From NCBI RefSeq assembly GCF_015680705.1, contig NZ_JADNYP010000011.1:62001-126000 (forward strand): DNA of 64,000 bases, read 5' to 3'. Made by a program: the position numbers and the translations under genes. Shown here piece by piece: positions 1-64,000 of the stretch. Every line of letters starts with the position of its first letter. Within the stretch, counting starts at the first letter, position 1. Source of the DNA: Pseudomonas fulva. GTDB lineage: Bacteria; Pseudomonadota; Gammaproteobacteria; Pseudomonadales; Pseudomonadaceae. A model generated the notes under the pieces. It had not been told where the DNA came from. It saw only the letters and a program-made list of their open reading frames with translations, and made no database searches.

Positions 1-969
1 CTCGGCCAGCGGCAGGCTGATGACGAACGAGTCGGAGATCACCGTGCCGGGCAGCAGCATCTGCCCGGCCAGGGCGATCGGCACCACGAACAGCGCCGCC
101 AGCGCCAGGTACATGGGGAACACCCAGCGCGCCAGGCGCACGTCCTGCGGCTCGATGTTCTCCACCACGGTGACATGGAACTGCCGTGGCAGGCAGATGA
201 TCGCCATCATGGCCACGCAGGTCTGGACCACCATCGACGGCCAGTTGATGGTTTCCTGCCAGTAGCCCTGCAGATGCACCGATGCGCGGGCCTGGCTGAA
301 CAGGTCGTCGAAGCCATCGTACAGATTGAAGACCACGAAGGCGCCGACCCCGAGGAAGGCCAGCAGCTTGACCATCGATTCGAAGGCGATCGCCAGGACC
401 ATGCCACGGTGGTGCTCGGTGACGTCCAGGCTGCGGGTACCGAAGATGATCGCGAACAGCGCCAGCACCAGCGAGACCACCAGCGCGGTGTCCTGGACCC
501 GCGTGCCGGTCGCATCGGCGTTGGCGCCGATCAGCAGGTTGACCCCGAGCACGATGCCCTTGAGCTGCAGAGCGATGTAAGGCAGCACGCCGACCAGGCA
601 GATCAGCGCCACCACCACCGCCAGCGACTGGGACTTGCCGTAGCGCGCGGCGATGAAGTCGGCGATCGATGTGATGTTCTGCTGCTTGCTGATCAGCACC
701 ATCTTCTGCACCACCCAGGGCGCGAAGACCAGCAGCAGCACCGGCCCCAGATAGATCGGCAGGAACGCCCAGAGCTGCTCGGCGGCCTGGCCGACCGCGC
801 CGAAGAAGGTCCAGCTGGTGCAGTACACCGCCAGCGACAGGCTATAGACCCAGGCGCGCAGGCGCGCCGGCAACGGCGTGCTGCGGCGGTCGCCATAGAA
901 GGCGATGGCGAACATGATGGCCATGTAGGCCAGGGCGACCACGGCGATCAGCCCGCTGGACAACGACAT
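1..969 (-). CDS. Sodium/solute symporter-like membrane protein, N-terminal part (probable hybrid sensor kinase), cut by window edge
   Basis: An open frame runs from an ATG at 969 (GGAG five bases upstream) to the window edge without a stop, giving 323 codons of an incomplete gene. The protein starts MSLSSGLIAVVALAY and shows repeated hydrophobic segments with the SSS-family style YCTSWTFFGAVGQAAEQ and ITSIADFIAARYGKSQ stretches, so it is a multi-pass inner-membrane protein of the sodium:solute symporter fold. In Pseudomonas, proteins with this N-terminus usually continue into a histidine kinase and receiver (CbrA-like architecture). That part lies outside the window and is inference. It is divergent from the gntR gene to its right, so the roughly 270-base gap carries both promoters. 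Confidence 0.8.
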   Translation of the reverse strand, partial: MSLSSGLIAVVALAYMAIMFAIAFYGDRRSTPLPARLRAWVYSLSLAVYCTSWTFFGAVGQAAEQLWAFLPIYLGPVLLLVFAPWVVQKMVLISKQQNITSIADFIAARYGKSQSLAVVVALICLVGVLPYIALQLKGIVLGVNLLIGANADATGTRVQDTALVVSLVLALFAIIFGTRSLDVTEHHRGMVLAIAFESMVKLLAFLGVGAFVVFNLYDGFDDLFSQARASVHLQGYWQETINWPSMVVQTCVAMMAIICLPRQFHVTVVENIEPQDVRLARWVFPMYLALAALFVVPIALAGQMLLPGTVISDSFVISLPLAE

Positions 970-1204
970 GAAGACTCCGAGCAATGAACGATAACGCGGT
1001 CCCGATCAGTCAGTCTGGCACGCCAGCCCGCCTTCGTCAGCGCCGACGATGGTCGCAGTGGCAGGACGTCGCAGGTGGCTGGGTCCGCGGCTCAGATCCC
1101 GAGGCCATTCCACGATGAACTGCAGCTCGCAAGCAGGTGCCAGGATCCACGACCGGCGGTGGATTGACAGCCTCTGCCCCACGACCGATACTCTCGAAAA
1201 ATTC

Positions 1205-1220
1205 ATATAGATGTTTATAT
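1205..1220 (+). promoter_or_regulatory. Candidate operator of the GntR regulator (ATATA-N6-TATAT palindrome)
   Basis: Twenty bases before the gntR start there is an AT-rich palindrome, ATATA then six bases then TATAT, in an otherwise GC-rich gap. GntR/HutC regulators commonly bind short AT-rich palindromes close to their own promoter, so this is a reasonable autoregulatory operator. The assignment is based on symmetry and position only. Confidence 0.35.
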
Positions 1221-1239
1221 AACAAGACGAGAGCGAACC

Positions 1240-1971
1240 ATGTCCCTTCTGTCCGGTGATGCGCGATTGCCCCGCTACCAGCAACTGCGCGACCATCTGG
1301 TCGAGCAGATCGCCAACAACCGCTGGCGCCCGGGCGAGGCGATTCCGACCGAGGCCGCGCTGGCCAGCGAATTCGACATGTCCGTCGGTACCGTGCGCAA
1401 GGCGATCGATGTCCTGGTGGCAGAGGGTGTGCTGGAGCGCCAGCAGGGGCGGGGTACCTTCATCCGCCGTCCACAGTTCCAGTCTTCGCTGTTCCGCTTC
1501 TTCCGCTTCGAATCCGCCACTGGCGAGCGCGCCATGCCCCAAAGCCGCATCCTGTCGATCGAACCGCTCCAGGCCCCATCGGCGGTAGCGCAGGCCCTGG
1601 GCCTGGCGACCGGGGGCGAAGTGATCCGCATCGTCCGTACCCGCCTGCTCGATGCCAAGCCGGTGCTCGCCGAAGAGATCTGGCTGCCACGCCAGCTTTT
1701 CGAGCCGCTGCTGGAAGCCGACCTGGATCGCCAGGGGCCGCTGTTGTACCCGATCTACGAGCAACTGTGTGGCCAAGTGGTCGCCTATGCCGAGGAGACA
1801 CTGACCGCCGAGGCGGTCGATGCGGTTCACGGCCGCCTGCTGCAAGTACCGGCCGAAAGTCCCGTGGTGGTGATCGAGCGCCTGGCCCGCGACTATGCCG
1901 GCAAGCCACTGGAGTGGCGGCGTTCGCGTGGGCATGCGCAGCACTTCCGTTACCGCATCGAGATTCGCTGA
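1240..1971 (+). CDS. GntR-family transcriptional regulator, HutC/UTRA subfamily
   Basis: This 243-residue protein has the two-domain build of HutC-type GntR regulators. Residues about 10-78 form the winged helix (LPRYQQLRDHLVEQI, then EAALASEFDMSVGTVRKAID and the wing GRGTFIRRP). Residues about 95-240 form the UTRA effector domain, with GGEVIRIVRTRLLDAKPVLAEE and a typical C-terminus ending in a RYRIEIR strand. The downstream MFS transporter and amidohydrolase on the same strand suggest that it controls uptake and hydrolysis of one substrate, whose identity cannot be read from the sequence. The start at 1240 follows GACGAGAGCG, an acceptable ribosome site. Confidence 0.88.
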   Translation: MSLLSGDARLPRYQQLRDHLVEQIANNRWRPGEAIPTEAALASEFDMSVGTVRKAIDVLVAEGVLERQQGRGTFIRRPQFQSSLFRFFRFESATGERAMPQSRILSIEPLQAPSAVAQALGLATGGEVIRIVRTRLLDAKPVLAEEIWLPRQLFEPLLEADLDRQGPLLYPIYEQLCGQVVAYAEETLTAEAVDAVHGRLLQVPAESPVVVIERLARDYAGKPLEWRRSRGHAQHFRYRIEIR

Positions 1972-2085
1972 GCCGATCGACCCCGTTTGCCACCTGCCTG
2001 CGCCGTACTGCCACGGCGCGGTGGCTTCGTCTGCCCGGTCGAGGCTTGCCCGGCCGTCATTTACACAACTAAAAGGATAACAATC

Positions 2086-3363
2086 ATGTTCAGCTGGTAT
2101 CGCCAGATCACCTCACGGGAACGCAAGACGTTCTGGGCCTGTTTCGGCGGCTGGTCGCTCGATGCGCTGGAAGTGCAGATGTTCGGCCTGGCCATCCCGG
2201 CGTTGATTGCCGCGTTCGCCCTGACCAAGGGCGATGCCGGTCTGATCAGCGGCCTGACCCTGGTCACCTCGGCGATCGGCGGCTGGCTCGGGGGTACGCT
2301 GTCGGATCGCTACGGTCGTGTGCGTACCCTGCAATGGATGATCCTCTGGTTCTCCTTCTTTACCTTCCTTTCGGCCTTCGTCACCGGCTTTTACCCGCTG
2401 CTGTTCGTCAAGGCCATGCAAGGCTTCGGCATCGGCGGCGAATGGGCGGCCGGCGCGGTGCTGATGGCCGAGACCATCAACCCGAAATATCGCGGCAAGG
2501 TGATGGGTACCGTGCAGGGCGCCTGGGCGGTGGGCTGGGGCCTGGCGGTGGCACTGTTCACGCTGATCTACTCGCTGGTGCCGCAGGAGTTCGCCTGGCG
2601 AGTGATGTTCTTCGTCGGCCTGCTGCCGTCGCTGCTGATCATCTGGGTGCGCCGCAACGTACCGGAGCCTGACAGCTTCCAGCGCCTGCGCAAGGAACAG
2701 GCGATCCCCGGCAGCTTCTTCAAGTCCATGGCCGGCATCTTCCGTCCCGAGCTGCTGCGCGTGACCCTGCTCGGTGGCCTGCTGGGCCTCGGCGCCCATG
2801 GTGGCTACCATGCGGTGATGACCTGGCTGCCGACCTTTCTCAAGACCGAGCGCAACCTCTCGGTGCTGAACTCCGGCGGCTACCTGGCGGTGATCATCTT
2901 TGCCTTCTGGTGTGGCTGCGTGATCAGCGGCCAGCTGATCGACCGCATTGGCCGGCGCAAGAACATTCTGTTGTTCGCCCTGTGCTGCGTACTGACCGTA
3001 CAGGCCTACGTGTTCTTCCCGCTGAGCAATACCCAGATGCTGTTCCTTGGTTTCCCGCTGGGCTTCTTCGCCGCTGGCATCCCGGCCAGCCTGGGCTCGT
3101 TCTTCAACGAGCTTTACCCAGCCGATGTGCGCGGCGCCGGGGTCGGCTTCTGCTACAACTTCGGCCGCGTGCTCTCGGCGGTGTTCCCGTTTTTGGTCGG
3201 CCACATGAGCGAATCCATGTCGCTAGGCGCCGCCATCGGCATCGATGCCGGCATCGCCTATGGCGTCGCGGTGATCGCGGCCCTGTGCCTGCCGGAAACC
3301 CGTGGCCGCAACCTCGAAGCCACGCCAGCGCCAGCAATGGCCAGCCCCGCGACCGTCAAGTAA
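2086..3363 (+). CDS. MFS transporter, metabolite:H+ symporter type
   Basis: A 425-residue, twelve-helix major facilitator protein. The ATG at 2086 was chosen over an upstream in-frame ATG because AAAGGA lies just before it and the protein then begins MFSWYRQITSRERKTFW, as is usual for this family. The loop 2-3 signature is GGTLSDRYGRVRTLQ, and GIGGEWAAGAVLMAE in helix 4-5 is typical of the aromatic-acid, sialate and shikimate symporter group. A weaker second signature (DRIGRRKNI) sits in the second half. It lies between the gntR regulator and an amidohydrolase on the same strand, so it probably imports the substrate of that enzyme. Substrate is unknown. Confidence 0.88.
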   Translation: MFSWYRQITSRERKTFWACFGGWSLDALEVQMFGLAIPALIAAFALTKGDAGLISGLTLVTSAIGGWLGGTLSDRYGRVRTLQWMILWFSFFTFLSAFVTGFYPLLFVKAMQGFGIGGEWAAGAVLMAETINPKYRGKVMGTVQGAWAVGWGLAVALFTLIYSLVPQEFAWRVMFFVGLLPSLLIIWVRRNVPEPDSFQRLRKEQAIPGSFFKSMAGIFRPELLRVTLLGGLLGLGAHGGYHAVMTWLPTFLKTERNLSVLNSGGYLAVIIFAFWCGCVISGQLIDRIGRRKNILLFALCCVLTVQAYVFFPLSNTQMLFLGFPLGFFAAGIPASLGSFFNELYPADVRGAGVGFCYNFGRVLSAVFPFLVGHMSESMSLGAAIGIDAGIAYGVAVIAALCLPETRGRNLEATPAPAMASPATVK

Positions 3364-3378
3364 CCGCTTTCTACCTCG

Positions 3379-4221
3379 ATGAGAATCATGTCCGACGTTC
3401 CCGCCAACTTTCCGACCGCAATCGACAGCCACGCCCACGTCTTCAGCCGTGGGCTGGAGCTGGCCAGCGAACGCCGCTACGCGCCGAACTACGACGCGCC
3501 GCTGGGCGACTACCTGGGCCAGTTGCAGGCCCATGGCTTCAGCCATGGCGTGCTGGTCCAGCCCAGTTTCCTCGGCACCGACAACCGCTATCTGCTCGCG
3601 GCCCTGCAGGCGGCGCCACGACACCTGCGCGGGGTGGTGATGCTCGAGCGCGACGTGGCGCCAGAAACCCTGGCCCGGCTGACTCGCCTGGGTGTCAGGG
3701 GCGTGCGCCTGAACCTGATGGGCAAGGCCCTGCCTGACCTGGGTGACGGTCAGTGGCGTACCTTTCTCGAGCGCATCGGTGAGCAGGGCTGGCACCTGGA
3801 ACTGCATCGCCAGGTGGCGGACGTCCCGGCATTGGTGCGAGCCCTTCGGCCCTATGGCCTGGACATTGTCATCGATCACTTCGGCCGTCCCGATGCCCGC
3901 GGCGGGCTGGGCCAGCCAGGGTTCGCCGAAATGCTGACCCTCGGCGCAGAGGGCAAGGTCTGGGTGAAGGTATCCGGGATCTATCGCCTGGAAGGTTCGT
4001 CGCAGCAGAACCTGGCCTTCGCCCGCCAGGCATTGTGCGCGCTCGAGACCCACTATGGCGCGGATCGGCTGATGTGGGGCAGCGACTGGCCGCATACCCA
4101 GCACGAGGCCGCGGTCAGCTTCGGTGGCGTGCTGGAGCAGTTCGAGGCGCTGGGTTGTTCCGCGGCGCTGCGCCAGGCGCTGCTGGTGGATACGGCCAGG
4201 GCACTGTTCGGGTTTGCCTGA
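3379..4221 (+). CDS. Amidohydrolase-2 family hydrolase (2-pyrone-4,6-dicarboxylate lactonase-like)
   Basis: The 280-residue protein has the TIM-barrel amidohydrolase-2 layout. It shows an HxH motif in the first strand (IDSHAHVFSRG), RGVRLNLMG in the middle, VIDHFGRPDA, and a late catalytic aspartate in WGSDWPHTQHE. These match the COG3618 group that includes LigI-type lactonases and other catabolic lactone or amide hydrolases. Two starts are possible, 3379 or the ATG nine bases later, and neither has a strong ribosome site. It begins 15 bases after the MFS gene, which points to co-transcription and a shared catabolic role. The exact substrate is not predictable here. Confidence 0.8.
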   Translation: MRIMSDVPANFPTAIDSHAHVFSRGLELASERRYAPNYDAPLGDYLGQLQAHGFSHGVLVQPSFLGTDNRYLLAALQAAPRHLRGVVMLERDVAPETLARLTRLGVRGVRLNLMGKALPDLGDGQWRTFLERIGEQGWHLELHRQVADVPALVRALRPYGLDIVIDHFGRPDARGGLGQPGFAEMLTLGAEGKVWVKVSGIYRLEGSSQQNLAFARQALCALETHYGADRLMWGSDWPHTQHEAAVSFGGVLEQFEALGCSAALRQALLVDTARALFGFA

Positions 4222-4239
4222 TGGCCCTGCGGCAGTTCT

Positions 4240-6570
4240 TCAGCGTGGCATGCGCGTCAGCTCGAAGTGGGTTCGCTGCACGTGCTCGGAGTCGAGGCCG
4301 ATCATCACCTCGAAGCCGCCAGGCTCGACCGTCCAGCGCAAGTCCCGGTCGAGCAACGCAAGCATGGATTCGTCGATGGCGAACGAGATCTCGCGAGTTT
4401 CCCCCGGCGCCAGCGCCACCTTCTGGAAACCCTTCAACTCCTTCAGCGGACGGCTGACCGAAGCGCTGCGATCACGAATGTACAGCTGCACCACGGTTTC
4501 TCCGCTGCGCTGGCCTTCGTTGCGCACACGGACACTGGCGTGCAGGCTGCCACCGGGTTGCAGCTGGTGCGCCGAGAGCGTGGGCGCGCTCAGGCTGAAG
4601 CGGGTGTAGCTCAGGCCGTGACCGAAAGGGTAGAGCGGGCCGTCATCGATGTCGAAGTAGTGCGACTGGTAGGCGCCGCGACCTTGCGGATCGACCGGGC
4701 GCCCGGTATTCAGGCGATTGTAGAAAAGCGGGACCTGCCCCACGCTGCGTGGAAAGCTCACCGGTAGCTTGCCTGACGGGTTGTAGTCGCCGAACAGGAC
4801 ATCGGCGATGGCATTGCCGCCCTCGGTGCCGCTGAACCAGGTCTCCAGCACCGCGTCGGCCTGTTGGCTTTCCTCGACGATGGTCAATGGTCGGCCATTC
4901 ATCAGTACCAGCACCAATGGCTTGCCGGTGCGCTGCAGGGCCAGCAGCAGTTCACGTTGTTGATCCGGCAGGTTCAGGTCGGTCTTGCTGGCGCCTTCAT
5001 GGGACATGCCGCGCGCCTCGCCAAGTGCCGCCACGACCACATCGGCCTGGTTGGCCACCGCGACCGCTTCGGCAAGCAAGGTGGCGGGCGAGCGTGGGTC
5101 GAAGCGTGCCTGGTTGTCCGCCAGCCGATCGAAGACATGCGGCCGGTCGACAATGTTCGAGCCCAGGGCATGCAGTACCTTGGCCTGGCCCGCCACGCTG
5201 CGCCTGATGCCTTCGTACAGGCTGACCGCCTGGCGCGACTGACCGCTGCCGGGCCAACTGCCGAGGATGTCGACCGGGTTATCGGCCAATGGACCAATGA
5301 CGGCGATGCTGCCGTGGCGCTGCAGCGGCAGTACCTGGTCACGGTTCTTCAGCAATACCAGTGAGCGTCGCGCCACGTCCCGCGCCTGGGCACGATGCAG
5401 GCGGCTTTCGGCCTGCGCATCGGCAGGATCATCCTGGGCCTGGCCAAGCCTGCGATAAGGATCCTCGAACAGGCCCAGATCGTACTTGGTGGAAAGCACC
5501 TGGCGCACGGCCTGGTCGAGCAGCGACACCGGAACCTGGTCCTGCTCGACCAGGCGCCCGAGCGCCTGCTCGAAAAAGCGATCGCTCATGCTCATCTGCG
5601 TGCCAGCCTCCAGCGCCATCCGCGCCGCCTCGCTTGCCGATGCCGCGACACCGTGGGCGAGCAGCTCTTCGACCGCGCCGTGGTCGCTGACTACCAGACC
5701 GTCATAGCGCCACTGCTCGCGCAGGACTTCATGCAACAGCCAGCGATCAGCCGTGGCGGGCACGCCATTGAGGGTGGTCAGCGCACTCATCAGCGCGCCG
5801 GCGCCTGCCTCGACGGCGGCCTGGTAAGGAGGCATGTAGTCCTGGAACAGGCGCTGGCGGCTCATGTCGACCGTGTTGTAGTCGCGTCCGCCTTCGACCG
5901 CGCCGTAGGCGGCGAAATGCTTGACGCAGGCCATCAGGCTGTCCGCCGTGCCCAGTCGCGGCCCCTGCAACTGGCGCACCACCGTCTCGACGATGCGGGA
6001 CGCCAGGTACGGGTCCTCGCCGTAGCCTTCCGATATCCTTCCCCAGCGCGGGTCGCGGCTGATGTCGGCCACTGGCGCGAACGTCATGTCCAAGCCGTCG
6101 GCGCTGGCTTCCATCGCGGCGATCCGTGCGCTGCGGCCGATCGCCCGCAGGTCCCAGCTCGAGGCCAGGCCAAGGCCGATGGGGAACACGGTACGCTGGC
6201 CGTGTACCACGTCGCCTGCGAAGAACAACGGGATGCCCAGCCGACTCTGGCGCACGGCGGCGTCCTGGAACTGGCGCAACTGCGCGCGCGTCACCCCAGG
6301 CGCGGTGAACATGGCGCCGGCGCCGGCCTCGGCAACGGTCTGGAGGGCCGCTTGCGGCGCGGGTTCGGCACCGGCATAGAGCATGCGCAACTGGCCAATC
6401 TTTTCGGCGACGCTCATCTGCGCCAGCAGTCGATCGAGCAGGCGCTGCTTGTCGGCTGCAAGCGCATGCGCAGGCCAGCCGAGCAATCCGGCCAGCAGCA
6501 TCGGTGCCATTACCCGCGCAAGCCGCGACGCCGATTGCAGTATGCTGTGTCTGATAGTCCGGTCATCCAT
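4240..6570 (-). CDS. bglX: Periplasmic beta-glucosidase, glycoside hydrolase family 3
   Basis: A GH3 enzyme of about 776 residues. A signal peptide is visible (MAPMLLAGLLGWPAHALA, cleavage before ADKQ), placing it in the periplasm. The GH3 N-terminal barrel carries GLDMTFAPVADISRDPRWGR, the KHFAAYGAVEGGRDYNT segment, and the nucleophile aspartate in LVVSDHGAVEE (about residue 296). The second domain has VVAALGEARGMSHEG and GKPLVLVLMNGRP. The C-terminal fibronectin-III-like domain ends the protein. A GTG at 6591, with GAGG five bases upstream, is an alternative start adding seven residues. It cleaves beta-linked glucosides. It is convergent with the amidohydrolase gene and transcribed alone. 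Confidence 0.92.
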   Translation of the reverse strand: MDDRTIRHSILQSASRLARVMAPMLLAGLLGWPAHALAADKQRLLDRLLAQMSVAEKIGQLRMLYAGAEPAPQAALQTVAEAGAGAMFTAPGVTRAQLRQFQDAAVRQSRLGIPLFFAGDVVHGQRTVFPIGLGLASSWDLRAIGRSARIAAMEASADGLDMTFAPVADISRDPRWGRISEGYGEDPYLASRIVETVVRQLQGPRLGTADSLMACVKHFAAYGAVEGGRDYNTVDMSRQRLFQDYMPPYQAAVEAGAGALMSALTTLNGVPATADRWLLHEVLREQWRYDGLVVSDHGAVEELLAHGVAASASEAARMALEAGTQMSMSDRFFEQALGRLVEQDQVPVSLLDQAVRQVLSTKYDLGLFEDPYRRLGQAQDDPADAQAESRLHRAQARDVARRSLVLLKNRDQVLPLQRHGSIAVIGPLADNPVDILGSWPGSGQSRQAVSLYEGIRRSVAGQAKVLHALGSNIVDRPHVFDRLADNQARFDPRSPATLLAEAVAVANQADVVVAALGEARGMSHEGASKTDLNLPDQQRELLLALQRTGKPLVLVLMNGRPLTIVEESQQADAVLETWFSGTEGGNAIADVLFGDYNPSGKLPVSFPRSVGQVPLFYNRLNTGRPVDPQGRGAYQSHYFDIDDGPLYPFGHGLSYTRFSLSAPTLSAHQLQPGGSLHASVRVRNEGQRSGETVVQLYIRDRSASVSRPLKELKGFQKVALAPGETREISFAIDESMLALLDRDLRWTVEPGGFEVMIGLDSEHVQRTHFELTRMPR

Positions 6571-6725
6571 CCGTGGCGGTCCCGATTGCACGAAAGCCTC
6601 GAGCCTGAAGGCTTACCGCGTGCGTCGCCACTGGCAGAATTGCCAGGTGGCACAGGGCTCGGGCTGGAACCCGTAGGGCCTTGCAACCGGACATCAGCCC
6701 TCAACGCACTTCAGGAACAAGGACG

Positions 6726-8600
6726 ATGAGTCACCCCTCGCAATTCACCTTGCTCGGCAAGCGGCGCTTCCTGCCGTTCTTCATCACCCAGTCGCTGGGT
6801 GCCTTCAACGACAACCTGTTCAAACAGTCGCTGATCCTGGCGATCCTCTACAAGCTCAACCTCGAAGGCGACCGCTCGGTCTGGGTCAATCTCTGTGCGC
6901 TGCTGTTCATCCTGCCGTTCTTCCTGTTCTCGGCGCTGGGCGGGCAGTTCGGCGAACGCTTCGCCAAGCACACGCTGATCCGCACGATCAAGCTGGCCGA
7001 GATCCTGATCATGGGTATCGGCGCGGCGGGCTTTCTCGGCGATCACCTGGTGCTGATGCTGGTGGCGCTGTTCGGCATGGGGACTCATTCGGCGCTGTTC
7101 GGCCCGGTGAAGTACTCGATCCTGCCCCAGGCCTTGCGTGACGAGGAGCTGGTCGGTGGCAATGGCCTGGTGGAGATGGGCACCTTCCTGGCCATCCTTG
7201 CCGGCACCATCGGCGCCGGCGTGCTGATGTCCGCCGAGGACCACGCCAGCATGGTGGCCGGCGGCGTGGTCGGTACCGCGGTGCTGGGCTACCTGGCCAG
7301 CCGCTGGATCCCCAAGGTCGCCGCCGCATCGCCGGGCATGCGCCTGGACTGGAACATCTTCCGCCAGTCCTGGGCGATCCTGCGCATGGGCCTGGGCCAG
7401 ACGCCAGCAGTGTCCCGGTCGATCGTCGGCAATTCGTGGTTCTGGTTCGTCGGGGCCATCTACCTGACCCAGATCCCGGCCTATGCCAAGGACTGGCTGC
7501 ATGGCGACGAAACGGTCGTGACGCTGGTGCTGACGCTGTTCTCGGTGGGCATCGCGCTCGGCTCGCTGCTGTGCGAGCGGCTCAGTGGGCGCAAGGTGGA
7601 GATCGGCCTGGTGCCGTTCGGTTCGTTCGGTCTGACCTTCTTCGGCCTGCTCTGGTGGTGGCATTCCGGCGATATCGCGCCGGGCCAGTCAGCGCATGGC
7701 TGGCTCGACTTGCTGGGCATGGGCCAGGCCTGGTGGATCCTCGCTTCGATCGTTGGCCTGGGCGTCTTCGGCGGCTTCTATATCGTGCCGCTGTATGCCT
7801 TGATCCAGGCGCGCACGCCGGTGGGGCAGCGCGCCCGGGTGATCGCCGCCAACAACATCCTCAACGCCCTGTTCATGGTGGTCTCGGCCCTCGCCACCCT
7901 CCTGCTGCTGAGCGTGGCCGAGCTGAGCATCCCGCAACTGTTCCTGGTAGTGTCGCTGCTCAATATCGGGGTCAACGCCTATATCTTCAGCATCGTTCCC
8001 GAATTCACCATGCGCTTTCTCATCTGGCTGCTCAGCCATTCGATGTACCGGGTCGAGCACCGTGACCTGCAGCGCATTCCCGATGAGGGGCCGGCGCTGC
8101 TGGTATGCAACCATGTATCGTTCGTCGACGCCCTGCTGATCGGCGGGGCCGTGCGGCGTCCGGTGCGCTTCGTGATGTACTACAAGATCTATCGGCTGCC
8201 GGTACTGAACTTCGTGTTCCGCACCGCTGGAGCCATTCCCATCGCCGGTCGCAACGAGGACCAGGCCATCTACGAACGGGCGTTCGCCCGGATCGCCCAG
8301 TATCTGGCCGAGGGCGAGCTGGTATGCATCTTTCCCGAAGGCAAGCTCAGCGCCGACGGCGAGATCGATGTATTCAGGAACGGAGTCAGCCGGATTCTCG
8401 CCGAGACCCCGGTACCGGTGATCCCGCTGGCGCTGCAAGGCTTGTGGGGCAGCTTCTTCAGCCGCGATCCGGCCAAGGGCTTGTTCAAGCGCTTCTGGTC
8501 ACGGGTGACCATCGTGGCTGGCAATGCCATCCCGGTGGAAGCGGCGCAGCCCGACAAGCTGCGCGAACAGGTCGCCAGCTTGCGCGGCGACCTGCGTTGA
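6726..8600 (+). CDS. MFS transporter fused to PlsC-type 1-acyl-glycerol-phosphate acyltransferase
   Basis: A 624-residue fusion. Residues about 1-430 form an MFS/LplT-like membrane domain (FFITQSLGAFNDNLFKQSL, GMGTHSALFGPVKYSILP). Residues about 440-624 form a PlsC acyltransferase with the catalytic NHxxxxD motif NHVSFVD (His463, Asp468), AGAIPIAGRNED, and the FPEGKLSADG substrate motif. The architecture parallels enterobacterial LplT plus Aas, which take up and re-acylate lysophospholipids, although no acyl-ACP synthetase domain is present here. The ATG at 6726 follows AGGAACAAGGACG, so longer upstream readings were rejected. Its likely role is membrane lipid remodelling; this is family-based inference. 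Confidence 0.85.
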   Translation: MSHPSQFTLLGKRRFLPFFITQSLGAFNDNLFKQSLILAILYKLNLEGDRSVWVNLCALLFILPFFLFSALGGQFGERFAKHTLIRTIKLAEILIMGIGAAGFLGDHLVLMLVALFGMGTHSALFGPVKYSILPQALRDEELVGGNGLVEMGTFLAILAGTIGAGVLMSAEDHASMVAGGVVGTAVLGYLASRWIPKVAAASPGMRLDWNIFRQSWAILRMGLGQTPAVSRSIVGNSWFWFVGAIYLTQIPAYAKDWLHGDETVVTLVLTLFSVGIALGSLLCERLSGRKVEIGLVPFGSFGLTFFGLLWWWHSGDIAPGQSAHGWLDLLGMGQAWWILASIVGLGVFGGFYIVPLYALIQARTPVGQRARVIAANNILNALFMVVSALATLLLLSVAELSIPQLFLVVSLLNIGVNAYIFSIVPEFTMRFLIWLLSHSMYRVEHRDLQRIPDEGPALLVCNHVSFVDALLIGGAVRRPVRFVMYYKIYRLPVLNFVFRTAGAIPIAGRNEDQAIYERAFARIAQYLAEGELVCIFPEGKLSADGEIDVFRNGVSRILAETPVPVIPLALQGLWGSFFSRDPAKGLFKRFWSRVTIVAGNAIPVEAAQPDKLREQVASLRGDLR

Positions 8601-8608
8601 AGCGAAGG

Positions 8609-8926
8609 TCAGCTGGCGCTGAGCTTGAGGCCGACCAGGCCAGCGATGATCAGCGCCACGCTGACCAGGCGCACCAGCGCCATGGACTCGCCGAACAGGA
8701 TGATCCCGGCGATCACCGTGCCCACCGCGCCGACGCCGGTCCAGATGGCATAGGCCGTGCCCAGCGGCAGCTCCTTCACCGCCAGGCCCAGCAGGCCCAG
8801 GCTCACGGCCATGGCGGCGACGGTCAGCACGGTGGGCAGCGGCTTGCTGAAGCCATCGGTGTATTTGAGCCCTACGGCCCAGCCGACCTCGAACAGGCCG
8901 GCGAAGAACAGGATGATCCAGGACAT
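8609..8926 (-). CDS. gdx: Guanidinium exporter of the SMR family
   Basis: A 105-residue, four-helix small multidrug resistance protein (older name SugE). It opens [26 protein letters not shown], with the essential membrane glutamate in helix 1 (Glu13), and contains [20 protein letters not shown] and [10 protein letters not shown], the hallmarks of the Gdx subtype rather than EmrE. Proteins of this subtype exchange guanidinium for protons. A two-hairpin guanidine-II riboswitch lies directly upstream, which supports guanidine as the physiological substrate. The ATG at 8926 follows GGAG at seven bases. Confidence 0.93.
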
Positions 8927-8951
8927 GGTCAGTCTCCATCGTTGCGTTGAT

Positions 8952-8999
8952 GGGGCCGTCCCCGGATGTTCACGCAGTGCGTCGCAGGGCCGTCCCTGC
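8952..8999 (-). promoter_or_regulatory. Guanidine-II riboswitch (mini-ykkC) in the gdx leader
   Basis: Read on the minus strand, two short perfect hairpins lie 26 bases and more before the gdx start. The first is GCAGGG-ACGG-CCCTGC (8999-8984) and the second is GGGG-ACGG-CCCC (8963-8952), joined by a 20-base linker. Paired stems with identical ACGG loops are the defining signature of the guanidine-II class, whose two loops kiss when guanidine binds and free the ribosome site. The GGAG ribosome site at 8937-8934 lies just downstream, which suits translational control of gdx. The call follows directly from the sequence plus the known class. Confidence 0.9.
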
Positions 9000-9067
9000 A
9001 GTGGGCGTCATGTTGCACAAGGTTAAGGTGGATGGGCAAGTGTAGGAGGGCCGCGCTCCAGCAGCAC

Positions 9068-10033
9068 TCAGCTGCGAGTCGCCTGCTTGCCTTCGGCTTC
9101 CGGCAGCCGCTCCTGCATGCGCCTGAACCAGGTCGACAGCAGTGCCCCGGAGATGTTGTGCCAGACGCTGAACAGCGCGCTTGGCACCGCCGCCAGCGGC
9201 GAGAAATGCGCGCTGGCCAGCGCCGCGCCGAGCCCGGAATTCTGCATGCCGACCTCCAGCGCCAGCGACTTGCGCTGGGCCAGCGGCAGCTTGCAGAGCT
9301 TGCCGGTGAGATAACCAAGCAGAAAACCGAAGCTGTTGTGCAAGACCACCACCGCCATGATCAGCAGGCCGGACTCGGCGATCTTCGCCTGGCTGGCCGC
9401 CACCACCGCGCAGACGATCATCACGATGCTGACCACCGAAACGAGCGGCAGGACCTGGACCGCCAACTGCACCCGTGCCCCGAGCAGTCGCTGCGCCAGC
9501 ACCCCCAGCACGATCGGCAGCATCACCAGTTGCAGGATCGACCAGAACATGTCCATGAACGAGACCGGCAACCAGGCCGAGGCCAGGAACCAGATCAGCG
9601 CAGGCGTGAGCAGTGGGGCGAGCAGAGTGGTCACCGCCGCGATGGCCACCGCCAGCGCCAGGTCGCCCCTGGACAGCCAGACCATCACGTTGGACGCCGT
9701 GCCGCTTGGGCAGCAGCCGACCAGGATCACCCCGACGGCGATCTCTGCCGGCAGGTGAAACAGCTGGCACAGCAGCCAGGCCATCCCCGGCATGATCACG
9801 AAGTGCGCGACCACGCCCAGCGCCACCCGCCAGGGCTGGCGGGCGAGGGCAGCGAAGTCGTCGAGCTTGAGTGTCAGCCCCATGCCGAACATCACCAGCC
9901 CCAGCAGCGGCACGATGGCCACCGTCAAGCCGATGAACCACTGGGGCTGAAGAAAGGCCAGGCAAGAGAACAGCAATACCCACAAAGCGAACGTATTGCC
10001 GACGAAGCGGCTCAGGGCGGCAAGTGCGCGCAC
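9068..10033 (-). CDS. Bile acid:sodium symporter (BASS) family transporter
   Basis: A 321-residue protein with about nine to ten hydrophobic helices. It contains VMFGMGLTLKLDDF, MAWLLCQLFHLP, GVILVGCCPSGTASNVMVWLSRGDLALAV and LEVGMQNSGLGAAL, all typical of the BASS/ASBT fold (the PSGTASN crossover is especially diagnostic). The chosen start is GTG at 10033 because GGAG lies eight bases before it. A more upstream ATG would add about twenty polar residues. Family members move organic acids such as pyruvate, pantoate or 2-keto acids with sodium, and the substrate here is unknown. It appears to be transcribed alone. Confidence 0.87.
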   Translation of the reverse strand: MRALAALSRFVGNTFALWVLLFSCLAFLQPQWFIGLTVAIVPLLGLVMFGMGLTLKLDDFAALARQPWRVALGVVAHFVIMPGMAWLLCQLFHLPAEIAVGVILVGCCPSGTASNVMVWLSRGDLALAVAIAAVTTLLAPLLTPALIWFLASAWLPVSFMDMFWSILQLVMLPIVLGVLAQRLLGARVQLAVQVLPLVSVVSIVMIVCAVVAASQAKIAESGLLIMAVVVLHNSFGFLLGYLTGKLCKLPLAQRKSLALEVGMQNSGLGAALASAHFSPLAAVPSALFSVWHNISGALLSTWFRRMQERLPEAEGKQATRS

Positions 10034-10211
10034 GATGGTATCTCCGGTAGGTGGGGCCAAGCCGCGAGCCGCGAGCGACAAGCCACAGACCACAGGCCGA
10101 CCGAGACGCTGATGACTCCTCCGGCGGCCTTGGACGCCAGGGCAACTTCAGTCAGCACGATCAGCCTGAAGCTTGCGGCTCGAATCTGGAAGCTCGCGGT
10201 CGCAGGCGCGG

Positions 10212-11132
10212 TCAGATCCCCTGGGGAATTTCTTCGCCGCCGAGTGCTTCGAACAGCGCCGGCAGGAATTCGGTGAAGGTCATCATCATCAAGGTGAAGG
10301 ATGCATCGAACTGTTGCTGGGCTTCCTCGCCGCCGTCCTGCTCGGCCTGTTCCTGCAGCAGTTCCTCGAACTTCAGGCGCTTGATCACCATCTTGTCGTC
10401 GAGCACGAACGACAGCTTGTCCTGCCAGGCTAGCGCCAGCTGGGTGACCACCTTGCCGGTGCCCAGGTGCAGCTGGATTTCCTCGCTGGTCAGGTCCTGG
10501 CGCTTGCAACGGACGATGCCGCCATCCTCGTGGGTGTCACGCAGCTCGCATTCATCCAGCACATGGAAATCCACGGCGGCCTGCTGCGACTTGACCCAGT
10601 CGGTAAGGGTGGCGCTTGGCGCGGTCTTGACGCTGACCGGACGCACCGGCAACGACCCCATCACCTCGCGCAAGGTGGACAGCAGGTCCTCGGCGCGCTT
10701 GGCGCTGGCCGAGTTGACCAGCACCAGGCCCAGGCGCGGCGCGATGGCGGCGAAGATCATGGCGCGGCGGATGAAGGCGCGCGGCAGGAAGGCCTGGATG
10801 ATCTCGTCCTTGATCTGGTCGCGTTCCTTCTTGTAGACCTTGCGCATCTGCTCGGTTTCGATTTCCTCAACCTTTTCCTTCACCGCGTCGTTGACCACGC
10901 TGCTGGGCAGGATGCGTTCCTCCTTGCGCGCGGCGATCAGCAGGAATTCGCCACTGACGTGGACCAGCGGCGCGTCCTCGCCCTTGCCGAACGGGGCGAC
11001 GAAACCATAGGTGGTCAGTTCCTGGCTGGCGCAGGGGCGGGCCGGCTTGCTGGCCAGGGCGGCTTCCAGCGTCTCGGGGTCGAACGGGATGTCCTGGGTC
11101 AGGCGGTAGGTCAGCAGGTTCTTGAACCACAT
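10212..11132 (-). CDS. rdgC: Recombination-associated protein RdgC
   Basis: A 306-residue protein, the usual length of RdgC. It starts [15 protein letters not shown] and carries the family stretches [45 protein letters not shown] and [18 protein letters not shown]. RdgC forms a ring dimer on double-stranded DNA and restrains RecA-mediated strand exchange. The start at MWFKN was preferred over an ATG eight codons upstream because all family members begin there and GAGGAGAG lies before it. It is divergent from the tRNA pair. Confidence 0.95.
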
Positions 11133-11286
11133 GGGGTGAAGCTCTCCTCGATGCATAAGGCGGGCATTATTCTCCGAGTGCGGTCCAAGGCCAACCCTGT
11201 GCGGTGGATTTGCAGGTCAACCGGGCGATGAACGGACGGTGTCGCTAGGTCATTGAAAGGTGAGGAAAAATTTTTTAAAAAAGTGC

Positions 11287-11315
11287 TTGCCAGGGTGCAA
11301 GGTCCTCCGTAGAAT
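11287..11315 (+). promoter_or_regulatory. Sigma-70 promoter of the tRNA-Val/tRNA-Asp unit
   Basis: A -35 box TTGCCA (11287-11292) and a -10 box TAGAAT (11310-11315) are separated by exactly 17 bases, ending about 20 bases before the mature tRNA-Val. A run of A and T at 11266-11281 immediately upstream looks like an UP element, and GCGCGCC after the -10 resembles the GC-rich discriminator of stringently controlled stable-RNA promoters. Confidence 0.75.
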
Positions 11316-11335
11316 GCGCGCCACACCGAGACGAA

Positions 11336-11411
11336 GGGTGATTAGCTCAGCCGGGAGAGCATCTGCCTTACAAGCAGAGGGTCGGCGGTTCGATCCCGTC
11401 ATCACCCACCA
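11336..11411 (+). tRNA. tRNA-Val (anticodon TAC)
   Basis: The cloverleaf can be drawn by hand. The acceptor stem is GGGTGAT/ATCACCC, the D stem GCTC/GAGC, the anticodon stem TCTGC/GCAGA around the loop CTTACAA (anticodon TAC), and the T stem GGCGG/CCGTC with TTCGATC. The CCA end is encoded. Length is 76 bases. Confidence 0.97.
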
Positions 11412-11427
11412 CTTCTCAGTGTATCGC

Positions 11428-11504
11428 GCAGCGGTAGTTCAGTCGGTTAGAATACCGGCCTGTCACGCCGGGGGTCGCGGGTTCGAGTCCCGTCCGCTGC
11501 GCCA
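11428..11504 (+). tRNA. tRNA-Asp (anticodon GTC)
   Basis: Acceptor stem GCAGCGG/CCGCTGC, anticodon loop CTGTCAC (anticodon GTC) on the stem CCGGC/GCCGG, T arm GCGGGTTCGAGTCCCGT, and an encoded CCA. Length is 77 bases. It lies 16 bases after tRNA-Val, so the two are one transcript. Confidence 0.97.
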
Positions 11505-11548
11505 TATTCGAGCTTCCAGGGCCCACTGAACACCCGGAAGCCACAAAA

Positions 11549-11575
11549 GAAGCGACCTTAGGGTCGCTTTTTTCG
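11549..11575 (+). terminator. Rho-independent terminator after the tRNA pair
   Basis: The hairpin AAGCGACC-TTAG-GGTCGCTT is followed by a T run (TTTTTT, then TTTTT after a short break). It lies 45 bases after tRNA-Asp and is the obvious end of the tRNA transcript. Confidence 0.9.
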
Positions 11576-11644
11576 TTTTTGTTCCAGGCTACCGCAAGAT
11601 AGCAAGGCAGGGGCAGACTGGATGGCGCAGCGCCTTGCCGTCCA

Positions 11645-12439
11645 TCAATGGCGCCGCTCGGCCAAGGCTGGCGCTTCCTCCTCGCGCAAGGTCAACACTT
11701 CGTAGCCGTCGGCCGTGACCGCCACGGTATGCTCCCATTGCGCCGAGAGCTGCTGATCACGGGTGATCACCGTCCAACCATCACGCAAGGTGCGCACGCC
11801 ACGACCGCCCTGGTTGATCATCGGCTCGATGGTGAACACCATGCCCGGCTTGAGCTTCAGGCCACTGCCACGCTGACCGTAGTGCAGCACTTCGGGTGCC
11901 TCGTGCATCTGCCGGCCAATGCCATGCCCGCAATACTCGCGCACCACGCTATAGCCTGCCGCCTCTGCATGCGCCTGGATGGCGTGGCCGACATCGCCGA
12001 GCGTGGCACCGGGGCGGACCTGCTCGATGCCTTTCCACAAGGCCGCGTAGGTGGTGTCGACCAGGCGTCGGGCGTGTTCGCTGACTGCGCCAATGCAGTA
12101 CATCTTCGACGAGTCGGCGATGTAGCCACCTTGCTCGAGGGTGATGTCGACATTGATGATCGACCCTTCGGCCAACAGCTCATCGGCCTTGGGGATGCCG
12201 TGGCAGACCACATGGTCGACCGAGGTGTTGAGCGAATAGGGAAAGCCGTACTGGCCCTTGCTGGCCGGCCGGGCCTTGAGCGTCTGGACGATGAACGCCT
12301 CGGCGCGGTCGTTGATCTGCAAGGTGCTCACGCCAGGCCGGATGAAACCGTCCAGATCGGCGAACACCTGCGCCAGCAGCCGTCCAGCATGTCGCATGAG
12401 GGCGAGTTGCGCCGGGTCCTTCAGTACCACCTGGCTCAT
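11645..12439 (-). CDS. map: Type I methionine aminopeptidase (Map paralogue paired with a ParD-like gene)
   Basis: A 264-residue type I enzyme that removes the initiator methionine from nascent proteins. The five metal ligands of the family are all present: Asp98 (INVDIT), Asp109 (YIADSSK), His172 (CGHGIGRQMHE), Glu205 (FTIEPMI) and Glu236 (QWEHTVA), together with His80 (VVCHGIP). It should therefore be catalytically competent. The gene does not sit beside rpsB as the housekeeping map usually does. Its ATG overlaps the stop of the small ParD-like gene by four bases (ATGA), so the two are translationally coupled. This makes it probably a second map gene in the genome, which is inference. Confidence 0.93.
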   Translation of the reverse strand: MSQVVLKDPAQLALMRHAGRLLAQVFADLDGFIRPGVSTLQINDRAEAFIVQTLKARPASKGQYGFPYSLNTSVDHVVCHGIPKADELLAEGSIINVDITLEQGGYIADSSKMYCIGAVSEHARRLVDTTYAALWKGIEQVRPGATLGDVGHAIQAHAEAAGYSVVREYCGHGIGRQMHEAPEVLHYGQRGSGLKLKPGMVFTIEPMINQGGRGVRTLRDGWTVITRDQQLSAQWEHTVAVTADGYEVLTLREEEAPALAERRH

Positions 12440-12639
12440 TGCAGCAGCTCCCTGAGGCTGGCCTGGTCCTGGCGCAGCAACTGGCGCAGCAGCTCCTGAT
12501 AGCTGGCCTGGGGATGCAGCTCGGCAAGCATGCCGAGGCGGATCCAGTGCTCGGCCTGGGCATTGATCGAGCGCGAAAAGGCAGTGCTGGCGACCCGCAG
12601 GTCCTCATGCAGGGTGTCGGAGATCTTGACGATGCCCAA
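12436..12639 (-). CDS. ParD-like antitoxin-family protein (small DNA-binding type)
   Basis: A 67-residue protein from a TTG start (MGIVKISDTLHEDLRVASTA), with GAGGA six bases upstream. A longer ATG reading from 12678 runs through the putative operator and is less likely. The VKISDTLHEDLR / FSRSINAQAEHWIRLG pattern is that of the ParD_like family, a ribbon-helix-helix-like relative of ParD antitoxins. No ParE or other classical toxin is adjacent; the only coupled partner is map, overlapping by four bases. It may be an autoregulator of this small operon. Function beyond family membership is not known. Confidence 0.75.
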   Translation of the reverse strand: MGIVKISDTLHEDLRVASTAFSRSINAQAEHWIRLGMLAELHPQASYQELLRQLLRQDQASLRELLQ

Positions 12640-12653
12640 GGGGAGTCCTCGTT

Positions 12654-12683
12654 GATATATGAAGCGTATATGTATCATATATG
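12654..12683 (-). promoter_or_regulatory. AT-rich inverted repeat in the ParD-like/map promoter region
   Basis: GATATATG (12654-12661) and CATATATG (12676-12683) form an inverted repeat (7 of 8 bases pair) separated by 14 bases, within an unusually AT-rich island that begins about fifteen bases before the TTG start. Position and symmetry suit an operator for autoregulation by the ParD-like protein, overlapping the promoter. No experiment supports this; it is read from symmetry alone. Confidence 0.45.
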
Positions 12684-12803
12684 GAGGGGAAGATGTACCG
12701 CCGAGCGGCCCATTTCGGTCGGGCCGGCATCATCGGCAGGTTGGCAGGGTGACAGGCATCCGGCGCGATCGGTGAATGTACGGGGTCGGGCGTAGCGGCC
12801 GCA

Positions 12804-13766
12804 TCACCTCAACGAAACCAATCGCGCCCGGCGCCCCTTCCATCCGGCCAGCAACGAGGGCCCCAGGGCCACCAGTGTCGAGCCCAGCACCACCACGATC
12901 GCTCCGACATACCCCAGGGCATTGAGCTGCTCGGCAGCGACGTAAGCCGGCCAGAGCCAGGCTGCCACGGCTACCGCGACCAGCGTGACCAGTGGCGTCA
13001 ATGCCAGGGTTGCGCTGACCTTCGAGGCTTCCCAGTGGGCCAGCGCCTCGGAAAACGCACCGTACCCCACCAGCGTGTTGAGGCAGCATGCCAGCAACAG
13101 CCACGCCTGCAAGGGGCTCAGCTCGAGCGCTTCGAGCGGGCTTGCCCAAGGTGTGAGCAACGCCGCGCAGACCAGGTAGATCGCCATCATCACCTGCTGG
13201 GAATGCCACACCGTAAGCAATTGCTTCTGGCTCAGGGCATAGGCCACCCAGATGCTGGTGGCCAGGAGAATGGTCAGCACGCCCGTGGTATAGGTGCCCA
13301 GAGAGGTGAGCAGTTCGCCCAGGCGCTGGTTGAAGAACAGCCCGAAGCCGAACAGCAGGATCACCAGCCCGATGCCCTGCCCCAAGGTGAAGCGCTCGCG
13401 GAACACGAACACGCTGGCGACCAGCAACAGGACCGGGCCGACTTGCACCACCAGCTGGGCCGTACCGGGGCTGAGCAGGCGAAGCCCGACCAGGTAGAGC
13501 ACATAGTTGCCCAGCAAGCCGAGAGCGGCCAGCGCGAGCAGGCCAACCCCCTTGCGCCCCAGGCTGGACACCGGTGGCAGCCGGCGGTTGGCCGCCAGCC
13601 AGGCGAGCAGCAGGCCGCCAGAGACCAGCAGGCGGTACCAGGTCACCGTCAGCGGGTCCATCACCTGCAGCACCTGCTTGAGCTTGATCGGCAGGATGCC
13701 CCATAGCAGCGCCGTCAATAGCGCCAGGAGCAGGCCACGAACCCAGCGACCGGAAGAAATGTGCAT
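12804..13766 (-). CDS. EamA/RhaT-type drug/metabolite transporter
   Basis: A 320-residue protein with ten hydrophobic helices arranged as two EamA repeats. The first runs from LLLALLTALLWGILPIKLKQV to about residue 140, and the second from LGTYTTGVLTILLATSIWVAYALSQKQLL to about residue 300. The tail is basic (GWKGRRARLVSLR). DMT exporters of this class move amino acids or small metabolites outward. No substrate can be assigned. It is transcribed alone and ends about 120 bases before the ParD-like promoter region. Confidence 0.85.
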   Translation of the reverse strand: MHISSGRWVRGLLLALLTALLWGILPIKLKQVLQVMDPLTVTWYRLLVSGGLLLAWLAANRRLPPVSSLGRKGVGLLALAALGLLGNYVLYLVGLRLLSPGTAQLVVQVGPVLLLVASVFVFRERFTLGQGIGLVILLFGFGLFFNQRLGELLTSLGTYTTGVLTILLATSIWVAYALSQKQLLTVWHSQQVMMAIYLVCAALLTPWASPLEALELSPLQAWLLLACCLNTLVGYGAFSEALAHWEASKVSATLALTPLVTLVAVAVAAWLWPAYVAAEQLNALGYVGAIVVVLGSTLVALGPSLLAGWKGRRARLVSLR

Positions 13767-14019
13767 GCAAGCCTCGGCAAGCCGTTGATGAAGCTGGATT
13801 CTAAGGCTCGGCCTGGGCTTGCGACAGTCTGCAGGCGCGAAAAGAACTCATCAGGTCATTCCAGCCCGGCATGGCCGGGTTTTCCAGGCCACAGCCATAG
13901 GCCAGGAGCGGCCGCCTGCGGGGCGCCGGGCCGGCCGCGATGGGCGCAACGCGAGCCCATGCGGCCAACCCAACCTGACCCAGAGCCTCCCGAACCTGCC
14001 TCGGTCCGCTCCCTCTACC

Positions 14020-15414
<1,395 letters not shown>

Positions 15415-15571
15415 GCTGCGCTCACTCCTTAGTGATCTGAATCCGCAGTTTAGGCCCTGATTCACCTGAGCGGTTCCATCGCTCGTCAGCCCACTTGAGC
15501 GCCGTGCCCCACCGGGCGCAGAATGCGTTCCCCCGAGGTACCTACCTCGCCTGTCATATGAAGGAAGTGCA

Positions 15572-16093
15572 ATGACCCGTCTCCGTGCCCTCTGTGCCGC
15601 CGTGGCACTGGCCTGCGCCAGCGGCCAGGTACTCGCCGACACCGCCAGCCACAATGCCAGCGCGGAAAAATTCCTTGTTCTGGCCAATGCCGACAAGCTG
15701 GGCACTCCGGTGTACATGCAGGTCCAGCAGATGTTCGCCCAGCGCTTCGCCCAGACCAAGGCGCCGGCTTCCAAGCAGGCCGTGCTCGAGAGCTACCAGG
15801 CCAAGGCCAACGCCGCGCTGGACAATGCCATCGGCTGGAAGAAGCTCAAGCCCGACATGGTCAAGCTGTACACCACCAGCTTCACCGAGGCCGAGCTCAA
15901 GGAACTGGTGCGTTTCTACGAGTCTCCGGTCGGCCGCAAGGTGATGCGCGAGATGCCCAAGGTCACCCAGCAGTCGGCCCAGCTGACCCAGGCCAAGCTG
16001 GAAAGCGCGGTGCCGGTGGTCAACAAGCTGCTCGAGGACATGACCAAGGAACTCGACCCGAACGCCGGCAAGGCCGCGCCGGCGAAGAAGTGA
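15572..16093 (+). CDS. DUF2059 domain-containing secreted protein
   Basis: A 173-residue protein with a clear signal peptide ([22 protein letters not shown], cut before DTAS), so it is periplasmic. The DUF2059 region carries [30 protein letters not shown], the conserved core of the family. The C-terminus is lysine- and alanine-rich. No function is established for the family. It lies ten bases before bolA on the same strand and is probably co-transcribed with it. Confidence 0.85.
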
Positions 16094-16103
16094 GCCCGAC
16101 CCG

Positions 16104-16403
16104 ATGAACATGCAGCAGCGTATCGAGGCCCAGCTGGCCGAACTCGCCCCCGAGCACCTGCAGGTGCTCGACGAGAGTCACATGCACAGCCGTGGCCAGC
16201 AGACCCACTACAAGGCAGTGATCGTCAGCGAACGGTTCGCTGGCCTCAACAGCGTCAAGCGCCACCAGAAGGTGTACGCCACTCTCGGCGAGCTGATGGG
16301 GCAGTTCCATGCCCTGGCCTTGCATACCTACACCCCCGAGGAGTGGCGCCAGGTCGGTGCCGCGCCAGCGTCGCCGGTCTGCGCCGGGGGCAGCCGGCAC
16401 TGA
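16104..16403 (+). CDS. BolA family protein
   Basis: A 99-residue BolA/IbaG fold protein with [21 protein letters not shown] and [16 protein letters not shown], the conserved HS and KRHQ regions. BolA proteins partner with monothiol glutaredoxins in iron-sulfur trafficking or act as transcriptional regulators. The invariant histidine in VKRHQ is present. The C-terminal extension is short. A terminator follows about 30 bases after the stop. Confidence 0.9.
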
Positions 16404-16434
16404 ATCGCCCGCGGGAATTTGCTAGAATCCGCAA

Positions 16435-16458
16435 CGCGCCGCCTGTCGGCGCGTTTTT
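16435..16458 (+). terminator. Rho-independent terminator after bolA
   Basis: The hairpin CGCGCCG-CCTGT-CGGCGCG is followed immediately by TTTTTT. It closes the DUF2059-bolA unit. A -10-like TAGAAT at 16423-16428 just before it may be the trhO promoter. Confidence 0.85.
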
Positions 16459-16510
16459 TATTGTCGTCCGGTCCGCCCCTTGCGAGGGTGACCACCTGGA
16501 GAAACACTGC

Positions 16511-17446
16511 ATGACCCAACCGATCGTCGTGGCGGCGCTGTACAAGTTCGTCACCTTGCAAGACTACGTCGAGCTGCGCGAGCCGCTGCTCAAGACCATG
16601 CTCGACAACGGCGTCAAAGGCACTCTGCTGCTGGCCGAGGAAGGCATCAACGGCACCGTCTCCGGCACCCGCCAGGCCATCGATGCGCTGCTCGCCTGGC
16701 TGCGCCGCGACCCGCGCCTGGTCGATATCGACCACAAGGAATCGCTCTGCGACGACCAGCCGTTCTATCGCACCAAGGTCAAGCTGAAGAAGGAAATCGT
16801 CACCCTGGGCGTGCCTGGCGTCGACCCCAACCGGGCGGTCGGTACCTACGTCGAGCCCAAGGACTGGAACGCGCTGATCAGCGACCCGGAAGTGCTGCTG
16901 ATCGACACGCGCAACGACTACGAAGTGGCCATCGGCACGTTCAAGGACGCGATCGATCCCAAGACCGCCACCTTCCGCGAATTTCCCGAGTACATCAAGG
17001 CCAACTTCGATCCGAGCAGGCACAAGAAGGTCGCCATGTTCTGCACCGGCGGCATCCGCTGCGAGAAGGCCTCGAGCTACATGCTCGGCGAGGGCTTCGA
17101 AGCCGTCTATCATCTCAAGGGAGGCATCCTCAAGTACTTCGAGGAAGTGCCGCAGGAGGAGAGCCTCTGGGAGGGCGACTGCTTCGTCTTCGACAACCGC
17201 GTCACGGTGCGTCACGACCTGAGCGAGGGCGACTATGACCAGTGCCATGCCTGCCGCCACCCGGTCAGCGCCGAGGACCGCGAGTCCGAGCATTTCTCTC
17301 CAGGCATCAGTTGCCCGCACTGCTGGGACAGCCTGAGCGAGAAGACCCGGCGCAGCGCCATCGACCGGCAGAAGCAGATCGAGCTGGCCAAGGCCCGCAA
17401 CCAGCCGCACCCGATCGGCTACAACTATCGCAAAGCCGAGGCCTGA
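16511..17446 (+). CDS. trhO: tRNA uridine(34) hydroxylase, rhodanese type
   Basis: A 311-residue member of the UPF0176/YceA family, now known as TrhO, which hydroxylates U34 of tRNA on the way to 5-carboxymethoxyuridine or methoxyuridine. It begins [14 protein letters not shown] (acylphosphatase-like N-terminal domain), then a rhodanese domain with [15 protein letters not shown] and the active cysteine in [16 protein letters not shown] (Cys178). The C-terminal zinc-like cluster [15 protein letters not shown] / ISCPHCWD follows. The start at 16511 was chosen because upstream in-frame sequence passes through the terminator. It lies three bases before the DsbA-like gene. Confidence 0.92.
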
Positions 17447-17449
17447 GCC

Positions 17450-18082
17450 ATGACCGCCCGCCTGCTCTACGTGATGGACCCGATGTGCTCCTGGTGCTGG
17501 GGTTTCGCGCCGGTGGCCCAGGCCCTGATCGCGCAGGCGCAGGCGGCCGGTGTCGCCACGCGCCTGGTGGTAGGCGGTCTGCGCAGCGCCAGCGGCGCGC
17601 TGGACGCCTCGACCCGGCGCCATATCCTCGAACACTGGCGGGCCGTGGCTGAAACCACCGGCCAGCCGTTCTGCTTCGATGGCGCGCTGCCGGACGGTTT
17701 CGTCTACGACACCGAGCCGGCCTGCCGCGCCCTGGTGGCCGCGCGTGAACTGGATGCCGAGCGCGTCTGGCCGCTGCTCGGGCTGATCCAGCAAGGCTTC
17801 TACCAGCAGGGTCTGGATGTCACCCGCGTGCCACGACTGGTGGAACTGGCCGAGCAGGCCGGCCTGCCGCGCGCGGCGTTTTGCGAAGCCTTCGCCAGCA
17901 GCCAGACCGGCGCCGCCACCGCGGCCGACTTCAGCTGGGCGCAAGACCTGGGCATCGCCGGCTTCCCGACCTTGCTGGCCGAGCGCAACGGCCAGCTGGC
18001 CTTGCTGACCAACGGCTTCCAGCCCGTGGAGCGGCTGCAACCGTTGCTCGAGCGCTGGCTGCAGCAGGCTGCCTGTGCTTGA
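17450..18082 (+). CDS. DsbA-family thioredoxin-fold protein
   Basis: A 210-residue cytoplasmic protein (no signal peptide) with a CSWC redox motif near the N-terminus (MDPMCSWCWGF, Cys13 and Cys16). A helical insertion (LLGLIQQGFYQQGLDVTRV) and the cis-proline strand GIAGFPTLLAERNG follow. This is the 2-hydroxychromene-isomerase/FrnE-like branch of the DsbA fold, often annotated as protein-disulfide isomerase. The start is three bases after trhO and the stop overlaps the ABC transporter gene by eight bases, so the three form one operon. The substrate is unknown. Confidence 0.85.
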   Translation: MTARLLYVMDPMCSWCWGFAPVAQALIAQAQAAGVATRLVVGGLRSASGALDASTRRHILEHWRAVAETTGQPFCFDGALPDGFVYDTEPACRALVAARELDAERVWPLLGLIQQGFYQQGLDVTRVPRLVELAEQAGLPRAAFCEAFASSQTGAATAADFSWAQDLGIAGFPTLLAERNGQLALLTNGFQPVERLQPLLERWLQQAACA

Positions 18083-19907
18083 TCTGCCCGGTTCGCCGGC
18101 CTCGGGGCCAGACAGGCCCGTCGGTGCGCCCGACCGGCTGAGCTGGGCCGAGATCCGCCGCCTGGCCTTGCACCACCGCAAGGCCCTGTGGTCGGCCAAC
18201 CTGGTGGCGGTGCTGGCGGCCTTGTGCAGCGTGCCGATCCCGTTGCTGTTGCCGCTGCTGGTCGATGAGGTGCTGCTAGGGCAGGGCGACGCTGCGCTGC
18301 GCTGGATGAACCACCTGTTGCCGGCCCATTGGCAAGTAGCGGCGGGCTATATCGGCCTGATGCTGGCGATCACCTTCTGCCTGCGCCTGGCCGCGCTGGC
18401 GTTCAACGTGGTTCAGGCCAAGCTGTTCGCCGGGCTGGCCAAGGACATCGTCTACCGCTTGCGCATTCGCCTGATCGAGCGGCTCAAGCGTATCTCCCTC
18501 AAGGAATACGAAAGCCTGGGGAGTGGCACCGTGGCCACTCACCTGGTCACCGACCTGGACACCTTGGACAAGTTCGTCGGCGAGACCTTGAGCCGTTTTC
18601 TGGTGGCCATGCTGACCCTCACCGGCACGGCCGCGATCCTGGTCTGGATGCACTGGAAGCTGGCCTTGCTGATCCTGCTGTTCAACCCGCTGGTGATCTA
18701 TTTCACCGTACAGCTGGGCAAGCGCGTCAAGCACCTCAAGAAACTCGAGAACGACAGCACCTCGCGCTTCACCCAAGCACTCACCGAGACCCTCGATGCC
18801 ATCCAGGAAATCCGCGCCGGCAACCGCCAGGGGTATTTCCTCGGGCGCCTGGGGCTGCGCGCCCGCGAAGTGCGCGACCGTGCCGTGGCCTCGCAGTGGA
18901 AGAGCGATGCCAGTGGGCGGGCCAGTGGCCTGCTGTTCCAGTTCGGCATCGATATCTTCCGCGCCGCGGCCATGCTCACGGTGCTGTTCTCGGACCTGTC
19001 CATCGGCCAGATGCTGGCGGTGTTCAGCTACCTGTGGTTCATGATCGGGCCGGTCGAACAGTTGCTCAACCTGCAATACGCCTACTACGCCGCCAGTGGC
19101 GCGCTGGGACGGCTCAACGAGCTGCTTTCACGCGACGACGAGCCACAGTACCCGGCCGCCCGCGATCCCTTCGCCGGGCGTGGCACGGTCGGCATCGAGG
19201 TCAGCGGCCTGCGCTTCGCCTATGCCGACGAGCCGGTGCTCGACCAGCTCGAGCTGGGTATAGCGCCCGGCGAGAAGGTGGCCATCGTCGGTGCCAGCGG
19301 TGGCGGCAAGAGCACCCTGGTGCAATTGCTGCTGGGGCTCTACAGCCCGCAGGCCGGGAGCATCCGCTTCGGTGGCGCCAGCCTGCAGGAGATCGGCCTG
19401 GACACCTTGCGCGAGAACGTCGCGGTGGTGCTGCAGCATCCCGCGCTGTTCAACGACAGCGTGCGCGCCAATCTGGCCATGGGCCGCGATTGCACCGACG
19501 AAGCCTGTTGGGAGGCCTTGCGCATCGCCCAGCTCGAGGCCGTCATCGCCGCGTTGCCGCAGGGGCTGGACAGCGTGGTCGGACGTTCCGGCGTACGCCT
19601 GTCCGGCGGCCAGCGCCAGCGCCTGGCGATCGCCCGCATGGTCCTGGCCGAGCCGAAGGTGGTCATCCTCGACGAGGCGACCTCGGCGCTGGACGCCGCT
19701 ACCGAGTACAACCTGCACCAGGCCCTGGCCCGCTTTCTCAGCGGGCGCACCACGCTGATCATCGCTCATCGGCTGTCGGCGGTTAAGCAGGCCGACCGGG
19801 TCCTGGTGTTCGACGGCGGGCGCGTGGCCGAGGATGGCGACCACCAGCAGCTGATCGCCGACGGAGGGTTGTACGCCAAGCTGTATGGGCATTTGCAGCA
19901 GAGTTGA
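18075..19907 (+). CDS. ABC exporter, fused permease and ATPase
   Basis: A 610-residue half-transporter that works as a homodimer in the inner membrane. Residues about 35-340 carry six membrane helices of the type I exporter fold. Residues about 365-605 form the nucleotide-binding domain with Walker A GASGGGKST, Q-loop VVLQHPALFND, signature LSGGQRQRLAIARM, Walker B VVILDEATSALDA and H-loop IAHRLS. A polar N-terminal stretch of about 25 residues comes first. It is translationally coupled to the preceding DsbA-like gene. The cargo (lipid, peptide or drug) cannot be predicted. Confidence 0.9.
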   Translation: MLDLPGSPASGPDRPVGAPDRLSWAEIRRLALHHRKALWSANLVAVLAALCSVPIPLLLPLLVDEVLLGQGDAALRWMNHLLPAHWQVAAGYIGLMLAITFCLRLAALAFNVVQAKLFAGLAKDIVYRLRIRLIERLKRISLKEYESLGSGTVATHLVTDLDTLDKFVGETLSRFLVAMLTLTGTAAILVWMHWKLALLILLFNPLVIYFTVQLGKRVKHLKKLENDSTSRFTQALTETLDAIQEIRAGNRQGYFLGRLGLRAREVRDRAVASQWKSDASGRASGLLFQFGIDIFRAAAMLTVLFSDLSIGQMLAVFSYLWFMIGPVEQLLNLQYAYYAASGALGRLNELLSRDDEPQYPAARDPFAGRGTVGIEVSGLRFAYADEPVLDQLELGIAPGEKVAIVGASGGGKSTLVQLLLGLYSPQAGSIRFGGASLQEIGLDTLRENVAVVLQHPALFNDSVRANLAMGRDCTDEACWEALRIAQLEAVIAALPQGLDSVVGRSGVRLSGGQRQRLAIARMVLAEPKVVILDEATSALDAATEYNLHQALARFLSGRTTLIIAHRLSAVKQADRVLVFDGGRVAEDGDHQQLIADGGLYAKLYGHLQQS

Positions 19908-20254
19908 AGATCGCAGCGGCTGCAACGGGCTGGCTGGCACGGCCGCCGTGCCGCGATGACCCGTGACACGGGCCCTGTATCCGCCGACCCACCACCGCTT
20001 TACCCCGCTGACACGAACCGCGCGTGCGCCATTGTCTTGCAAGCCTGTCGGATCCTGAGACCGCTGCGCGCCCTATGGCGCCACTGCGGCCTCCTACACA
20101 GCGCTGGACACCCTTCGATTCCCATCCATGATGGCATCCGGACAGTCGGCTGGTCCTCCCATTGATAAAAACCCTCATGCCTCATGGCAAATCGCCTACG
20201 CTGTGCTTTGTTCGGGCTCGCAGAAGCCCTACTTGCCGGCATAACAGGAAGCAC
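19908..20254 (+). other. Intergenic stretch with degenerate REP-like palindromes
   Basis: No gene is visible here. The DNA holds GC-rich imperfect palindromes (CACGGCCGCCGTGCCGCGATGACC and CGCGCCCTATGGCGCCACTGCGGCCTCCTAC regions) that resemble worn REP elements. Short open frames crossing it have no recognisable content. The promoter of the GGDEF-EAL gene must lie at its right end, and AGGAA at 20246-20250 is that gene's ribosome site. Confidence 0.5.
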
Positions 20255-22708
20255 ATGAAGGGAAACAGGACTCTCGAGGCGCCGAAACTGCTGGGTATCA
20301 TCCTGCCGTTCGTCGCCGTTGTGGCATTTCAGGTCTTGTTGGGGAGCCTGAGCCTCTATGCCCTTTCGGCGGTGCGTGCGTACGTGGCCGGGGAAAGCCT
20401 ATGGTCCAAGGGCCAGAAGGATGCCATCTACTACCTCAACCTCTACGCCGAAAGCCAGAACCCGCAGATCCTCGAGCGCTATCGCCAGGCCATTGCCGTG
20501 CCCTGGGGCGGGCATGAGCTGCGCAAGGCGCTGGACCTGCCGACGCCGGACCTGGAGGCCGCCCGCCAGGGCTTCCTGCAAGGCGGCAACCATCCCGACG
20601 ACGTCAACCGGGTCGTCTGGTTCTACCGCAACTTCCGCCACATCAGCTACATGGAACGCGCCGTGGATCGCTGGGCCATGGGCGACATCTACCTGGCCGA
20701 GCTGGACCTGCTGGCCGAGCAGATGCAGGAGGTGTTCGCCGAGGGGCAGGCCGATGCCGCGCAGGTCGCTGCCTGGAAGTCGCGCATCGCGCGGATCAAC
20801 GAATACGTGACCCCTTCGGCCAGGGCCTTCAGCGATGCGCTCGGTGCCGGGTCGCGCAAGTTGCTCGAGGCGTTGCTGATCATCAACCTGGTGACCGCGA
20901 TCTTCCTCATCGCCATCGCCTGGCGCCGATCGGCGCGCCTGCTGTCGCAGCGCCAGGCCTTCGCCGACGCCTTGCAGCAGGAAAAGGAGCGCGCCCAGAT
21001 CACCCTGGAGTCGATCGGCGACGCGGTCATCACCACCGACGTGGCGGGCAACATCGCCTACATGAACCCCGCCGCCGAACAGCTCACCCACTGGAACGCC
21101 GAACATGCCGGCGGCCTGCCGCTCGCGGCATTGTTCAGCCTGCTCGACGAACAGTCCGCCGATGGCAATCAGAACCTGGTGGATCAGGTGCTGCAAGGCA
21201 ACCTCAAGGGCGGGACCGAGCATACCCGGCTGATCCAGCGTCTGGACGGCAGTACCGTTTCGGTCAACCTGGTCGGCTCGCCAATCCTCACCGACGGGCA
21301 GGTCAGCGGCATCGTCCTGGTGCTGCACGACATGACCCAGGAGCGCCAGTACATCGCCAACCTGTCCTGGCAGGCGACCCACGATGCCCTGACGGGCCTG
21401 GCCAACCGCCGCGAGTTCGAATACCGCCTGGAGCTGGCCCTCAATGCCCTGGCGCGCGCGCCGGGCAAGTGCACCTTGATGTTCCTCGACCTGGACCAGT
21501 TCAAGGTGGTCAACGACACCTGTGGCCATGCCGCCGGCGACGAGCTGCTGCGGCATATCTGCGCGGTGCTGCAGGCCGGGCTGCGCGAAGGCGACACGCT
21601 GGCGCGCCTGGGCGGCGACGAATTCGGCGTGCTGCTGGAGAACTGCCCGCCGGAGCAGGCCGAGAAGATCGCCGAGTACCTGCGCCAGTCGGTGCAGAAC
21701 CTGCCGTTCATCTGGAAGGGTCGGCCATTCATCACCACGGTCAGCGTCGGTCTGGTGCATATCGTGCAAGGCCCCAACACCCTCGAATCGTCCCTGCGAG
21801 CCGCCGACATGGCCTGCTACATGGCCAAAGAGAAGGGCCGCAACCGCGTGCAGGTCTATCATGTCGACGACAGCGAGCTGTCCAACCGCTTCGGTGAAAT
21901 GGCCTGGATCCAGCGCCTTCACGTTGCTCTCGAAGAAGAGCGCCTGTGCCTTTATGCCCAGGAGATCGCCCCGCTCGGCCCGAACCTCGGCGGCAGCCAT
22001 GTGGAGATCCTGCTGCGCCTGGAGGACGAGAACGGGCGAACCGTGATGCCGGGCAACTTCATCCCCGCGGCCGAGCGCTACGGCTTGATGACCGCCCTGG
22101 ACCGCTGGGTGGTGCGCCGGGTGTTCCAGACTATTCGCCAGTGCCTTGACGAAGGTCATGAAGACCTGGCCATGTGTGCCATTAATCTCTCCGGCACCAG
22201 CATTGGCGATGACAAGTTCCTCGACTACCTGGAGCGGCAATTCAGCGAGTTCAGGATCCCCGCGCGGATGATCTGCTTTGAGATCACCGAGACCAGCGCG
22301 ATCGCCAACCTCGGCAGTGCCATCCGCTTCATCAACCAGCTCAAGGGGCTGGGATGCCAGTTTTCCCTGGACGATTTCTGCGCCGGCATGTCCTCGTTCG
22401 GCTACCTCAAGCACCTGCCGGTGGACTTCCTGAAGATCGACGGCAGCTTCGTCAAGGACATGCTGGACGACCCGGTCAACCGGGCCATGGTCGAGGTGAT
22501 CAACCATATCGGGCATGTGATGGGCAAGCGCACCATCGCCGAATTCGTCGAGACACCGCTGATCGAGCAGGCACTGCAGGAGATCGGCGTGGATTACGCA
22601 CAGGGTTACCTGATCGAGCGGCCACAGGTGTTCACCTGTGCCAGCCTGCACCGTCAACGGGCTGCCGCGCGATCCTTGTTGCAGAGAGCACCAGGGACTT
22701 TTCGTTGA
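20255..22708 (+). CDS. Membrane GGDEF-EAL protein with PAS domain (c-di-GMP turnover)
   Basis: An 817-residue inner-membrane protein. A first membrane helix (LLGIILPFVAVVAFQVLL) and a second near residue 215 enclose a periplasmic sensor domain. A PAS domain follows (ITLESIGDAVITTDVAGNIAYMN), then a diguanylate cyclase domain with an intact GGDEF (ARLGGDEFGVLL) and an upstream REGD inhibitory site five residues before it. The C-terminal EAL domain keeps the catalytic acids (HVEILLR, CFEITET, SLDDFCAGMSSF, LKIDGSF, IAEFVE), with EIL in place of EAL. Both activities look possible. The start at 20255 was preferred over 20162 because of the AGGAA site. Confidence 0.92.
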   Translation: MKGNRTLEAPKLLGIILPFVAVVAFQVLLGSLSLYALSAVRAYVAGESLWSKGQKDAIYYLNLYAESQNPQILERYRQAIAVPWGGHELRKALDLPTPDLEAARQGFLQGGNHPDDVNRVVWFYRNFRHISYMERAVDRWAMGDIYLAELDLLAEQMQEVFAEGQADAAQVAAWKSRIARINEYVTPSARAFSDALGAGSRKLLEALLIINLVTAIFLIAIAWRRSARLLSQRQAFADALQQEKERAQITLESIGDAVITTDVAGNIAYMNPAAEQLTHWNAEHAGGLPLAALFSLLDEQSADGNQNLVDQVLQGNLKGGTEHTRLIQRLDGSTVSVNLVGSPILTDGQVSGIVLVLHDMTQERQYIANLSWQATHDALTGLANRREFEYRLELALNALARAPGKCTLMFLDLDQFKVVNDTCGHAAGDELLRHICAVLQAGLREGDTLARLGGDEFGVLLENCPPEQAEKIAEYLRQSVQNLPFIWKGRPFITTVSVGLVHIVQGPNTLESSLRAADMACYMAKEKGRNRVQVYHVDDSELSNRFGEMAWIQRLHVALEEERLCLYAQEIAPLGPNLGGSHVEILLRLEDENGRTVMPGNFIPAAERYGLMTALDRWVVRRVFQTIRQCLDEGHEDLAMCAINLSGTSIGDDKFLDYLERQFSEFRIPARMICFEITETSAIANLGSAIRFINQLKGLGCQFSLDDFCAGMSSFGYLKHLPVDFLKIDGSFVKDMLDDPVNRAMVEVINHIGHVMGKRTIAEFVETPLIEQALQEIGVDYAQGYLIERPQVFTCASLHRQRAAARSLLQRAPGTFR

Positions 22709-22734
22709 CACCACAAGGAACCAAGGAGCTGATA

Positions 22735-23523
22735 GTGAAAGATGCATTCGTCCGAGTCGGGCCGTTGATGGACCCGACCAGTTATCCCGCCTGGGCCCAG
22801 CGACTGCTCGAGGACTGCCATGAAAGCAAGCGCCGCGTGGTCGAACACGAGTTCTACCAGCGCTTGCGCGATAATCGCCTCAAGCCCGCGACCATCCGTC
22901 AGTACCTGATCGGTGGCTGGCCGGTGGTCGAGCAGTTCTCGCTGTACATGGCCCACAACCTGACCAAGACCCGCTACGCCCGCCATCCTGGGGAGGATAT
23001 GGCGCGCCGCTGGCTGATGCGCAACATTCGCGTCGAACTCAACCATGCCGACTACTGGTTGCACTGGTGCCAGGCCCACGGCGTCAGCCTGGCCGACCTG
23101 CAGGCGCAAGACGTGCCGCTGGAGCTCAATGCGCTGAATGACTGGTGCTGGCGGGTCTGTACCACCGAATCGCTGGTGGTGGCGGTGGCCGCGACCAACT
23201 ACGCCATCGAAGGGGCGACCGGCGAATGGTCGGCGGTGGTCTGCTCCACCGACACCTACGCTCAGGCCTTCCCCGAGCAAGGGCGCAAGCGCGCGATGAA
23301 GTGGCTGAAGATGCATGCCCATTATGACGACACCCATCCATGGGAAGCGCTGGAGATCATCTGCACCCTGGCCGGCGAGCATCCCTCGCAGGCGCTGTGC
23401 GACGAGCTGCGCAAGGCCATCTGCAAGAGCTACGACTGCATGTTCCTGTTCCTGGAACGCTGCATGCAGCTCGAGCAGCGCCAGGGCGAGCGTGTCCGCC
23501 CGGCCGCCCTGGTGGCCAGCTGA
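22735..23523 (+). CDS. TenA/PqqC-fold (heme-oxygenase-like) protein, possible metalloenzyme
   Basis: A 262-residue all-helical protein. The GTG at 22735 is preceded by AAGGAG at six bases, which fixes the start although the frame is open far upstream through the GGDEF-EAL gene. It belongs to the TenA/THI-4/PqqC superfamily by HEFYQRLRDN, IRQYLIGGWPVVEQF and VELNHADYWLHW. Near the C-terminus His194, Asp198 and His201 are spaced H-x3-D-x2-H, the arrangement of the last metal-binding helix in heme-oxygenase-like diiron enzymes. It is therefore not safe to call it a thiaminase or a regulator. It follows the c-di-GMP gene by 26 bases and may share its transcript. Confidence 0.72.
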   Translation: MKDAFVRVGPLMDPTSYPAWAQRLLEDCHESKRRVVEHEFYQRLRDNRLKPATIRQYLIGGWPVVEQFSLYMAHNLTKTRYARHPGEDMARRWLMRNIRVELNHADYWLHWCQAHGVSLADLQAQDVPLELNALNDWCWRVCTTESLVVAVAATNYAIEGATGEWSAVVCSTDTYAQAFPEQGRKRAMKWLKMHAHYDDTHPWEALEIICTLAGEHPSQALCDELRKAICKSYDCMFLFLERCMQLEQRQGERVRPAALVAS

Positions 23524-23525
23524 AA

Positions 23526-24266
23526 CTACTGGGCGTTGAACGCCTGGCCGTTGATGCCGCTGCTGTCGGGACCCATCAGGTACAGGTAGACCGGCATGAT
23601 CTGTTCGGGCAACGGGTTGTCCTGGGGGTTCTCGGCAGGGTAGGCCTGGGCGCGCATGGAGGTTCGGGTGGCGCCTGGGTTGATGCTGTTCGAGCGTACC
23701 GGGGCGACGCCTTCGAGTTCGTCGGCGAGCGTCTGCATCAAGCCCTCGGTGGCGAACTTCGACACGCCATAGGCGCCCCAGTGGGCGCGGCCCTTGCGGC
23801 CGACGCTGCTGGAGGTGAATACCACCGAGGCATCCTCGGACAGCTTGAGCAAAGGCAGCAGGGTGCTGGTGAGCATGAACGTCGCGTTGACGTTGATGTG
23901 CATCACGCGCATGAAGTCCTCGCCTGACAACTGCTCCTGCGGCGTGCGCGGGCCGATGATCGAGGCGTTGTTGAGCAGGCCATCCAGCCGGCCGAACTGC
24001 TCCTCGATCATCGCCGCCAGTTCGTTGTAGTGATGCGACTGGGCCGTCTCCAGGTTGAACGGGATGACCACCGGCTGCGCGTGGCCATCCGCCTCGATCT
24101 GGTCGTAGACCTGGTTGAGGTTGGCCTCGGTCTTGCCCAGCAGCAGCACGGTGGCGCCATGCGCCGCGTAGGCCCTGGCCGCCGCTGCGCCGATGCCGCG
24201 ACCGGCGCCGGTGACCAGGATCACCCGACCCTTGAGCAGGTCGGGGCGAGCGGTGTAGTCGAACAT
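23526..24266 (-). CDS. Short-chain dehydrogenase/reductase, YciK type
   Basis: A 246-residue SDR with the NAD(P)-binding TGAGRGIGAAAA, the NNASIIG strand, the catalytic serine in VVFTSSSVGRKG and the YGVSK tyrosine-lysine pair. It begins MFDYTARPDLLKGRVILVTG, the usual YciK N-terminus, after an AGGA ribosome site. A start 24 codons upstream was rejected. In Pseudomonas this gene regularly lies in the mupP-ubiG neighbourhood, and the same strand and order are kept here with a 121-base gap from mupP. The physiological substrate is unknown. Confidence 0.9.
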   Translation of the reverse strand: MFDYTARPDLLKGRVILVTGAGRGIGAAAARAYAAHGATVLLLGKTEANLNQVYDQIEADGHAQPVVIPFNLETAQSHHYNELAAMIEEQFGRLDGLLNNASIIGPRTPQEQLSGEDFMRVMHINVNATFMLTSTLLPLLKLSEDASVVFTSSSVGRKGRAHWGAYGVSKFATEGLMQTLADELEGVAPVRSNSINPGATRTSMRAQAYPAENPQDNPLPEQIMPVYLYLMGPDSSGINGQAFNAQ

Positions 24267-24387
24267 GTCGTCTGTCCTCGAAAATCGGTGGCTGGCTGGC
24301 CTTGGGGGCGCAAAGCGGGCCGAAGACCAGTCAACCACTCAGGAAACCAGGGCTGCCGCCAATGGCAGCCCTCTCGAACATTACCTC

Positions 24388-25059
24388 TCAGCACCCACAC
24401 AATGCGCTGTCGATCACTCGGCGCAGGTCCAGCGGCTGGTCCACCACCACGTCGGCGCCCCAGTTGTCGGGATTGTCCTGCGGATGGATGTAACCGTAGC
24501 GCACCGCCGCCGTGCGGGTGCCGGCGGCGCGGCCGGACTCGATGTCGCGCAGGTCGTCGCCGACGAACAGCACGCTGGCCGGGTCCAGCTGCAGGGTCTT
24601 GCAGGCGAGGATCAGCGGCTCGGGGTCGGGCTTGCTGTTCTTCACGTGGTCCGGGCACACCAGCAGCGCCGAGCGCTCGGCCAGGCCCAGGCGCTGCATG
24701 ATCGGTTCGGCGAAGCGCACCGGCTTGTTGGTCACCACGCCCCACGGCAGCTTGCCGTGCTCGATGTCGGCCAGCAGACGCTCCATGCCATCGAACAGCC
24801 GGGTATGCACGGCGCAATCGCGCTGGTAGCGCTCGAGGAATTCCAGGCGCAGGGCCTCGAAGCCTTCCGCGTCCGGGTGCATGCCGAAGGTGCTCGCCAC
24901 CATCGCCCGCGCCCCACCGGAGATCACCCCGCGGATCAGCGAGTCGTCGACCGCTGGCAGGCCACGGTCGGCGAGCATCGCCTGGCAGATGGCGATGAAG
25001 TCCGGCGCCGTGTCGAGCAAGGTGCCGTCCATGTCGAATAGTACTGCTCGCAGGCGCAT
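24388..25059 (-). CDS. mupP: N-acetylmuramic acid 6-phosphate phosphatase
   Basis: A 223-residue HAD phosphatase starting [17 protein letters not shown] (nucleophile Asp9, acid Asp11), with VVTNKP and the SKPDPEPL / [11 protein letters not shown] motifs. Older annotations call it phosphoglycolate phosphatase (Gph). In P. putida and P. aeruginosa the gene directly after ubiG is MupP, which dephosphorylates MurNAc-6-P in the peptidoglycan recycling bypass (AmgK-MurU) that underlies intrinsic fosfomycin resistance, and position and sequence both fit. It starts two bases after the ubiG stop, so they are one operon. Confidence 0.9.
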
Positions 25060-25061
25060 GC

Positions 25062-25760
25062 TCACTCCTCGCGCAAGGTCTGGATCATGTAGTTGACGTC
25101 CACGTCGCTGGTGAGCTTGTAGTGCTTGGTCAGCGGGTTGTAGGTCAGGCCGATGATGTCCTTGACCTGCAGGCCGGCATCGCGGCTCCAGACTCCCAGC
25201 TCGGATGGCCGGATGAACTTCTTGAAGTCGTGCGTGCCACGCGGCAGCAGCTTCATGACGTACTCGGCGCCGATGATCGCGAACAGGTAAGCCTTGGGGT
25301 TGCGGTTGATGGTCGAGAAGAACACCTGGCCGCCCGGCTTGACCAGGCGCTGGCAGGCACGGATCACCGAGGACGGGTCTGGCACGTGCTCGAGCATCTC
25401 CAGGCAGGTGACCACGTCGAACTGGCCGGGCATTTCCGCGGCCAGGGCCTCGGCCGTCACCTGGCGGTACTCGACTTGCACGCCGGATTCGAGCTGGTGC
25501 AAGCGCGCGACCGCCAGCGGCGCCTCGCCCATGTCGATGCCGGTGACGCTGGCGCCGCGCAAGGCCATGGCCTCGCTGAGGATGCCGCCACCGCAGCCGA
25601 CGTCCAGGACCTGCTTGCCGGCCAGGCCGACACGCTCGTCGATCCAGTTGACCCGCAGCGGGTTGATGTCGTGCAGCGGCTTGAACTCGCTTTCGCGGTC
25701 CCACCAGCGATGGGCCAGGGCCTCGAATTTGGCGATTTCGGCGTGATCGACGTTGCTCAT
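25062..25760 (-). CDS. ubiG: Ubiquinone biosynthesis O-methyltransferase
   Basis: A 232-residue SAM-dependent enzyme that performs both O-methylations of ubiquinone synthesis. The SAM motif [16 protein letters not shown] is intact, followed by [31 protein letters not shown] and the family-specific [19 protein letters not shown] and [17 protein letters not shown]. The start [21 protein letters not shown] is canonical and follows AGAGGA. The operon continues into mupP. Confidence 0.96.
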
Positions 25761-25828
25761 GGAACAATCCTCTGAAACTTCGGTAAATAGGTGGCACGGG
25801 CTGGCAGCCGCGGCTGCCAGCCGATCAT

Positions 25829-27154
25829 TCATTGGTCGCGTCCGCCGATCCTCGCGCCCCAGGCGCGGGCGCTGTCGATCAGGGCGGCTTCGTCCATGCG
25901 CAGCAGGCGACCGTCCTCGAGCAATTGCCGGCCCGCCACCCAGACGTGGCGGACACGATCACGCCCGGTGGCATAGATCAGCTGCGAGACCGGGTCGTGG
26001 ACCGGCTGCTGGGCCAGCCCGGAGAGGTCGAAGACCACCAGGTCGGCCGCCTTGCCGCGCTCCAGCGAGCCGGTGATGCCGTCCAGGCCCAGCGCCCTCG
26101 CGCCATTGAGCGTGGCCATGCGCAAGGCGCGGTGGGCGTCCAGGGCCGTGGCCGAGCCGGCGACCGCCTTGGCCAGGAGCGCGGCGGTACGGGTTTCGCC
26201 GAGCAGGTCCAGGTCGTTGTTGCTGGCCGCGCCATCGGTACCTATGGCCACGTTGACCCCGGCCTGCCACAGGCGTTCCACCGGGCAGAAGCCGCTGGCC
26301 AGCTTGAGGTTGGACTCGGGGCAGTGCACCACGCTGGTATTGCTCTCCACCAAAAGGGCCAGGTCATCGTCGCTGACCTGGGTCACATGCACCGCCTGCA
26401 GGCGCGGACCGAGCAGGCCCAGGCGTGCCAGCCGGGCCAGCGGGCGCTCGCCGCGCTCGGCCAGCGACTGCTCGACTTCGTCGGCGGTCTCGTGCAGGTG
26501 CATCTGCAGCGGCGCGTCTAGCTGGTCGGCGATCACCCGGATCTTTTCCAGGCTCTCGTCGCCCACCGTGTAGGGCGCATGCGGGCCCAGGGCGATGCCG
26601 ATGCGCGGATGGTGGCGCAGGTCGCCGAACAGCTCGACGGCCAGGTTCAGGCTCTCGTCGAGCGTCCGCGCGCCAGGGATGGGAAAGTCCAGCAGCGGTA
26701 CCGCGACCTGCGCGCGCATGCCGCTGCGGTGGATGCTGTCGCAGGCCTCGCGGGGGAAGAAGTACATGTCGGCGAAGCAGGTGATACCGCCCTTGAGCTG
26801 CTCGGCGATGGCCAGCTCGGTGCCGTCGCGCACGAACGCTTCGTCGACCCAGCGCGCCTCGGCCGGCCAGATGTGTTGCTTCAGCCAGGTCATCAGCGGC
26901 AGATCGTCGGCCAGCCCTCTAAACAGCGTCATCGCCGCGTGGCCATGGGCGTTGATCAGGCCGGGCGCCAGCAGGCAGCCTGGCAGCTCGCGCACCTCGA
27001 GGGCGGCCGGCGCCTGCTCGCGCGGCCCGATCCAGTCGATGCAGTCGCCACGCAGGCCCAGCCCATGTCCCTGCAACACCACGCCGGCCGGTTCGACCGG
27101 CACCAGCCAGTCGGGCAACAGCAGCAGGTCGAGGGGAGGGGAGGCATTGGGCAT
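25829..27154 (-). CDS. 5-methylthioadenosine/S-adenosylhomocysteine deaminase (TRZ/ATZ amidohydrolase)
   Basis: A 441-residue metal-dependent deaminase. It has the amidohydrolase ligands HxH ([15 protein letters not shown]), the MHLHETADE and VHVTQVSD strands, and the active aspartate in [14 protein letters not shown]. The P. aeruginosa enzyme at this locus deaminates 5-methylthioadenosine to methylthioinosine, and the divergent mtnA-like gene fits a nucleoside-salvage context. All catalytic residues look intact, unlike those of its neighbour. It ends about 70 bases before ubiG on the same strand and may feed into that operon. Confidence 0.88.
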
Positions 27155-27185
27155 GCGCGAGCTACCTGGGTCTTTGGGTCTATTA

Positions 27186-27341
27186 GACTTTGTACGAAAA
27201 GTGCCTGCGCGACGATCAGGCTACGTTGCAAACAGGCTTGGAATGCTCATTTACAACCAGTGAAGTCGAGCGCGACCCCGGCCGTTGCTCGCCTGTTTTC
27301 GCCTTGCCTGACCGCCGCTCGGCGACTTTTCGTACAAAGCC
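27186..27341. repeat. MITE-like palindromic repeat, copy 1
   Basis: A roughly 156-base element bounded by a perfect 15-base terminal inverted repeat, CTTTGTACGAAAAGT at 27188-27202 and its complement at 27325-27339. The similarity of the two arms continues imperfectly inward for about 50 bases each (GATCAGGC and ACAGGC blocks on both sides), so the whole is a large palindrome with a unique centre. It has no coding capacity. A second, inverted copy lies at 28519-28660 on the other side of the mtnA-like gene. It fits a non-autonomous (MITE-type) element. Confidence 0.8.
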
Positions 27342-27431
27342 TGGTGGCGTGAAACGCAGTATACCCGAGCGCCTGAGGCTGAGGGTCGCTATAATCGCCG
27401 GCTTTTGCATTCCGGAACACGGGGAGAAGCG

Positions 27432-28508
27432 ATGCGCGAGCAACTGTTGGCGGCAGAGAAGGTGCGAAGCATCCAATGGCGTGATGGCGTCCTGCACCTG
27501 CTCGACCAGCGCCTGCTGCCCGCTCGCGAGTCCTGGGTGGTGTGCGCGGATGTCGAGAGCGTGGCCCAGGCCATTCGCGACATGGTGGTGCGCGGCGCGC
27601 CGGCCATCGGCATCAGTGCCGCCTACGGCCTGTTGCTGGCACTGCGTCGCCGACTGGCCGAAGGCGGTGACTGGGAGCAGGCGCTGGAAGAGGACTTCAT
27701 GTGCCTGGCCGAGGCGCGACCGACCCCGGCCAACCTGTTCTGGGCGTTGACCCGCATGCGTACCCGCCTGCTGCGCCTGCGCCCGGAGGAGGATGTGCTG
27801 GCGGCGATGGAGGCCGAGGCCATCGCCATCCACCAGAGCGACCGCGAAGCCAACCTGACCATGGCCCAGCATGGCGTCGAGCTGATCCGCCGCCAGCAGG
27901 GCAGCGAGCAGGTGCTGCTGACCCACGGCAACGCCGGCGCCCTGGCCACCGGCGGCTTCGGCACCGCGCTCGGGGTGATCCGTGGCGCCCACCTCGAAGG
28001 CATGCTCGAGCGGGTCTACGTCAGCGAGACCCGGCCCTGGCTGCATGGCTCGCGTCTCACCGCCTGGGAACTGGCCGGCGAGCACGTGCCGGTGGTGGTC
28101 AGCGCCGACTCCGCCGCCGCCCACCTGATGAAGACCAAGGGCATCACCTGGGTGGTGGTCGGCGCCGAATACATCGCGGCCAACGGCGATGTGGCCGGCA
28201 AGATCGGCACCTACCAGCTGGCCGTGCTGGCGATGCACCACGGGGTGCGTTTCATGGTCGTGGCGCCCAGCTCGACCATCGACCTGAACGTGGACAGCGG
28301 CGAAGGCATCGAGCTCGAGGAGCGCGCCGAGAACGAGGTGCTGGACGTTGGCGGCAGCCGCGTGGTGGATGGCGTACAAGCCTGCAATCCGGTGTTCGAC
28401 ATCACCCCGGCGGACCTGATTGACGTGATCGTGACCGAGAAGGGCGTGGTCGAACGGCCCGATACGGCGAAGCTCGCCGCGTTGATGTGCCGCAAGCGGT
28501 TGCATTGA
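27432..28508 (+). CDS. mtnA: MtnA-like methylthioribose-1-phosphate isomerase homologue lacking catalytic residues
   Basis: A 358-residue member of the MtnA/eIF2B family, full length and in frame, starting [16 protein letters not shown] after GGGGAGAAGCG. Family regions are clear ([62 protein letters not shown]). However, the active-site cysteine expected in a T-x-C-N-A-G motif is Gly166 ([10 protein letters not shown]), and the catalytic aspartate of GADRI is Glu246 (GAEYI). The 80-residue spacing is exactly that of Cys160/Asp240 in the B. subtilis enzyme. The usual LQG before SRLT is LHG, and ANKIG is AGKIG. It may be inactive or have another role. It is flanked by two repeat copies. Confidence 0.85.
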
Positions 28509-28518
28509 GCAGGTCTAG

Positions 28519-28660
28519 GCTTTCATACGAAAAGTCGCCGAGCGGCGATCAGGCAAGGCCAAAACAGGCGAGCAGGCGCAGTTCACTGGTCGTAAATGAG
28601 CATCCGAGCCTGTTTGCAACGTAGCCTGATCGTCGCGCAGGCACTTTTCGTAAAGAGCCT
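28519..28660. repeat. MITE-like palindromic repeat, copy 2 (inverted relative to copy 1)
   Basis: This copy begins eleven bases after the mtnA-like stop. Its left end CTTTCATACGAAAAGTCGCC matches the right arm of copy 1 read in reverse, and its right end (CAGGCACTTTTCGTAAAGAG) matches the left arm. The centre (CACTGGTCGTAAATGAGCAT) matches the complement of the copy 1 centre. Small differences at both termini (an inserted base on the left, a missing AC on the right) and a shorter centre show that this copy is slightly decayed. Confidence 0.8.
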
Positions 28661-28979
28661 GGGCCGGCCGTCATGCGGCTCATCGCGGCATGCCGGTCGT
28701 TCCCACATGCACCCGTCGCGGCACGGCGCAGCTCAAGCCCTCGCGGCCGCTCCGTCACAGCCCCGCCACGACCTTGAAACCCTCCCAACACCCCGCCGTC
28801 TGTGATACCATTCGACAGTTTCCAAGGCCGCTCCTTGATGCGGCCTTCACTGCGCAGATCCGTGGCTCAACTCATTGATTTGTCGTATGTCGTCGCACCC
28901 CTTCGTGCGCTGCGGCGGCGAGCTTCGTGCGTCCCATCGGGGCGACGGGGTTTCACCAGAAAAAGGAATCAGGCTTCTC
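28661..28979 (+). promoter_or_regulatory. gyrA upstream region with a strong leader hairpin
   Basis: No gene is seen. The left third has degenerate REP-like palindromes. At 28824-28847 a perfect eight-base-pair hairpin, AAGGCCGC-TCCTTGAT-GCGGCCTT, lies in what should be the gyrA leader. It lacks a T run and so is not a typical terminator. It could affect transcript stability or supercoiling-linked control. Promoter boxes could not be fixed with confidence. Confidence 0.45.
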
Positions 28980-31724
<2,745 letters not shown>

Positions 31725-31846
31725 AAACGGGGCGCGATGGGTGCGGGTACAGGCGGCCGCTCCTGCCCACACCCATCGCGGCGCCGGTAACCGGATCAGG
31801 CGCTACGAATCAAGATGTGTTCCCTTTAGGCAGAGCGAGAGTGGAT

Positions 31847-32932
31847 GTGAGCAAACGAGCCTTTAACTTCTGCGCAGGCCCTGCCGCGCTTCCCGACGCG
31901 GTACTGCAGCGTGCCCAGGCCGAAATGCTGGACTGGCAGGGCAAGGGCCTGTCGGTGATGGAAATGAGCCATCGCAGCGAGGACTACGTGGCCATCGCCA
32001 CCAAGGCTGAGCAGGACCTGCGCGATCTGCTCTCGATCCCGAACAACTACAAGGTGCTGTTCCTTCAGGGCGGCGCCAGCCAGCAGTTCGCCGAGATCCC
32101 GTTGAACCTGCTGCCTGAGGGTGGCACGGCCGACTACGTCGAGACCGGCATCTGGTCGAAGAAGGCCATCGACGAGGCGCGCCGCTTCGGCCACGTCAAC
32201 GTCGCCGCCAGCGCCAAGCCCTACGACTACCTGGCCATCCCCGGGCAGAACGAGTGGCAACTGAGCAAGAACGCCGCCTACCTCCACTACGCCTCCAACG
32301 AGACCATCGGTGGCCTGCAGTTCGACTGGACGCCCCAGACCGATGACGTGCCGCTGGTGGTGGACATGTCTTCCGACATTCTCTCGCGGCCGATCGACGT
32401 CTCGCAGTACGGCCTGATCTACGCTGGCGCGCAGAAGAACATCGGCCCCAGCGGCCTGGTGGTGGTGATCGTCCGCGAGGACCTGCTCGGCCACGCCCGC
32501 AGCAGCTGCCCGACCATGCTCGACTACAAGATCTCCGCCGACAACGGCTCGATGTACAACACCCCGGCGACCTACTCCTGGTACCTTTCCGGGCTGGTCT
32601 TCGAGTGGCTCAAGGAGCAGGGCGGGGTCGAGGCCATGGAGCAGCGCAACCGTGCCAAGAAGGACCGCCTGTACGGCTTCATCGATGCCAGCGAGTTCTA
32701 CAGCAACCCCATCAGCGCCAATGCCCGCTCCTGGATGAACGTACCGTTCCGCCTGGCCGACGAGCGCCTGGACAAGGCCTTCCTGGCCGGCGCCGACGCC
32801 CGCGGCCTGCTCAACCTCAAGGGTCATCGCTCGGTCGGCGGCATGCGTGCCTCGATCTACAACGCGCTGGGCCTGGACGCGGTCGAAGCGCTGGTGGCCT
32901 ACATGGCCGAGTTCGAGAAGGAGCACGGCTGA
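31847..32932 (+). CDS. serC: Phosphoserine aminotransferase
   Basis: A 361-residue class V PLP aminotransferase of serine and pyridoxine synthesis. It begins with GTG (MSKRAFNFCAGPAALPD) and contains MEMSHRSEDYVAI, LFLQGGASQQFAEIPLNLL, the PLP lysine in YAGAQKNIGPSGL, and the C-terminal LNLKGHRSVGGMRASIYNA. The GTG at 31847 gives the family N-terminus; another GTG two codons upstream is possible. Its stop shares a base with the pheA start (TGATG), so serC, pheA and probably the genes beyond are co-transcribed. Confidence 0.96.
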   Translation: MSKRAFNFCAGPAALPDAVLQRAQAEMLDWQGKGLSVMEMSHRSEDYVAIATKAEQDLRDLLSIPNNYKVLFLQGGASQQFAEIPLNLLPEGGTADYVETGIWSKKAIDEARRFGHVNVAASAKPYDYLAIPGQNEWQLSKNAAYLHYASNETIGGLQFDWTPQTDDVPLVVDMSSDILSRPIDVSQYGLIYAGAQKNIGPSGLVVVIVREDLLGHARSSCPTMLDYKISADNGSMYNTPATYSWYLSGLVFEWLKEQGGVEAMEQRNRAKKDRLYGFIDASEFYSNPISANARSWMNVPFRLADERLDKAFLAGADARGLLNLKGHRSVGGMRASIYNALGLDAVEALVAYMAEFEKEHG

Positions 32933-34026
32933 TGTCCGACCAGGAACTCAAGGCGCTGCGTGTACGCATCGACAGCCTCGACGAGAAGATCCTCGAGCTG
33001 ATCAGCGAGCGTGCCCGTTGCGCCCAGGAAGTGGCACGGGTCAAGACCGCGACCCTGGCCGAAGGCGAGAAGCCGGTGTTCTACCGGCCCGAGCGCGAGG
33101 CCCAGGTGCTCAAGCGGGTGATGGAGCGCAACCGCGGCCCACTGGGCAACGAGGAAATGGCGCGGCTGTTCCGCGAGATCATGTCCTCCTGCCTGGCCCT
33201 CGAAGAGCCGCTGAAAATCGCCTACCTTGGCCCGGAAGGTACCTTCACCCAGGCCGCGGCGATGAAGCACTTCGGTCATGCGGTGATCAGCAAGCCGATG
33301 GCGGCGATCGACGAAGTGTTCCGCGAAGTGGCGGCCGGCGCCGTGAACTTCGGCGTGGTCCCGGTGGAGAACTCCACCGAAGGCGCGGTCAGCCACACGC
33401 TTGACAGTTTCCTCGAGCACGACATGGTGATCTGTGGCGAAGTCGAGCTGCGCATCCACCATCACCTGCTGGTGGGCGAGAACACCAAGACCGACAACAT
33501 CACCCGCATCTATTCCCATGCCCAGTCCCTGGCCCAGTGCCGCAAGTGGCTGGACGCGCACTACCCGAACGTCGAGCGCGTGGCCGTCTCCAGCAACGCC
33601 GATGCCGCCAAGCGGGTCAAGGGCGAGTGGAACTCGGCGGCGATCGCCGGCGACATGGCCGCCAACCTGTACGGCCTGGCGCGCCTGGCCGAGAAGATCG
33701 AGGATCGTCCGGACAACTCGACGCGCTTCCTGATGATCGGCAACCAGGAAGTCCCGCCGACTGGCGACGACAAGACCTCGATCATCGTCTCCATGAGCAA
33801 CAAGCCCGGCGCCTTGCATGAGCTGCTGGTGCCGTTCCACGAGAACGGCATCGACCTGACCCGCATCGAGACCCGGCCGTCGCGCAGCGGCAAGTGGACC
33901 TACGTGTTCTTCATCGATTTCGTCGGGCATCATCGCGATCCGCTGATCAAGGCCGTGCTCGAGCAGATCAGCCAGGAGGCCGTAGGGCTGAAGGTGCTGG
34001 GGTCGTATCCGAAGGCGGTGCTTTGA
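32932..34026 (+). CDS. pheA: Bifunctional chorismate mutase/prephenate dehydratase
   Basis: A 364-residue P-protein of phenylalanine synthesis. Residues about 1-90 are the AroQ chorismate mutase (LKALRVRIDSLDEKILELISERARCAQEV). Residues about 95-275 are the dehydratase (IAYLGPEGTFTQAAAMKHFG, VVPVENSTEGAVSHTLD, NSTRFLMIG). Residues about 285-362 form the ACT regulatory domain (GALHELLVPFHENGIDLTRIE, followed by TRPS), which gives feedback inhibition by phenylalanine. Start and serC stop overlap by one base. Confidence 0.96.
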   Translation: MSDQELKALRVRIDSLDEKILELISERARCAQEVARVKTATLAEGEKPVFYRPEREAQVLKRVMERNRGPLGNEEMARLFREIMSSCLALEEPLKIAYLGPEGTFTQAAAMKHFGHAVISKPMAAIDEVFREVAAGAVNFGVVPVENSTEGAVSHTLDSFLEHDMVICGEVELRIHHHLLVGENTKTDNITRIYSHAQSLAQCRKWLDAHYPNVERVAVSSNADAAKRVKGEWNSAAIAGDMAANLYGLARLAEKIEDRPDNSTRFLMIGNQEVPPTGDDKTSIIVSMSNKPGALHELLVPFHENGIDLTRIETRPSRSGKWTYVFFIDFVGHHRDPLIKAVLEQISQEAVGLKVLGSYPKAVL

Positions 34027-34050
34027 TCGCTTGAATGGCGGAGGTGTTTT

Positions 34051-34182
34051 GGGGCCGCTGTGCGGCCCATCGCGGCGCAGGGGCCGCTCCTACAGGGCGA
34101 TCGCGTACACAGTCAAAAAACGCGTCGCAAGCTTGACCTGTAGGAGCGGCCCCCGTGCCGCGATGGGCCGCAACGCGGCCCC
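34051..34182. repeat. Pair of REP elements in inverted orientation (REPIN/BIME)
   Basis: Two copies of one palindromic unit face each other: GGGGCCGC...CCATCGCGGCGC...GGGCCGCTCCTACAG (34051-34095) and its inverted counterpart CTGTAGGAGCGGCCC...CCGCGATGGGCCGC...GCGGCCCC (34138-34182). About 42 bases lie between them. This is the arrangement of REP doublets spread by RAYT-type transposases. They fill the gap between pheA and tyrA-aroA. Confidence 0.85.
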
Positions 34183-34230
34183 AAACACCCACCCCGCAAA
34201 AATCCGCCGTACTACACAGGACCCACACTT

Positions 34231-36471
34231 GTGGTTGATGCAGTCACGAACACACCCACCCCGCCCATCGGCCGCCTGGTGGTCATCGGCCTCGGCCTGA
34301 TCGGCGGTTCTTTCGCCAAGGGCCTCCGCCAGAGCGGCTTGTGCCGCGAAGTTGTCGGCGTCGACCTCGACCCACGCTCGCGGCAGCGGGCCGTCGAGCT
34401 GGGCGTGGTCGATCGCTGCGAGCAAGACCTGGCCCTGGCCTGCGTCGGTGCCGACGTGATCCAGCTCGCCGTACCGATCCTGGCCATGGAAAAACTCCTG
34501 GCCCTTCTGGCCACGCTCGATCTGGGTAGCGCCGTGCTGACCGATGTCGGCAGCGGCAAGGGCAGCGTGGTTCGCGCCGCCCGGCGCGTACTCGGCAAGC
34601 ATCTGTCGCGCTTCGTCCCCGGCCACCCGATCGCCGGTTCCGAGCAGAGTGGGGTAGAGGCAGCCAACGCCGAGCTGTTCCGACGCCACAAGGTCATCCT
34701 CACGCCGCTGGCCGAGACCGACCCGCAGGCCCTGGCCCTGGTGGATCGGTTGTGGCGGGCGCTGGATGCCGATGTCGAGCACATGGCGGTCGAGCGTCAC
34801 GACGAAGTCCTGGCCGCCACCAGCCATCTGCCGCACCTGCTGGCCTTCGGCCTGGTCGATTCGTTGGCCAAGCGCGATGAAAATCTGGAAATCTTCCGCT
34901 ACGCTGCCGGAGGCTTCCGTGACTTCACGCGGATCGCCGGCAGCGATCCAACCATGTGGCACGACATCTTCCTCGCCAACCGCGAAGCCGTGCTGCGCAC
35001 ACTCGATGCATTTCGCAGCGACCTCGACGCCTTGCGCGATGCGGTCGATGCAGGGGACGGGCACCAGCTGCTGGGTGTATTCACCCGCGCCCAGGTGGCC
35101 CGCGAGCATTTCAGCAAAATCCTGGCCCGTCGGGCCTATGTGGACGCTATGAACGCCAACGACCTGATTTTCCTGGCCCAACCTGGTGGCCGCCTGTCCG
35201 GACGGATCCGTGTGCCGGGCGACAAATCGATTTCCCATCGCTCGATCATGCTCGGCTCGCTGGCCGAGGGCACCACCGAAGTCGAAGGCTTCCTCGAAGG
35301 CGAGGACGCCCTGGCGACCTTGCAGGCCTTCCGCGACATGGGCGTGGTCATCGAAGGCCCGCACCACGGCCGGGTGACCATCCACGGTGTCGGCCTGCAC
35401 GGCCTCAAGCCGCCGCCCGGCCCCATTTACCTGGGCAACTCCGGCACCTCCATGCGCCTGCTTTGCGGCCTGCTGGCCGCGCAGCCGTTCGACGTGACCA
35501 TGACCGGCGATGCCTCGCTGTCCAAGCGCCCGATGAACCGCGTGGCCAATCCGCTGCGCGAGATGGGCGCAGTGGTCGAGACCGGCCCCGAAGGCCGCCC
35601 GCCGCTGACCATCCGGGGTGGCCAGAAGCTCAAGGCCCTGGACTACAAGCTGCCGATGGCCAGTGCCCAGGTCAAATCCTGCCTGCTGCTGGCCGGCCTG
35701 TACGCCGAGGGCACCACCACCGTCACCGAGCCTGCGCCGACCCGTGACCATACCGAACGCATGCTGCGCGGCTTCGGCTACCCGGTGCACTCCGACGGCC
35801 CGGTCGCCTCGCTGAGCGCTGGCGGCCAGCTCACCGCGACCCGCATCGAAGTGCCCGCCGACATCTCTTCGGCGGCCTTCTTCCTGGTCGCCGCGTCCAT
35901 CGCCGAAGGCTCGGAACTGGTCCTCGAGCACGTCGGCATCAACCCGACCCGCACCGGCGTGATCGATATCCTGCGTCTGATGGGTGGCGACATCACCCTG
36001 GAAAACCAGCGCGAAGTCGGTGGCGAACCGGTGGCCGACCTGCGCGTGCGCGGCGCCCGTCTCAAGGGCATCGAAATCCCCGAGGCGCTGGTGCCGCTGG
36101 CCATCGACGAGTTCCCGGTGCTGTTCGTCGCCGCTGCCTGCGCCGAGGGGCGCACCGTGCTGCGCGGTGCCGAGGAGCTGCGGGTCAAGGAGTCCGACCG
36201 CATCCAGGTCATGGCCGACGGCCTGGTCAGCCTGGGCGTGAAGTGCGAGCCGACCCCGGACGGCATCATCATCGACGGCGGCCAGATCGGCGGCGGCGAG
36301 GTGCATGGCCACGGCGACCACCGCATCGCCATGGCCTTCAGCGTGGCCTCGCTGCGCGCCAGCGCACCGATCCGCATCCATGACTGCGCCAACGTCGCCA
36401 CCTCGTTCCCCAACTTCCTGGCGCTGTGCGCCGAAGTCGGCATCCGCGTGGCCGAAGAGGGCAAGTCGTGA
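34231..36471 (+). CDS. Fused prephenate dehydrogenase / EPSP synthase
   Basis: A 746-residue bifunctional TyrA-AroA protein from a GTG start. Residues about 1-300 are the dehydrogenase of tyrosine synthesis ([17 protein letters not shown] dinucleotide fold, [24 protein letters not shown]). Residues about 308-746 are 5-enolpyruvylshikimate-3-phosphate synthase of the common shikimate path ([53 protein letters not shown]). The SAQVK and NPTRTG stretches resemble the class II (CP4-like) synthases. The gene overlaps cmk by four bases. The fusion is characteristic of Pseudomonas. Confidence 0.95.
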
Positions 36472-37154
36472 ACAGCCAGGCGCCAGTGATCACCATCGAC
36501 GGGCCGAGCGGTTCGGGCAAGGGTACCGTGGCCGGCCTGCTGGCCCGCGAGCTGGGCTGGAGGCTGCTGGACTCCGGCGCGCTCTATCGTCTGCTGGCGT
36601 TCAACGCCACCAATCATGGCGTGGCCTTGACCAACGAAGAGCTGCTCAAGGCCCTCGCCGCTCATCTGGACGTGCAGTTCATCGCGGCCGAACCCGGTAA
36701 GCTGCAGCAGATCATCCTCGAGGGCGAGGACGTCAGCCATGTGATCCGCACCGAGACCGTCGGTGCCGGCGCCTCCATGGTCGCCTCGCTGCCGGCGGTG
36801 CGCGAAGCCCTGCTGCAGCGCCAGCGGGCCTTCCGCGAAGCCCCCGGGCTGATCGCCGATGGCCGCGACATGGGCACGGTGGTGTTTCCCGACGCGCCAC
36901 TGAAGGTCTTCCTGACCGCCAGTGCCGAGGAGCGGGCGCGCCGCCGTTACTTGCAGTTGAAGGCCAAGGGCGAAGATGTTAGTCTGTCGAGTCTGCTGGA
37001 AGAGATACGTGCGCGCGACGAGCGTGACACCCAGCGTGCGGTGGCCCCGCTCAAGCCGGCGGCCGACGCCATCCAGCTGGACTCCACCGAGTTGTCCATC
37101 GAGCAGGTGTTGCAACGGATCAGGAGCGAGCTCGCCGAGCGCGACCTTCTCTGA
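36468..37154 (+). CDS. cmk: Cytidylate kinase
   Basis: A 228-residue (d)CMP kinase with P-loop [25 protein letters not shown], the [13 protein letters not shown] nucleotide site and [15 protein letters not shown]. The GTG start overlaps the tyrA-aroA stop (GTGA), which indicates translational coupling. A hairpin follows before rpsA. Confidence 0.96.
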
Positions 37155-37160
37155 TCGACA

Positions 37161-37206
37161 GAAAGGCAGGCAGGTTCACCAGTCAACGTCCTGCCGGCCT
37201 TTCTTT
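37161..37206 (+). terminator. Long hairpin between cmk and rpsA (terminator or S1 leader structure)
   Basis: GAAAGGC-A-GGCAGG pairs with CCTGCC-G-GCCTTTC around a 15-base loop, followed by TTTAC. The stem is long, but the T run is short (three bases). It may be a weak terminator after cmk that separates rpsA into its own unit, or part of the rpsA leader. Confidence 0.55.
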
Positions 37207-37279
37207 ACATGAACGAAACCCACATTGTCTGGAGTGTGGCCGATGGGCGTATGTTTCGCCCGAATCTACAGGAATTAAA

Positions 37280-38956
37280 ATGAGCGAAAGCTTTGCAGAA
37301 CTCTTTGAAGAAAGCCTGAAAAACCTCAACCTTCAGCCAGGCGCGATCATCACCGGTATCGTCGTCGACATCGACGGTGACTGGGTTACCGTGCACGCCG
37401 GCCTGAAGTCCGAGGGCGTCATCCCGCTCGAGCAGTTCTACAACGAAGCTGGCGAGCTGACCATCAAGGTCGGTGACGAAGTTCACGTTGCGCTGGACGC
37501 GGTCGAAGACGGCTTTGGCGAAACCAAGCTGTCCCGTGAAAAAGCCAAGCGCGCCGAGTGCTGGATTGTTCTGGAAGCAGCTTTCGCCGCCGAGGAAGTC
37601 GTCAAGGGCGTTATCAACGGTAAGGTTAAGGGCGGCTTCACTGTCGACGTTAACGGCATCCGTGCGTTCCTGCCAGGCTCCCTGGTTGATGTCCGCCCAG
37701 TGCGCGACACCACCCACCTCGAAGGCAAAGAGCTGGAATTCAAGGTCATCAAGCTGGACCAGAAGCGCAACAACGTTGTCGTTTCCCGTCGCAGCGTCCT
37801 GGAAGCCGAAAACAGCGCCGAGCGCGAAGCGCTGCTGGAATCGCTGCAGGAAGGCCAGCAGGTCAAGGGTATCGTCAAGAACCTCACCGACTACGGTGCC
37901 TTCGTGGACCTGGGCGGCGTCGACGGCCTGCTGCACATCACCGACATGGCCTGGAAGCGTATCAAGCATCCGTCCGAGATCGTCAACGTTGGCGACGAGA
38001 TCGACGTCAAGGTCCTGAAGTACGATCGCGAGCGTAACCGCGTTTCCCTGGGTCTGAAGCAACTGGGCGAAGACCCATGGGTTGCCATCAAGGCTCGTTA
38101 CCCAGAAGGCACTCGCGTCATGGCGCGCGTCACCAACCTGACCGACTACGGCTGCTTCGCCGAGCTGGAAGAAGGCGTGGAAGGCCTGGTGCACGTTTCC
38201 GAAATGGACTGGACCAACAAGAACATCCACCCGTCGAAAGTCGTTCAGGTTGGCGACGAAGTGGAAGTCATGGTTCTGGACATCGACGAAGAGCGTCGTC
38301 GTATCTCCCTGGGCATCAAGCAGTGCAAGTCCAACCCATGGGAAGACTTCTCCGGCCAGTTCAACAAGGGTGACAAGATCTCCGGCACCATCAAGTCGAT
38401 CACCGATTTCGGTATCTTCATTGGTCTGGAAGGCGGCATTGACGGCCTGGTCCACCTGTCCGACATCTCCTGGAACGAAGCTGGCGAAGAAGCCGTGCGT
38501 CGTTTCAAGAAGGGCGACGAGCTGGAAACCGTCATCCTGTCGGTCGACCCGGAGCGCGAGCGCATCTCCCTGGGCATCAAGCAGCTGGAAGACGATCCGT
38601 TCTCCAACTTCGTGTCCCTGAACGACAAGGGTGCCATCGTCAAGGGTACCGTCAAGGAAGTTGACGCCAAAGGCGCCATCGTTACCTTGGCCGACGACAT
38701 CGAAGCTACTCTGAAGGCTTCCGAAATCAGCCGTGACCGCGTTGAAGACGCGCGTAACGTTCTGAAGGAAGGCGACGAGATCGAAGCCAAGATCATCAGC
38801 GTCGATCGCAAGAGCCGCGTCATCAGCCTGTCCATCAAGTCGAAGGACGATGCTGAAGAGCGCGAAGCTATCCAGAGCCTGAAATCGGCTCCGGAAAGCA
38901 CTGGCGACACCACCATGGCCGCGCTGCTGCGCGAAGCGATGGCCAAGCAGAACTAA
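37280..38956 (+). CDS. rpsA: 30S ribosomal protein S1
   Basis: A 558-residue S1 with six OB-fold S1 domains, which binds mRNA and the 30S subunit. It starts [16 protein letters not shown] after AGGAATTAAA. Repeating units such as [29 protein letters not shown] and the later [19 protein letters not shown] units are clear. Codon use shifts to C/T-ending codons typical of highly expressed genes, visibly different from its neighbours. A strong terminator follows. Confidence 0.98.
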
Positions 38957-38974
38957 GTTCTGGTTGGAAGAAAA

Positions 38975-39001
38975 AGAGCGACTTCGGTCGCTCTTTTTTT
39001 T
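38975..39001 (+). terminator. Rho-independent terminator after rpsA
   Basis: AGAGCGAC-TTCG-GTCGCTCT with a UUCG tetraloop is followed by a run of eight T. This is a textbook strong terminator, 18 bases after the rpsA stop. Confidence 0.95.
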
Positions 39002-39282
39002 GGGTTCTGGAAAGTCGTCCTCCAGGCCACCCACGCCTACGGGGGGGCGTGCTTCCCGAGCCATTCGGTGGTGCTTGCGGGGCCAGAACTGGAGCGCCCG
39101 TGCAACCCACCGATAGCGTCAGAAGCACAGCCCCACCCGGCGCGCCCAAAACTTAAAGTTCCCCAAAATCTGCGCAAACTTGAATTTTTTAATGAAGTCA
39201 AGCTTCACCCTGTTCAAATCTCCCATGACGTGCTAAAAACAATTGAGCAATGATCTAGCTGCTTGATAACGAAGGGAAAAAC
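39002..39282 (+). promoter_or_regulatory. ihfB upstream region
   Basis: No gene is seen. The right half (39160-39282) is markedly AT-rich compared with its surroundings, as expected of the ihfB promoter region. TAG-N4-TTGATA at 39258-39270 is one base off the reverse of an IHF site, which would fit autoregulation but is weak on its own. GAAGGGAAAAAC supplies the ribosome site. Confidence 0.4.
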
Positions 39283-39582
39283 ATGACGAAGTCGGAGCTG
39301 ATCGAACGGATTGTCACCCATCAGGGTTTGCTCTCGTCCAAGGACGTCGAGCTTGCCATCAAGACCATGCTTGAACAGATGTCACAGTGCCTGGCCACCG
39401 GTGATCGTATCGAGATCCGCGGTTTCGGCAGTTTTTCGCTGCACTATCGCGCGCCACGCGTTGGCCGTAATCCCAAGACCGGGCAGTCTGTCAGCCTCGA
39501 AGGCAAGTTCGTGCCACACTTCAAGCCCGGCAAGGAACTGCGTGATCGCGTGAACGAAGAAGAACACGAAGCGCAACGCTAG
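39283..39582 (+). CDS. ihfB: Integration host factor subunit beta
   Basis: A 99-residue HU/IHF protein that bends DNA as a heterodimer with IhfA. It has [33 protein letters not shown] and the DNA-intercalating arm [10 protein letters not shown] with the conserved proline. The position after rpsA is conserved across gammaproteobacteria. It is followed 20 bases later by lapA on the same strand. Confidence 0.97.
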
Positions 39583-39602
39583 GCGCCCAAAGGAAAACAC
39601 CG

Positions 39603-39866
39603 ATGCATACCCTCAAACGCGCCATCACGGCGCTGCTGCTCCTGCTGCTGGCCGCAGTGGTCCTGTTCTTCGTGCTGGAAAACCAGCAGGGCGTTTCCCT
39701 GGTGATCTTCGGCTGGTCGTCGCCGCAGCTGCCGCTGGCCGTACCTGTCCTGGCCGCATTGATCATCGGCCTGGCGGTCGGCCCACTGCTCGGTGCCTAT
39801 GGCGTGCTGCGCTCGCGGCGGCGAATTCGCGCCTCGGCCCGCGAAGCTGCGCTGGCTGGCAAGTAA
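39603..39866 (+). CDS. LapA family membrane protein (DUF1049)
   Basis: An 87-residue protein with two membrane helices (ALLLLLLAAVVLFFVLENQQG and LAVPVLAALIIGLAVGPLLGAYG) and a basic tail (RSRRRIRASARE). LENQQ-V-L--FGW is the family signature. In E. coli LapA works with LapB/YciM in controlling LPS synthesis; here lapB is not adjacent. It should not be confused with the giant adhesin also called LapA in P. putida and P. fluorescens. Confidence 0.85.
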   Translation: MHTLKRAITALLLLLLAAVVLFFVLENQQGVSLVIFGWSSPQLPLAVPVLAALIIGLAVGPLLGAYGVLRSRRRIRASAREAALAGK

Positions 39867-39966
39867 CGTAGGAATTTTCCTTCGATAACGGATGGCATAT
39901 CCGATTTCGGTCCGCCTTTCGCTCATGAGCTAATGACGCACTCACCTGCCATGGAGTGCGTACCGC

Positions 39967-41400
39967 ATGCAGTATCCCAGTCTGTCCCATCACGGCGGTG
40001 CCGACACGGTCACCGGGTCCTGCCACCAGCTGCACCTCGACCATGCCAGCAGCCTGCTGATCGACTGCGGCCTGGAGCAGGAGGGGCAAGGCCAGCCAGG
40101 CGACACTGGCGTTCCCTTCGCCATCGATGGCATCGAGGCGCTGGTACTCACCCATGTCCACCTCGACCATGTCGGCCGTATTCCCGCGCTCTTCGCCGCC
40201 GGCTACCGTGGCCCGATCTTCTGCAGCGAACCGTCGGCCAAACTGCTGCCGCTGGTATTGGAGGACGCCTACCGGCTGACCATCAGCGACCAGCCGCGGC
40301 ATGTCGCGCGCTACCTGGCGTTTCTCGAAGAGCGCCTGGTGCCCCTGCCGTTCGACCACTGGCATGTGCTGGTCGACCGCCCCGGGCTGCACTGCCGCAT
40401 ACGCCTGCAACGGGCCGGCCACCTGCTCGGCTCAGCCTATGTCGAATGCGGCGTTCGCCACGCCGCCGATGCCGACGCCGTCCGGGTGGTGTTCTCCGGT
40501 GACCTCGGCGCCCCCGGCAATCCGCTGCTGCGCAGTGCCCAGCCACCCGAGCGAGCCGATATCCTGGTGCTCGAAAGCACTTACGGTGACCGCCTGCACG
40601 GCGACCGCGACAACCGCCAGCACGACCTCGAGGCCGCGATCGATCGCGCCCTGGCCGACCACGGCACCATCCTCATCCCGGCCTTCAGCCTGGGGCGCAC
40701 CCAGGAGCTGCTGTACGACCTGGAGGATATCCTGCATCGCAAGGCCCTGGCGCCGACAGGGCAGGGCGACCCCAGCGGCGACCCGCTGCAGGCCATCGAC
40801 TGGTCGCAACTGCCGGTGATCCTCGACTCGCCACTGGCCCAGCGCATCACCCAAGCCTACCGCCAGCTGCACGCCCACTGGAACGCCGAAGCCGCCCAGC
40901 GCCTGGAGGACGGCCGCCAGCCACTGGGCTTTCGCCAGCTGATCGCCATCGACAGCCACGCCCGCCACCAACAGGTGGTCAACCACCTCAAGAGCACTGG
41001 CAAGCCGGCCATCGTCATCGCCGGCAATGGCATGTGCTCGGGTGGACGCATCGTCAACTACCTCAAGGCCATGCTCGAAGATCCACGCCACGAGATCATC
41101 TTCATCGGCTACCAGGCCAGGGGCACGCCGGGCGCGGTGATCCAGGCCAGCGCCGGGGCGGAGGGCTTCGTCCAGATCGACCTGGACGGGCAGATGCACG
41201 ACATCCGTGCCAAGGTCATGACGGTGGGTGGCTACTCCGGGCATGCCGATCAGGATGGGTTGCTGGGCTTCGTCACCGGCATGCAGCGCTGGCCGTCGCG
41301 CATCAGGCTGGTTCACGGGGAGGCAAGGGCGCGGCAGGCGCTGGCGACAAGGCTGCGTCAGGCCTACGCGAAAAAAGCCTATGACCTGGAGATCGAATGA
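39967..41400 (+). CDS. Beta-CASP metallo-beta-lactamase-fold ribonuclease-like protein
   Basis: A 477-residue MBL-fold nuclease. The zinc motif HxHxDH is present as THVHLDHVG (His63, His65, Asp67, His68), with LRHAGHLLGS-like RAGHLLGSAYVE, VVFSGDLG and VLESTYGDR. The beta-CASP cap is followed by IVIAGNGMCSGGRIVNYL and the late histidine motif GGYSGHADQDGLL. This matches RNA-processing (CPSF73/YsiA-type) enzymes rather than lactamases. The start at 39967 is the usual one (MQYPSLSHHGGADTVTGS). Its RNA targets are unknown. It is the last gene before the polysaccharide locus. Confidence 0.87.
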   Translation: MQYPSLSHHGGADTVTGSCHQLHLDHASSLLIDCGLEQEGQGQPGDTGVPFAIDGIEALVLTHVHLDHVGRIPALFAAGYRGPIFCSEPSAKLLPLVLEDAYRLTISDQPRHVARYLAFLEERLVPLPFDHWHVLVDRPGLHCRIRLQRAGHLLGSAYVECGVRHAADADAVRVVFSGDLGAPGNPLLRSAQPPERADILVLESTYGDRLHGDRDNRQHDLEAAIDRALADHGTILIPAFSLGRTQELLYDLEDILHRKALAPTGQGDPSGDPLQAIDWSQLPVILDSPLAQRITQAYRQLHAHWNAEAAQRLEDGRQPLGFRQLIAIDSHARHQQVVNHLKSTGKPAIVIAGNGMCSGGRIVNYLKAMLEDPRHEIIFIGYQARGTPGAVIQASAGAEGFVQIDLDGQMHDIRAKVMTVGGYSGHADQDGLLGFVTGMQRWPSRIRLVHGEARARQALATRLRQAYAKKAYDLEIE

Positions 41401-41641
41401 GTCTCGTGGCGGTCGAAGCGGGCGGCAGCGCAGCTTGCACGAGCAAGCCTCCCGAAAGGTTCTCTGATATTCTTGGGCTTCGCGGATTCTGGGGTATGCC
41501 TGCCTGTACGCTTTTACCTGAGCCCAGCAGCTGAATGACCAGCAAGGAATTTGAACGTTCAAGGTGCGAAGTGGCCCGTCGTTGCCGAAGTACTTTGCGT
41601 TTCATGACGCGCCATGCAAATGGCCAGCAGGATCGAAAGAT

Positions 41642-43084
41642 ATGGACTTGATACCCGTAATTTTGTCAGGTGGCGTGGGTAGCCGCTTGTGGCCCGTTTC
41701 ACGAGAGACTCACCCGAAGCCTTTCATGACGTTGCCTGACGGCCAGAACCTGATTCAAAAGACATTTCTCCGGGCCTCGAACCTCGCAGGTGTCTCCAAA
41801 GTCCTTACCGTCACCAACCGCGAACTGCTGTTCAAGACCGAAGACGAATACCGGGGCGTGCGTGCCGCGGGTCATGCCCAGGCATTCATTCTCGAACCGT
41901 TTGGTCGCAACACCGCTGCCGCGGTCGCCATGGCAGCCTTGCAGCTTCAGGATAGCCATGGCCTCGACGCGCACATGCTCGTGCTGCCCGCGGACCATCT
42001 GATCCAGGACGAACCTGCCTTCGCCACTGCCGTGGCCAAGGCTCTCGAACTGTCGGTCCAAGGCTGGCTGGTGACCTTCGGCATCAAGCCGCTATATCCG
42101 GAAACAGGCTTCGGCTACATCGAAGCAGGCCGCGAGGGCGAGCTGCAACATGGTCTCAAGGTGGCCCGCTTCGTCGAGAAGCCCAACCTGGCAGCGGCTG
42201 AGTCCTATGTGGCGGCAGGCAACTACTTCTGGAACTCCGGCATGTTCTGCTTTCGGGTCGGTACCGTTCTCGAGGAGTTCGAGAAACACTCGCCGGATGT
42301 GCTGCAAGCGTGCATCGAAGCCAAGCGTCAATCACGCCTGGCCGAAGCCGAAGGGTACAGCTGCTTGGCAATCGATTCGGCAAGTTTCAGCCAGGTTCCG
42401 GATATTTCCATCGACTATGCGCTCATGGAGCGCTCCGACCGGGTCGCAACCGTGCCTTGCGACATGGGTTGGAGCGACATCGGTTCGTGGAATGCCGTCA
42501 GCGAGCTCACGCCGGCCGATAGCGATGGCAATCGCTTCGAGGGCGAGGTCCTGGCCCACGGCTCGCGCAACAACTACGTCAACAGCGAAGACCGCCTAAC
42601 CGCCCTGGTGGGCGTCGAGGACCTGCTGGTGATCGATACCGCCGACGCGGTGATGATCGCCCACAAGGACCACGCCCAGGACGTCAAGCACATCGTCGGC
42701 CAGCTCAAGCGCAAGGGCCACACCCTGCACCAGCTGCATCGCACGGTTCATCGTCCCTGGGGGACCTACACGATCCTGGAGAGTGGCGATCGCTTCAAGA
42801 TCAAGCGCATCGTGGTCAAGCCCAGAGCGTCACTGTCGCTGCAGATGCACCACCATCGTAGCGAACACTGGATCGTCGTCAGCGGCATGGCCGTCGTGGT
42901 CAACGATGGCCAGGAACTGATGCTCAATACCAACGAGTCCACTTTCATCCGTGCTGGCCACAAGCATCGCCTGAGAAATCCAGGTGTCATCGACCTGGTA
43001 CTGATCGAGGTACAGAGCGGCGAATACCTGGGTGAAGACGATATCGTCCGCTTCGAAGACAGCTATGGCCGCTGCGATGCATGA
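41642..43084 (+). CDS. manC: Mannose-1-phosphate guanylyltransferase / mannose-6-phosphate isomerase
   Basis: A 480-residue bifunctional enzyme of GDP-mannose synthesis. The N-terminal part has the pyrophosphorylase motif LSGGVGSRLWPVSRETHPKP, FILEPFGRNTAAAVAMAAL and GWSDIGSWNAV. The C-terminal cupin (about residues 350-480) is the isomerase, with RPWGTYTILESGDRFKIKRI and the metal site LQMHHHRSEHWIVVSG. The start is set at MDLIPVILSGG (41642). No phosphomannomutase, gmd or rmd gene is in the window. It opens the plus-strand arm of the polysaccharide locus. Confidence 0.94.
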   Translation: MDLIPVILSGGVGSRLWPVSRETHPKPFMTLPDGQNLIQKTFLRASNLAGVSKVLTVTNRELLFKTEDEYRGVRAAGHAQAFILEPFGRNTAAAVAMAALQLQDSHGLDAHMLVLPADHLIQDEPAFATAVAKALELSVQGWLVTFGIKPLYPETGFGYIEAGREGELQHGLKVARFVEKPNLAAAESYVAAGNYFWNSGMFCFRVGTVLEEFEKHSPDVLQACIEAKRQSRLAEAEGYSCLAIDSASFSQVPDISIDYALMERSDRVATVPCDMGWSDIGSWNAVSELTPADSDGNRFEGEVLAHGSRNNYVNSEDRLTALVGVEDLLVIDTADAVMIAHKDHAQDVKHIVGQLKRKGHTLHQLHRTVHRPWGTYTILESGDRFKIKRIVVKPRASLSLQMHHHRSEHWIVVSGMAVVVNDGQELMLNTNESTFIRAGHKHRLRNPGVIDLVLIEVQSGEYLGEDDIVRFEDSYGRCDA

Positions 43085-43236
43085 GCGCTGCTGCATTCGG
43101 CGCGCTCGCAGCGCAAGTTCAGGGCAGACGATGATAATCCCGACACGTAAATTATGGTCTTGGGCAAGCGAAGCAGTTCATGACATCCCGGCTGACTGAC
43201 ATGGATGCGAGGAGGGGCAACGGCGAGGACGTGAAA

Positions 43237-44196
43237 ATGGCTGAAGGCTACCAAAGCGCTGCGAGCCTGGTCGGGCAAGCCGATATCGCTATATTGATGT
43301 GCACCTACAACGGTGAAGCGTTTCTACGGGAGCAGCTCGAGTCGTTCGCCAGCCAGACATGCGGCAGTTGGAAGCTGTATGTGTCCGATGACGGATCCAC
43401 GGATGCCACGCGCCAGATACTGGCTCAATATCGGCAACGCTGGGGGGCGGAGCGCCTGCAGGTATTCGATGGTCCGGGCCAGGGCTTTGCGAAAAACTTC
43501 ATTTCATTGCTCAAGCGGCCAGCGGTGAAGGGACGTTTCTATGCTTTCAGCGATCAGGACGATGTCTGGTTCAGTGACAAGCTGGAACGAAGTCTTGCCT
43601 GCCTGGTCACAACCCCGGCTGAAAAACCGGCGCTTTATTGCTCCCGAACCCAGCTTGTCGATAGCGCACGCAACGCAGCTGGCTATTCGCCGTTGTTTTC
43701 GAGGCCGCCGTCGTTCCGGAACGCCTTGGTACAAAGCCTGGCAGGTGCCAATACCATGCTCATCAATCAGGCAGCACGCGACGTGTTGATACAGCTTCCG
43801 GAAGGCGCCAGCATCGTCGCCCACGATTGGCTTGCCTACATTTTGGTAACAGGGTGCGGTGGCACTGTCATCTATGATCCGCAGGCAAGCCTCGAGTATC
43901 GCCAGCATGGCGACAACCTCATCGGCGCCAACAACAGTTTGAAAGACCGGCTCAAGCGCCTGCGCAAAATGCTGTCAGGCCGCTTCGTGAAATGGAATGA
44001 CGCCAATGTGCAGATCCTGCGGGCCATGGCTCCGCTGCTGACCCAAGAGAACCGCGCCATTCTGGCGGACTTCGAGTCTGGTAGGCGCGCGGGCCTCTCG
44101 TCCCGTCTGTGCGCGCTGCGTCGGTCAGGTGTGTATCGCCAGACCCTGGTAGGGAACCTCACGCTCGTGATCGCTGCATTTCTGGCCAGAATTTGA
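43237..44196 (+). CDS. Family 2 glycosyltransferase (RfbF/rhamnosyltransferase-like)
   Basis: A GT2 of about 319 residues, cytoplasmic or membrane-associated. The GT-A core is clear: IAILMCTYNGEAFLREQLES, LYVSDDGSTDATRQIL (DxD region) and FYAFSDQDDVWFSDKL. LEYRQHGDNLIGANN near residue 240 is shared with the GT2 at 50678-51637, so the two are paralogues. The start at 43237 has GAGGA seven bases upstream; ATGs at 43180 and 43201 are possible alternatives without good ribosome sites. It probably adds a deoxyhexose to the O-antigen. The acceptor and linkage are unknown. Confidence 0.85.
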   Translation: MAEGYQSAASLVGQADIAILMCTYNGEAFLREQLESFASQTCGSWKLYVSDDGSTDATRQILAQYRQRWGAERLQVFDGPGQGFAKNFISLLKRPAVKGRFYAFSDQDDVWFSDKLERSLACLVTTPAEKPALYCSRTQLVDSARNAAGYSPLFSRPPSFRNALVQSLAGANTMLINQAARDVLIQLPEGASIVAHDWLAYILVTGCGGTVIYDPQASLEYRQHGDNLIGANNSLKDRLKRLRKMLSGRFVKWNDANVQILRAMAPLLTQENRAILADFESGRRAGLSSRLCALRRSGVYRQTLVGNLTLVIAAFLARI

Positions 44197-44302
44197 AACC
44201 AGGCATCGCCGGTTCAACGCGCCTGCCCCGCAGGCGCAGCATTTGTCGAGCTGTTCGCGGCGGCCTGCGCTGCCCGATCAGCATTTCGGAGATTGACATA
44301 AC

Positions 44303-44848
44303 ATGAAAGCAACAAAGCAAGACATTCCAGAAGTCATCCTCTTCGAGCCGCAGGTCTTCGGTGATGACCGTGGATTCTTCTTCGAAAGCTTCAACCAGAA
44401 AGTGTTCGAGGAAGCGGTCGGACGCCCTGTGACGTTCGTCCAGGACAACCATTCCCGCTCCGTCAAAGGCGTGCTTCGCGGCCTGCATTATCAGATCCAG
44501 CAGCCACAAGGGAAGCTGGTACGGGTGGTGCACGGCGAGGTGTTCGACGTGGCCGTCGACCTGCGCCGAAGCTCCAGCACTTTCGGCAAATGGGTAGGCG
44601 TGCACCTGAGTGCTGAAAACAAGCGCCAGCTGTGGGTGCCTGAAGGCTTCGCCCATGGCTTCGTGGTGCTCTCGGAAAGCGCCGAATTCCTCTACAAGAC
44701 CACCGATTACTACGCTCCCCAGTACGAGCGCAGCCTGGCGTGGAATGACCCGGCCATCGCCATCGAATGGCCATACCATGGTGAGCCCGCACTGTCGGCC
44801 AAAGACCAGAAGGCCAGCACCTTCCAGGATGCCGATACCTTCGCTTGA
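44303..44848 (+). CDS. rmlC: dTDP-4-dehydrorhamnose 3,5-epimerase
   Basis: A 181-residue cupin enzyme, third step of dTDP-L-rhamnose synthesis. The active His62 (VLRGLHYQIQQPQGK), DDRGFFFESFNQ and the product-binding tyrosine region FLYKTTDYYAPQYERS are all present. The other three rml genes lie 7 to 10 kb away on the opposite strand, so rmlC is split from its pathway partners. Confidence 0.95.
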   Translation: MKATKQDIPEVILFEPQVFGDDRGFFFESFNQKVFEEAVGRPVTFVQDNHSRSVKGVLRGLHYQIQQPQGKLVRVVHGEVFDVAVDLRRSSSTFGKWVGVHLSAENKRQLWVPEGFAHGFVVLSESAEFLYKTTDYYAPQYERSLAWNDPAIAIEWPYHGEPALSAKDQKASTFQDADTFA

Positions 44849-44948
44849 AACCAGTCTCGCGCAAGCCTAGCGCCGTCCCCCGACAGGACGGTCGCTTGCG
44901 TGGGCGTCCGCCATACGGACAGTTCGATTAACGCACCGAGGTAACTGG

Positions 44949-45779
44949 ATGAATCCGCATTCGCAAGCTGCCATATCGCCGTGGGCGCTGGTCAGCAATC
45001 TTTGGCAATATCGCCGGTTGATCCTGCAGATGGCACGGCGAGAAGTGGTCGGCCGCTACAAGGGCTCCGTGATGGGGCTGTTGTGGTCGTTCCTGACGCC
45101 ACTGTTCATGCTGGCGGTCTATACATTCGTTTTTTCCGTAGTGTTCAAGGCGCGCTGGACAACTTCTCCGGACGAAGGCAAAGGTGATTTCGCCATTCTG
45201 CTGTTCGCCGGCATGATCGTGCACGGCCTGTTCGCCGAAGTGTTGAACCGGGCGCCAAGCTTGATCCTGGCCAACGTCAACTACGTCAAGAAGGTCGTCT
45301 TCCCGCTGGAGATACTGCCCGTCATCTCCATGTGTACCGCGCTGTTCCATAGCGGCGTGAGTCTGTTGGTGCTGCTGTGTGCCATCATCATCGTCAATGG
45401 CGAATTCCACGCCACCATGCTGCTGGTGCCGCTGGTCGTGCTCCCCTACATCATTTTCGTGCAGGGGCTGGCCTGGATCCTGGCATCGCTGGGTGTCTAT
45501 CTGCGCGACGTCGGGCAGACCATCGGCATCATCACCATGGTGATGCTGTTCCTGTCCCCGGTGTTCTTCCCGGTCAGTTCCCTGCCGGTGGAGATGCGCC
45601 CCCTGATGGAAGCCAACCCGCTGACCTTCATCATCGAACAGGTCCGGGAGGTCCTGATCTGGGGGCATCTTCCAGACTGGATGGGGTTGGGCCGCTATTC
45701 GCTCATGGCCCTGGTCACCGCCTGGCTAGGCTACGCATGGTTCCAGAGAACAAGAAAGGGGTTCGCTGATGTCCTCTAA
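44949..45779 (+). CDS. wzm: O-antigen ABC transporter permease
   Basis: A 276-residue ABC-2 type permease with six membrane helices. It has the family opening (LWQYRRLILQMARREVVGRYKGSVMGLLWSFLTPL) and the C-terminal FPVSSLPVEMRPLMEANPLTFII. It exports lipid-linked O-polysaccharide across the inner membrane with the ATPase encoded next, whose start lies 11 bases inside this gene. Presence of Wzm/Wzt defines the locus as ABC-dependent. Confidence 0.92.
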   Translation: MNPHSQAAISPWALVSNLWQYRRLILQMARREVVGRYKGSVMGLLWSFLTPLFMLAVYTFVFSVVFKARWTTSPDEGKGDFAILLFAGMIVHGLFAEVLNRAPSLILANVNYVKKVVFPLEILPVISMCTALFHSGVSLLVLLCAIIIVNGEFHATMLLVPLVVLPYIIFVQGLAWILASLGVYLRDVGQTIGIITMVMLFLSPVFFPVSSLPVEMRPLMEANPLTFIIEQVREVLIWGHLPDWMGLGRYSLMALVTAWLGYAWFQRTRKGFADVL

Positions 45780-47145
45780 CGCCTCGCACGATGCAGACGC
45801 AGCGATCGTCGTCAACGCCGTATCGAAGTGCTATCACATCTACAACAAGCCCCAGGACCGACTCAAGCAGTCGATCATGCCTCGCCTGCAGCGGACGCTG
45901 GGCATGCAGCCGAAAGCCTACAGCCGCGAATTCTGGGCGTTGAAGGACGTGTCCTTTACCCTCAGGAAAGGTGAAACGCTCGGCATCATCGGTCGTAACG
46001 GCTCGGGCAAGTCGACCTTGCTGCAATTGATCTGCGGCACGCTGAGCCCCAGCCAAGGCCATATCCAGACCTTCGGCCGGGTCGCGGCACTGCTGGAGCT
46101 GGGCGCCGGCTTCAACCCAGAATTCACCGGCCGGGAAAACGTCTACCTCAGCGCGGCCTTCTATGGCCTGAGCAAAGAGCAGACCGACGCGCGATTCGAC
46201 GATATCGTGGATTTCTCCGAAATCAGGGATTTCATCGATCAGCCGGTCAAGACCTATTCCAGCGGCATGTTCGTGCGTCTGGCCTTCGCCACCATCGCGC
46301 ATGTCGATGCCGATATCCTGATCATCGACGAAGCATTGGCCGTTGGCGACGCGATCTTCACCCAAAAGTGCATGCGCTTCCTGCGCAAGTTCAAGGAAGA
46401 AAAGACCCTGCTGTTCGTCAGCCACGACAGCAAGTCCGTGATCGCCCTCTGCGACAAGGCGCTCTGGCTGTCCGACGGGCAGATGAAAGAGCTTGGCGAG
46501 GCCAAGCAGACCTGCGAGCACTACCTGAACTTCATTCTCGGGGCGACGCAGGACAAGCAACTTCAGGAACAGACCCAGGCGTCGTCCGCGGCCAAGAAGC
46601 TTCGTGAAATATGGGCCGGCGAGCATCGCTACGCCCCCGCCGGGCCTTCGAGCCTGTTCCAGCACAACCTCGAGGCGTCCGCGCAGACGGCCCCGCTCGG
46701 TGCCGAAATCAAGTACGTCAACGTCACCGCGGAAGACGGCAGCGATATCCGCGCGCTCAAGGGCGGCGAGGTGGTGACGCTGTCCATTCATGCGGTCGCC
46801 TACACCGTGCTCAAGCACCCGGTGCTGGGTTTCTACGTCAAGGACCGGCTCGGCCAGTTCCTGTTCGGCAGCAACACCCTGAGCATCGAGGATCGTGTGC
46901 CACCGATCGCGGAGCCTGGGCAGGAGATCAAGGCGCAGTTCACGTTCGCCATGCCGTGGCTGGCCAACGGCGACTATTCGATCCAGGCAGCCGTTGCCGA
47001 TGGCACCCAGCAAGACCATACCTCGCACCATTGGGTCCACGACGCCATCATCTTCCATTCGAGCCACGACCCTTCGGCGTCAGGGCTGATCGGCATCCCC
47101 ATGCTGGAAACGAAGCTCACTGTCGATAGCGAGACAGGTCTGTAG
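45769..47145 (+). CDS. wzt: O-antigen ABC transporter ATPase with C-terminal polysaccharide-binding domain
   Basis: A 458-residue Wzt. The ATPase (about residues 1-260) has Walker A IIGRNGSGKSTLLQL, the signature YSSGMFVRLAFA and Walker B ADILIIDEALAVGD. Residues about 290-458 form an extra beta-sandwich (VVTLSIHAVAYTVLKHPVLGFYVKDRLGQ) of the Wzt_C type, which in E. coli O8/O9a recognises the capped end of the finished chain. Such a domain suggests that export here also depends on a specific chain end. It overlaps wzm by 11 bases. Confidence 0.93.
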   Translation: MSSNASHDADAAIVVNAVSKCYHIYNKPQDRLKQSIMPRLQRTLGMQPKAYSREFWALKDVSFTLRKGETLGIIGRNGSGKSTLLQLICGTLSPSQGHIQTFGRVAALLELGAGFNPEFTGRENVYLSAAFYGLSKEQTDARFDDIVDFSEIRDFIDQPVKTYSSGMFVRLAFATIAHVDADILIIDEALAVGDAIFTQKCMRFLRKFKEEKTLLFVSHDSKSVIALCDKALWLSDGQMKELGEAKQTCEHYLNFILGATQDKQLQEQTQASSAAKKLREIWAGEHRYAPAGPSSLFQHNLEASAQTAPLGAEIKYVNVTAEDGSDIRALKGGEVVTLSIHAVAYTVLKHPVLGFYVKDRLGQFLFGSNTLSIEDRVPPIAEPGQEIKAQFTFAMPWLANGDYSIQAAVADGTQQDHTSHHWVHDAIIFHSSHDPSASGLIGIPMLETKLTVDSETGL

Positions 47146-47315
47146 ATGCACGCGTTCGTATACCCGCATGCCTGGTTCGTCTTGAAAGCCGCGGCAACGG
47201 ACTCTTCGTTGTCGAGGCTTTCACCAGGAGGCATGATTCGCTCCCGACATTTCATGATGAAACATCCAATGCGCAGTCTGATTTCACCAACATTCGGCCG
47301 CCGGAGTCCAGAAAA

Positions 47316-50300
47316 TTGACCAATTCACAAGAACGCCCACTGGAGGCCAGTGTGCTCGACACGTTGCGTGAAGAAAACGCCGCATTGCAGGGGAGCCGGA
47401 GCCACTTGCAAGCTCGGCTGATCGAGGCCGACAAGACGCGATATCGGCTCGAAGGCCAACTGGCGGATGCCGAGAACGTTCGGTACCAGTTGCAGGACCA
47501 GATGACGAGGGCGCTGGCCGACGCCGAAGCGGTCCGGCAACAGATCGAGCACCAGGCAGCCGACACCCAGAGGGCGCTGGACAGCGCCTTGCAACAGCTG
47601 GAAGTGATCGACGCCCTGCGTGCCGAAGCGCTCGATGCGCGCGATCGGCTCGCCAAGGCTCAGGCCGAAATCGACAGCCTGCGGGCGGAGCTGGCGCAGA
47701 GCAACGAGCGGGCCAAGCGCGCCTCCGATGAGTTCGCAGGCATCATCCAGGCGATTCACCGGTCCACCAGCTGGAAAACCACCGCGCCCCTGCGTCTGCT
47801 TTCGCGGGCGGTTCGCGGGCAGCGTCCGCTGGTCGCTGGCGGCCTGCGCGCTCGCGTGCTCGAGCAGCTCAAGCCGTTGTATTGGGCGCTGCCGCCCAAG
47901 TACCGTACCTCGGTGCTGGACTGGGGGTATCGCAACCTGGAGTTCGTGTTCCGTGGCAGCCCGCATTACGAAATGTGGAAGAACGGCACTCAGACACCCA
48001 TCGAGGTCACCGACAGCACGCTGATCACGCTGGAGGGCGTCCTGCCGGCCGAGCAGGTAGAGGGCACCATCGCCATCCACCTGCACATGTATTACGACGA
48101 CCTGGCTCCGGAGTTCGCCGGTTACCTGAGCAACATGCCCTTCGCCTACGACCTGTATGTGTCGGTGAAGGATGCCTCGGGTGAAGCGGCCTGCCGCGCC
48201 GCGTTCGACAAGCTGGAAAACTGCAAGGCGCAGACCTTCCAGGTCGTCAACAACCGGGGCCGGGACATCGCGCCGATGTTCTGCACCTTCGGTGAAGCGC
48301 TGCGTCGCTACGATTACCTGGCCCACCTGCACAGCAAGAAGTCGCTGTACAACGCAGGCGCCACCGAAGGCTGGCGTCAGTACCTGGCGGGCAACCTGCT
48401 CGGTAGCACGACCACCATCCGCCGGATCTTCACCCTGCTGGCAGGCGACAAGGGCATCGTCTATCCACAGAACTTCAAATCGGTGCCCTGCCAGGCCAAC
48501 ACCTGGCTGGCCAACAAGGGCATGGGCACCGCCTGGTGCGCACGCCTGGGTATCTCGCCGGTACCCCAGGGCTACTTCGATTTCCCGGCGGGCTCCATGT
48601 TCTGGGCCAGAGGCGACGCGCTGCGGCCGTTGTTCAACGCCAACATCACCATCGAGGATTTCATCGAGGAAGCGGGCCAGACCGACGGTACCTTCGCGCA
48701 CTGCCTGGAGCGGCTGCTCGTGCTCAGCGCGCGCAAGCAGGGGCTGCAGGCCGGCATCATCAAGGACATGCAGAACCCGACCTGGTCTTCGTGGCGGCTC
48801 GATCAGCTGCTGGCGCGTCCTTTCGACTGGATGGTGGGGAATTTCGCCAATCCGGTGATCAAGTGCATCGGTTTCGATATCTTCGACACGCTCCTGGTAC
48901 GTCCGCTCATCGATGCCGAGACCACCAAGCGCATCGTGGCCGCCAACTTGCCAGAACCCCTGGCGAAGCTGTTCGGCGAGTGCCGTGTCGCCGCGGAAGC
49001 CGAAGCGCGCAAGCACAAGGGCAAGGATGTCGACCTGCACGACATCTACCAGACCTTCCAGCAGCTCACCAAGCTGCCCGACGCCGACGTACAGACCATT
49101 CGCGAGCTCGAAGAGCAGATCGAATACCGCTCGCTGACCGCCCGCAGCGGTGGTGTCGAGCTGTTCGAGCAGGCCAGGGCGACCGGTAAGCCGGTGCTGT
49201 TGATGTCCGACATGTTCCTGCCCAAGTCGCTGATCGTCCAGGCGTTGAACGCCAACGGCATCCACGGCTGGACCGAGTTCTACCTGTCGAACGAAGTGGG
49301 CCTGCGCAAGGATACCGGGGCGCTCTATGACCATGTGCTGCAGGTCTACGGGCTGCAACCCAACGAGTTCATCATGGTTGGCGACAACGAGCGCTCCGAC
49401 CTGCAGATCCCGTGCGACAAAGGCTGTGTCGGGTTGCACATCCTGCGTCCGACAGAGATGGCCAGGGGCATGCCGCGCTTGCGCCGCATCGTCGAGAAGT
49501 ACGAGTTCGCCCATGACCTGAATGCCGAACTGACCCTGGGCCTGCTGTTCAGGCACAACTTCGCGGCGGTGTCCTACCCCGAGCTGAACGCCGGGTCGCT
49601 GTTCCATGCCACGCCCTACAACATCGGCTACAGCCTCGTGGGCCCCATGCTGACCGGCATGGCGCAATGGCTGATCGACAACGCCAAGCGCGACGAAGTG
49701 GGTGAGTTGCACTTCCTGGCGCGTGAAGGCCAACTGATGAAGGCCGTCTACGATGTCTGGGCCGAAGGCCTCGACAAGGCGCCCCCTTCCAGGTACCTGG
49801 TGGTTTCGCGCCGCACGTGCAGCGTGCCATTGCTCGAGACGCTGGACGACGTATTCGCCATCGCCAAGGGCGACTACTACGCCAACACGGCCTCCAGCTA
49901 CCTGCTGGAGCGCTTCGGGCTGGAGCTGGACGACGCGACATGGCGCGAGCTGCAGGCGAGTACCGGCATCGGCAGGGAAACGACCGTGGAAGTGCGCAAC
50001 GGCAACCTGGACGTCCTGAAGCCGCTGCTCGAGAAGCTGGCCGGCACCATCTTCAAGCAGGCGCAAGTGGAGCGCGCCGGCTTGACGCGGTACCTGGACT
50101 CCATGGGGTTGATGGGAAGCCGGAAGCAGGCGGTCGTGGACGTTGGCTATGGGGCTACCATCCAGAACTACCTCTGCAAGCTGACTGGCCAGAACATCCA
50201 TGGCTACTACCTGGCCACCGATGAGCGCTCGCTCAAGGTCTCCGAGCAACATGACGTCATCATTCGTGGCTGCATGATGCACAACGTCGAGCACAGCCTG

Positions 50301-50657
50301 GCGGCTCCGATCATGTACCTGCGCAGTTTCGAGCTGGAAAAGCTGCTCAGCTCCAGTGAAGGGCAGGTGGTCAAGTACACCACGGTCGAGGGTGGCCAGG
50401 TCCAGGCCCAGCACCGCGAGCTGTCTGCGCAGGAGCGCGCTGGCGACGCCTTCAGGGAAGCACTGCGCAATGGCGTGATTCAGTTCGCCAGGGATGCGGT
50501 GCAGGTTCGCCAGACGTTGCTGGCCAGCTTCGCGCCGTCATTGGAAATCAGCCGGGCCCTGGCAGACGAGTTCTTCGTCAAGCATTCGACCGACGAGTTG
50601 AAGTTGCTGGGCGACGTGATGCTGGATGACCACTACTGCGGTCGCGGTGTGGTTTGA
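47316..50657 (+). CDS. Large coiled-coil / RgpF-like / HAD fusion protein of polysaccharide assembly
   Basis: A 1113-residue protein from a TTG start with CCGGAG nine bases upstream. Residues about 15-145 are a charged coiled coil (LREENAALQGSRSHLQARL and similar heptads). Residues about 245-510 match the rhamnan-synthesis RgpF family (IAIHLHMYYDDLAPEFAGYL, VVNNRGRDIAPMFCTFGEAL, YLAHLHSKKS, FPAGSMFWARGDAL). Residues about 515-720 form a HAD-like domain (GFDIFDTLLVRP, LLMSDMFLPKS, MVGDNERSD). The last 380 residues contain LHFLAREGQLMKAVYD and VDVGYGATIQNYL, known from HAD-linked polysaccharide proteins. It probably adds rhamnose-type residues. Its exact reaction is unknown. Confidence 0.82.
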   Translation: MTNSQERPLEASVLDTLREENAALQGSRSHLQARLIEADKTRYRLEGQLADAENVRYQLQDQMTRALADAEAVRQQIEHQAADTQRALDSALQQLEVIDALRAEALDARDRLAKAQAEIDSLRAELAQSNERAKRASDEFAGIIQAIHRSTSWKTTAPLRLLSRAVRGQRPLVAGGLRARVLEQLKPLYWALPPKYRTSVLDWGYRNLEFVFRGSPHYEMWKNGTQTPIEVTDSTLITLEGVLPAEQVEGTIAIHLHMYYDDLAPEFAGYLSNMPFAYDLYVSVKDASGEAACRAAFDKLENCKAQTFQVVNNRGRDIAPMFCTFGEALRRYDYLAHLHSKKSLYNAGATEGWRQYLAGNLLGSTTTIRRIFTLLAGDKGIVYPQNFKSVPCQANTWLANKGMGTAWCARLGISPVPQGYFDFPAGSMFWARGDALRPLFNANITIEDFIEEAGQTDGTFAHCLERLLVLSARKQGLQAGIIKDMQNPTWSSWRLDQLLARPFDWMVGNFANPVIKCIGFDIFDTLLVRPLIDAETTKRIVAANLPEPLAKLFGECRVAAEAEARKHKGKDVDLHDIYQTFQQLTKLPDADVQTIRELEEQIEYRSLTARSGGVELFEQARATGKPVLLMSDMFLPKSLIVQALNANGIHGWTEFYLSNEVGLRKDTGALYDHVLQVYGLQPNEFIMVGDNERSDLQIPCDKGCVGLHILRPTEMARGMPRLRRIVEKYEFAHDLNAELTLGLLFRHNFAAVSYPELNAGSLFHATPYNIGYSLVGPMLTGMAQWLIDNAKRDEVGELHFLAREGQLMKAVYDVWAEGLDKAPPSRYLVVSRRTCSVPLLETLDDVFAIAKGDYYANTASSYLLERFGLELDDATWRELQASTGIGRETTVEVRNGNLDVLKPLLEKLAGTIFKQAQVERAGLTRYLDSMGLMGSRKQAVVDVGYGATIQNYLCKLTGQNIHGYYLATDERSLKVSEQHDVIIRGCMMHNVEHSLAAPIMYLRSFELEKLLSSSEGQVVKYTTVEGGQVQAQHRELSAQERAGDAFREALRNGVIQFARDAVQVRQTLLASFAPSLEISRALADEFFVKHSTDELKLLGDVMLDDHYCGRGVV

Positions 50658-50664
50658 GGCGCAT

Positions 50665-50694
50665 GGAGGCTTCGGCGTTACGGCCGAGGCCTCC
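50665..50694. terminator. Strong hairpin between convergent polysaccharide genes
   Basis: GGAGGCTTCGGC pairs with GCCGAGGCCTCC (one T-G pair) around a six-base loop that contains the stop codon of the minus-strand GT2 gene. No T run follows on either strand. It may block read-through between the converging transcripts, but it is not a classic rho-independent terminator. Confidence 0.4.
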
Positions 50695-51637
50695 GGAAGG
50701 CTCGGGTTACTCCTTTCAGGACGCACACCACGAACAACATCACCCGATCACGAGTGCGCCGCCGGCAGCTGGTCACGTTGCAAGCCAGCCTGGCCAGCGA
50801 GCTGATCCTGGCCGAGTCACCCTCCAGCGTCACGAACGGGCTGTGGATCTGCAGCAGACGCGCGGTAAGCTCGACCTGGGCGAACCACCAGCCGTCGTTG
50901 ATCTTGCGCCAGCGCACCAGCGCCGAAGACAGGCCGTTGTTCACGCCTACCTGGTTGCGCTCATGCTGCCGGTACTCCAGCCCAGGCGTAGGGTCGATGT
51001 ACCACCTGTAGCCTCGGCTGCGGGCGAACGCATAGCAGAACCAGTCATGCAGATCGATACGCTGGGCGTGCTGCCAGTTGTCGAGCAACATGGCCTTGAA
51101 ATCCTCGGCGAGTTTGCGGCTCAGCACGTAGGTACAACCCGGGCCTGCCGCCTCGAACAGATGATCCCAGCGCACCTGTGGTTGCGCCTTGTTCACCAGC
51201 AGGCGCCGCCCGTCACGCCAGAACGCCATGACGTTGCTCGAGTAGCCATCGGCTGCCTTGGCAAGCAACGTGCTCACCGCGCGCTGTAGCTTGTCGGCGT
51301 GCCACACATCGTCCTGGTCGGAAAACGCCACGTAGTCATGGCCTGACAGGTCGACGTCCCTGATCAGGCGAAAGAAATTGCGTGAGGCACCCTTGAACGG
51401 GCCACAGGCGGGAAGCAGCGTGACATGCGGATGCGCCAATGCATATTCGGCGCAGCATGCCTCGGTGCCATCGGTGGAAGGGTCGACGCTGATGTAGACA
51501 TCGACGTCGACCTGCGCTTGGCCAAGGATGGAGGCCAACTGCTCCTCTATCCATTCGCGCCCATTGTAGGCTGCCAGCAGTACCGCAACCTTGGCAGGCC
51601 CGTGCGCCGTGCCGGCGGTTTGGGTAGCTGGCGTCAT
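50678..51637 (-). CDS. Family 2 glycosyltransferase (RfbF-like paralogue)
   Basis: A 319-residue GT2 with VAVLLAAYNGREWIEEQLAS, VYISVDPSTDGTEACC and YVAFSDQDDVWHADKL. The YIDPTPGLEYRQHERNQVGVNNG stretch is shared with the GT2 at 43237-44196. Its start lies two bases after the rmlA stop, so it is the last gene of the rmlB-rmlD-rmlA unit and is a good candidate for a rhamnosyltransferase that uses the product of that pathway. Linkage is not predictable. Confidence 0.86.
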   Translation of the reverse strand: MTPATQTAGTAHGPAKVAVLLAAYNGREWIEEQLASILGQAQVDVDVYISVDPSTDGTEACCAEYALAHPHVTLLPACGPFKGASRNFFRLIRDVDLSGHDYVAFSDQDDVWHADKLQRAVSTLLAKAADGYSSNVMAFWRDGRRLLVNKAQPQVRWDHLFEAAGPGCTYVLSRKLAEDFKAMLLDNWQHAQRIDLHDWFCYAFARSRGYRWYIDPTPGLEYRQHERNQVGVNNGLSSALVRWRKINDGWWFAQVELTARLLQIHSPFVTLEGDSARISSLARLACNVTSCRRRTRDRVMLFVVCVLKGVTRAFRRPRP

Positions 51638-51639
51638 GA

Positions 51640-52530
51640 TCAGTGGTGGCCTGGCTTGAGCAACTCGGACAGGTAGCGGCCGTACCCGGTCTTTTTCAGC
51701 TTCTCGGCCTGGCAAGCCACCTGTTCACGGCTGATCCATTCGTTGTGGAAGGCGATCTCCTCGAGGCAGGCGACCTTCCAGCCCTGACGTTCCTCGATGG
51801 TATGGATGAAGTGGCTCGCCTCCATCAACGACTGGTGAGTGCCGGTGTCCAGCCAGGCGAAGCCACGGCCGAGAATCTCGACGCTGAGGTTCTTCTGCTC
51901 GAGGTACACGCGGTTCACATCGGTGATTTCCAGCTCGCCACGCTCCGACGGCTTGATGTTCTTGGCGATCTCGACGACCTGATTGTCGTAGAAGTACAGG
52001 CCGGTCACCGCATAGCTCGACTTGGGTTGCGCCGGCTTTTCCTCGATGCTCAACGCCCGGCCGGTCTCGTCGAACTCGACCACGCCAAAGCGCTCCGGGT
52101 CGGCCACGTGGTAACCGAACACCGTAGCGCCTTCGGTCTGCTCGTTGGCCGAGCGCAGGTTGTCCGAGAAATGCTGACCGTAGAAGATGTTGTCGCCGAG
52201 GATCAGGCAGCACGGGTCCTTGCCGATGAATTCTTCGCCGATGATGAACGCCTGGGCCAGGCCGTCCGGGCTCGGTTGCTCGGCATAGCTGAGCTCGATA
52301 CCGTACTGGCTGCCGTCGCCCAGCAGCTTGCGGAACGCAGGCAGGTCTTCGGGCGTTGAAATGATCAGGATCTCACGCATGCCGGCCAGCATCAGCACCG
52401 AAAGCGGGTAGTAGATCATCGGCTTGTCATAGATCGGCAGCATCTGCTTGGACACGCCGAGTGTCAGCGGGTGCAGGCGCGTCCCCGAACCACCAGCCAG
52501 AATGATCCCTTTACGATTGGTCGTGTTCAT
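51640..52530 (-). CDS. rmlA: Glucose-1-phosphate thymidylyltransferase
   Basis: A 296-residue enzyme, first step of dTDP-L-rhamnose synthesis. It has the nucleotidyltransferase motif [35 protein letters not shown] and [14 protein letters not shown]. The start at 52530 (MNTTNRKG) was chosen because it overlaps the rmlD stop by four bases (ATGA). An extension of fifteen codons upstream would run into rmlD. Confidence 0.96.
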
Positions 52531-53432
52531 TTGTTCAGAGCTTCCATAAGCATGCGGGTGACACCACTTTGCCATTCTGGCAAGTGCAGAGAGAAAGAGT
52601 CACGAAGCTTGGTCGTGGCCAGGCGCGAGTTCAACGGGCGCGCGGCTGGAGTCGGATATTCGCTGGTAGCGATCGGGTTGACCGCTTCCACCGCCAGCGG
52701 CTCACCGTGGCGCCGGGCAAAGTCGATGACATAGCTGGCATAGGCATGCCAGGTGGTCTCGCCGGCGGGCGCCAGGTGATAGATACCGCCAAGCTCCGGC
52801 TTGCGCAGCGCTTGCTGCAGTGCCGCCACCGCTACGTCGGCCAGCAGGTCCGCCCCGGTGGGCACGCCAACCTGGTCGGCGATCACGTTGAGCGTTGGCC
52901 GGTCCTTCGCCAGGCGCAGCATGGTCTTGGCGAAGTTGTTGCCGCGTGCCGCATATACCCAGCTGGTGCGGAATATCAGATGCTTGCAGCCAGACGCTGC
53001 GATCAGCTGCTCGCCTTCGAGCTTGGTGGCGCCATAGTAGTTGACCGGCGCAACGGCATCGGTTTCGTGCCACGGCGTCGAGCCGCTGCCATCGAACACG
53101 TAGTCGGTGGAGTAATGCACCAGCCAGGCATCGAGCCGCCTGGCTTGCTCGGCCATCACCTGGCTGGCCAGGGCGTTGACCTTGTGGGCCAGCTCACGCT
53201 CGCTTTCGGCCTTGTCGACGGCCGTATAGGCCGCCGCGTTGACGATCACCTGCGGCGCTACCTTGCCGATACTGTCGCGCAAGCCTTCCAGGTCCGCCAG
53301 GTCGCCTGTCAGCTCGCCGTAAGGGGTCGATACGCGATGACGGTCGAGGGCGATCACCTCGCCCAGTACGCTGAGCGCCCGTTGCAGTTCCCAGCCGACC
53401 TGGCCGTTTTTTCCCAGCAGCAGAATCTTCAT
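52527..53432 (-). CDS. rmlD: dTDP-4-dehydrorhamnose reductase
   Basis: A 301-residue extended SDR, last step of dTDP-L-rhamnose synthesis. It begins [20 protein letters not shown] and has the catalytic tyrosine-lysine pair in [12 protein letters not shown] and the [11 protein letters not shown] strand. It overlaps rmlB and rmlA by four bases on each side (ATGA), so the three are tightly coupled. Confidence 0.95.
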
Positions 53433-54505
53433 GCCTGGCCCGTACGCGTGGTGTAGTTCTTGTCGATCCATTGCTGGTAGCTGCCGCTCTTCACATGGGC
53501 AACCCACTCGGGGTTGTCCAGGTACCACTGCACCGTCTTGCGAATGCCTGACTCGAAAGTCTCTTCCGGCACCCAGCCCAGTTCCCGCTGGATCTTGCTG
53601 GCATCGATGGCATAGCGCTGGTCATGGCCAGGGCGGTCCTGCACGTAGGTCAGCAGCTCGACATGGGGGCGGAAGGCCGAATCGGGGCGCAGCTCATCGA
53701 GCAACGCACAGACGGTGCGGACCACTTCGATGTTCTGCTTCTCGTTGTGGCCGCCGATGTTGTAGGTCTGGCCCACTTCACCCTCGGTGGCCACCTTGTA
53801 CAGCGCGCGGGCGTGGTCTTCCACGTACAGCCAGTCGCGAATCTGGTCGCCCTTGCCGTAGATCGGCAGCGGCTTGCCTTCCAGTGCATTGAGGATGACC
53901 AGCGGGATCAGCTTCTCGGGGAAGTGGAAGGGGCCATAGTTGTTCGAGCAGTTGGTGACCAGCGTCGGCAGGCCATAGGTCCGTGCCCAGGCGCGCACCA
54001 GGTGGTCGGAGCTGGCTTTGCTGGCCGAGTAGGGCGAGCTTGGCTGGTAAGGCGTGGTTTCGGTGAACAGGTCTTCCGGGCCTTCCAGGTCGCCGTACAC
54101 TTCGTCGGTGGAGATGTGATGGAAGCGGAATGCCGCCTTGCGTGTCTCGTCCAGCGCGGTCCAGTAGCCACGCGCCGCTTCCAGCAGGTTGTAGGTGCCG
54201 ATGATGTTGGTCTGAATGAACTCGGACGGACCGCTGATGGAGCGGTCTACATGGGACTCGGCAGCCAGGTGCATGATGGCGTCAGGCTGGTGCTCGCGCA
54301 GTACGCGGTCGAGTTCGACGCGGTCGCAGATATCGACGCGCTCGAACGCATAGCGCTCGCTTTGATCGACGGCCTGCAGGGATTCCAGATTGCCTGCGTA
54401 GGTAAGCTTGTCGACGTTGACGACCGAATCATCGGTGCTGGAGATGATATGACGTATGACTGCCGAACCGATGAAGCCGGCACCACCTGTTACTAGAATC
54501 TTCAC
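53429..54505 (-). CDS. rmlB: dTDP-glucose 4,6-dehydratase
   Basis: A 358-residue extended SDR, second step of dTDP-L-rhamnose synthesis. The NAD motif [15 protein letters not shown], the catalytic [10 protein letters not shown], and [15 protein letters not shown] are all intact. The start is taken as the GTG at 54505, which gives the conserved MKILVTGG N-terminus. An ATG eight codons upstream (54529) is the alternative, and neither has an excellent ribosome site. It is the first gene of the rmlBDA-GT2 operon. Confidence 0.94.
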
Positions 54506-55041
54506 GAGAGTTTTATACCTTGAGGTCATGACAGAGCTTGCGAGCCCTGTATAAGTCCATGCATGTACGACTCAGCCATCACGAAAACGCGATCGAAAAG
54601 TATACCCGAACGCCATTAGTTGCCGGCACTTGGTATGTTCGCCTGGTCACGTCATGGCGTGTCGAGCCTGCTATGAACGAGTGCTACCAGAAATATAGCG
54701 TGCGGGCGTGCAGCCGAGGTGTCGATAATTCTGGTGCAATTGGCAGACTGATCCGATATTCGATAGCAACGCCTGCCATAGAGTGGCACCGGGTACTTCC
54801 GACCCATGCAGGCGGGTTAGGTTCCGGTCTTGCTGGCGTTTAGTCAGCATCGTGCTGGCAAGCTGAGCTGCCATGCCTCAAGACGTTTGATGGAGGGCAG
54901 CAGGGGTGAAGTCCTGAGGCTGCATGAAGGCTCTGGTCATGGATAGCGCAGGGCAGGATGGGGCCGCTCATCAGGCCCGAAATGACGCGCTCAAGCCGGC
55001 GAAGGCGCCTGAAAGTCCAGGCGCGTCCCCACCAGCCACAT
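54506..55041 (-). other. Gene-free stretch upstream of rmlB
   Basis: About 540 bases carry no supported gene. Composition is less GC-rich than the flanking genes (for example around 54580-54740), which is common in front of O-antigen operons. The rmlBDA promoter must lie at its left end, and the right end is the 3' flank of the GT4 gene. A 101-codon open frame on the plus strand (54538-54843) has no recognisable protein features. Confidence 0.5.
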
Positions 55042-56184
55042 TCAAGCGCGTGGCAGGCTCTGCCTAATTTCCTCCAGACGGGTTCGATAGCGCAATCCGG
55101 TGTAGCGGTAGCTGAAATAGCTTTGCATATGCAGCTGCGCTTTCTTGCCCAGCGTTCGGCCCATTGCCGGGTCATCCACCAGTTGCAGCATGTAGGCCAC
55201 CGCCTGGTCGCCGTCCGGGTCGGCCCACTGCTGATCCTCATGGTGAGGGTATTCGCCCTCCAGCACCGGGATCAGCCGGTAGTCCACCGGCAGGCTGGTG
55301 TCCGCCGTCATGAAGTCCATGTTTCCCGAATATGCCGTGGCGATCACCGGCTTGCCCAGCGCCATCGCTTCGGCCACGCCGAAGCCGTAGCCTTCGGAAC
55401 GGTGCAGCGACACGAAGCAATCACTGCAGCGCAGCAGGTTCTTCACCTCGGTGCTGCTCATGGTCCGCTCCAGCAGCGTGGTGCGGCCAGGCAGCGCCTG
55501 CACCTCGGCCTGCAGCTCGGCGAAGGCTTGCGGGTACATGTCGACACCGTTCACCTTGATCACCAGGTGCGCGCGCGCGTAGGGCCGCTTGGCGAGCAGC
55601 TGCCTGAAGGCTTCGAGCACACCACGGGGGTTCTTGCGGGCGGAGTACGAACGCAAGTCATAGAAGAACAGGAACACATAGTCCGCTTCAGGCAGGCCGA
55701 AGTAACGACGGCCGAAGAAAGTCTCCAGGTGGATCTCGGTCGCCAGCGGCATGTGTACCACAGGCTTGCTGCACGCTTGCTCGAGGGCCTCCTTGACGAA
55801 GCGCGAGGCAGCCCAGATTTCATCGAAACGATCCAGTTGCGTCGCCCACTCCCGCGGATAGCGAGGCAGTTCCCACAGCGGATAGATGATGTTGTAACCC
55901 TGCCACGGCCGGGTCTGGCCGAGATGCTCCAATGCATGCTCTACCTCGTTGCCATTGATATGGAAGAGGTTGATCGGTGCGGGTTCTTCCACCAGCGCCG
56001 CGCCGAATTCGGCGCTTTCGGCCTCGCTGGCCGGCACGAACTTGTAGATGTCGTGAAGCTTTGGCGGGGCGTAGACGGCCCTGAGCGAGCGGAACGTGGC
56101 ACGTATGTGTTCGCCCATGCCGATCGGTGCGAAGGGGTGGCCTACCAGGCATAGGTCGCCGCTGTCGTTGAGGATATGAGTCAT
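55042..56184 (-). CDS. Family 4 glycosyltransferase
   Basis: A 380-residue GT-B enzyme. The N-terminal Rossmann half opens with LCLVGHPFAPIGMGEHIRATFRS. The C-terminal donor half has FFYDLRSYSARKNPRGVLEAFRQL and the EX7E-type motif in HRSEGYGFGVAEAMALGKPVIAT, which marks the GT4 retaining family (mannosyl- or glucosyltransferases among others). It ends the minus-strand run that starts at ugd and begins 14 bases after the GT2-WbsX gene. Confidence 0.88.
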   Translation of the reverse strand: MTHILNDSGDLCLVGHPFAPIGMGEHIRATFRSLRAVYAPPKLHDIYKFVPASEAESAEFGAALVEEPAPINLFHINGNEVEHALEHLGQTRPWQGYNIIYPLWELPRYPREWATQLDRFDEIWAASRFVKEALEQACSKPVVHMPLATEIHLETFFGRRYFGLPEADYVFLFFYDLRSYSARKNPRGVLEAFRQLLAKRPYARAHLVIKVNGVDMYPQAFAELQAEVQALPGRTTLLERTMSSTEVKNLLRCSDCFVSLHRSEGYGFGVAEAMALGKPVIATAYSGNMDFMTADTSLPVDYRLIPVLEGEYPHHEDQQWADPDGDQAVAYMLQLVDDPAMGRTLGKKAQLHMQSYFSYRYTGLRYRTRLEEIRQSLPRA

Positions 56185-56198
56185 CGAATATCAGCCAC

Positions 56199-58313
56199 TC
56201 AGGTTTTCTTCAGCAGACGCGAGGCGTCCAGTGCGTTGCGCACAGCTTCGAGGTAGGTGTGACCAAAGCGCCGATCGGGTTCCAGGTAGGCGCCTTCGGC
56301 CCATTCGTTCCACGCATTGATGAACACCAGGCGCTCGTCGCCGAAGTGTTGCTCACGGGTTTCGGCAATCGCCTCCTCGAGCCAGGCCTGGAAGGCCCCT
56401 GGTGTCGAATGTTCGAAGCAATTGCCTGCCTCCTGGCGCCGCGCCGTGTTGTCCCAGCCAGGCATGACGCCCTTGAAGCGCGTATAGCCGGGCGCGGGGC
56501 GCGAGGCATAGCTCACCGCCAGCTCGCGGTAGTCCGCCGAATGGCCGGAGAAACCAGGCTTGAGCAGCTCGCCCGTGGGCGGCTTGGGCTTGACCAGGCC
56601 ACCTGGAGGGAATTCGATGGTCGCATCGCAGCCGTACAAGGAGGGGTGAGAGCCCGACTTGGCCAGCTCGAACGACTCGACCATCGCAATGTAGATTTCC
56701 CCCACGCCCCGTTCGCGGCAGACTTCGCGCCAGCGAGCGGCGGTCTTGACGAAGTCGGGGAACAGGGTTGGCCGGTAGATGACCAGCAAGGGTCTCTCAT
56801 CGATCCTGATGTAGCGGTCATCCTTGAAATAGCGGATCAGGTCCTCGATCACCGCCATGTCGTCTTCGTCGCTATGCGCCTGGGCGATCAGCACTTCCTT
56901 TTCCAGGCCGTCCCAACGACGTGTCCAGTTTTCGTTCGCCCAGCACAGGCAGAACGGGATGTCGGGCCTGTCGCTTTGCAGCAACTGCTCGATGGGGCGC
57001 TCCAGCAGACGCTTGCCACCGAACCAGTAGTAGTAGAAGCAGAAACCGTGGACGCCATAGCGTTGCGCCAGGTCGGCCTGCTCTTGCAGCACTTCGAGCA
57101 GGCGCAAGTCATAGTAGCCGAGGTCGGCGGGGAGCCTCGGCTGGTAGTGGCCGACGAAATTGGGCTCAGCCTTGCTGACGTTGGCCCACTCGGTAAAGCC
57201 TTTGCCCCACCATAGGTCGTTCTCCGGGACCGGATGGAACTGAGGCAGGAAGAAAGCGATCAGGCGGGGGTCGAAGTGCCGTTCGATGGTTGCCGCCCAC
57301 TTCCTGTTCAGCGTGCTGACGTTCTTCGCGATGCTGGCCATCTTGAAGTCGTTACCGGCCGCGGCGGTGGTCTTGGACAGGTGGTGAATGACCGTGGCGT
57401 GCGGATTGTAGTAGACCTCGTGGCCCTCGGCGCGAATGGTCAGGCACAGGTCGCTGTCTTCGCAGTAGCAGGGCAGGAACTCTTCGGAGAAGCCGCCGAT
57501 GCGCTTGAGCAAGGCGGTAGGGGCGAGCAGGCACGCACCAGACACATAGTCGACCCGCCGGGTGTAGTTGAAGCGCGGCTCGTTCGGGTTCTCGGCGAAA
57601 CCGATCATGGTCGAAACGCCATCGGGCGCCAATGCAGCGCCAGCCTCTTGCAGATGGCCGCTGGGGTAGACGAACTTGGGCCCGACGGCACCGACGTTCT
57701 CGAACTCGACGAAGGTGTCCAGCAACGCCTCGAGCCAGCCAGCGGTGACCTGGACGTCATTGTTGAGATAGACCGTGAATGCCCCGTTGACGTGGGCCAT
57801 GGCGCGGTTGCAGTTGCGCAGGAAGCCGAGGTTCTGTTCGCCGCGCAGGTAGCGAAGGTTGGCAATGGGCTCGAGCAACGCCTGGGTGTCATCAGTGGAG
57901 GCGTCATCCGCGATGATGATTTCCACATCCAGTTCCGGCGACAGGTGTCGCTGGATGGAAGCCAGGCACTCGAGCGTTAGCTTCACGTTGTTGAACACGG
58001 GGATGAGGATGGATACCAGCGGCAGGGCGCCTGGGGCTTGGAACTGCAACTTGGCAGCCTGAGCCGGCAAGTCGGCTGGATCGAAATCCAGTACGTCGAG
58101 GGCTGCGACAGGGTTTCGGGCGCGATGCGCCGATTTCGCCTGGGCGATGTGTTCCTTGACTGCGGGATAATCCTGCCATTCCCAAGTGCCGTCGGCAGTG
58201 GCAAGTTGTGTCGCTGCAAGTAGAGGCAGAGGAGACATCGACTCAGCAGCCGCATGAGTCTGAGTTTCGCCAGTTGCGATTTTCTGCGGTGACGAGTCGT
58301 GATGATGGGTCAT
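56199..58313 (-). CDS. Family 2 glycosyltransferase fused to a WbsX domain
   Basis: A 704-residue two-domain protein. Residues about 98-330 form a GT2 (PLVSILIPVFNNVKLTLECL, IIADDASTDDT, VYLNNDVQVTAGWLEALLD, CYCEDSDLCLTIRAEGHEV). Residues about 350-700 form a WbsX domain related to glycoside hydrolase family 99 (LIAFFLPQFHPVPENDLWWG, then KGFTEWANVSKAEP, CFYYYWFGGKRLLE, VFINAWNEWAEGAYLEPD). WbsX domains occur in many O-antigen loci and are thought to be transferases or chain-modifying enzymes. The start overlaps the stop of the preceding gene by four bases. Confidence 0.88.
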   Translation of the reverse strand: MTHHHDSSPQKIATGETQTHAAAESMSPLPLLAATQLATADGTWEWQDYPAVKEHIAQAKSAHRARNPVAALDVLDFDPADLPAQAAKLQFQAPGALPLVSILIPVFNNVKLTLECLASIQRHLSPELDVEIIIADDASTDDTQALLEPIANLRYLRGEQNLGFLRNCNRAMAHVNGAFTVYLNNDVQVTAGWLEALLDTFVEFENVGAVGPKFVYPSGHLQEAGAALAPDGVSTMIGFAENPNEPRFNYTRRVDYVSGACLLAPTALLKRIGGFSEEFLPCYCEDSDLCLTIRAEGHEVYYNPHATVIHHLSKTTAAAGNDFKMASIAKNVSTLNRKWAATIERHFDPRLIAFFLPQFHPVPENDLWWGKGFTEWANVSKAEPNFVGHYQPRLPADLGYYDLRLLEVLQEQADLAQRYGVHGFCFYYYWFGGKRLLERPIEQLLQSDRPDIPFCLCWANENWTRRWDGLEKEVLIAQAHSDEDDMAVIEDLIRYFKDDRYIRIDERPLLVIYRPTLFPDFVKTAARWREVCRERGVGEIYIAMVESFELAKSGSHPSLYGCDATIEFPPGGLVKPKPPTGELLKPGFSGHSADYRELAVSYASRPAPGYTRFKGVMPGWDNTARRQEAGNCFEHSTPGAFQAWLEEAIAETREQHFGDERLVFINAWNEWAEGAYLEPDRRFGHTYLEAVRNALDASRLLKKT

Positions 58314-61300
58314 TGCACGACTCCTTCCAGCAGCTGACGTTCACCGGAGGAAACTTGCAGCGAACGGTCGAGTATCGACTCATAGGCTTGACCCAACTGC
58401 TGGCACAGGCGCTTCAAGTTATATTGCTTGGCACGTTTGCGACCTGCAGCACCTACCGTACGAATCTTCTTCGGGTTACGGCAGAACTGGCGCAGCCTGT
58501 TTGCGACGGCTTTGGTATCACCATGCTCGAACGTAAAGCCGGTGATGCCCTCTTCGATGAGCTCAGGCAATGCGCCCCACCGGTAAGCCAGCACCGGGCG
58601 GCTGGCTGCCATTCCCTCGAGCACGGTGCGACCGAACGTTTCCTGACAATGGGAAAGATTGAGCACGATGTTGGTCTGGGCCAACGCAGCTTGCGGGCTG
58701 GCTGCGTAAGGCAGGATGGAGAAGTTGGCTGGCAGCCGGCCGTCAGCCTCCAGCCTACGCAAGGCTGCGACGCAGGGCGTTTCGGGACCAATCAGCAACA
58801 GCTGCAGATTGGGAATGTCGGCAGCCGTATCGCAAGCCAGCTGCAGCAGGTCTTGCACACCCTTTTTAGGTTGGTTGCTGCTGATCAATGCTGCAGTGAT
58901 GCGTTTGTGATCCACCGAATTGGGCAAATCAAACGCTTTCAGATCGACGATGTTTCCAACTACATGAGTAGCCCCTGGCTTGGAAAGATAGCGTGCCGTG
59001 AAGGCCGAATTGGCCAAGACGTGATCGGCACGTTCCAGCGCCTCGGTTACGATCTGGTCTGCCGGTAGTCCGATCGAAGCGCATAGATCGGCGTCCTGGG
59101 CGGGCGACTCGTGAGCATGGAGAACTGCCGGCACCTGTGCCAAGCGTGCGGCAACCAGCGGCTCGCGTAGCATCAGGGTATTGGCTTGTACCAAATCGAC
59201 CGAATGCGTACGGATCAGTGCAGAGAAGCGTTCGACCGCTATCGAGCAGGGCACTGTGTCGGCGCGCCACAGCAGGGTTGGAATACAGGCGACCAGCAGC
59301 GCACGAGCCCGTAACTCTTCAAGATAAAGCGGGTTGGCAACACTCGGTACGCTGACGATTGCGTTCAGCTCCATCGCAACACAGGCATCCAGCACATCCA
59401 ACAGACTAAGTTCTGCGCCGAACAGCTGCGGATTGGCAGCATGAGCACAAAGCAGCACTGTTGGCCGCCCTGGGCGGTGTTGCTGGCGACCAGCGAAGGT
59501 GGGATGGCTAGGGTCGTGGCCCGCTTGGCGCCCTACCTGTTCGTAATGCAGCAAAGCTGGCAGGCCACTTTCACGCGCCTCGACACTTTGCTCCAAGTAC
59601 CAAGGCGTATTGAAGTCGGGGCCTGGTTCACGGCCTTCAGCATGACCATGGGTAAGGTAATGCTGCCACGGGTCGACATCAGCGCCTTGCAGGTCTGGGT
59701 TACGTTGCAGATACCACTCTGCATCGAACAGGGCCGGCAGCACAGAGTCGGCTGGCTCCGACGGAGCACCGTGTGCCTCAAACGGTTGCGCAGAAGCCGC
59801 GTCCGAATGCTGCGACAAGGCTTGAAGCGGTTCAGGTGTCTCGGTGCTGACTGGACCTTGACCCTGTACGATGGAGATTGATAGCAATCTTGCTTCGCGG
59901 ATCGAATCGATTACCTGACAGTCCTGCAATCCCTGGATGCCAGGAACCAAGTCCAACGGGTAGGCAAGCAGGTGACGACCCACGACCAGCACTCGAGGAA
60001 CCGTTAGCTGCTGCTCTGCAAGCACCACGTCCACTGCTCCGCTGACAGCCCGACGGAGGATGGCATCACCAACCGGGGACGGGCGTTGGTAGTCTGGCCA
60101 GTGCAACAAGGCGATTCGCTTGCCATGCTTTTGCAAACGGTCAAGTACGAAAAGCAGCGTCTTGGCCGTGCGTGCGCCTTCACTGAGGTCACTGATCAAC
60201 AGCCAGTCATAGTTGGTTTCGACATCGGCGGCATGCAGCATAGGTGCTGGCGCCGGAAAGGCTCGAGTGGCAGAGCCCGTAGACAATCGCAGGCCGGCTG
60301 CATCCTCTGTCATCGCGTGCCAGGTATCGGCCAGCGCACTGTAGAGTTGACGCAGGCCGAAGAATGTCGAGCGTACGTGCGTACCGGAGGCCATGGTCAG
60401 TGATTGCGGCAGGTGCCTGGCAATGACCAGGGGGACACCAGGGCAAACATGAAGTAGCGCGTCGGTGCCGTGGCAGCGTAGCAGCCGCTGACGCAGCTCG
60501 TGGTCAGCCGCGACACGCACTTCGTCCCAACCGCCAAGGTCCCGTACTGCTTCGCGTCGCACCATGATGGTGGAAACGCTCGGTTCGATCAGACTACTCT
60601 CGATACGCCAGTTTTGGAAATGCAGCTGGGTGTCGGACCTGACCCAGTCGGCCAGCGTACCGACCAAGTTCGAGTTTTCCAGTAGCGGAGCGACCATCAG
60701 CTCCAGGCGCTGAGGATGAGACCAGTCGTCACTGTCGTGGTTGATCAGGAACGTACCGGTGGCGTGCTCCAGCGCAGTGTTGCGTGCAGCGTAGGCACCA
60801 CGGTTGACCGGTTGTTGCAGCAGGAGAACGCGTTTGTCCTCGCGGGCGAGCGCTGATACGCGCTCGACCGTGGCGTCTGTACTGCAGTCATCGACTACCA
60901 GGATTTCCAGGTTGCTCCAACTTTGGGCGAGCAGGCTGCGCAGAGCCGTTTCGATGAATGCCTCGGCGTTGAATGCCGGCATGATAACGCTGATCTTCGG
61001 TTGCGCCTTAGGCAGGATCTGCGCTGCACAGGTTGCCTGAAGATTATCAAGGGTGAGCGCCGCTTCGGCATTGCAAAGACCGACCGGTGCCAGGTCGGCC
61101 GTCGCTAGCGCACGATTGACCCAAAACAAACGTTGCGAGGCTTGCGAGTGATGTTCTTCGTCACCCGTGTCAAGCCCGACGTTTGCCGCTGCCAGGTATA
61201 GATCGGGATCGGCACCTTTGTCTGCGATAGCTTTGCCAATGCAGTCCTGAGCTAGCGACTGTTGACCGTTGCGAAAAAGCACTTCGGCCCGGAGCAAGGT

Positions 61301-61675
61301 CGGACCCAGATTTCCAACATAGGGTGGCAGAGGCTGAGCGAGAGCATCCAGGTATGCCAATGCATCTGGCCACTGCAACGCACTGGCGTACCAGCGGACC
61401 AGTGCCCAAGAAGCATAAGCGTATTCTTCACTGTCCTCGGTCTGCTTCTGCCAGGCGCTGAGCTCGGGCAGAGCCAGCCGGGTGAAGCCACCCCATAACG
61501 CCGACTCAAGACGATAAGCTTTCAGGTAGCGGGGGAGGCGACCCTCAGCGAGGCCATGCTGCTCATAATGCTGTTGCGCATCTGCTCCAGCGATGGCTAC
61601 ATCCGGATAAGTCGCCAAGTACCACTGGGCATCGACAACGCTTGTATACGGGGCTACCGACTTGAACTCAGACAT
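58310..61675 (-). CDS. 1121-residue glycosyltransferase with GT2 and GT4 domains and repeated YL-PD-HY-G-EGR motifs
   Basis: Residues about 12-50 carry the motif DAQWYLATYPDV...HYEQHGLAEGRLP. A helical region follows, then a GT2 (from about 228, ISVIMPAFNAEAFIETALRS, VVDDCSTDATVERV, NHDSDDWSHPQRL). A second motif copy lies at about 647-686 (FDAEWYLQRNPDLQ...HYLTHGHAEGREP) and a worn third copy directly after (PWYLEQSVEARESG...HYEQVGRQAGHDP). Residues about 735-1100 form a GT4 (LFGAELSLLDVLDAC, HAHESPAQDADL, ETFGRTVLEGMAASRPVLAY). It overlaps both neighbours (8 and 4 bases). It probably transfers two different sugars. Confidence 0.85.
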   Translation of the reverse strand: MSEFKSVAPYTSVVDAQWYLATYPDVAIAGADAQQHYEQHGLAEGRLPRYLKAYRLESALWGGFTRLALPELSAWQKQTEDSEEYAYASWALVRWYASALQWPDALAYLDALAQPLPPYVGNLGPTLLRAEVLFRNGQQSLAQDCIGKAIADKGADPDLYLAAANVGLDTGDEEHHSQASQRLFWVNRALATADLAPVGLCNAEAALTLDNLQATCAAQILPKAQPKISVIMPAFNAEAFIETALRSLLAQSWSNLEILVVDDCSTDATVERVSALAREDKRVLLLQQPVNRGAYAARNTALEHATGTFLINHDSDDWSHPQRLELMVAPLLENSNLVGTLADWVRSDTQLHFQNWRIESSLIEPSVSTIMVRREAVRDLGGWDEVRVAADHELRQRLLRCHGTDALLHVCPGVPLVIARHLPQSLTMASGTHVRSTFFGLRQLYSALADTWHAMTEDAAGLRLSTGSATRAFPAPAPMLHAADVETNYDWLLISDLSEGARTAKTLLFVLDRLQKHGKRIALLHWPDYQRPSPVGDAILRRAVSGAVDVVLAEQQLTVPRVLVVGRHLLAYPLDLVPGIQGLQDCQVIDSIREARLLSISIVQGQGPVSTETPEPLQALSQHSDAASAQPFEAHGAPSEPADSVLPALFDAEWYLQRNPDLQGADVDPWQHYLTHGHAEGREPGPDFNTPWYLEQSVEARESGLPALLHYEQVGRQAGHDPSHPTFAGRQQHRPGRPTVLLCAHAANPQLFGAELSLLDVLDACVAMELNAIVSVPSVANPLYLEELRARALLVACIPTLLWRADTVPCSIAVERFSALIRTHSVDLVQANTLMLREPLVAARLAQVPAVLHAHESPAQDADLCASIGLPADQIVTEALERADHVLANSAFTARYLSKPGATHVVGNIVDLKAFDLPNSVDHKRITAALISSNQPKKGVQDLLQLACDTAADIPNLQLLLIGPETPCVAALRRLEADGRLPANFSILPYAASPQAALAQTNIVLNLSHCQETFGRTVLEGMAASRPVLAYRWGALPELIEEGITGFTFEHGDTKAVANRLRQFCRNPKKIRTVGAAGRKRAKQYNLKRLCQQLGQAYESILDRSLQVSSGERQLLEGVVQ

Positions 61676-62849
61676 GGGCAGCCACTCGGCTGATCACTTT
61701 GCGAGCACGATGCAGCGTATGGTTGGATTGATCCATGGCTGCAAGGATTTCTCGGTTAGCCAGGTAATAGTTTTCCAGCTCTTCTTGTACGAGATGCAGT
61801 TGGGAAAGGAGAAGCTCGTTTTCTTCTTCGAAGGCCTTGGTACTGGCCGCAGCCGTAGCCAAATCCGCGCTGGACTTTTTCTGCGCGGCAAGTGCTAGGT
61901 CTAGCTCCTTTTTCAGCTTGGCGTATTTTTCATCGAGGGCTACGCTCTCCAAGTGGCGCTTTTCCAACTCTTCTTGTACTTCGTGCAACTGAGCGAGCAA
62001 CATTTCGTTTTCCGCGACTAGCGATTTCGAGCCTACTTCGGCCTGCGCCGGCTGTTGTTCGCTCGCGAGAGCGTGGGCCAGCTGTTGCTTCAGCGCAGCT
62101 AGCTGATCCTTGAGTGACTGATTTTCCGCATCTCGCTCCGCCAGCGTTTCCTGCGCCAGACGCAGCTGCGCCAGCACCTGCTCGCGGTCGCCTTGGGAAT
62201 TCTGTTGCATTGTCCGTATCGGTTCGGCTTCGTGACGCAGGCTAGAAATGATTCTCTCCCGTTCATGGAGCTGCAGCTGAGTATTGGGAAGCTGCCGGCC
62301 AGCATGAATCAAATCCAGCAGTTCGACAAAGCCCGCATTGGTTGCCAACGCACGATTGGATCGGAACTCCGGCTCGCCGTTTGGCAGCCAGGCTGCAGCT
62401 TCAAGTGCTTCGTACAGTGTCCAGCATTCAGGAGCCATTTGCTCGAACAGACCGGCCAGGGTTGCAGCCAACGGATCGGAAGATATGGGCAGTGGCTCAT
62501 CGCGATAGGCCAGGCCTAGGCGTTCAAAAAGCGCCTGTGCGGGAACTCTGTCTATGTTCACCAGAACGAGGCGCTGGCGCAGCGTACGACGCAATTGCAG
62601 AACCGCACGCTGCTCTGCCTGCCATCGTTGCAGCGCAGTGGCGACATCGACGGCTTCGCCATCAGCCAACCAGGCCCAAGGCGCGCGGTAGAACCACACC
62701 CGTTGGCGTGCTGCGCCAACGCCGGTGAGGTCAACGTCAGCCATGAACTGCGCAGCAGGTTTCCATTCGATCGAGAAAGCGTCGTCAAAAGAGGCGCCTA
62801 CATATGCGCGGCTGGCCTGTTCACTCAGGCCCGAGAGTAGGGTTTGCAT
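61668..62849 (-). CDS. Coiled-coil protein of the polysaccharide locus, unknown function
   Basis: A 393-residue protein without signal peptide or membrane helix. The ATG at 62849 was chosen because GGAG lies six bases before it (an ATG at 62882 lacks a site). Residues 1 to about 185 form a globular part rich in Trp, Arg and Leu (VWFYRAPWAWLADGE, RQRLVLVNIDRVPAQALFERLGL). Residues about 195-375 are a long coiled coil, with the same heptad unit occurring twice (ENEMLLAQLHEVQEELEKRH and ENELLLSQLHLVQEELENYY). It lies between ugd and the large glycosyltransferase. No family function is known to me. Confidence 0.75.
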   Translation of the reverse strand: MQTLLSGLSEQASRAYVGASFDDAFSIEWKPAAQFMADVDLTGVGAARQRVWFYRAPWAWLADGEAVDVATALQRWQAEQRAVLQLRRTLRQRLVLVNIDRVPAQALFERLGLAYRDEPLPISSDPLAATLAGLFEQMAPECWTLYEALEAAAWLPNGEPEFRSNRALATNAGFVELLDLIHAGRQLPNTQLQLHERERIISSLRHEAEPIRTMQQNSQGDREQVLAQLRLAQETLAERDAENQSLKDQLAALKQQLAHALASEQQPAQAEVGSKSLVAENEMLLAQLHEVQEELEKRHLESVALDEKYAKLKKELDLALAAQKKSSADLATAAASTKAFEEENELLLSQLHLVQEELENYYLANREILAAMDQSNHTLHRARKVISRVAAHV

Positions 62850-62890
62850 CGATGTCTCCATAGAATACGGTAGCCATGTCATGGCCGCGC

Positions 62891-64000
62891 TCAGTCCTTA
62901 CTGTACAGGTCGCGGGTGTAAATTTTGTCGAGTATATCGCTGATTTCATCGGTAAGCCGATTGGCCACGATGACATCGCAGCTCTCTTTGAACTCTTTCA
63001 GATCTGTGACTACCCGGGAATTGAAAAAAGTTGATACGGTCAGTACGGGCTCGTAAACCACCACCTCCACGCCTTTCGCCTTCAGGCGCTTCATGACGCC
63101 CTGAATGGACGAGGTCCGAAAATTATCTGAACCGGCCTTCATGATCAGCCGGTAGATTCCTACCCGATGGGGGTGGCGTTTTAGGATGGCTTCGGCGATG
63201 AAGTCTTTGCGGATGCGGTTGGAATCGACAATCGCCCGAATCAAGGTTTGGGGTATATCGCTATAGTTAGCGAGCAATTGTTTAGTGTCCTTGGGCAAGC
63301 AATAACCGCCGTAGCCAAAGGAAGGATTGTTGTAATGACTTCCGATACGCGGGTCGAGCCCGACACCTTCGATGATCTGGCGGGTATCTAGACCGTGGCT
63401 TTCGGCATAGCTATCAAGCTCGTTGAAATATGCTACCCGCATAGCAAGGTAGGTATTGGCGAAGAGTTTGACTGCTTCGGCTTCGGTAGCGCCGGTATGT
63501 AGCACCGGTACGTCTTTTTTTATTGCGCTGTTTTGCATCAGTTCGGCAAACAGCCTGGCACCTGCAGTGGCTCCGCCGATGACAATGCGAGAAGGATAAA
63601 GATTGTCGTATAGAGCCTGCCCTTCACGTAGGAATTCAGGCGAAAAAATGATGTCATCAAAATCGAACTTCTGGCGCATGCGTTCGGTAAAGCCGACCGG
63701 CACCGTTGACTTGATCACAATGGTTGCTGACCGATTGAGCCTACGCACATTTCTGATCACCGATTCAACAGAGCTAGTATCGAAGCGGCCGCTACCAGCG
63801 TCATAGTTGGTAGGCGTCGCGATGATGATGAAATCCGCATCCGTATAAGCCTCAGCACCATCGAGCGTTGCGCGCAGATTGAGCGGCTTGTTGTCAAGAA
63901 AGTCTACCAGCGCCTGATCAACGATGGGCGAACGGCGCTGGTTGATGGCGTCGACCTTGACGGGGTCGCAGTCAAGCGTTACAACCTGCGCATGCTGGGC
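62891..64000 (-). CDS. ugd: UDP-glucose 6-dehydrogenase, N-terminus outside the window
   Basis: The frame is open from the window edge (64000) to the stop at 62891, giving 369 residues. By comparison with E. coli Ugd only about 20 N-terminal residues, including the NAD-binding GxGxxG, are missing. Clear motifs are [64 protein letters not shown] and the active cysteine in [16 protein letters not shown]. It makes UDP-glucuronate, which points to an acidic sugar in the polysaccharide. It heads the minus-strand run of ugd, coiled-coil protein and three glycosyltransferases. Confidence 0.94.

Follow-up and report, generated by a model that had tools for sequence, protein, structure and literature searches.

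Closest described systems

KfiB, which belongs to the kfi locus of the Escherichia coli K5 capsule and helps in the assembly of that capsule, has been described mainly as an accessory protein. According to the relevant part of a review that cites the work of others (PMC12834895), KfiB stabilises KfiA–KfiC, with chains of more uniform length; the same part of the review states that KfiB of strain Nissle 1917 has no direct part in polymerisation and interacts with KpsM and KpsT. An excerpt of PMC9371971 places KfiB in a membrane complex with KfiA and KfiC, a passage of PMC13171606 calls kfiB of K5 a putative sulfotransferase, and in the section of PMC11666461 that deals with it, KfiB, tested as the candidate from E. 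coli K5, failed to elongate the acceptors.

A further comparison is offered by WbdD of E. coli O9a and by WbbB, O7 ORF6 and O4 ORF7 of Klebsiella pneumoniae (PMC3482155, PMC11231755; known here by description, from parts of both papers), which, like the 404-residue protein analysed below, combine an N-terminal domain with a long coil in an ABC-dependent locus. By the same descriptions, the WbdD-type coil is a spacer, whereas the coil of the 404-residue protein holds a conserved module and, unlike these terminators, the protein has no recognised methyltransferase or kinase domain.

The locus and its coiled-coil protein

The window is a 64,000-nucleotide stretch of Pseudomonas fulva (assembly GCF_015680705.1, contig NZ_JADNYP010000011.1, positions 62,001 to 126,000). 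Positions 61668–62882 on its minus strand encode a 404-residue KfiB-like coiled-coil protein that starts at the ATG at 62882, which is preceded by an AAGGA stretch and is the Met at which conservation with the relative in P. parafulva begins. The frame was originally read as a 393-residue protein, the length obtained from the second in-frame ATG at 62849; the open reading frame is real, and its product is better taken as 404 residues long. The next gene (58310–61675, minus strand) overlaps it by 8 bp and encodes a GT2+GT4 glycosyltransferase with WYLxxxPDV repeats; upstream, a gene of the UDP-glucose dehydrogenase family (62891–64000, minus strand) runs off the window. The ABC exporter is encoded about 14.5 kb away on the opposite, plus strand (44949–47145) by wzm (44949–45779) and wzt (45769–47145), and Wzt bears the C-terminal domain attributed to it earlier (Wzt_C, E = 2.9e-30). 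Inspection by eye placed rml genes in the cluster and gyrA and cmk among the housekeeping genes that adjoin it, a neighbourhood which is a usual O-antigen site in Pseudomonas. Besides coil noise, neither Pfam nor NCBIfam assigns a curated domain to the 404-residue protein; the full protein had no match among solved structures with an E-value of 1 or less, and none in a protein-level search of phages and plasmids.

Residues 199–403 (61674–62288, minus strand) form a helical, predicted coiled-coil region in the AlphaFold2 model, with pLDDT of ~38–76 in ten-residue blocks. Its two long helices, 199–275 and 285–403, comprise 196 residues, modelled with a mean pLDDT of 51 and hence at low to moderate confidence, and the long coiled coil of the original prediction thus reappears as about 200 residues of predicted helix. 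The repeated unit reported within it is likewise present, as 22-residue copies lying 63 residues apart: one at residues 291–312 (ENEMLLAQLHEVQEELEKRHLE; 61947–62012, minus strand; 42.0 bits) and a last, full-consensus copy at residues 354–375 (ENELLLSQLHLVQEELENYYLA; 61758–61823, minus strand; 55.6 bits). The best ungapped 22-mer self-match of the protein scores 72, compared with 30.3 +/- 4.5 and a maximum of 46 in 150 heptad-preserving shuffles. A degenerate third copy at about residues 232–253 (62124–62189, minus strand; DNA repeat match at 62137–62189) falls below the 10-bit limit of the motif scan. The protein ends in a basic amphipathic helix (residues 383–404; 61671–61736, minus strand; the final 20 residues have a helical moment of 0.49 and a net charge of +4), possibly its membrane-proximal end.

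A conserved 22-residue module

The module, with the consensus E-N-E-L-L-L-x-Q-L-H-x-V-Q-E-E-L-E-x-Y-Y-L, is not specific to this locus: 1–6 copies occur in 18 proteins from 17 genomes and one phage-like contig, and in most of these genomes the carrier locus was judged by eye to be a polysaccharide locus. Full-length relatives are rare, the window's own genome being the single hit among the 57 genomes of the relatives search, and a genome-contig scan found P. parafulva alone. With the C-terminal 115 residues as the query, 2 of 298 genomes of the genus were found, namely the window's own and P. parafulva NBRC 16636 (G138), in which the gene precedes the same glycosyltransferase; the same query found the module in 5 of 369 genomes of the class. 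The motif profile detected it in 5 of 398 genomes of the phylum, two family searches in 1 of 12 and 1 of 197, and further module searches in 5 of 320 (including a false one that was discarded) and 6 of 295, the samples overlapping and each including its own centre genome. L055, a match in G1305 that looked like CpoB/YbgF by eye and lacked the module, was dropped before all counts. The strings QLHQVQEELE and LLLQLHQVQEEL had no match in the literature text searched; stretches like the former are familiar ones.

Counted at 10 bits or more, a single copy is present in L013, L014, L038, L040, L051, L054 and L058, two in the window protein, its P. parafulva relative, L015, L016, L052, L053, L056 and L057, three in L039, four in L059 and six in L037. 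The copies score 11–63 bits, whereas 3600 heptad-preserving shuffles reached 16.6 at most and had their 99th percentile at 6.7; the first copy of L056 and the first and third copies of L059 lie under this highest shuffle and are less certain. The last copy is the top-scoring one in eight of the nine multi-copy proteins that have an N-terminal domain, L059 being the exception. Ten non-redundant spacings (63, 91, 123, 57, 109, 64, 77, 91, 70 and 74 residues) were chosen by hand, with orthologous or repeated values entered once and the 341 residues of L052 and 333 of L053 left out. Five of these hand-chosen values are exact multiples of 7 (binomial 0.008), and all ten are 0, 1 or 4 modulo 7, a grouping seen after the fact, which the omitted 333 fits and the omitted 341 does not. 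L037 contains a 171-bp tandem array of the unit (4.3 copies, 93% match), so that natural coils do lengthen by duplication; together with the range of 1–6 copies among relatives, this bears out the suggestion that coil length can change by duplication.

Conservation was counted over 32 distinct copies, from 35 copies of 15 bits or more, all collected with the motif profile and hence favouring conserved ones. Q8, Q13 and E17 are invariant (32/32), E1 is kept in 31, H10 and L16 in 30 and L6 in 29. The heptad register is an assumed one, and an alternative register would put Q13 in the core; mean entropy is 1.33 bits off the assumed a/d core and 1.26 bits in it, and several near-invariant positions lie off the core under either likely register. 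Such conserved off-core residues argue against the module coil being a mere spacer.

The protein on the phage-like contig, L051, has two matches to the 404-residue protein, one in the module region (E = 1e-12) and the other across 53 residues of the N-terminal domain (E = 9e-8); its last 20 residues have a helical moment of 0.25 and a charge of +1 only. Its gene adjoins an integrase-like gene, and no glycan gene was recognised by eye in the surrounding 12.9 kb.

Relationship to KfiB

KfiB was taken from E. coli Nissle 1917, in which a 562-residue protein annotated as 'hypothetical protein' was identified as KfiB because of its length and because kfiA and kfiC flank it; in that strain, the interval between the two genes also contains an IS481 remnant. 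Seven E. coli stretches (L077–L083) list no kfi genes. The module occurs in KfiB at residue 417 with 35.3 bits, the next best KfiB 22-mer reaching 0.2, and a partial second copy was seen by eye; 14 non-KfiB proteins tested with the motif profile gave 4.4 bits or less. KfiB aligns with L058 at both ends (39% over 147 residues, E = 4.6e-29; 26% over 193 residues, E = 1.3e-12) and with L015 (E = 4.3e-13), and BLASTP of the 404-residue protein against KfiB covers the module alone (58% over 26 residues, E = 4.5e-5). A Pfam-A scan of KfiB returned no significant domain.

Three profiles separate KfiB clearly from the 14 other proteins and from all reversed sequences. The motif profile A2 matches it at 4.1e-15 (other proteins, 0.0017 or worse), the family profile A4, run against the whole protein, matches its N-terminal domain at 9e-16 (0.0026 or worse), and A7, built from L058/L015, matches the N-terminus alone at 6.8e-27 (2.2e-4 or worse, that one being a canonical sulfotransferase); reversed sequences reach 0.0038 or worse against A4 and A7. 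Separation is weak for A9, the profile of the window group (3.4e-4 with the KfiB N-terminus, best control 4.9e-3), and for the profile of the L056 group (2.8e-6, reversed KfiB 4.9e-4).

KfiB and the 404-residue protein both carry the module near the coil end; the N-terminal domain of KfiB is related to the sulfotransferase-like group, to which that of the window protein may be weakly related, and the kfi and window clusters alike include a UDP-glucose dehydrogenase gene and an ABC exporter. KfiB has one full copy and a fragment of the module with ~120 residues after it, whereas in the 404-residue protein 29 residues follow the second of two copies; the exporter is KpsMT at the KfiB locus and Wzm/Wzt with Wzt_C in the window. 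Judged by sequence, KfiB-like membership is firm through the module; through the N-terminal domain it is moderate by way of relatives of the 404-residue protein, and at most tentative from the domain of that protein alone.

The N-terminal domain

Residues 1–198 (62289–62882, minus strand) form a domain that may be distantly related to the sulfotransferase-like domain at the N-terminus of KfiB. Seven hhalign comparisons were made, the E-values of which refer to single comparisons without correction for that number. The window group (A9) matched L058/L015 (A7) at 7.2e-5 (63%), the L056 group (A8) at 8.1e-5 (61%) and L037/L039 at 0.0073 (5%), and the L056 group matched L058/L015 at 8.4e-8 (94%). 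Canonical sulfotransferases were matched by L058/L015 at 5.8e-4 (probability 29%) over most of the domain and by the L056 group at 0.038; the window group gave no match to them (0.39), and the control with unrelated UDP-glucose dehydrogenases gave 0.43, 0.24 and 0.32. L058 and L015 match each other in BLASTP at 2e-17, and the canonical sulfotransferase P0001 matches L058 at 1e-4 and L015 at 0.012. The link of the N-terminal domain to sulfotransferases therefore runs through relatives and is transitive and remote.

Cereibacter sphaeroides L064, which consists of Sulfotransfer_3 and a coil tail, has its parts in the same order as the module proteins. Unlike in such Sulfotransfer_3 coil proteins, the P-loop GxxRSGTS and the KDPR motif are lost in the two aligning KfiB-like domains, L058 and L015, where the region aligns with canonical sulfotransferases, and no GxxRSGTS stretch was seen by eye in the 404-residue protein. 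The 12 N-terminal domains align poorly and share one invariant column, a Trp, so that no conserved active site shows. The profile of the domain found nothing credible among solved structures (best E = 0.53), and the quality of two AlphaFold2 models (mean pLDDT 51 and 44) did not suffice for a confirmation of the fold. The domain resembles a sulfotransferase-type fold devoid of its P-loop and is probably non-catalytic.

Architectures, exporters and a second coil motif

An N-terminal domain appears to precede the coil in 12 of the 18 module proteins, on uneven evidence, and is lacking in the other six. As named by eye, the domains in L013 and L054 follow the order module, WYLxxxPDV repeats and coil; L038, L052 and L053 likewise begin with the module, behind which come a further domain and a long coil, and in L014 the module lies between repeats and a methyltransferase-like end. 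A motif of the SWKxTxPLR type closes the coil of L016, L056 and L057; it is also present behind the RgpF/HAD coil and at the end of the active-type sulfotransferase-coil protein L064.

Among the ten proteins of the exporter domain scan, all seven ATPase candidates (L038, L039, L040, L052, L053, L056 and L057) matched ABC_tran, the candidate of L058 matched Poly_export and SLBB, and L037 686–2131 and L054 6504–7727 had no match. BexC/CtrB/KpsE-family matches immediately precede the module gene in L057 and L052 (E = 2.5e-84 and 1.7e-77; below the curated cut-off). Counting the window and P. parafulva, the Wzt proteins of which are 84.9% identical, at least 9 of the 17 loci have an ABC exporter within the stretch analysed, the loci outside this count being L037, L054, L013, L014, L015, L016, L058 and L059.

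A second, C-terminal coil motif (ELVKAEAQLDLIKDLLLREPGL), represented by profile A11 from 8 sequences, is part of the module protein in L013, L038, L052 and L053. A different coil protein bears it in L015 and L040 (product of the adjacent gene), in the window genome (~12 kb off) and in P. parafulva (~9 kb off). It was found in 9 of 17 carrier genomes against none of 34 hand-chosen others (Fisher 8e-6), a count that is circular on the carrier side because eight of the nine supplied the A11 profile; the informative parts are the 0/34 and G1517, which was found independently, on another contig (E = 5.3e-7). G050, one of the 34, is known from the full-length search only, and its lack of the module is thus less well tested. 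In 8 of the 17 carriers, the motif was not found at the threshold used. The module and the second motif did not turn out to be a single motif (hhalign 0.14). A tentative idea, against which the odds stand, would make the module a docking code common to ABC-exporter-dependent polysaccharide assembly, by which unrelated scaffolds (KfiB-like, TPR-, WYLxxxPDV- and methyltransferase-type) would join one complex, often with the second motif, and that tandem duplication would tune the complex and, indirectly, glycan length.

Capping enzymes and coil lengths

No methyltransferase or kinase domain was found in the ten cluster proteins scanned in the window, in agreement with the original remark that no capping enzyme is visible there. 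As to a capping enzyme just outside, two proteins with methyltransferase-like parts are encoded ~10–13 kb beyond the window, neither of which passes a Pfam cut-off for a methyltransferase: the 485-residue protein matches FkbM below it (E = 0.0071), and the 470-residue protein, methyltransferase-like by eye, has no Pfam methyltransferase match.

The plus-strand RgpF/HAD protein (47316–50657; RgpF and HAD domains) begins with a coil, as had been noted (47367–47762, by eye), which reaches a TSWKTTAPLR motif near residue 150. Between the window and P. parafulva, this coil is 132 residues long in both, 43.9% identical and free of gaps, compared with 80.4% identity in the rest of the protein. The coil of the 404-residue protein is 67.5% identical with a 4-residue gap, and that of its 485-residue partner 62.1% identical with 22 gap columns, including a 21-residue block. 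In this small sample of two Pseudomonas orthologues, the signature of a spacer, i.e., length kept and sequence drifting, is displayed by the RgpF/HAD coil and not by the 404-residue protein's coil. The P. parafulva RgpF/HAD orthologue (L076 565–4518), directly after wzt, consists of Methyltransf_11 (37.0 bits against a cut-off of 21.2), then the coil, then RgpF/HAD, which resembles the methyltransferase–coil–glycosyltransferases layout of K. pneumoniae O7 ORF6 as given in the pertinent part of PMC11231755.

Weighing the explanations

The original prediction took the coil of the 404-residue protein as a possible ruler, which would set O-antigen length by holding terminator and polymerase at a distance in the manner of WbdD. 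Coil length does vary among relatives, through 1–6 copies and the 171-bp array, and the succession of N-terminal domain, coil and basic amphipathic C-terminus resembles WbdD as sketched in the corresponding part of PMC11231755. However, no terminator domain is recognised, since the distal domain is without a Pfam match and has only a remote sulfotransferase-like relative that lacks the P-loop; a single Trp is invariant over the 12 N-terminal domains, the conserved off-core residues do not suit a mere spacer, and the 4-residue gap between orthologues contrasts with the ungapped RgpF/HAD coil at lower identity. The unit is also found in the six proteins without the N-terminal domain and in capsule-type-exporter loci, and the excerpts cited above present KfiB, its nearest relative among characterised proteins, as an accessory protein. 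The ruler reading of this coil is accordingly weak, and we regard it as improbable. The RgpF/HAD protein looks the better candidate for a ruler: it would serve the locus as such, the 404-residue protein being auxiliary, and the window strain would have lost, or never had, the N-terminal methyltransferase of P. parafulva. The O7 ORF6-like layout of the P. parafulva orthologue, for which the K. pneumoniae side rests on part of the source, and the constant 132-residue coil point in this direction; the comparison covers two orthologues only, the window protein is without the methyltransferase part, and no other terminator was identified there, all of which leave this explanation a serious one that falls slightly short of even odds. 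It is compatible with a scaffold role of the 404-residue protein and not opposed to it.

An active transferase of an unrecognised kind, be it a transition transferase, a sulfotransferase or a terminator with a coil tail, has precedents in L064, an active-type sulfotransferase with such a tail (Sulfotransfer_3, E = 9.7e-9) that ends in STSWKVTRPIR, in the alignment of the L058 and L015 domains with canonical sulfotransferases (5.8e-4, 29%) and in the designation of kfiB as a putative sulfotransferase in the passage of PMC13171606. The loss of the P-loop and KDPR in the L058/L015 alignment, the lack of a P-loop-like stretch in the window protein by eye and the inactivity of the E. coli K5 candidate as a transition transferase in the cited section of PMC11666461 make catalysis by the 404-residue protein unlikely in our estimation. 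Coiled coils are also prone to spurious matches (e.g., SMC, XRCC4), and the similarities could in principle reflect coil composition in an ordinary coiled coil without a specific role; module scores of 11–63 bits against a shuffle maximum of 16.6, and of 4.4 bits or less in the 14 non-KfiB proteins, render this highly improbable.

A proposed KfiB-like scaffold and its implications

We propose, with a probability of roughly two in three and on the basis of sequence comparison, that the 404-residue protein is a KfiB-like accessory subunit or scaffold of an ABC-exporter-dependent polysaccharide machine and is probably non-catalytic. The gene is read in this way because KfiB is reported to stabilise the polymerase and to contact the ABC exporter. 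The coiled-coil stalk, which carries the two modules and ends in the basic amphipathic helix, may be placed at the membrane; the module may be a docking or oligomerisation site by which such proteins bring glycosyltransferases and further partners with coiled coils together at the membrane, next to the exporter. The protein is more likely to hold the machinery together than to measure sugar length, and any effect on chain length is conjectural.

The comparison links KfiB with proteins that occur sporadically in O-antigen and capsule loci, and the motif that connects them is short and conserved enough for mutation. The ruler question at this locus is redirected to the RgpF/HAD protein, and, in harmless strains, the questions of how such machines hold together and whether a scaffold influences chain length become directly testable.

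Variation of the coiled-coil proteins and their genomic context

In P. parafulva, the orthologue of the RgpF/HAD protein (stretch L076, 565-4518, minus strand) carries a Methyltransf_11 domain at its N-terminus, which is absent from the version encoded in the window (47316-50657). WYLxxxPDV repeats are common to glycosyltransferases and to proteins bearing the 22-residue coiled-coil module, as observed in the window (58310-61675) and in the fetched loci L013, L040, L054, L056, L057 and L059.

Genes named by eye as type I secretion system-like flank glycan clusters in three fetched stretches (L021, 3074-6281; L019, 7861-11109; L015, 11224-12039), and an RTX-like protein, likewise named by eye, is also found at the cluster border in L015.

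A single-copy relative of the 404-aa window protein (L051, 5161-6159) is encoded near an integrase-like gene on the phage-like contig IMGVR_UViG_3300023183_000039, on which no glycan genes were recognized by eye. The GC content is 0.569 at 61668-62882 of the window versus 0.651 at its positions 1-40000, which is in line with a horizontal origin of the cluster but is no proof of it.

Comparison of two loci revealed that the 485-aa coil protein (L017, 11487-12944) and its 507-aa P. parafulva counterpart (L011, 5323-6846) differ by a 21-residue block, i.e., three heptads, within the coil. In L037, the locus of the six-copy module protein, a second, nearby coil protein (12797-14581) also contains tandem DNA repeats, of 126, 231 and 357 bp; therefore, both coils, that of the module protein and that of its neighbor, seem to have grown within this one locus.
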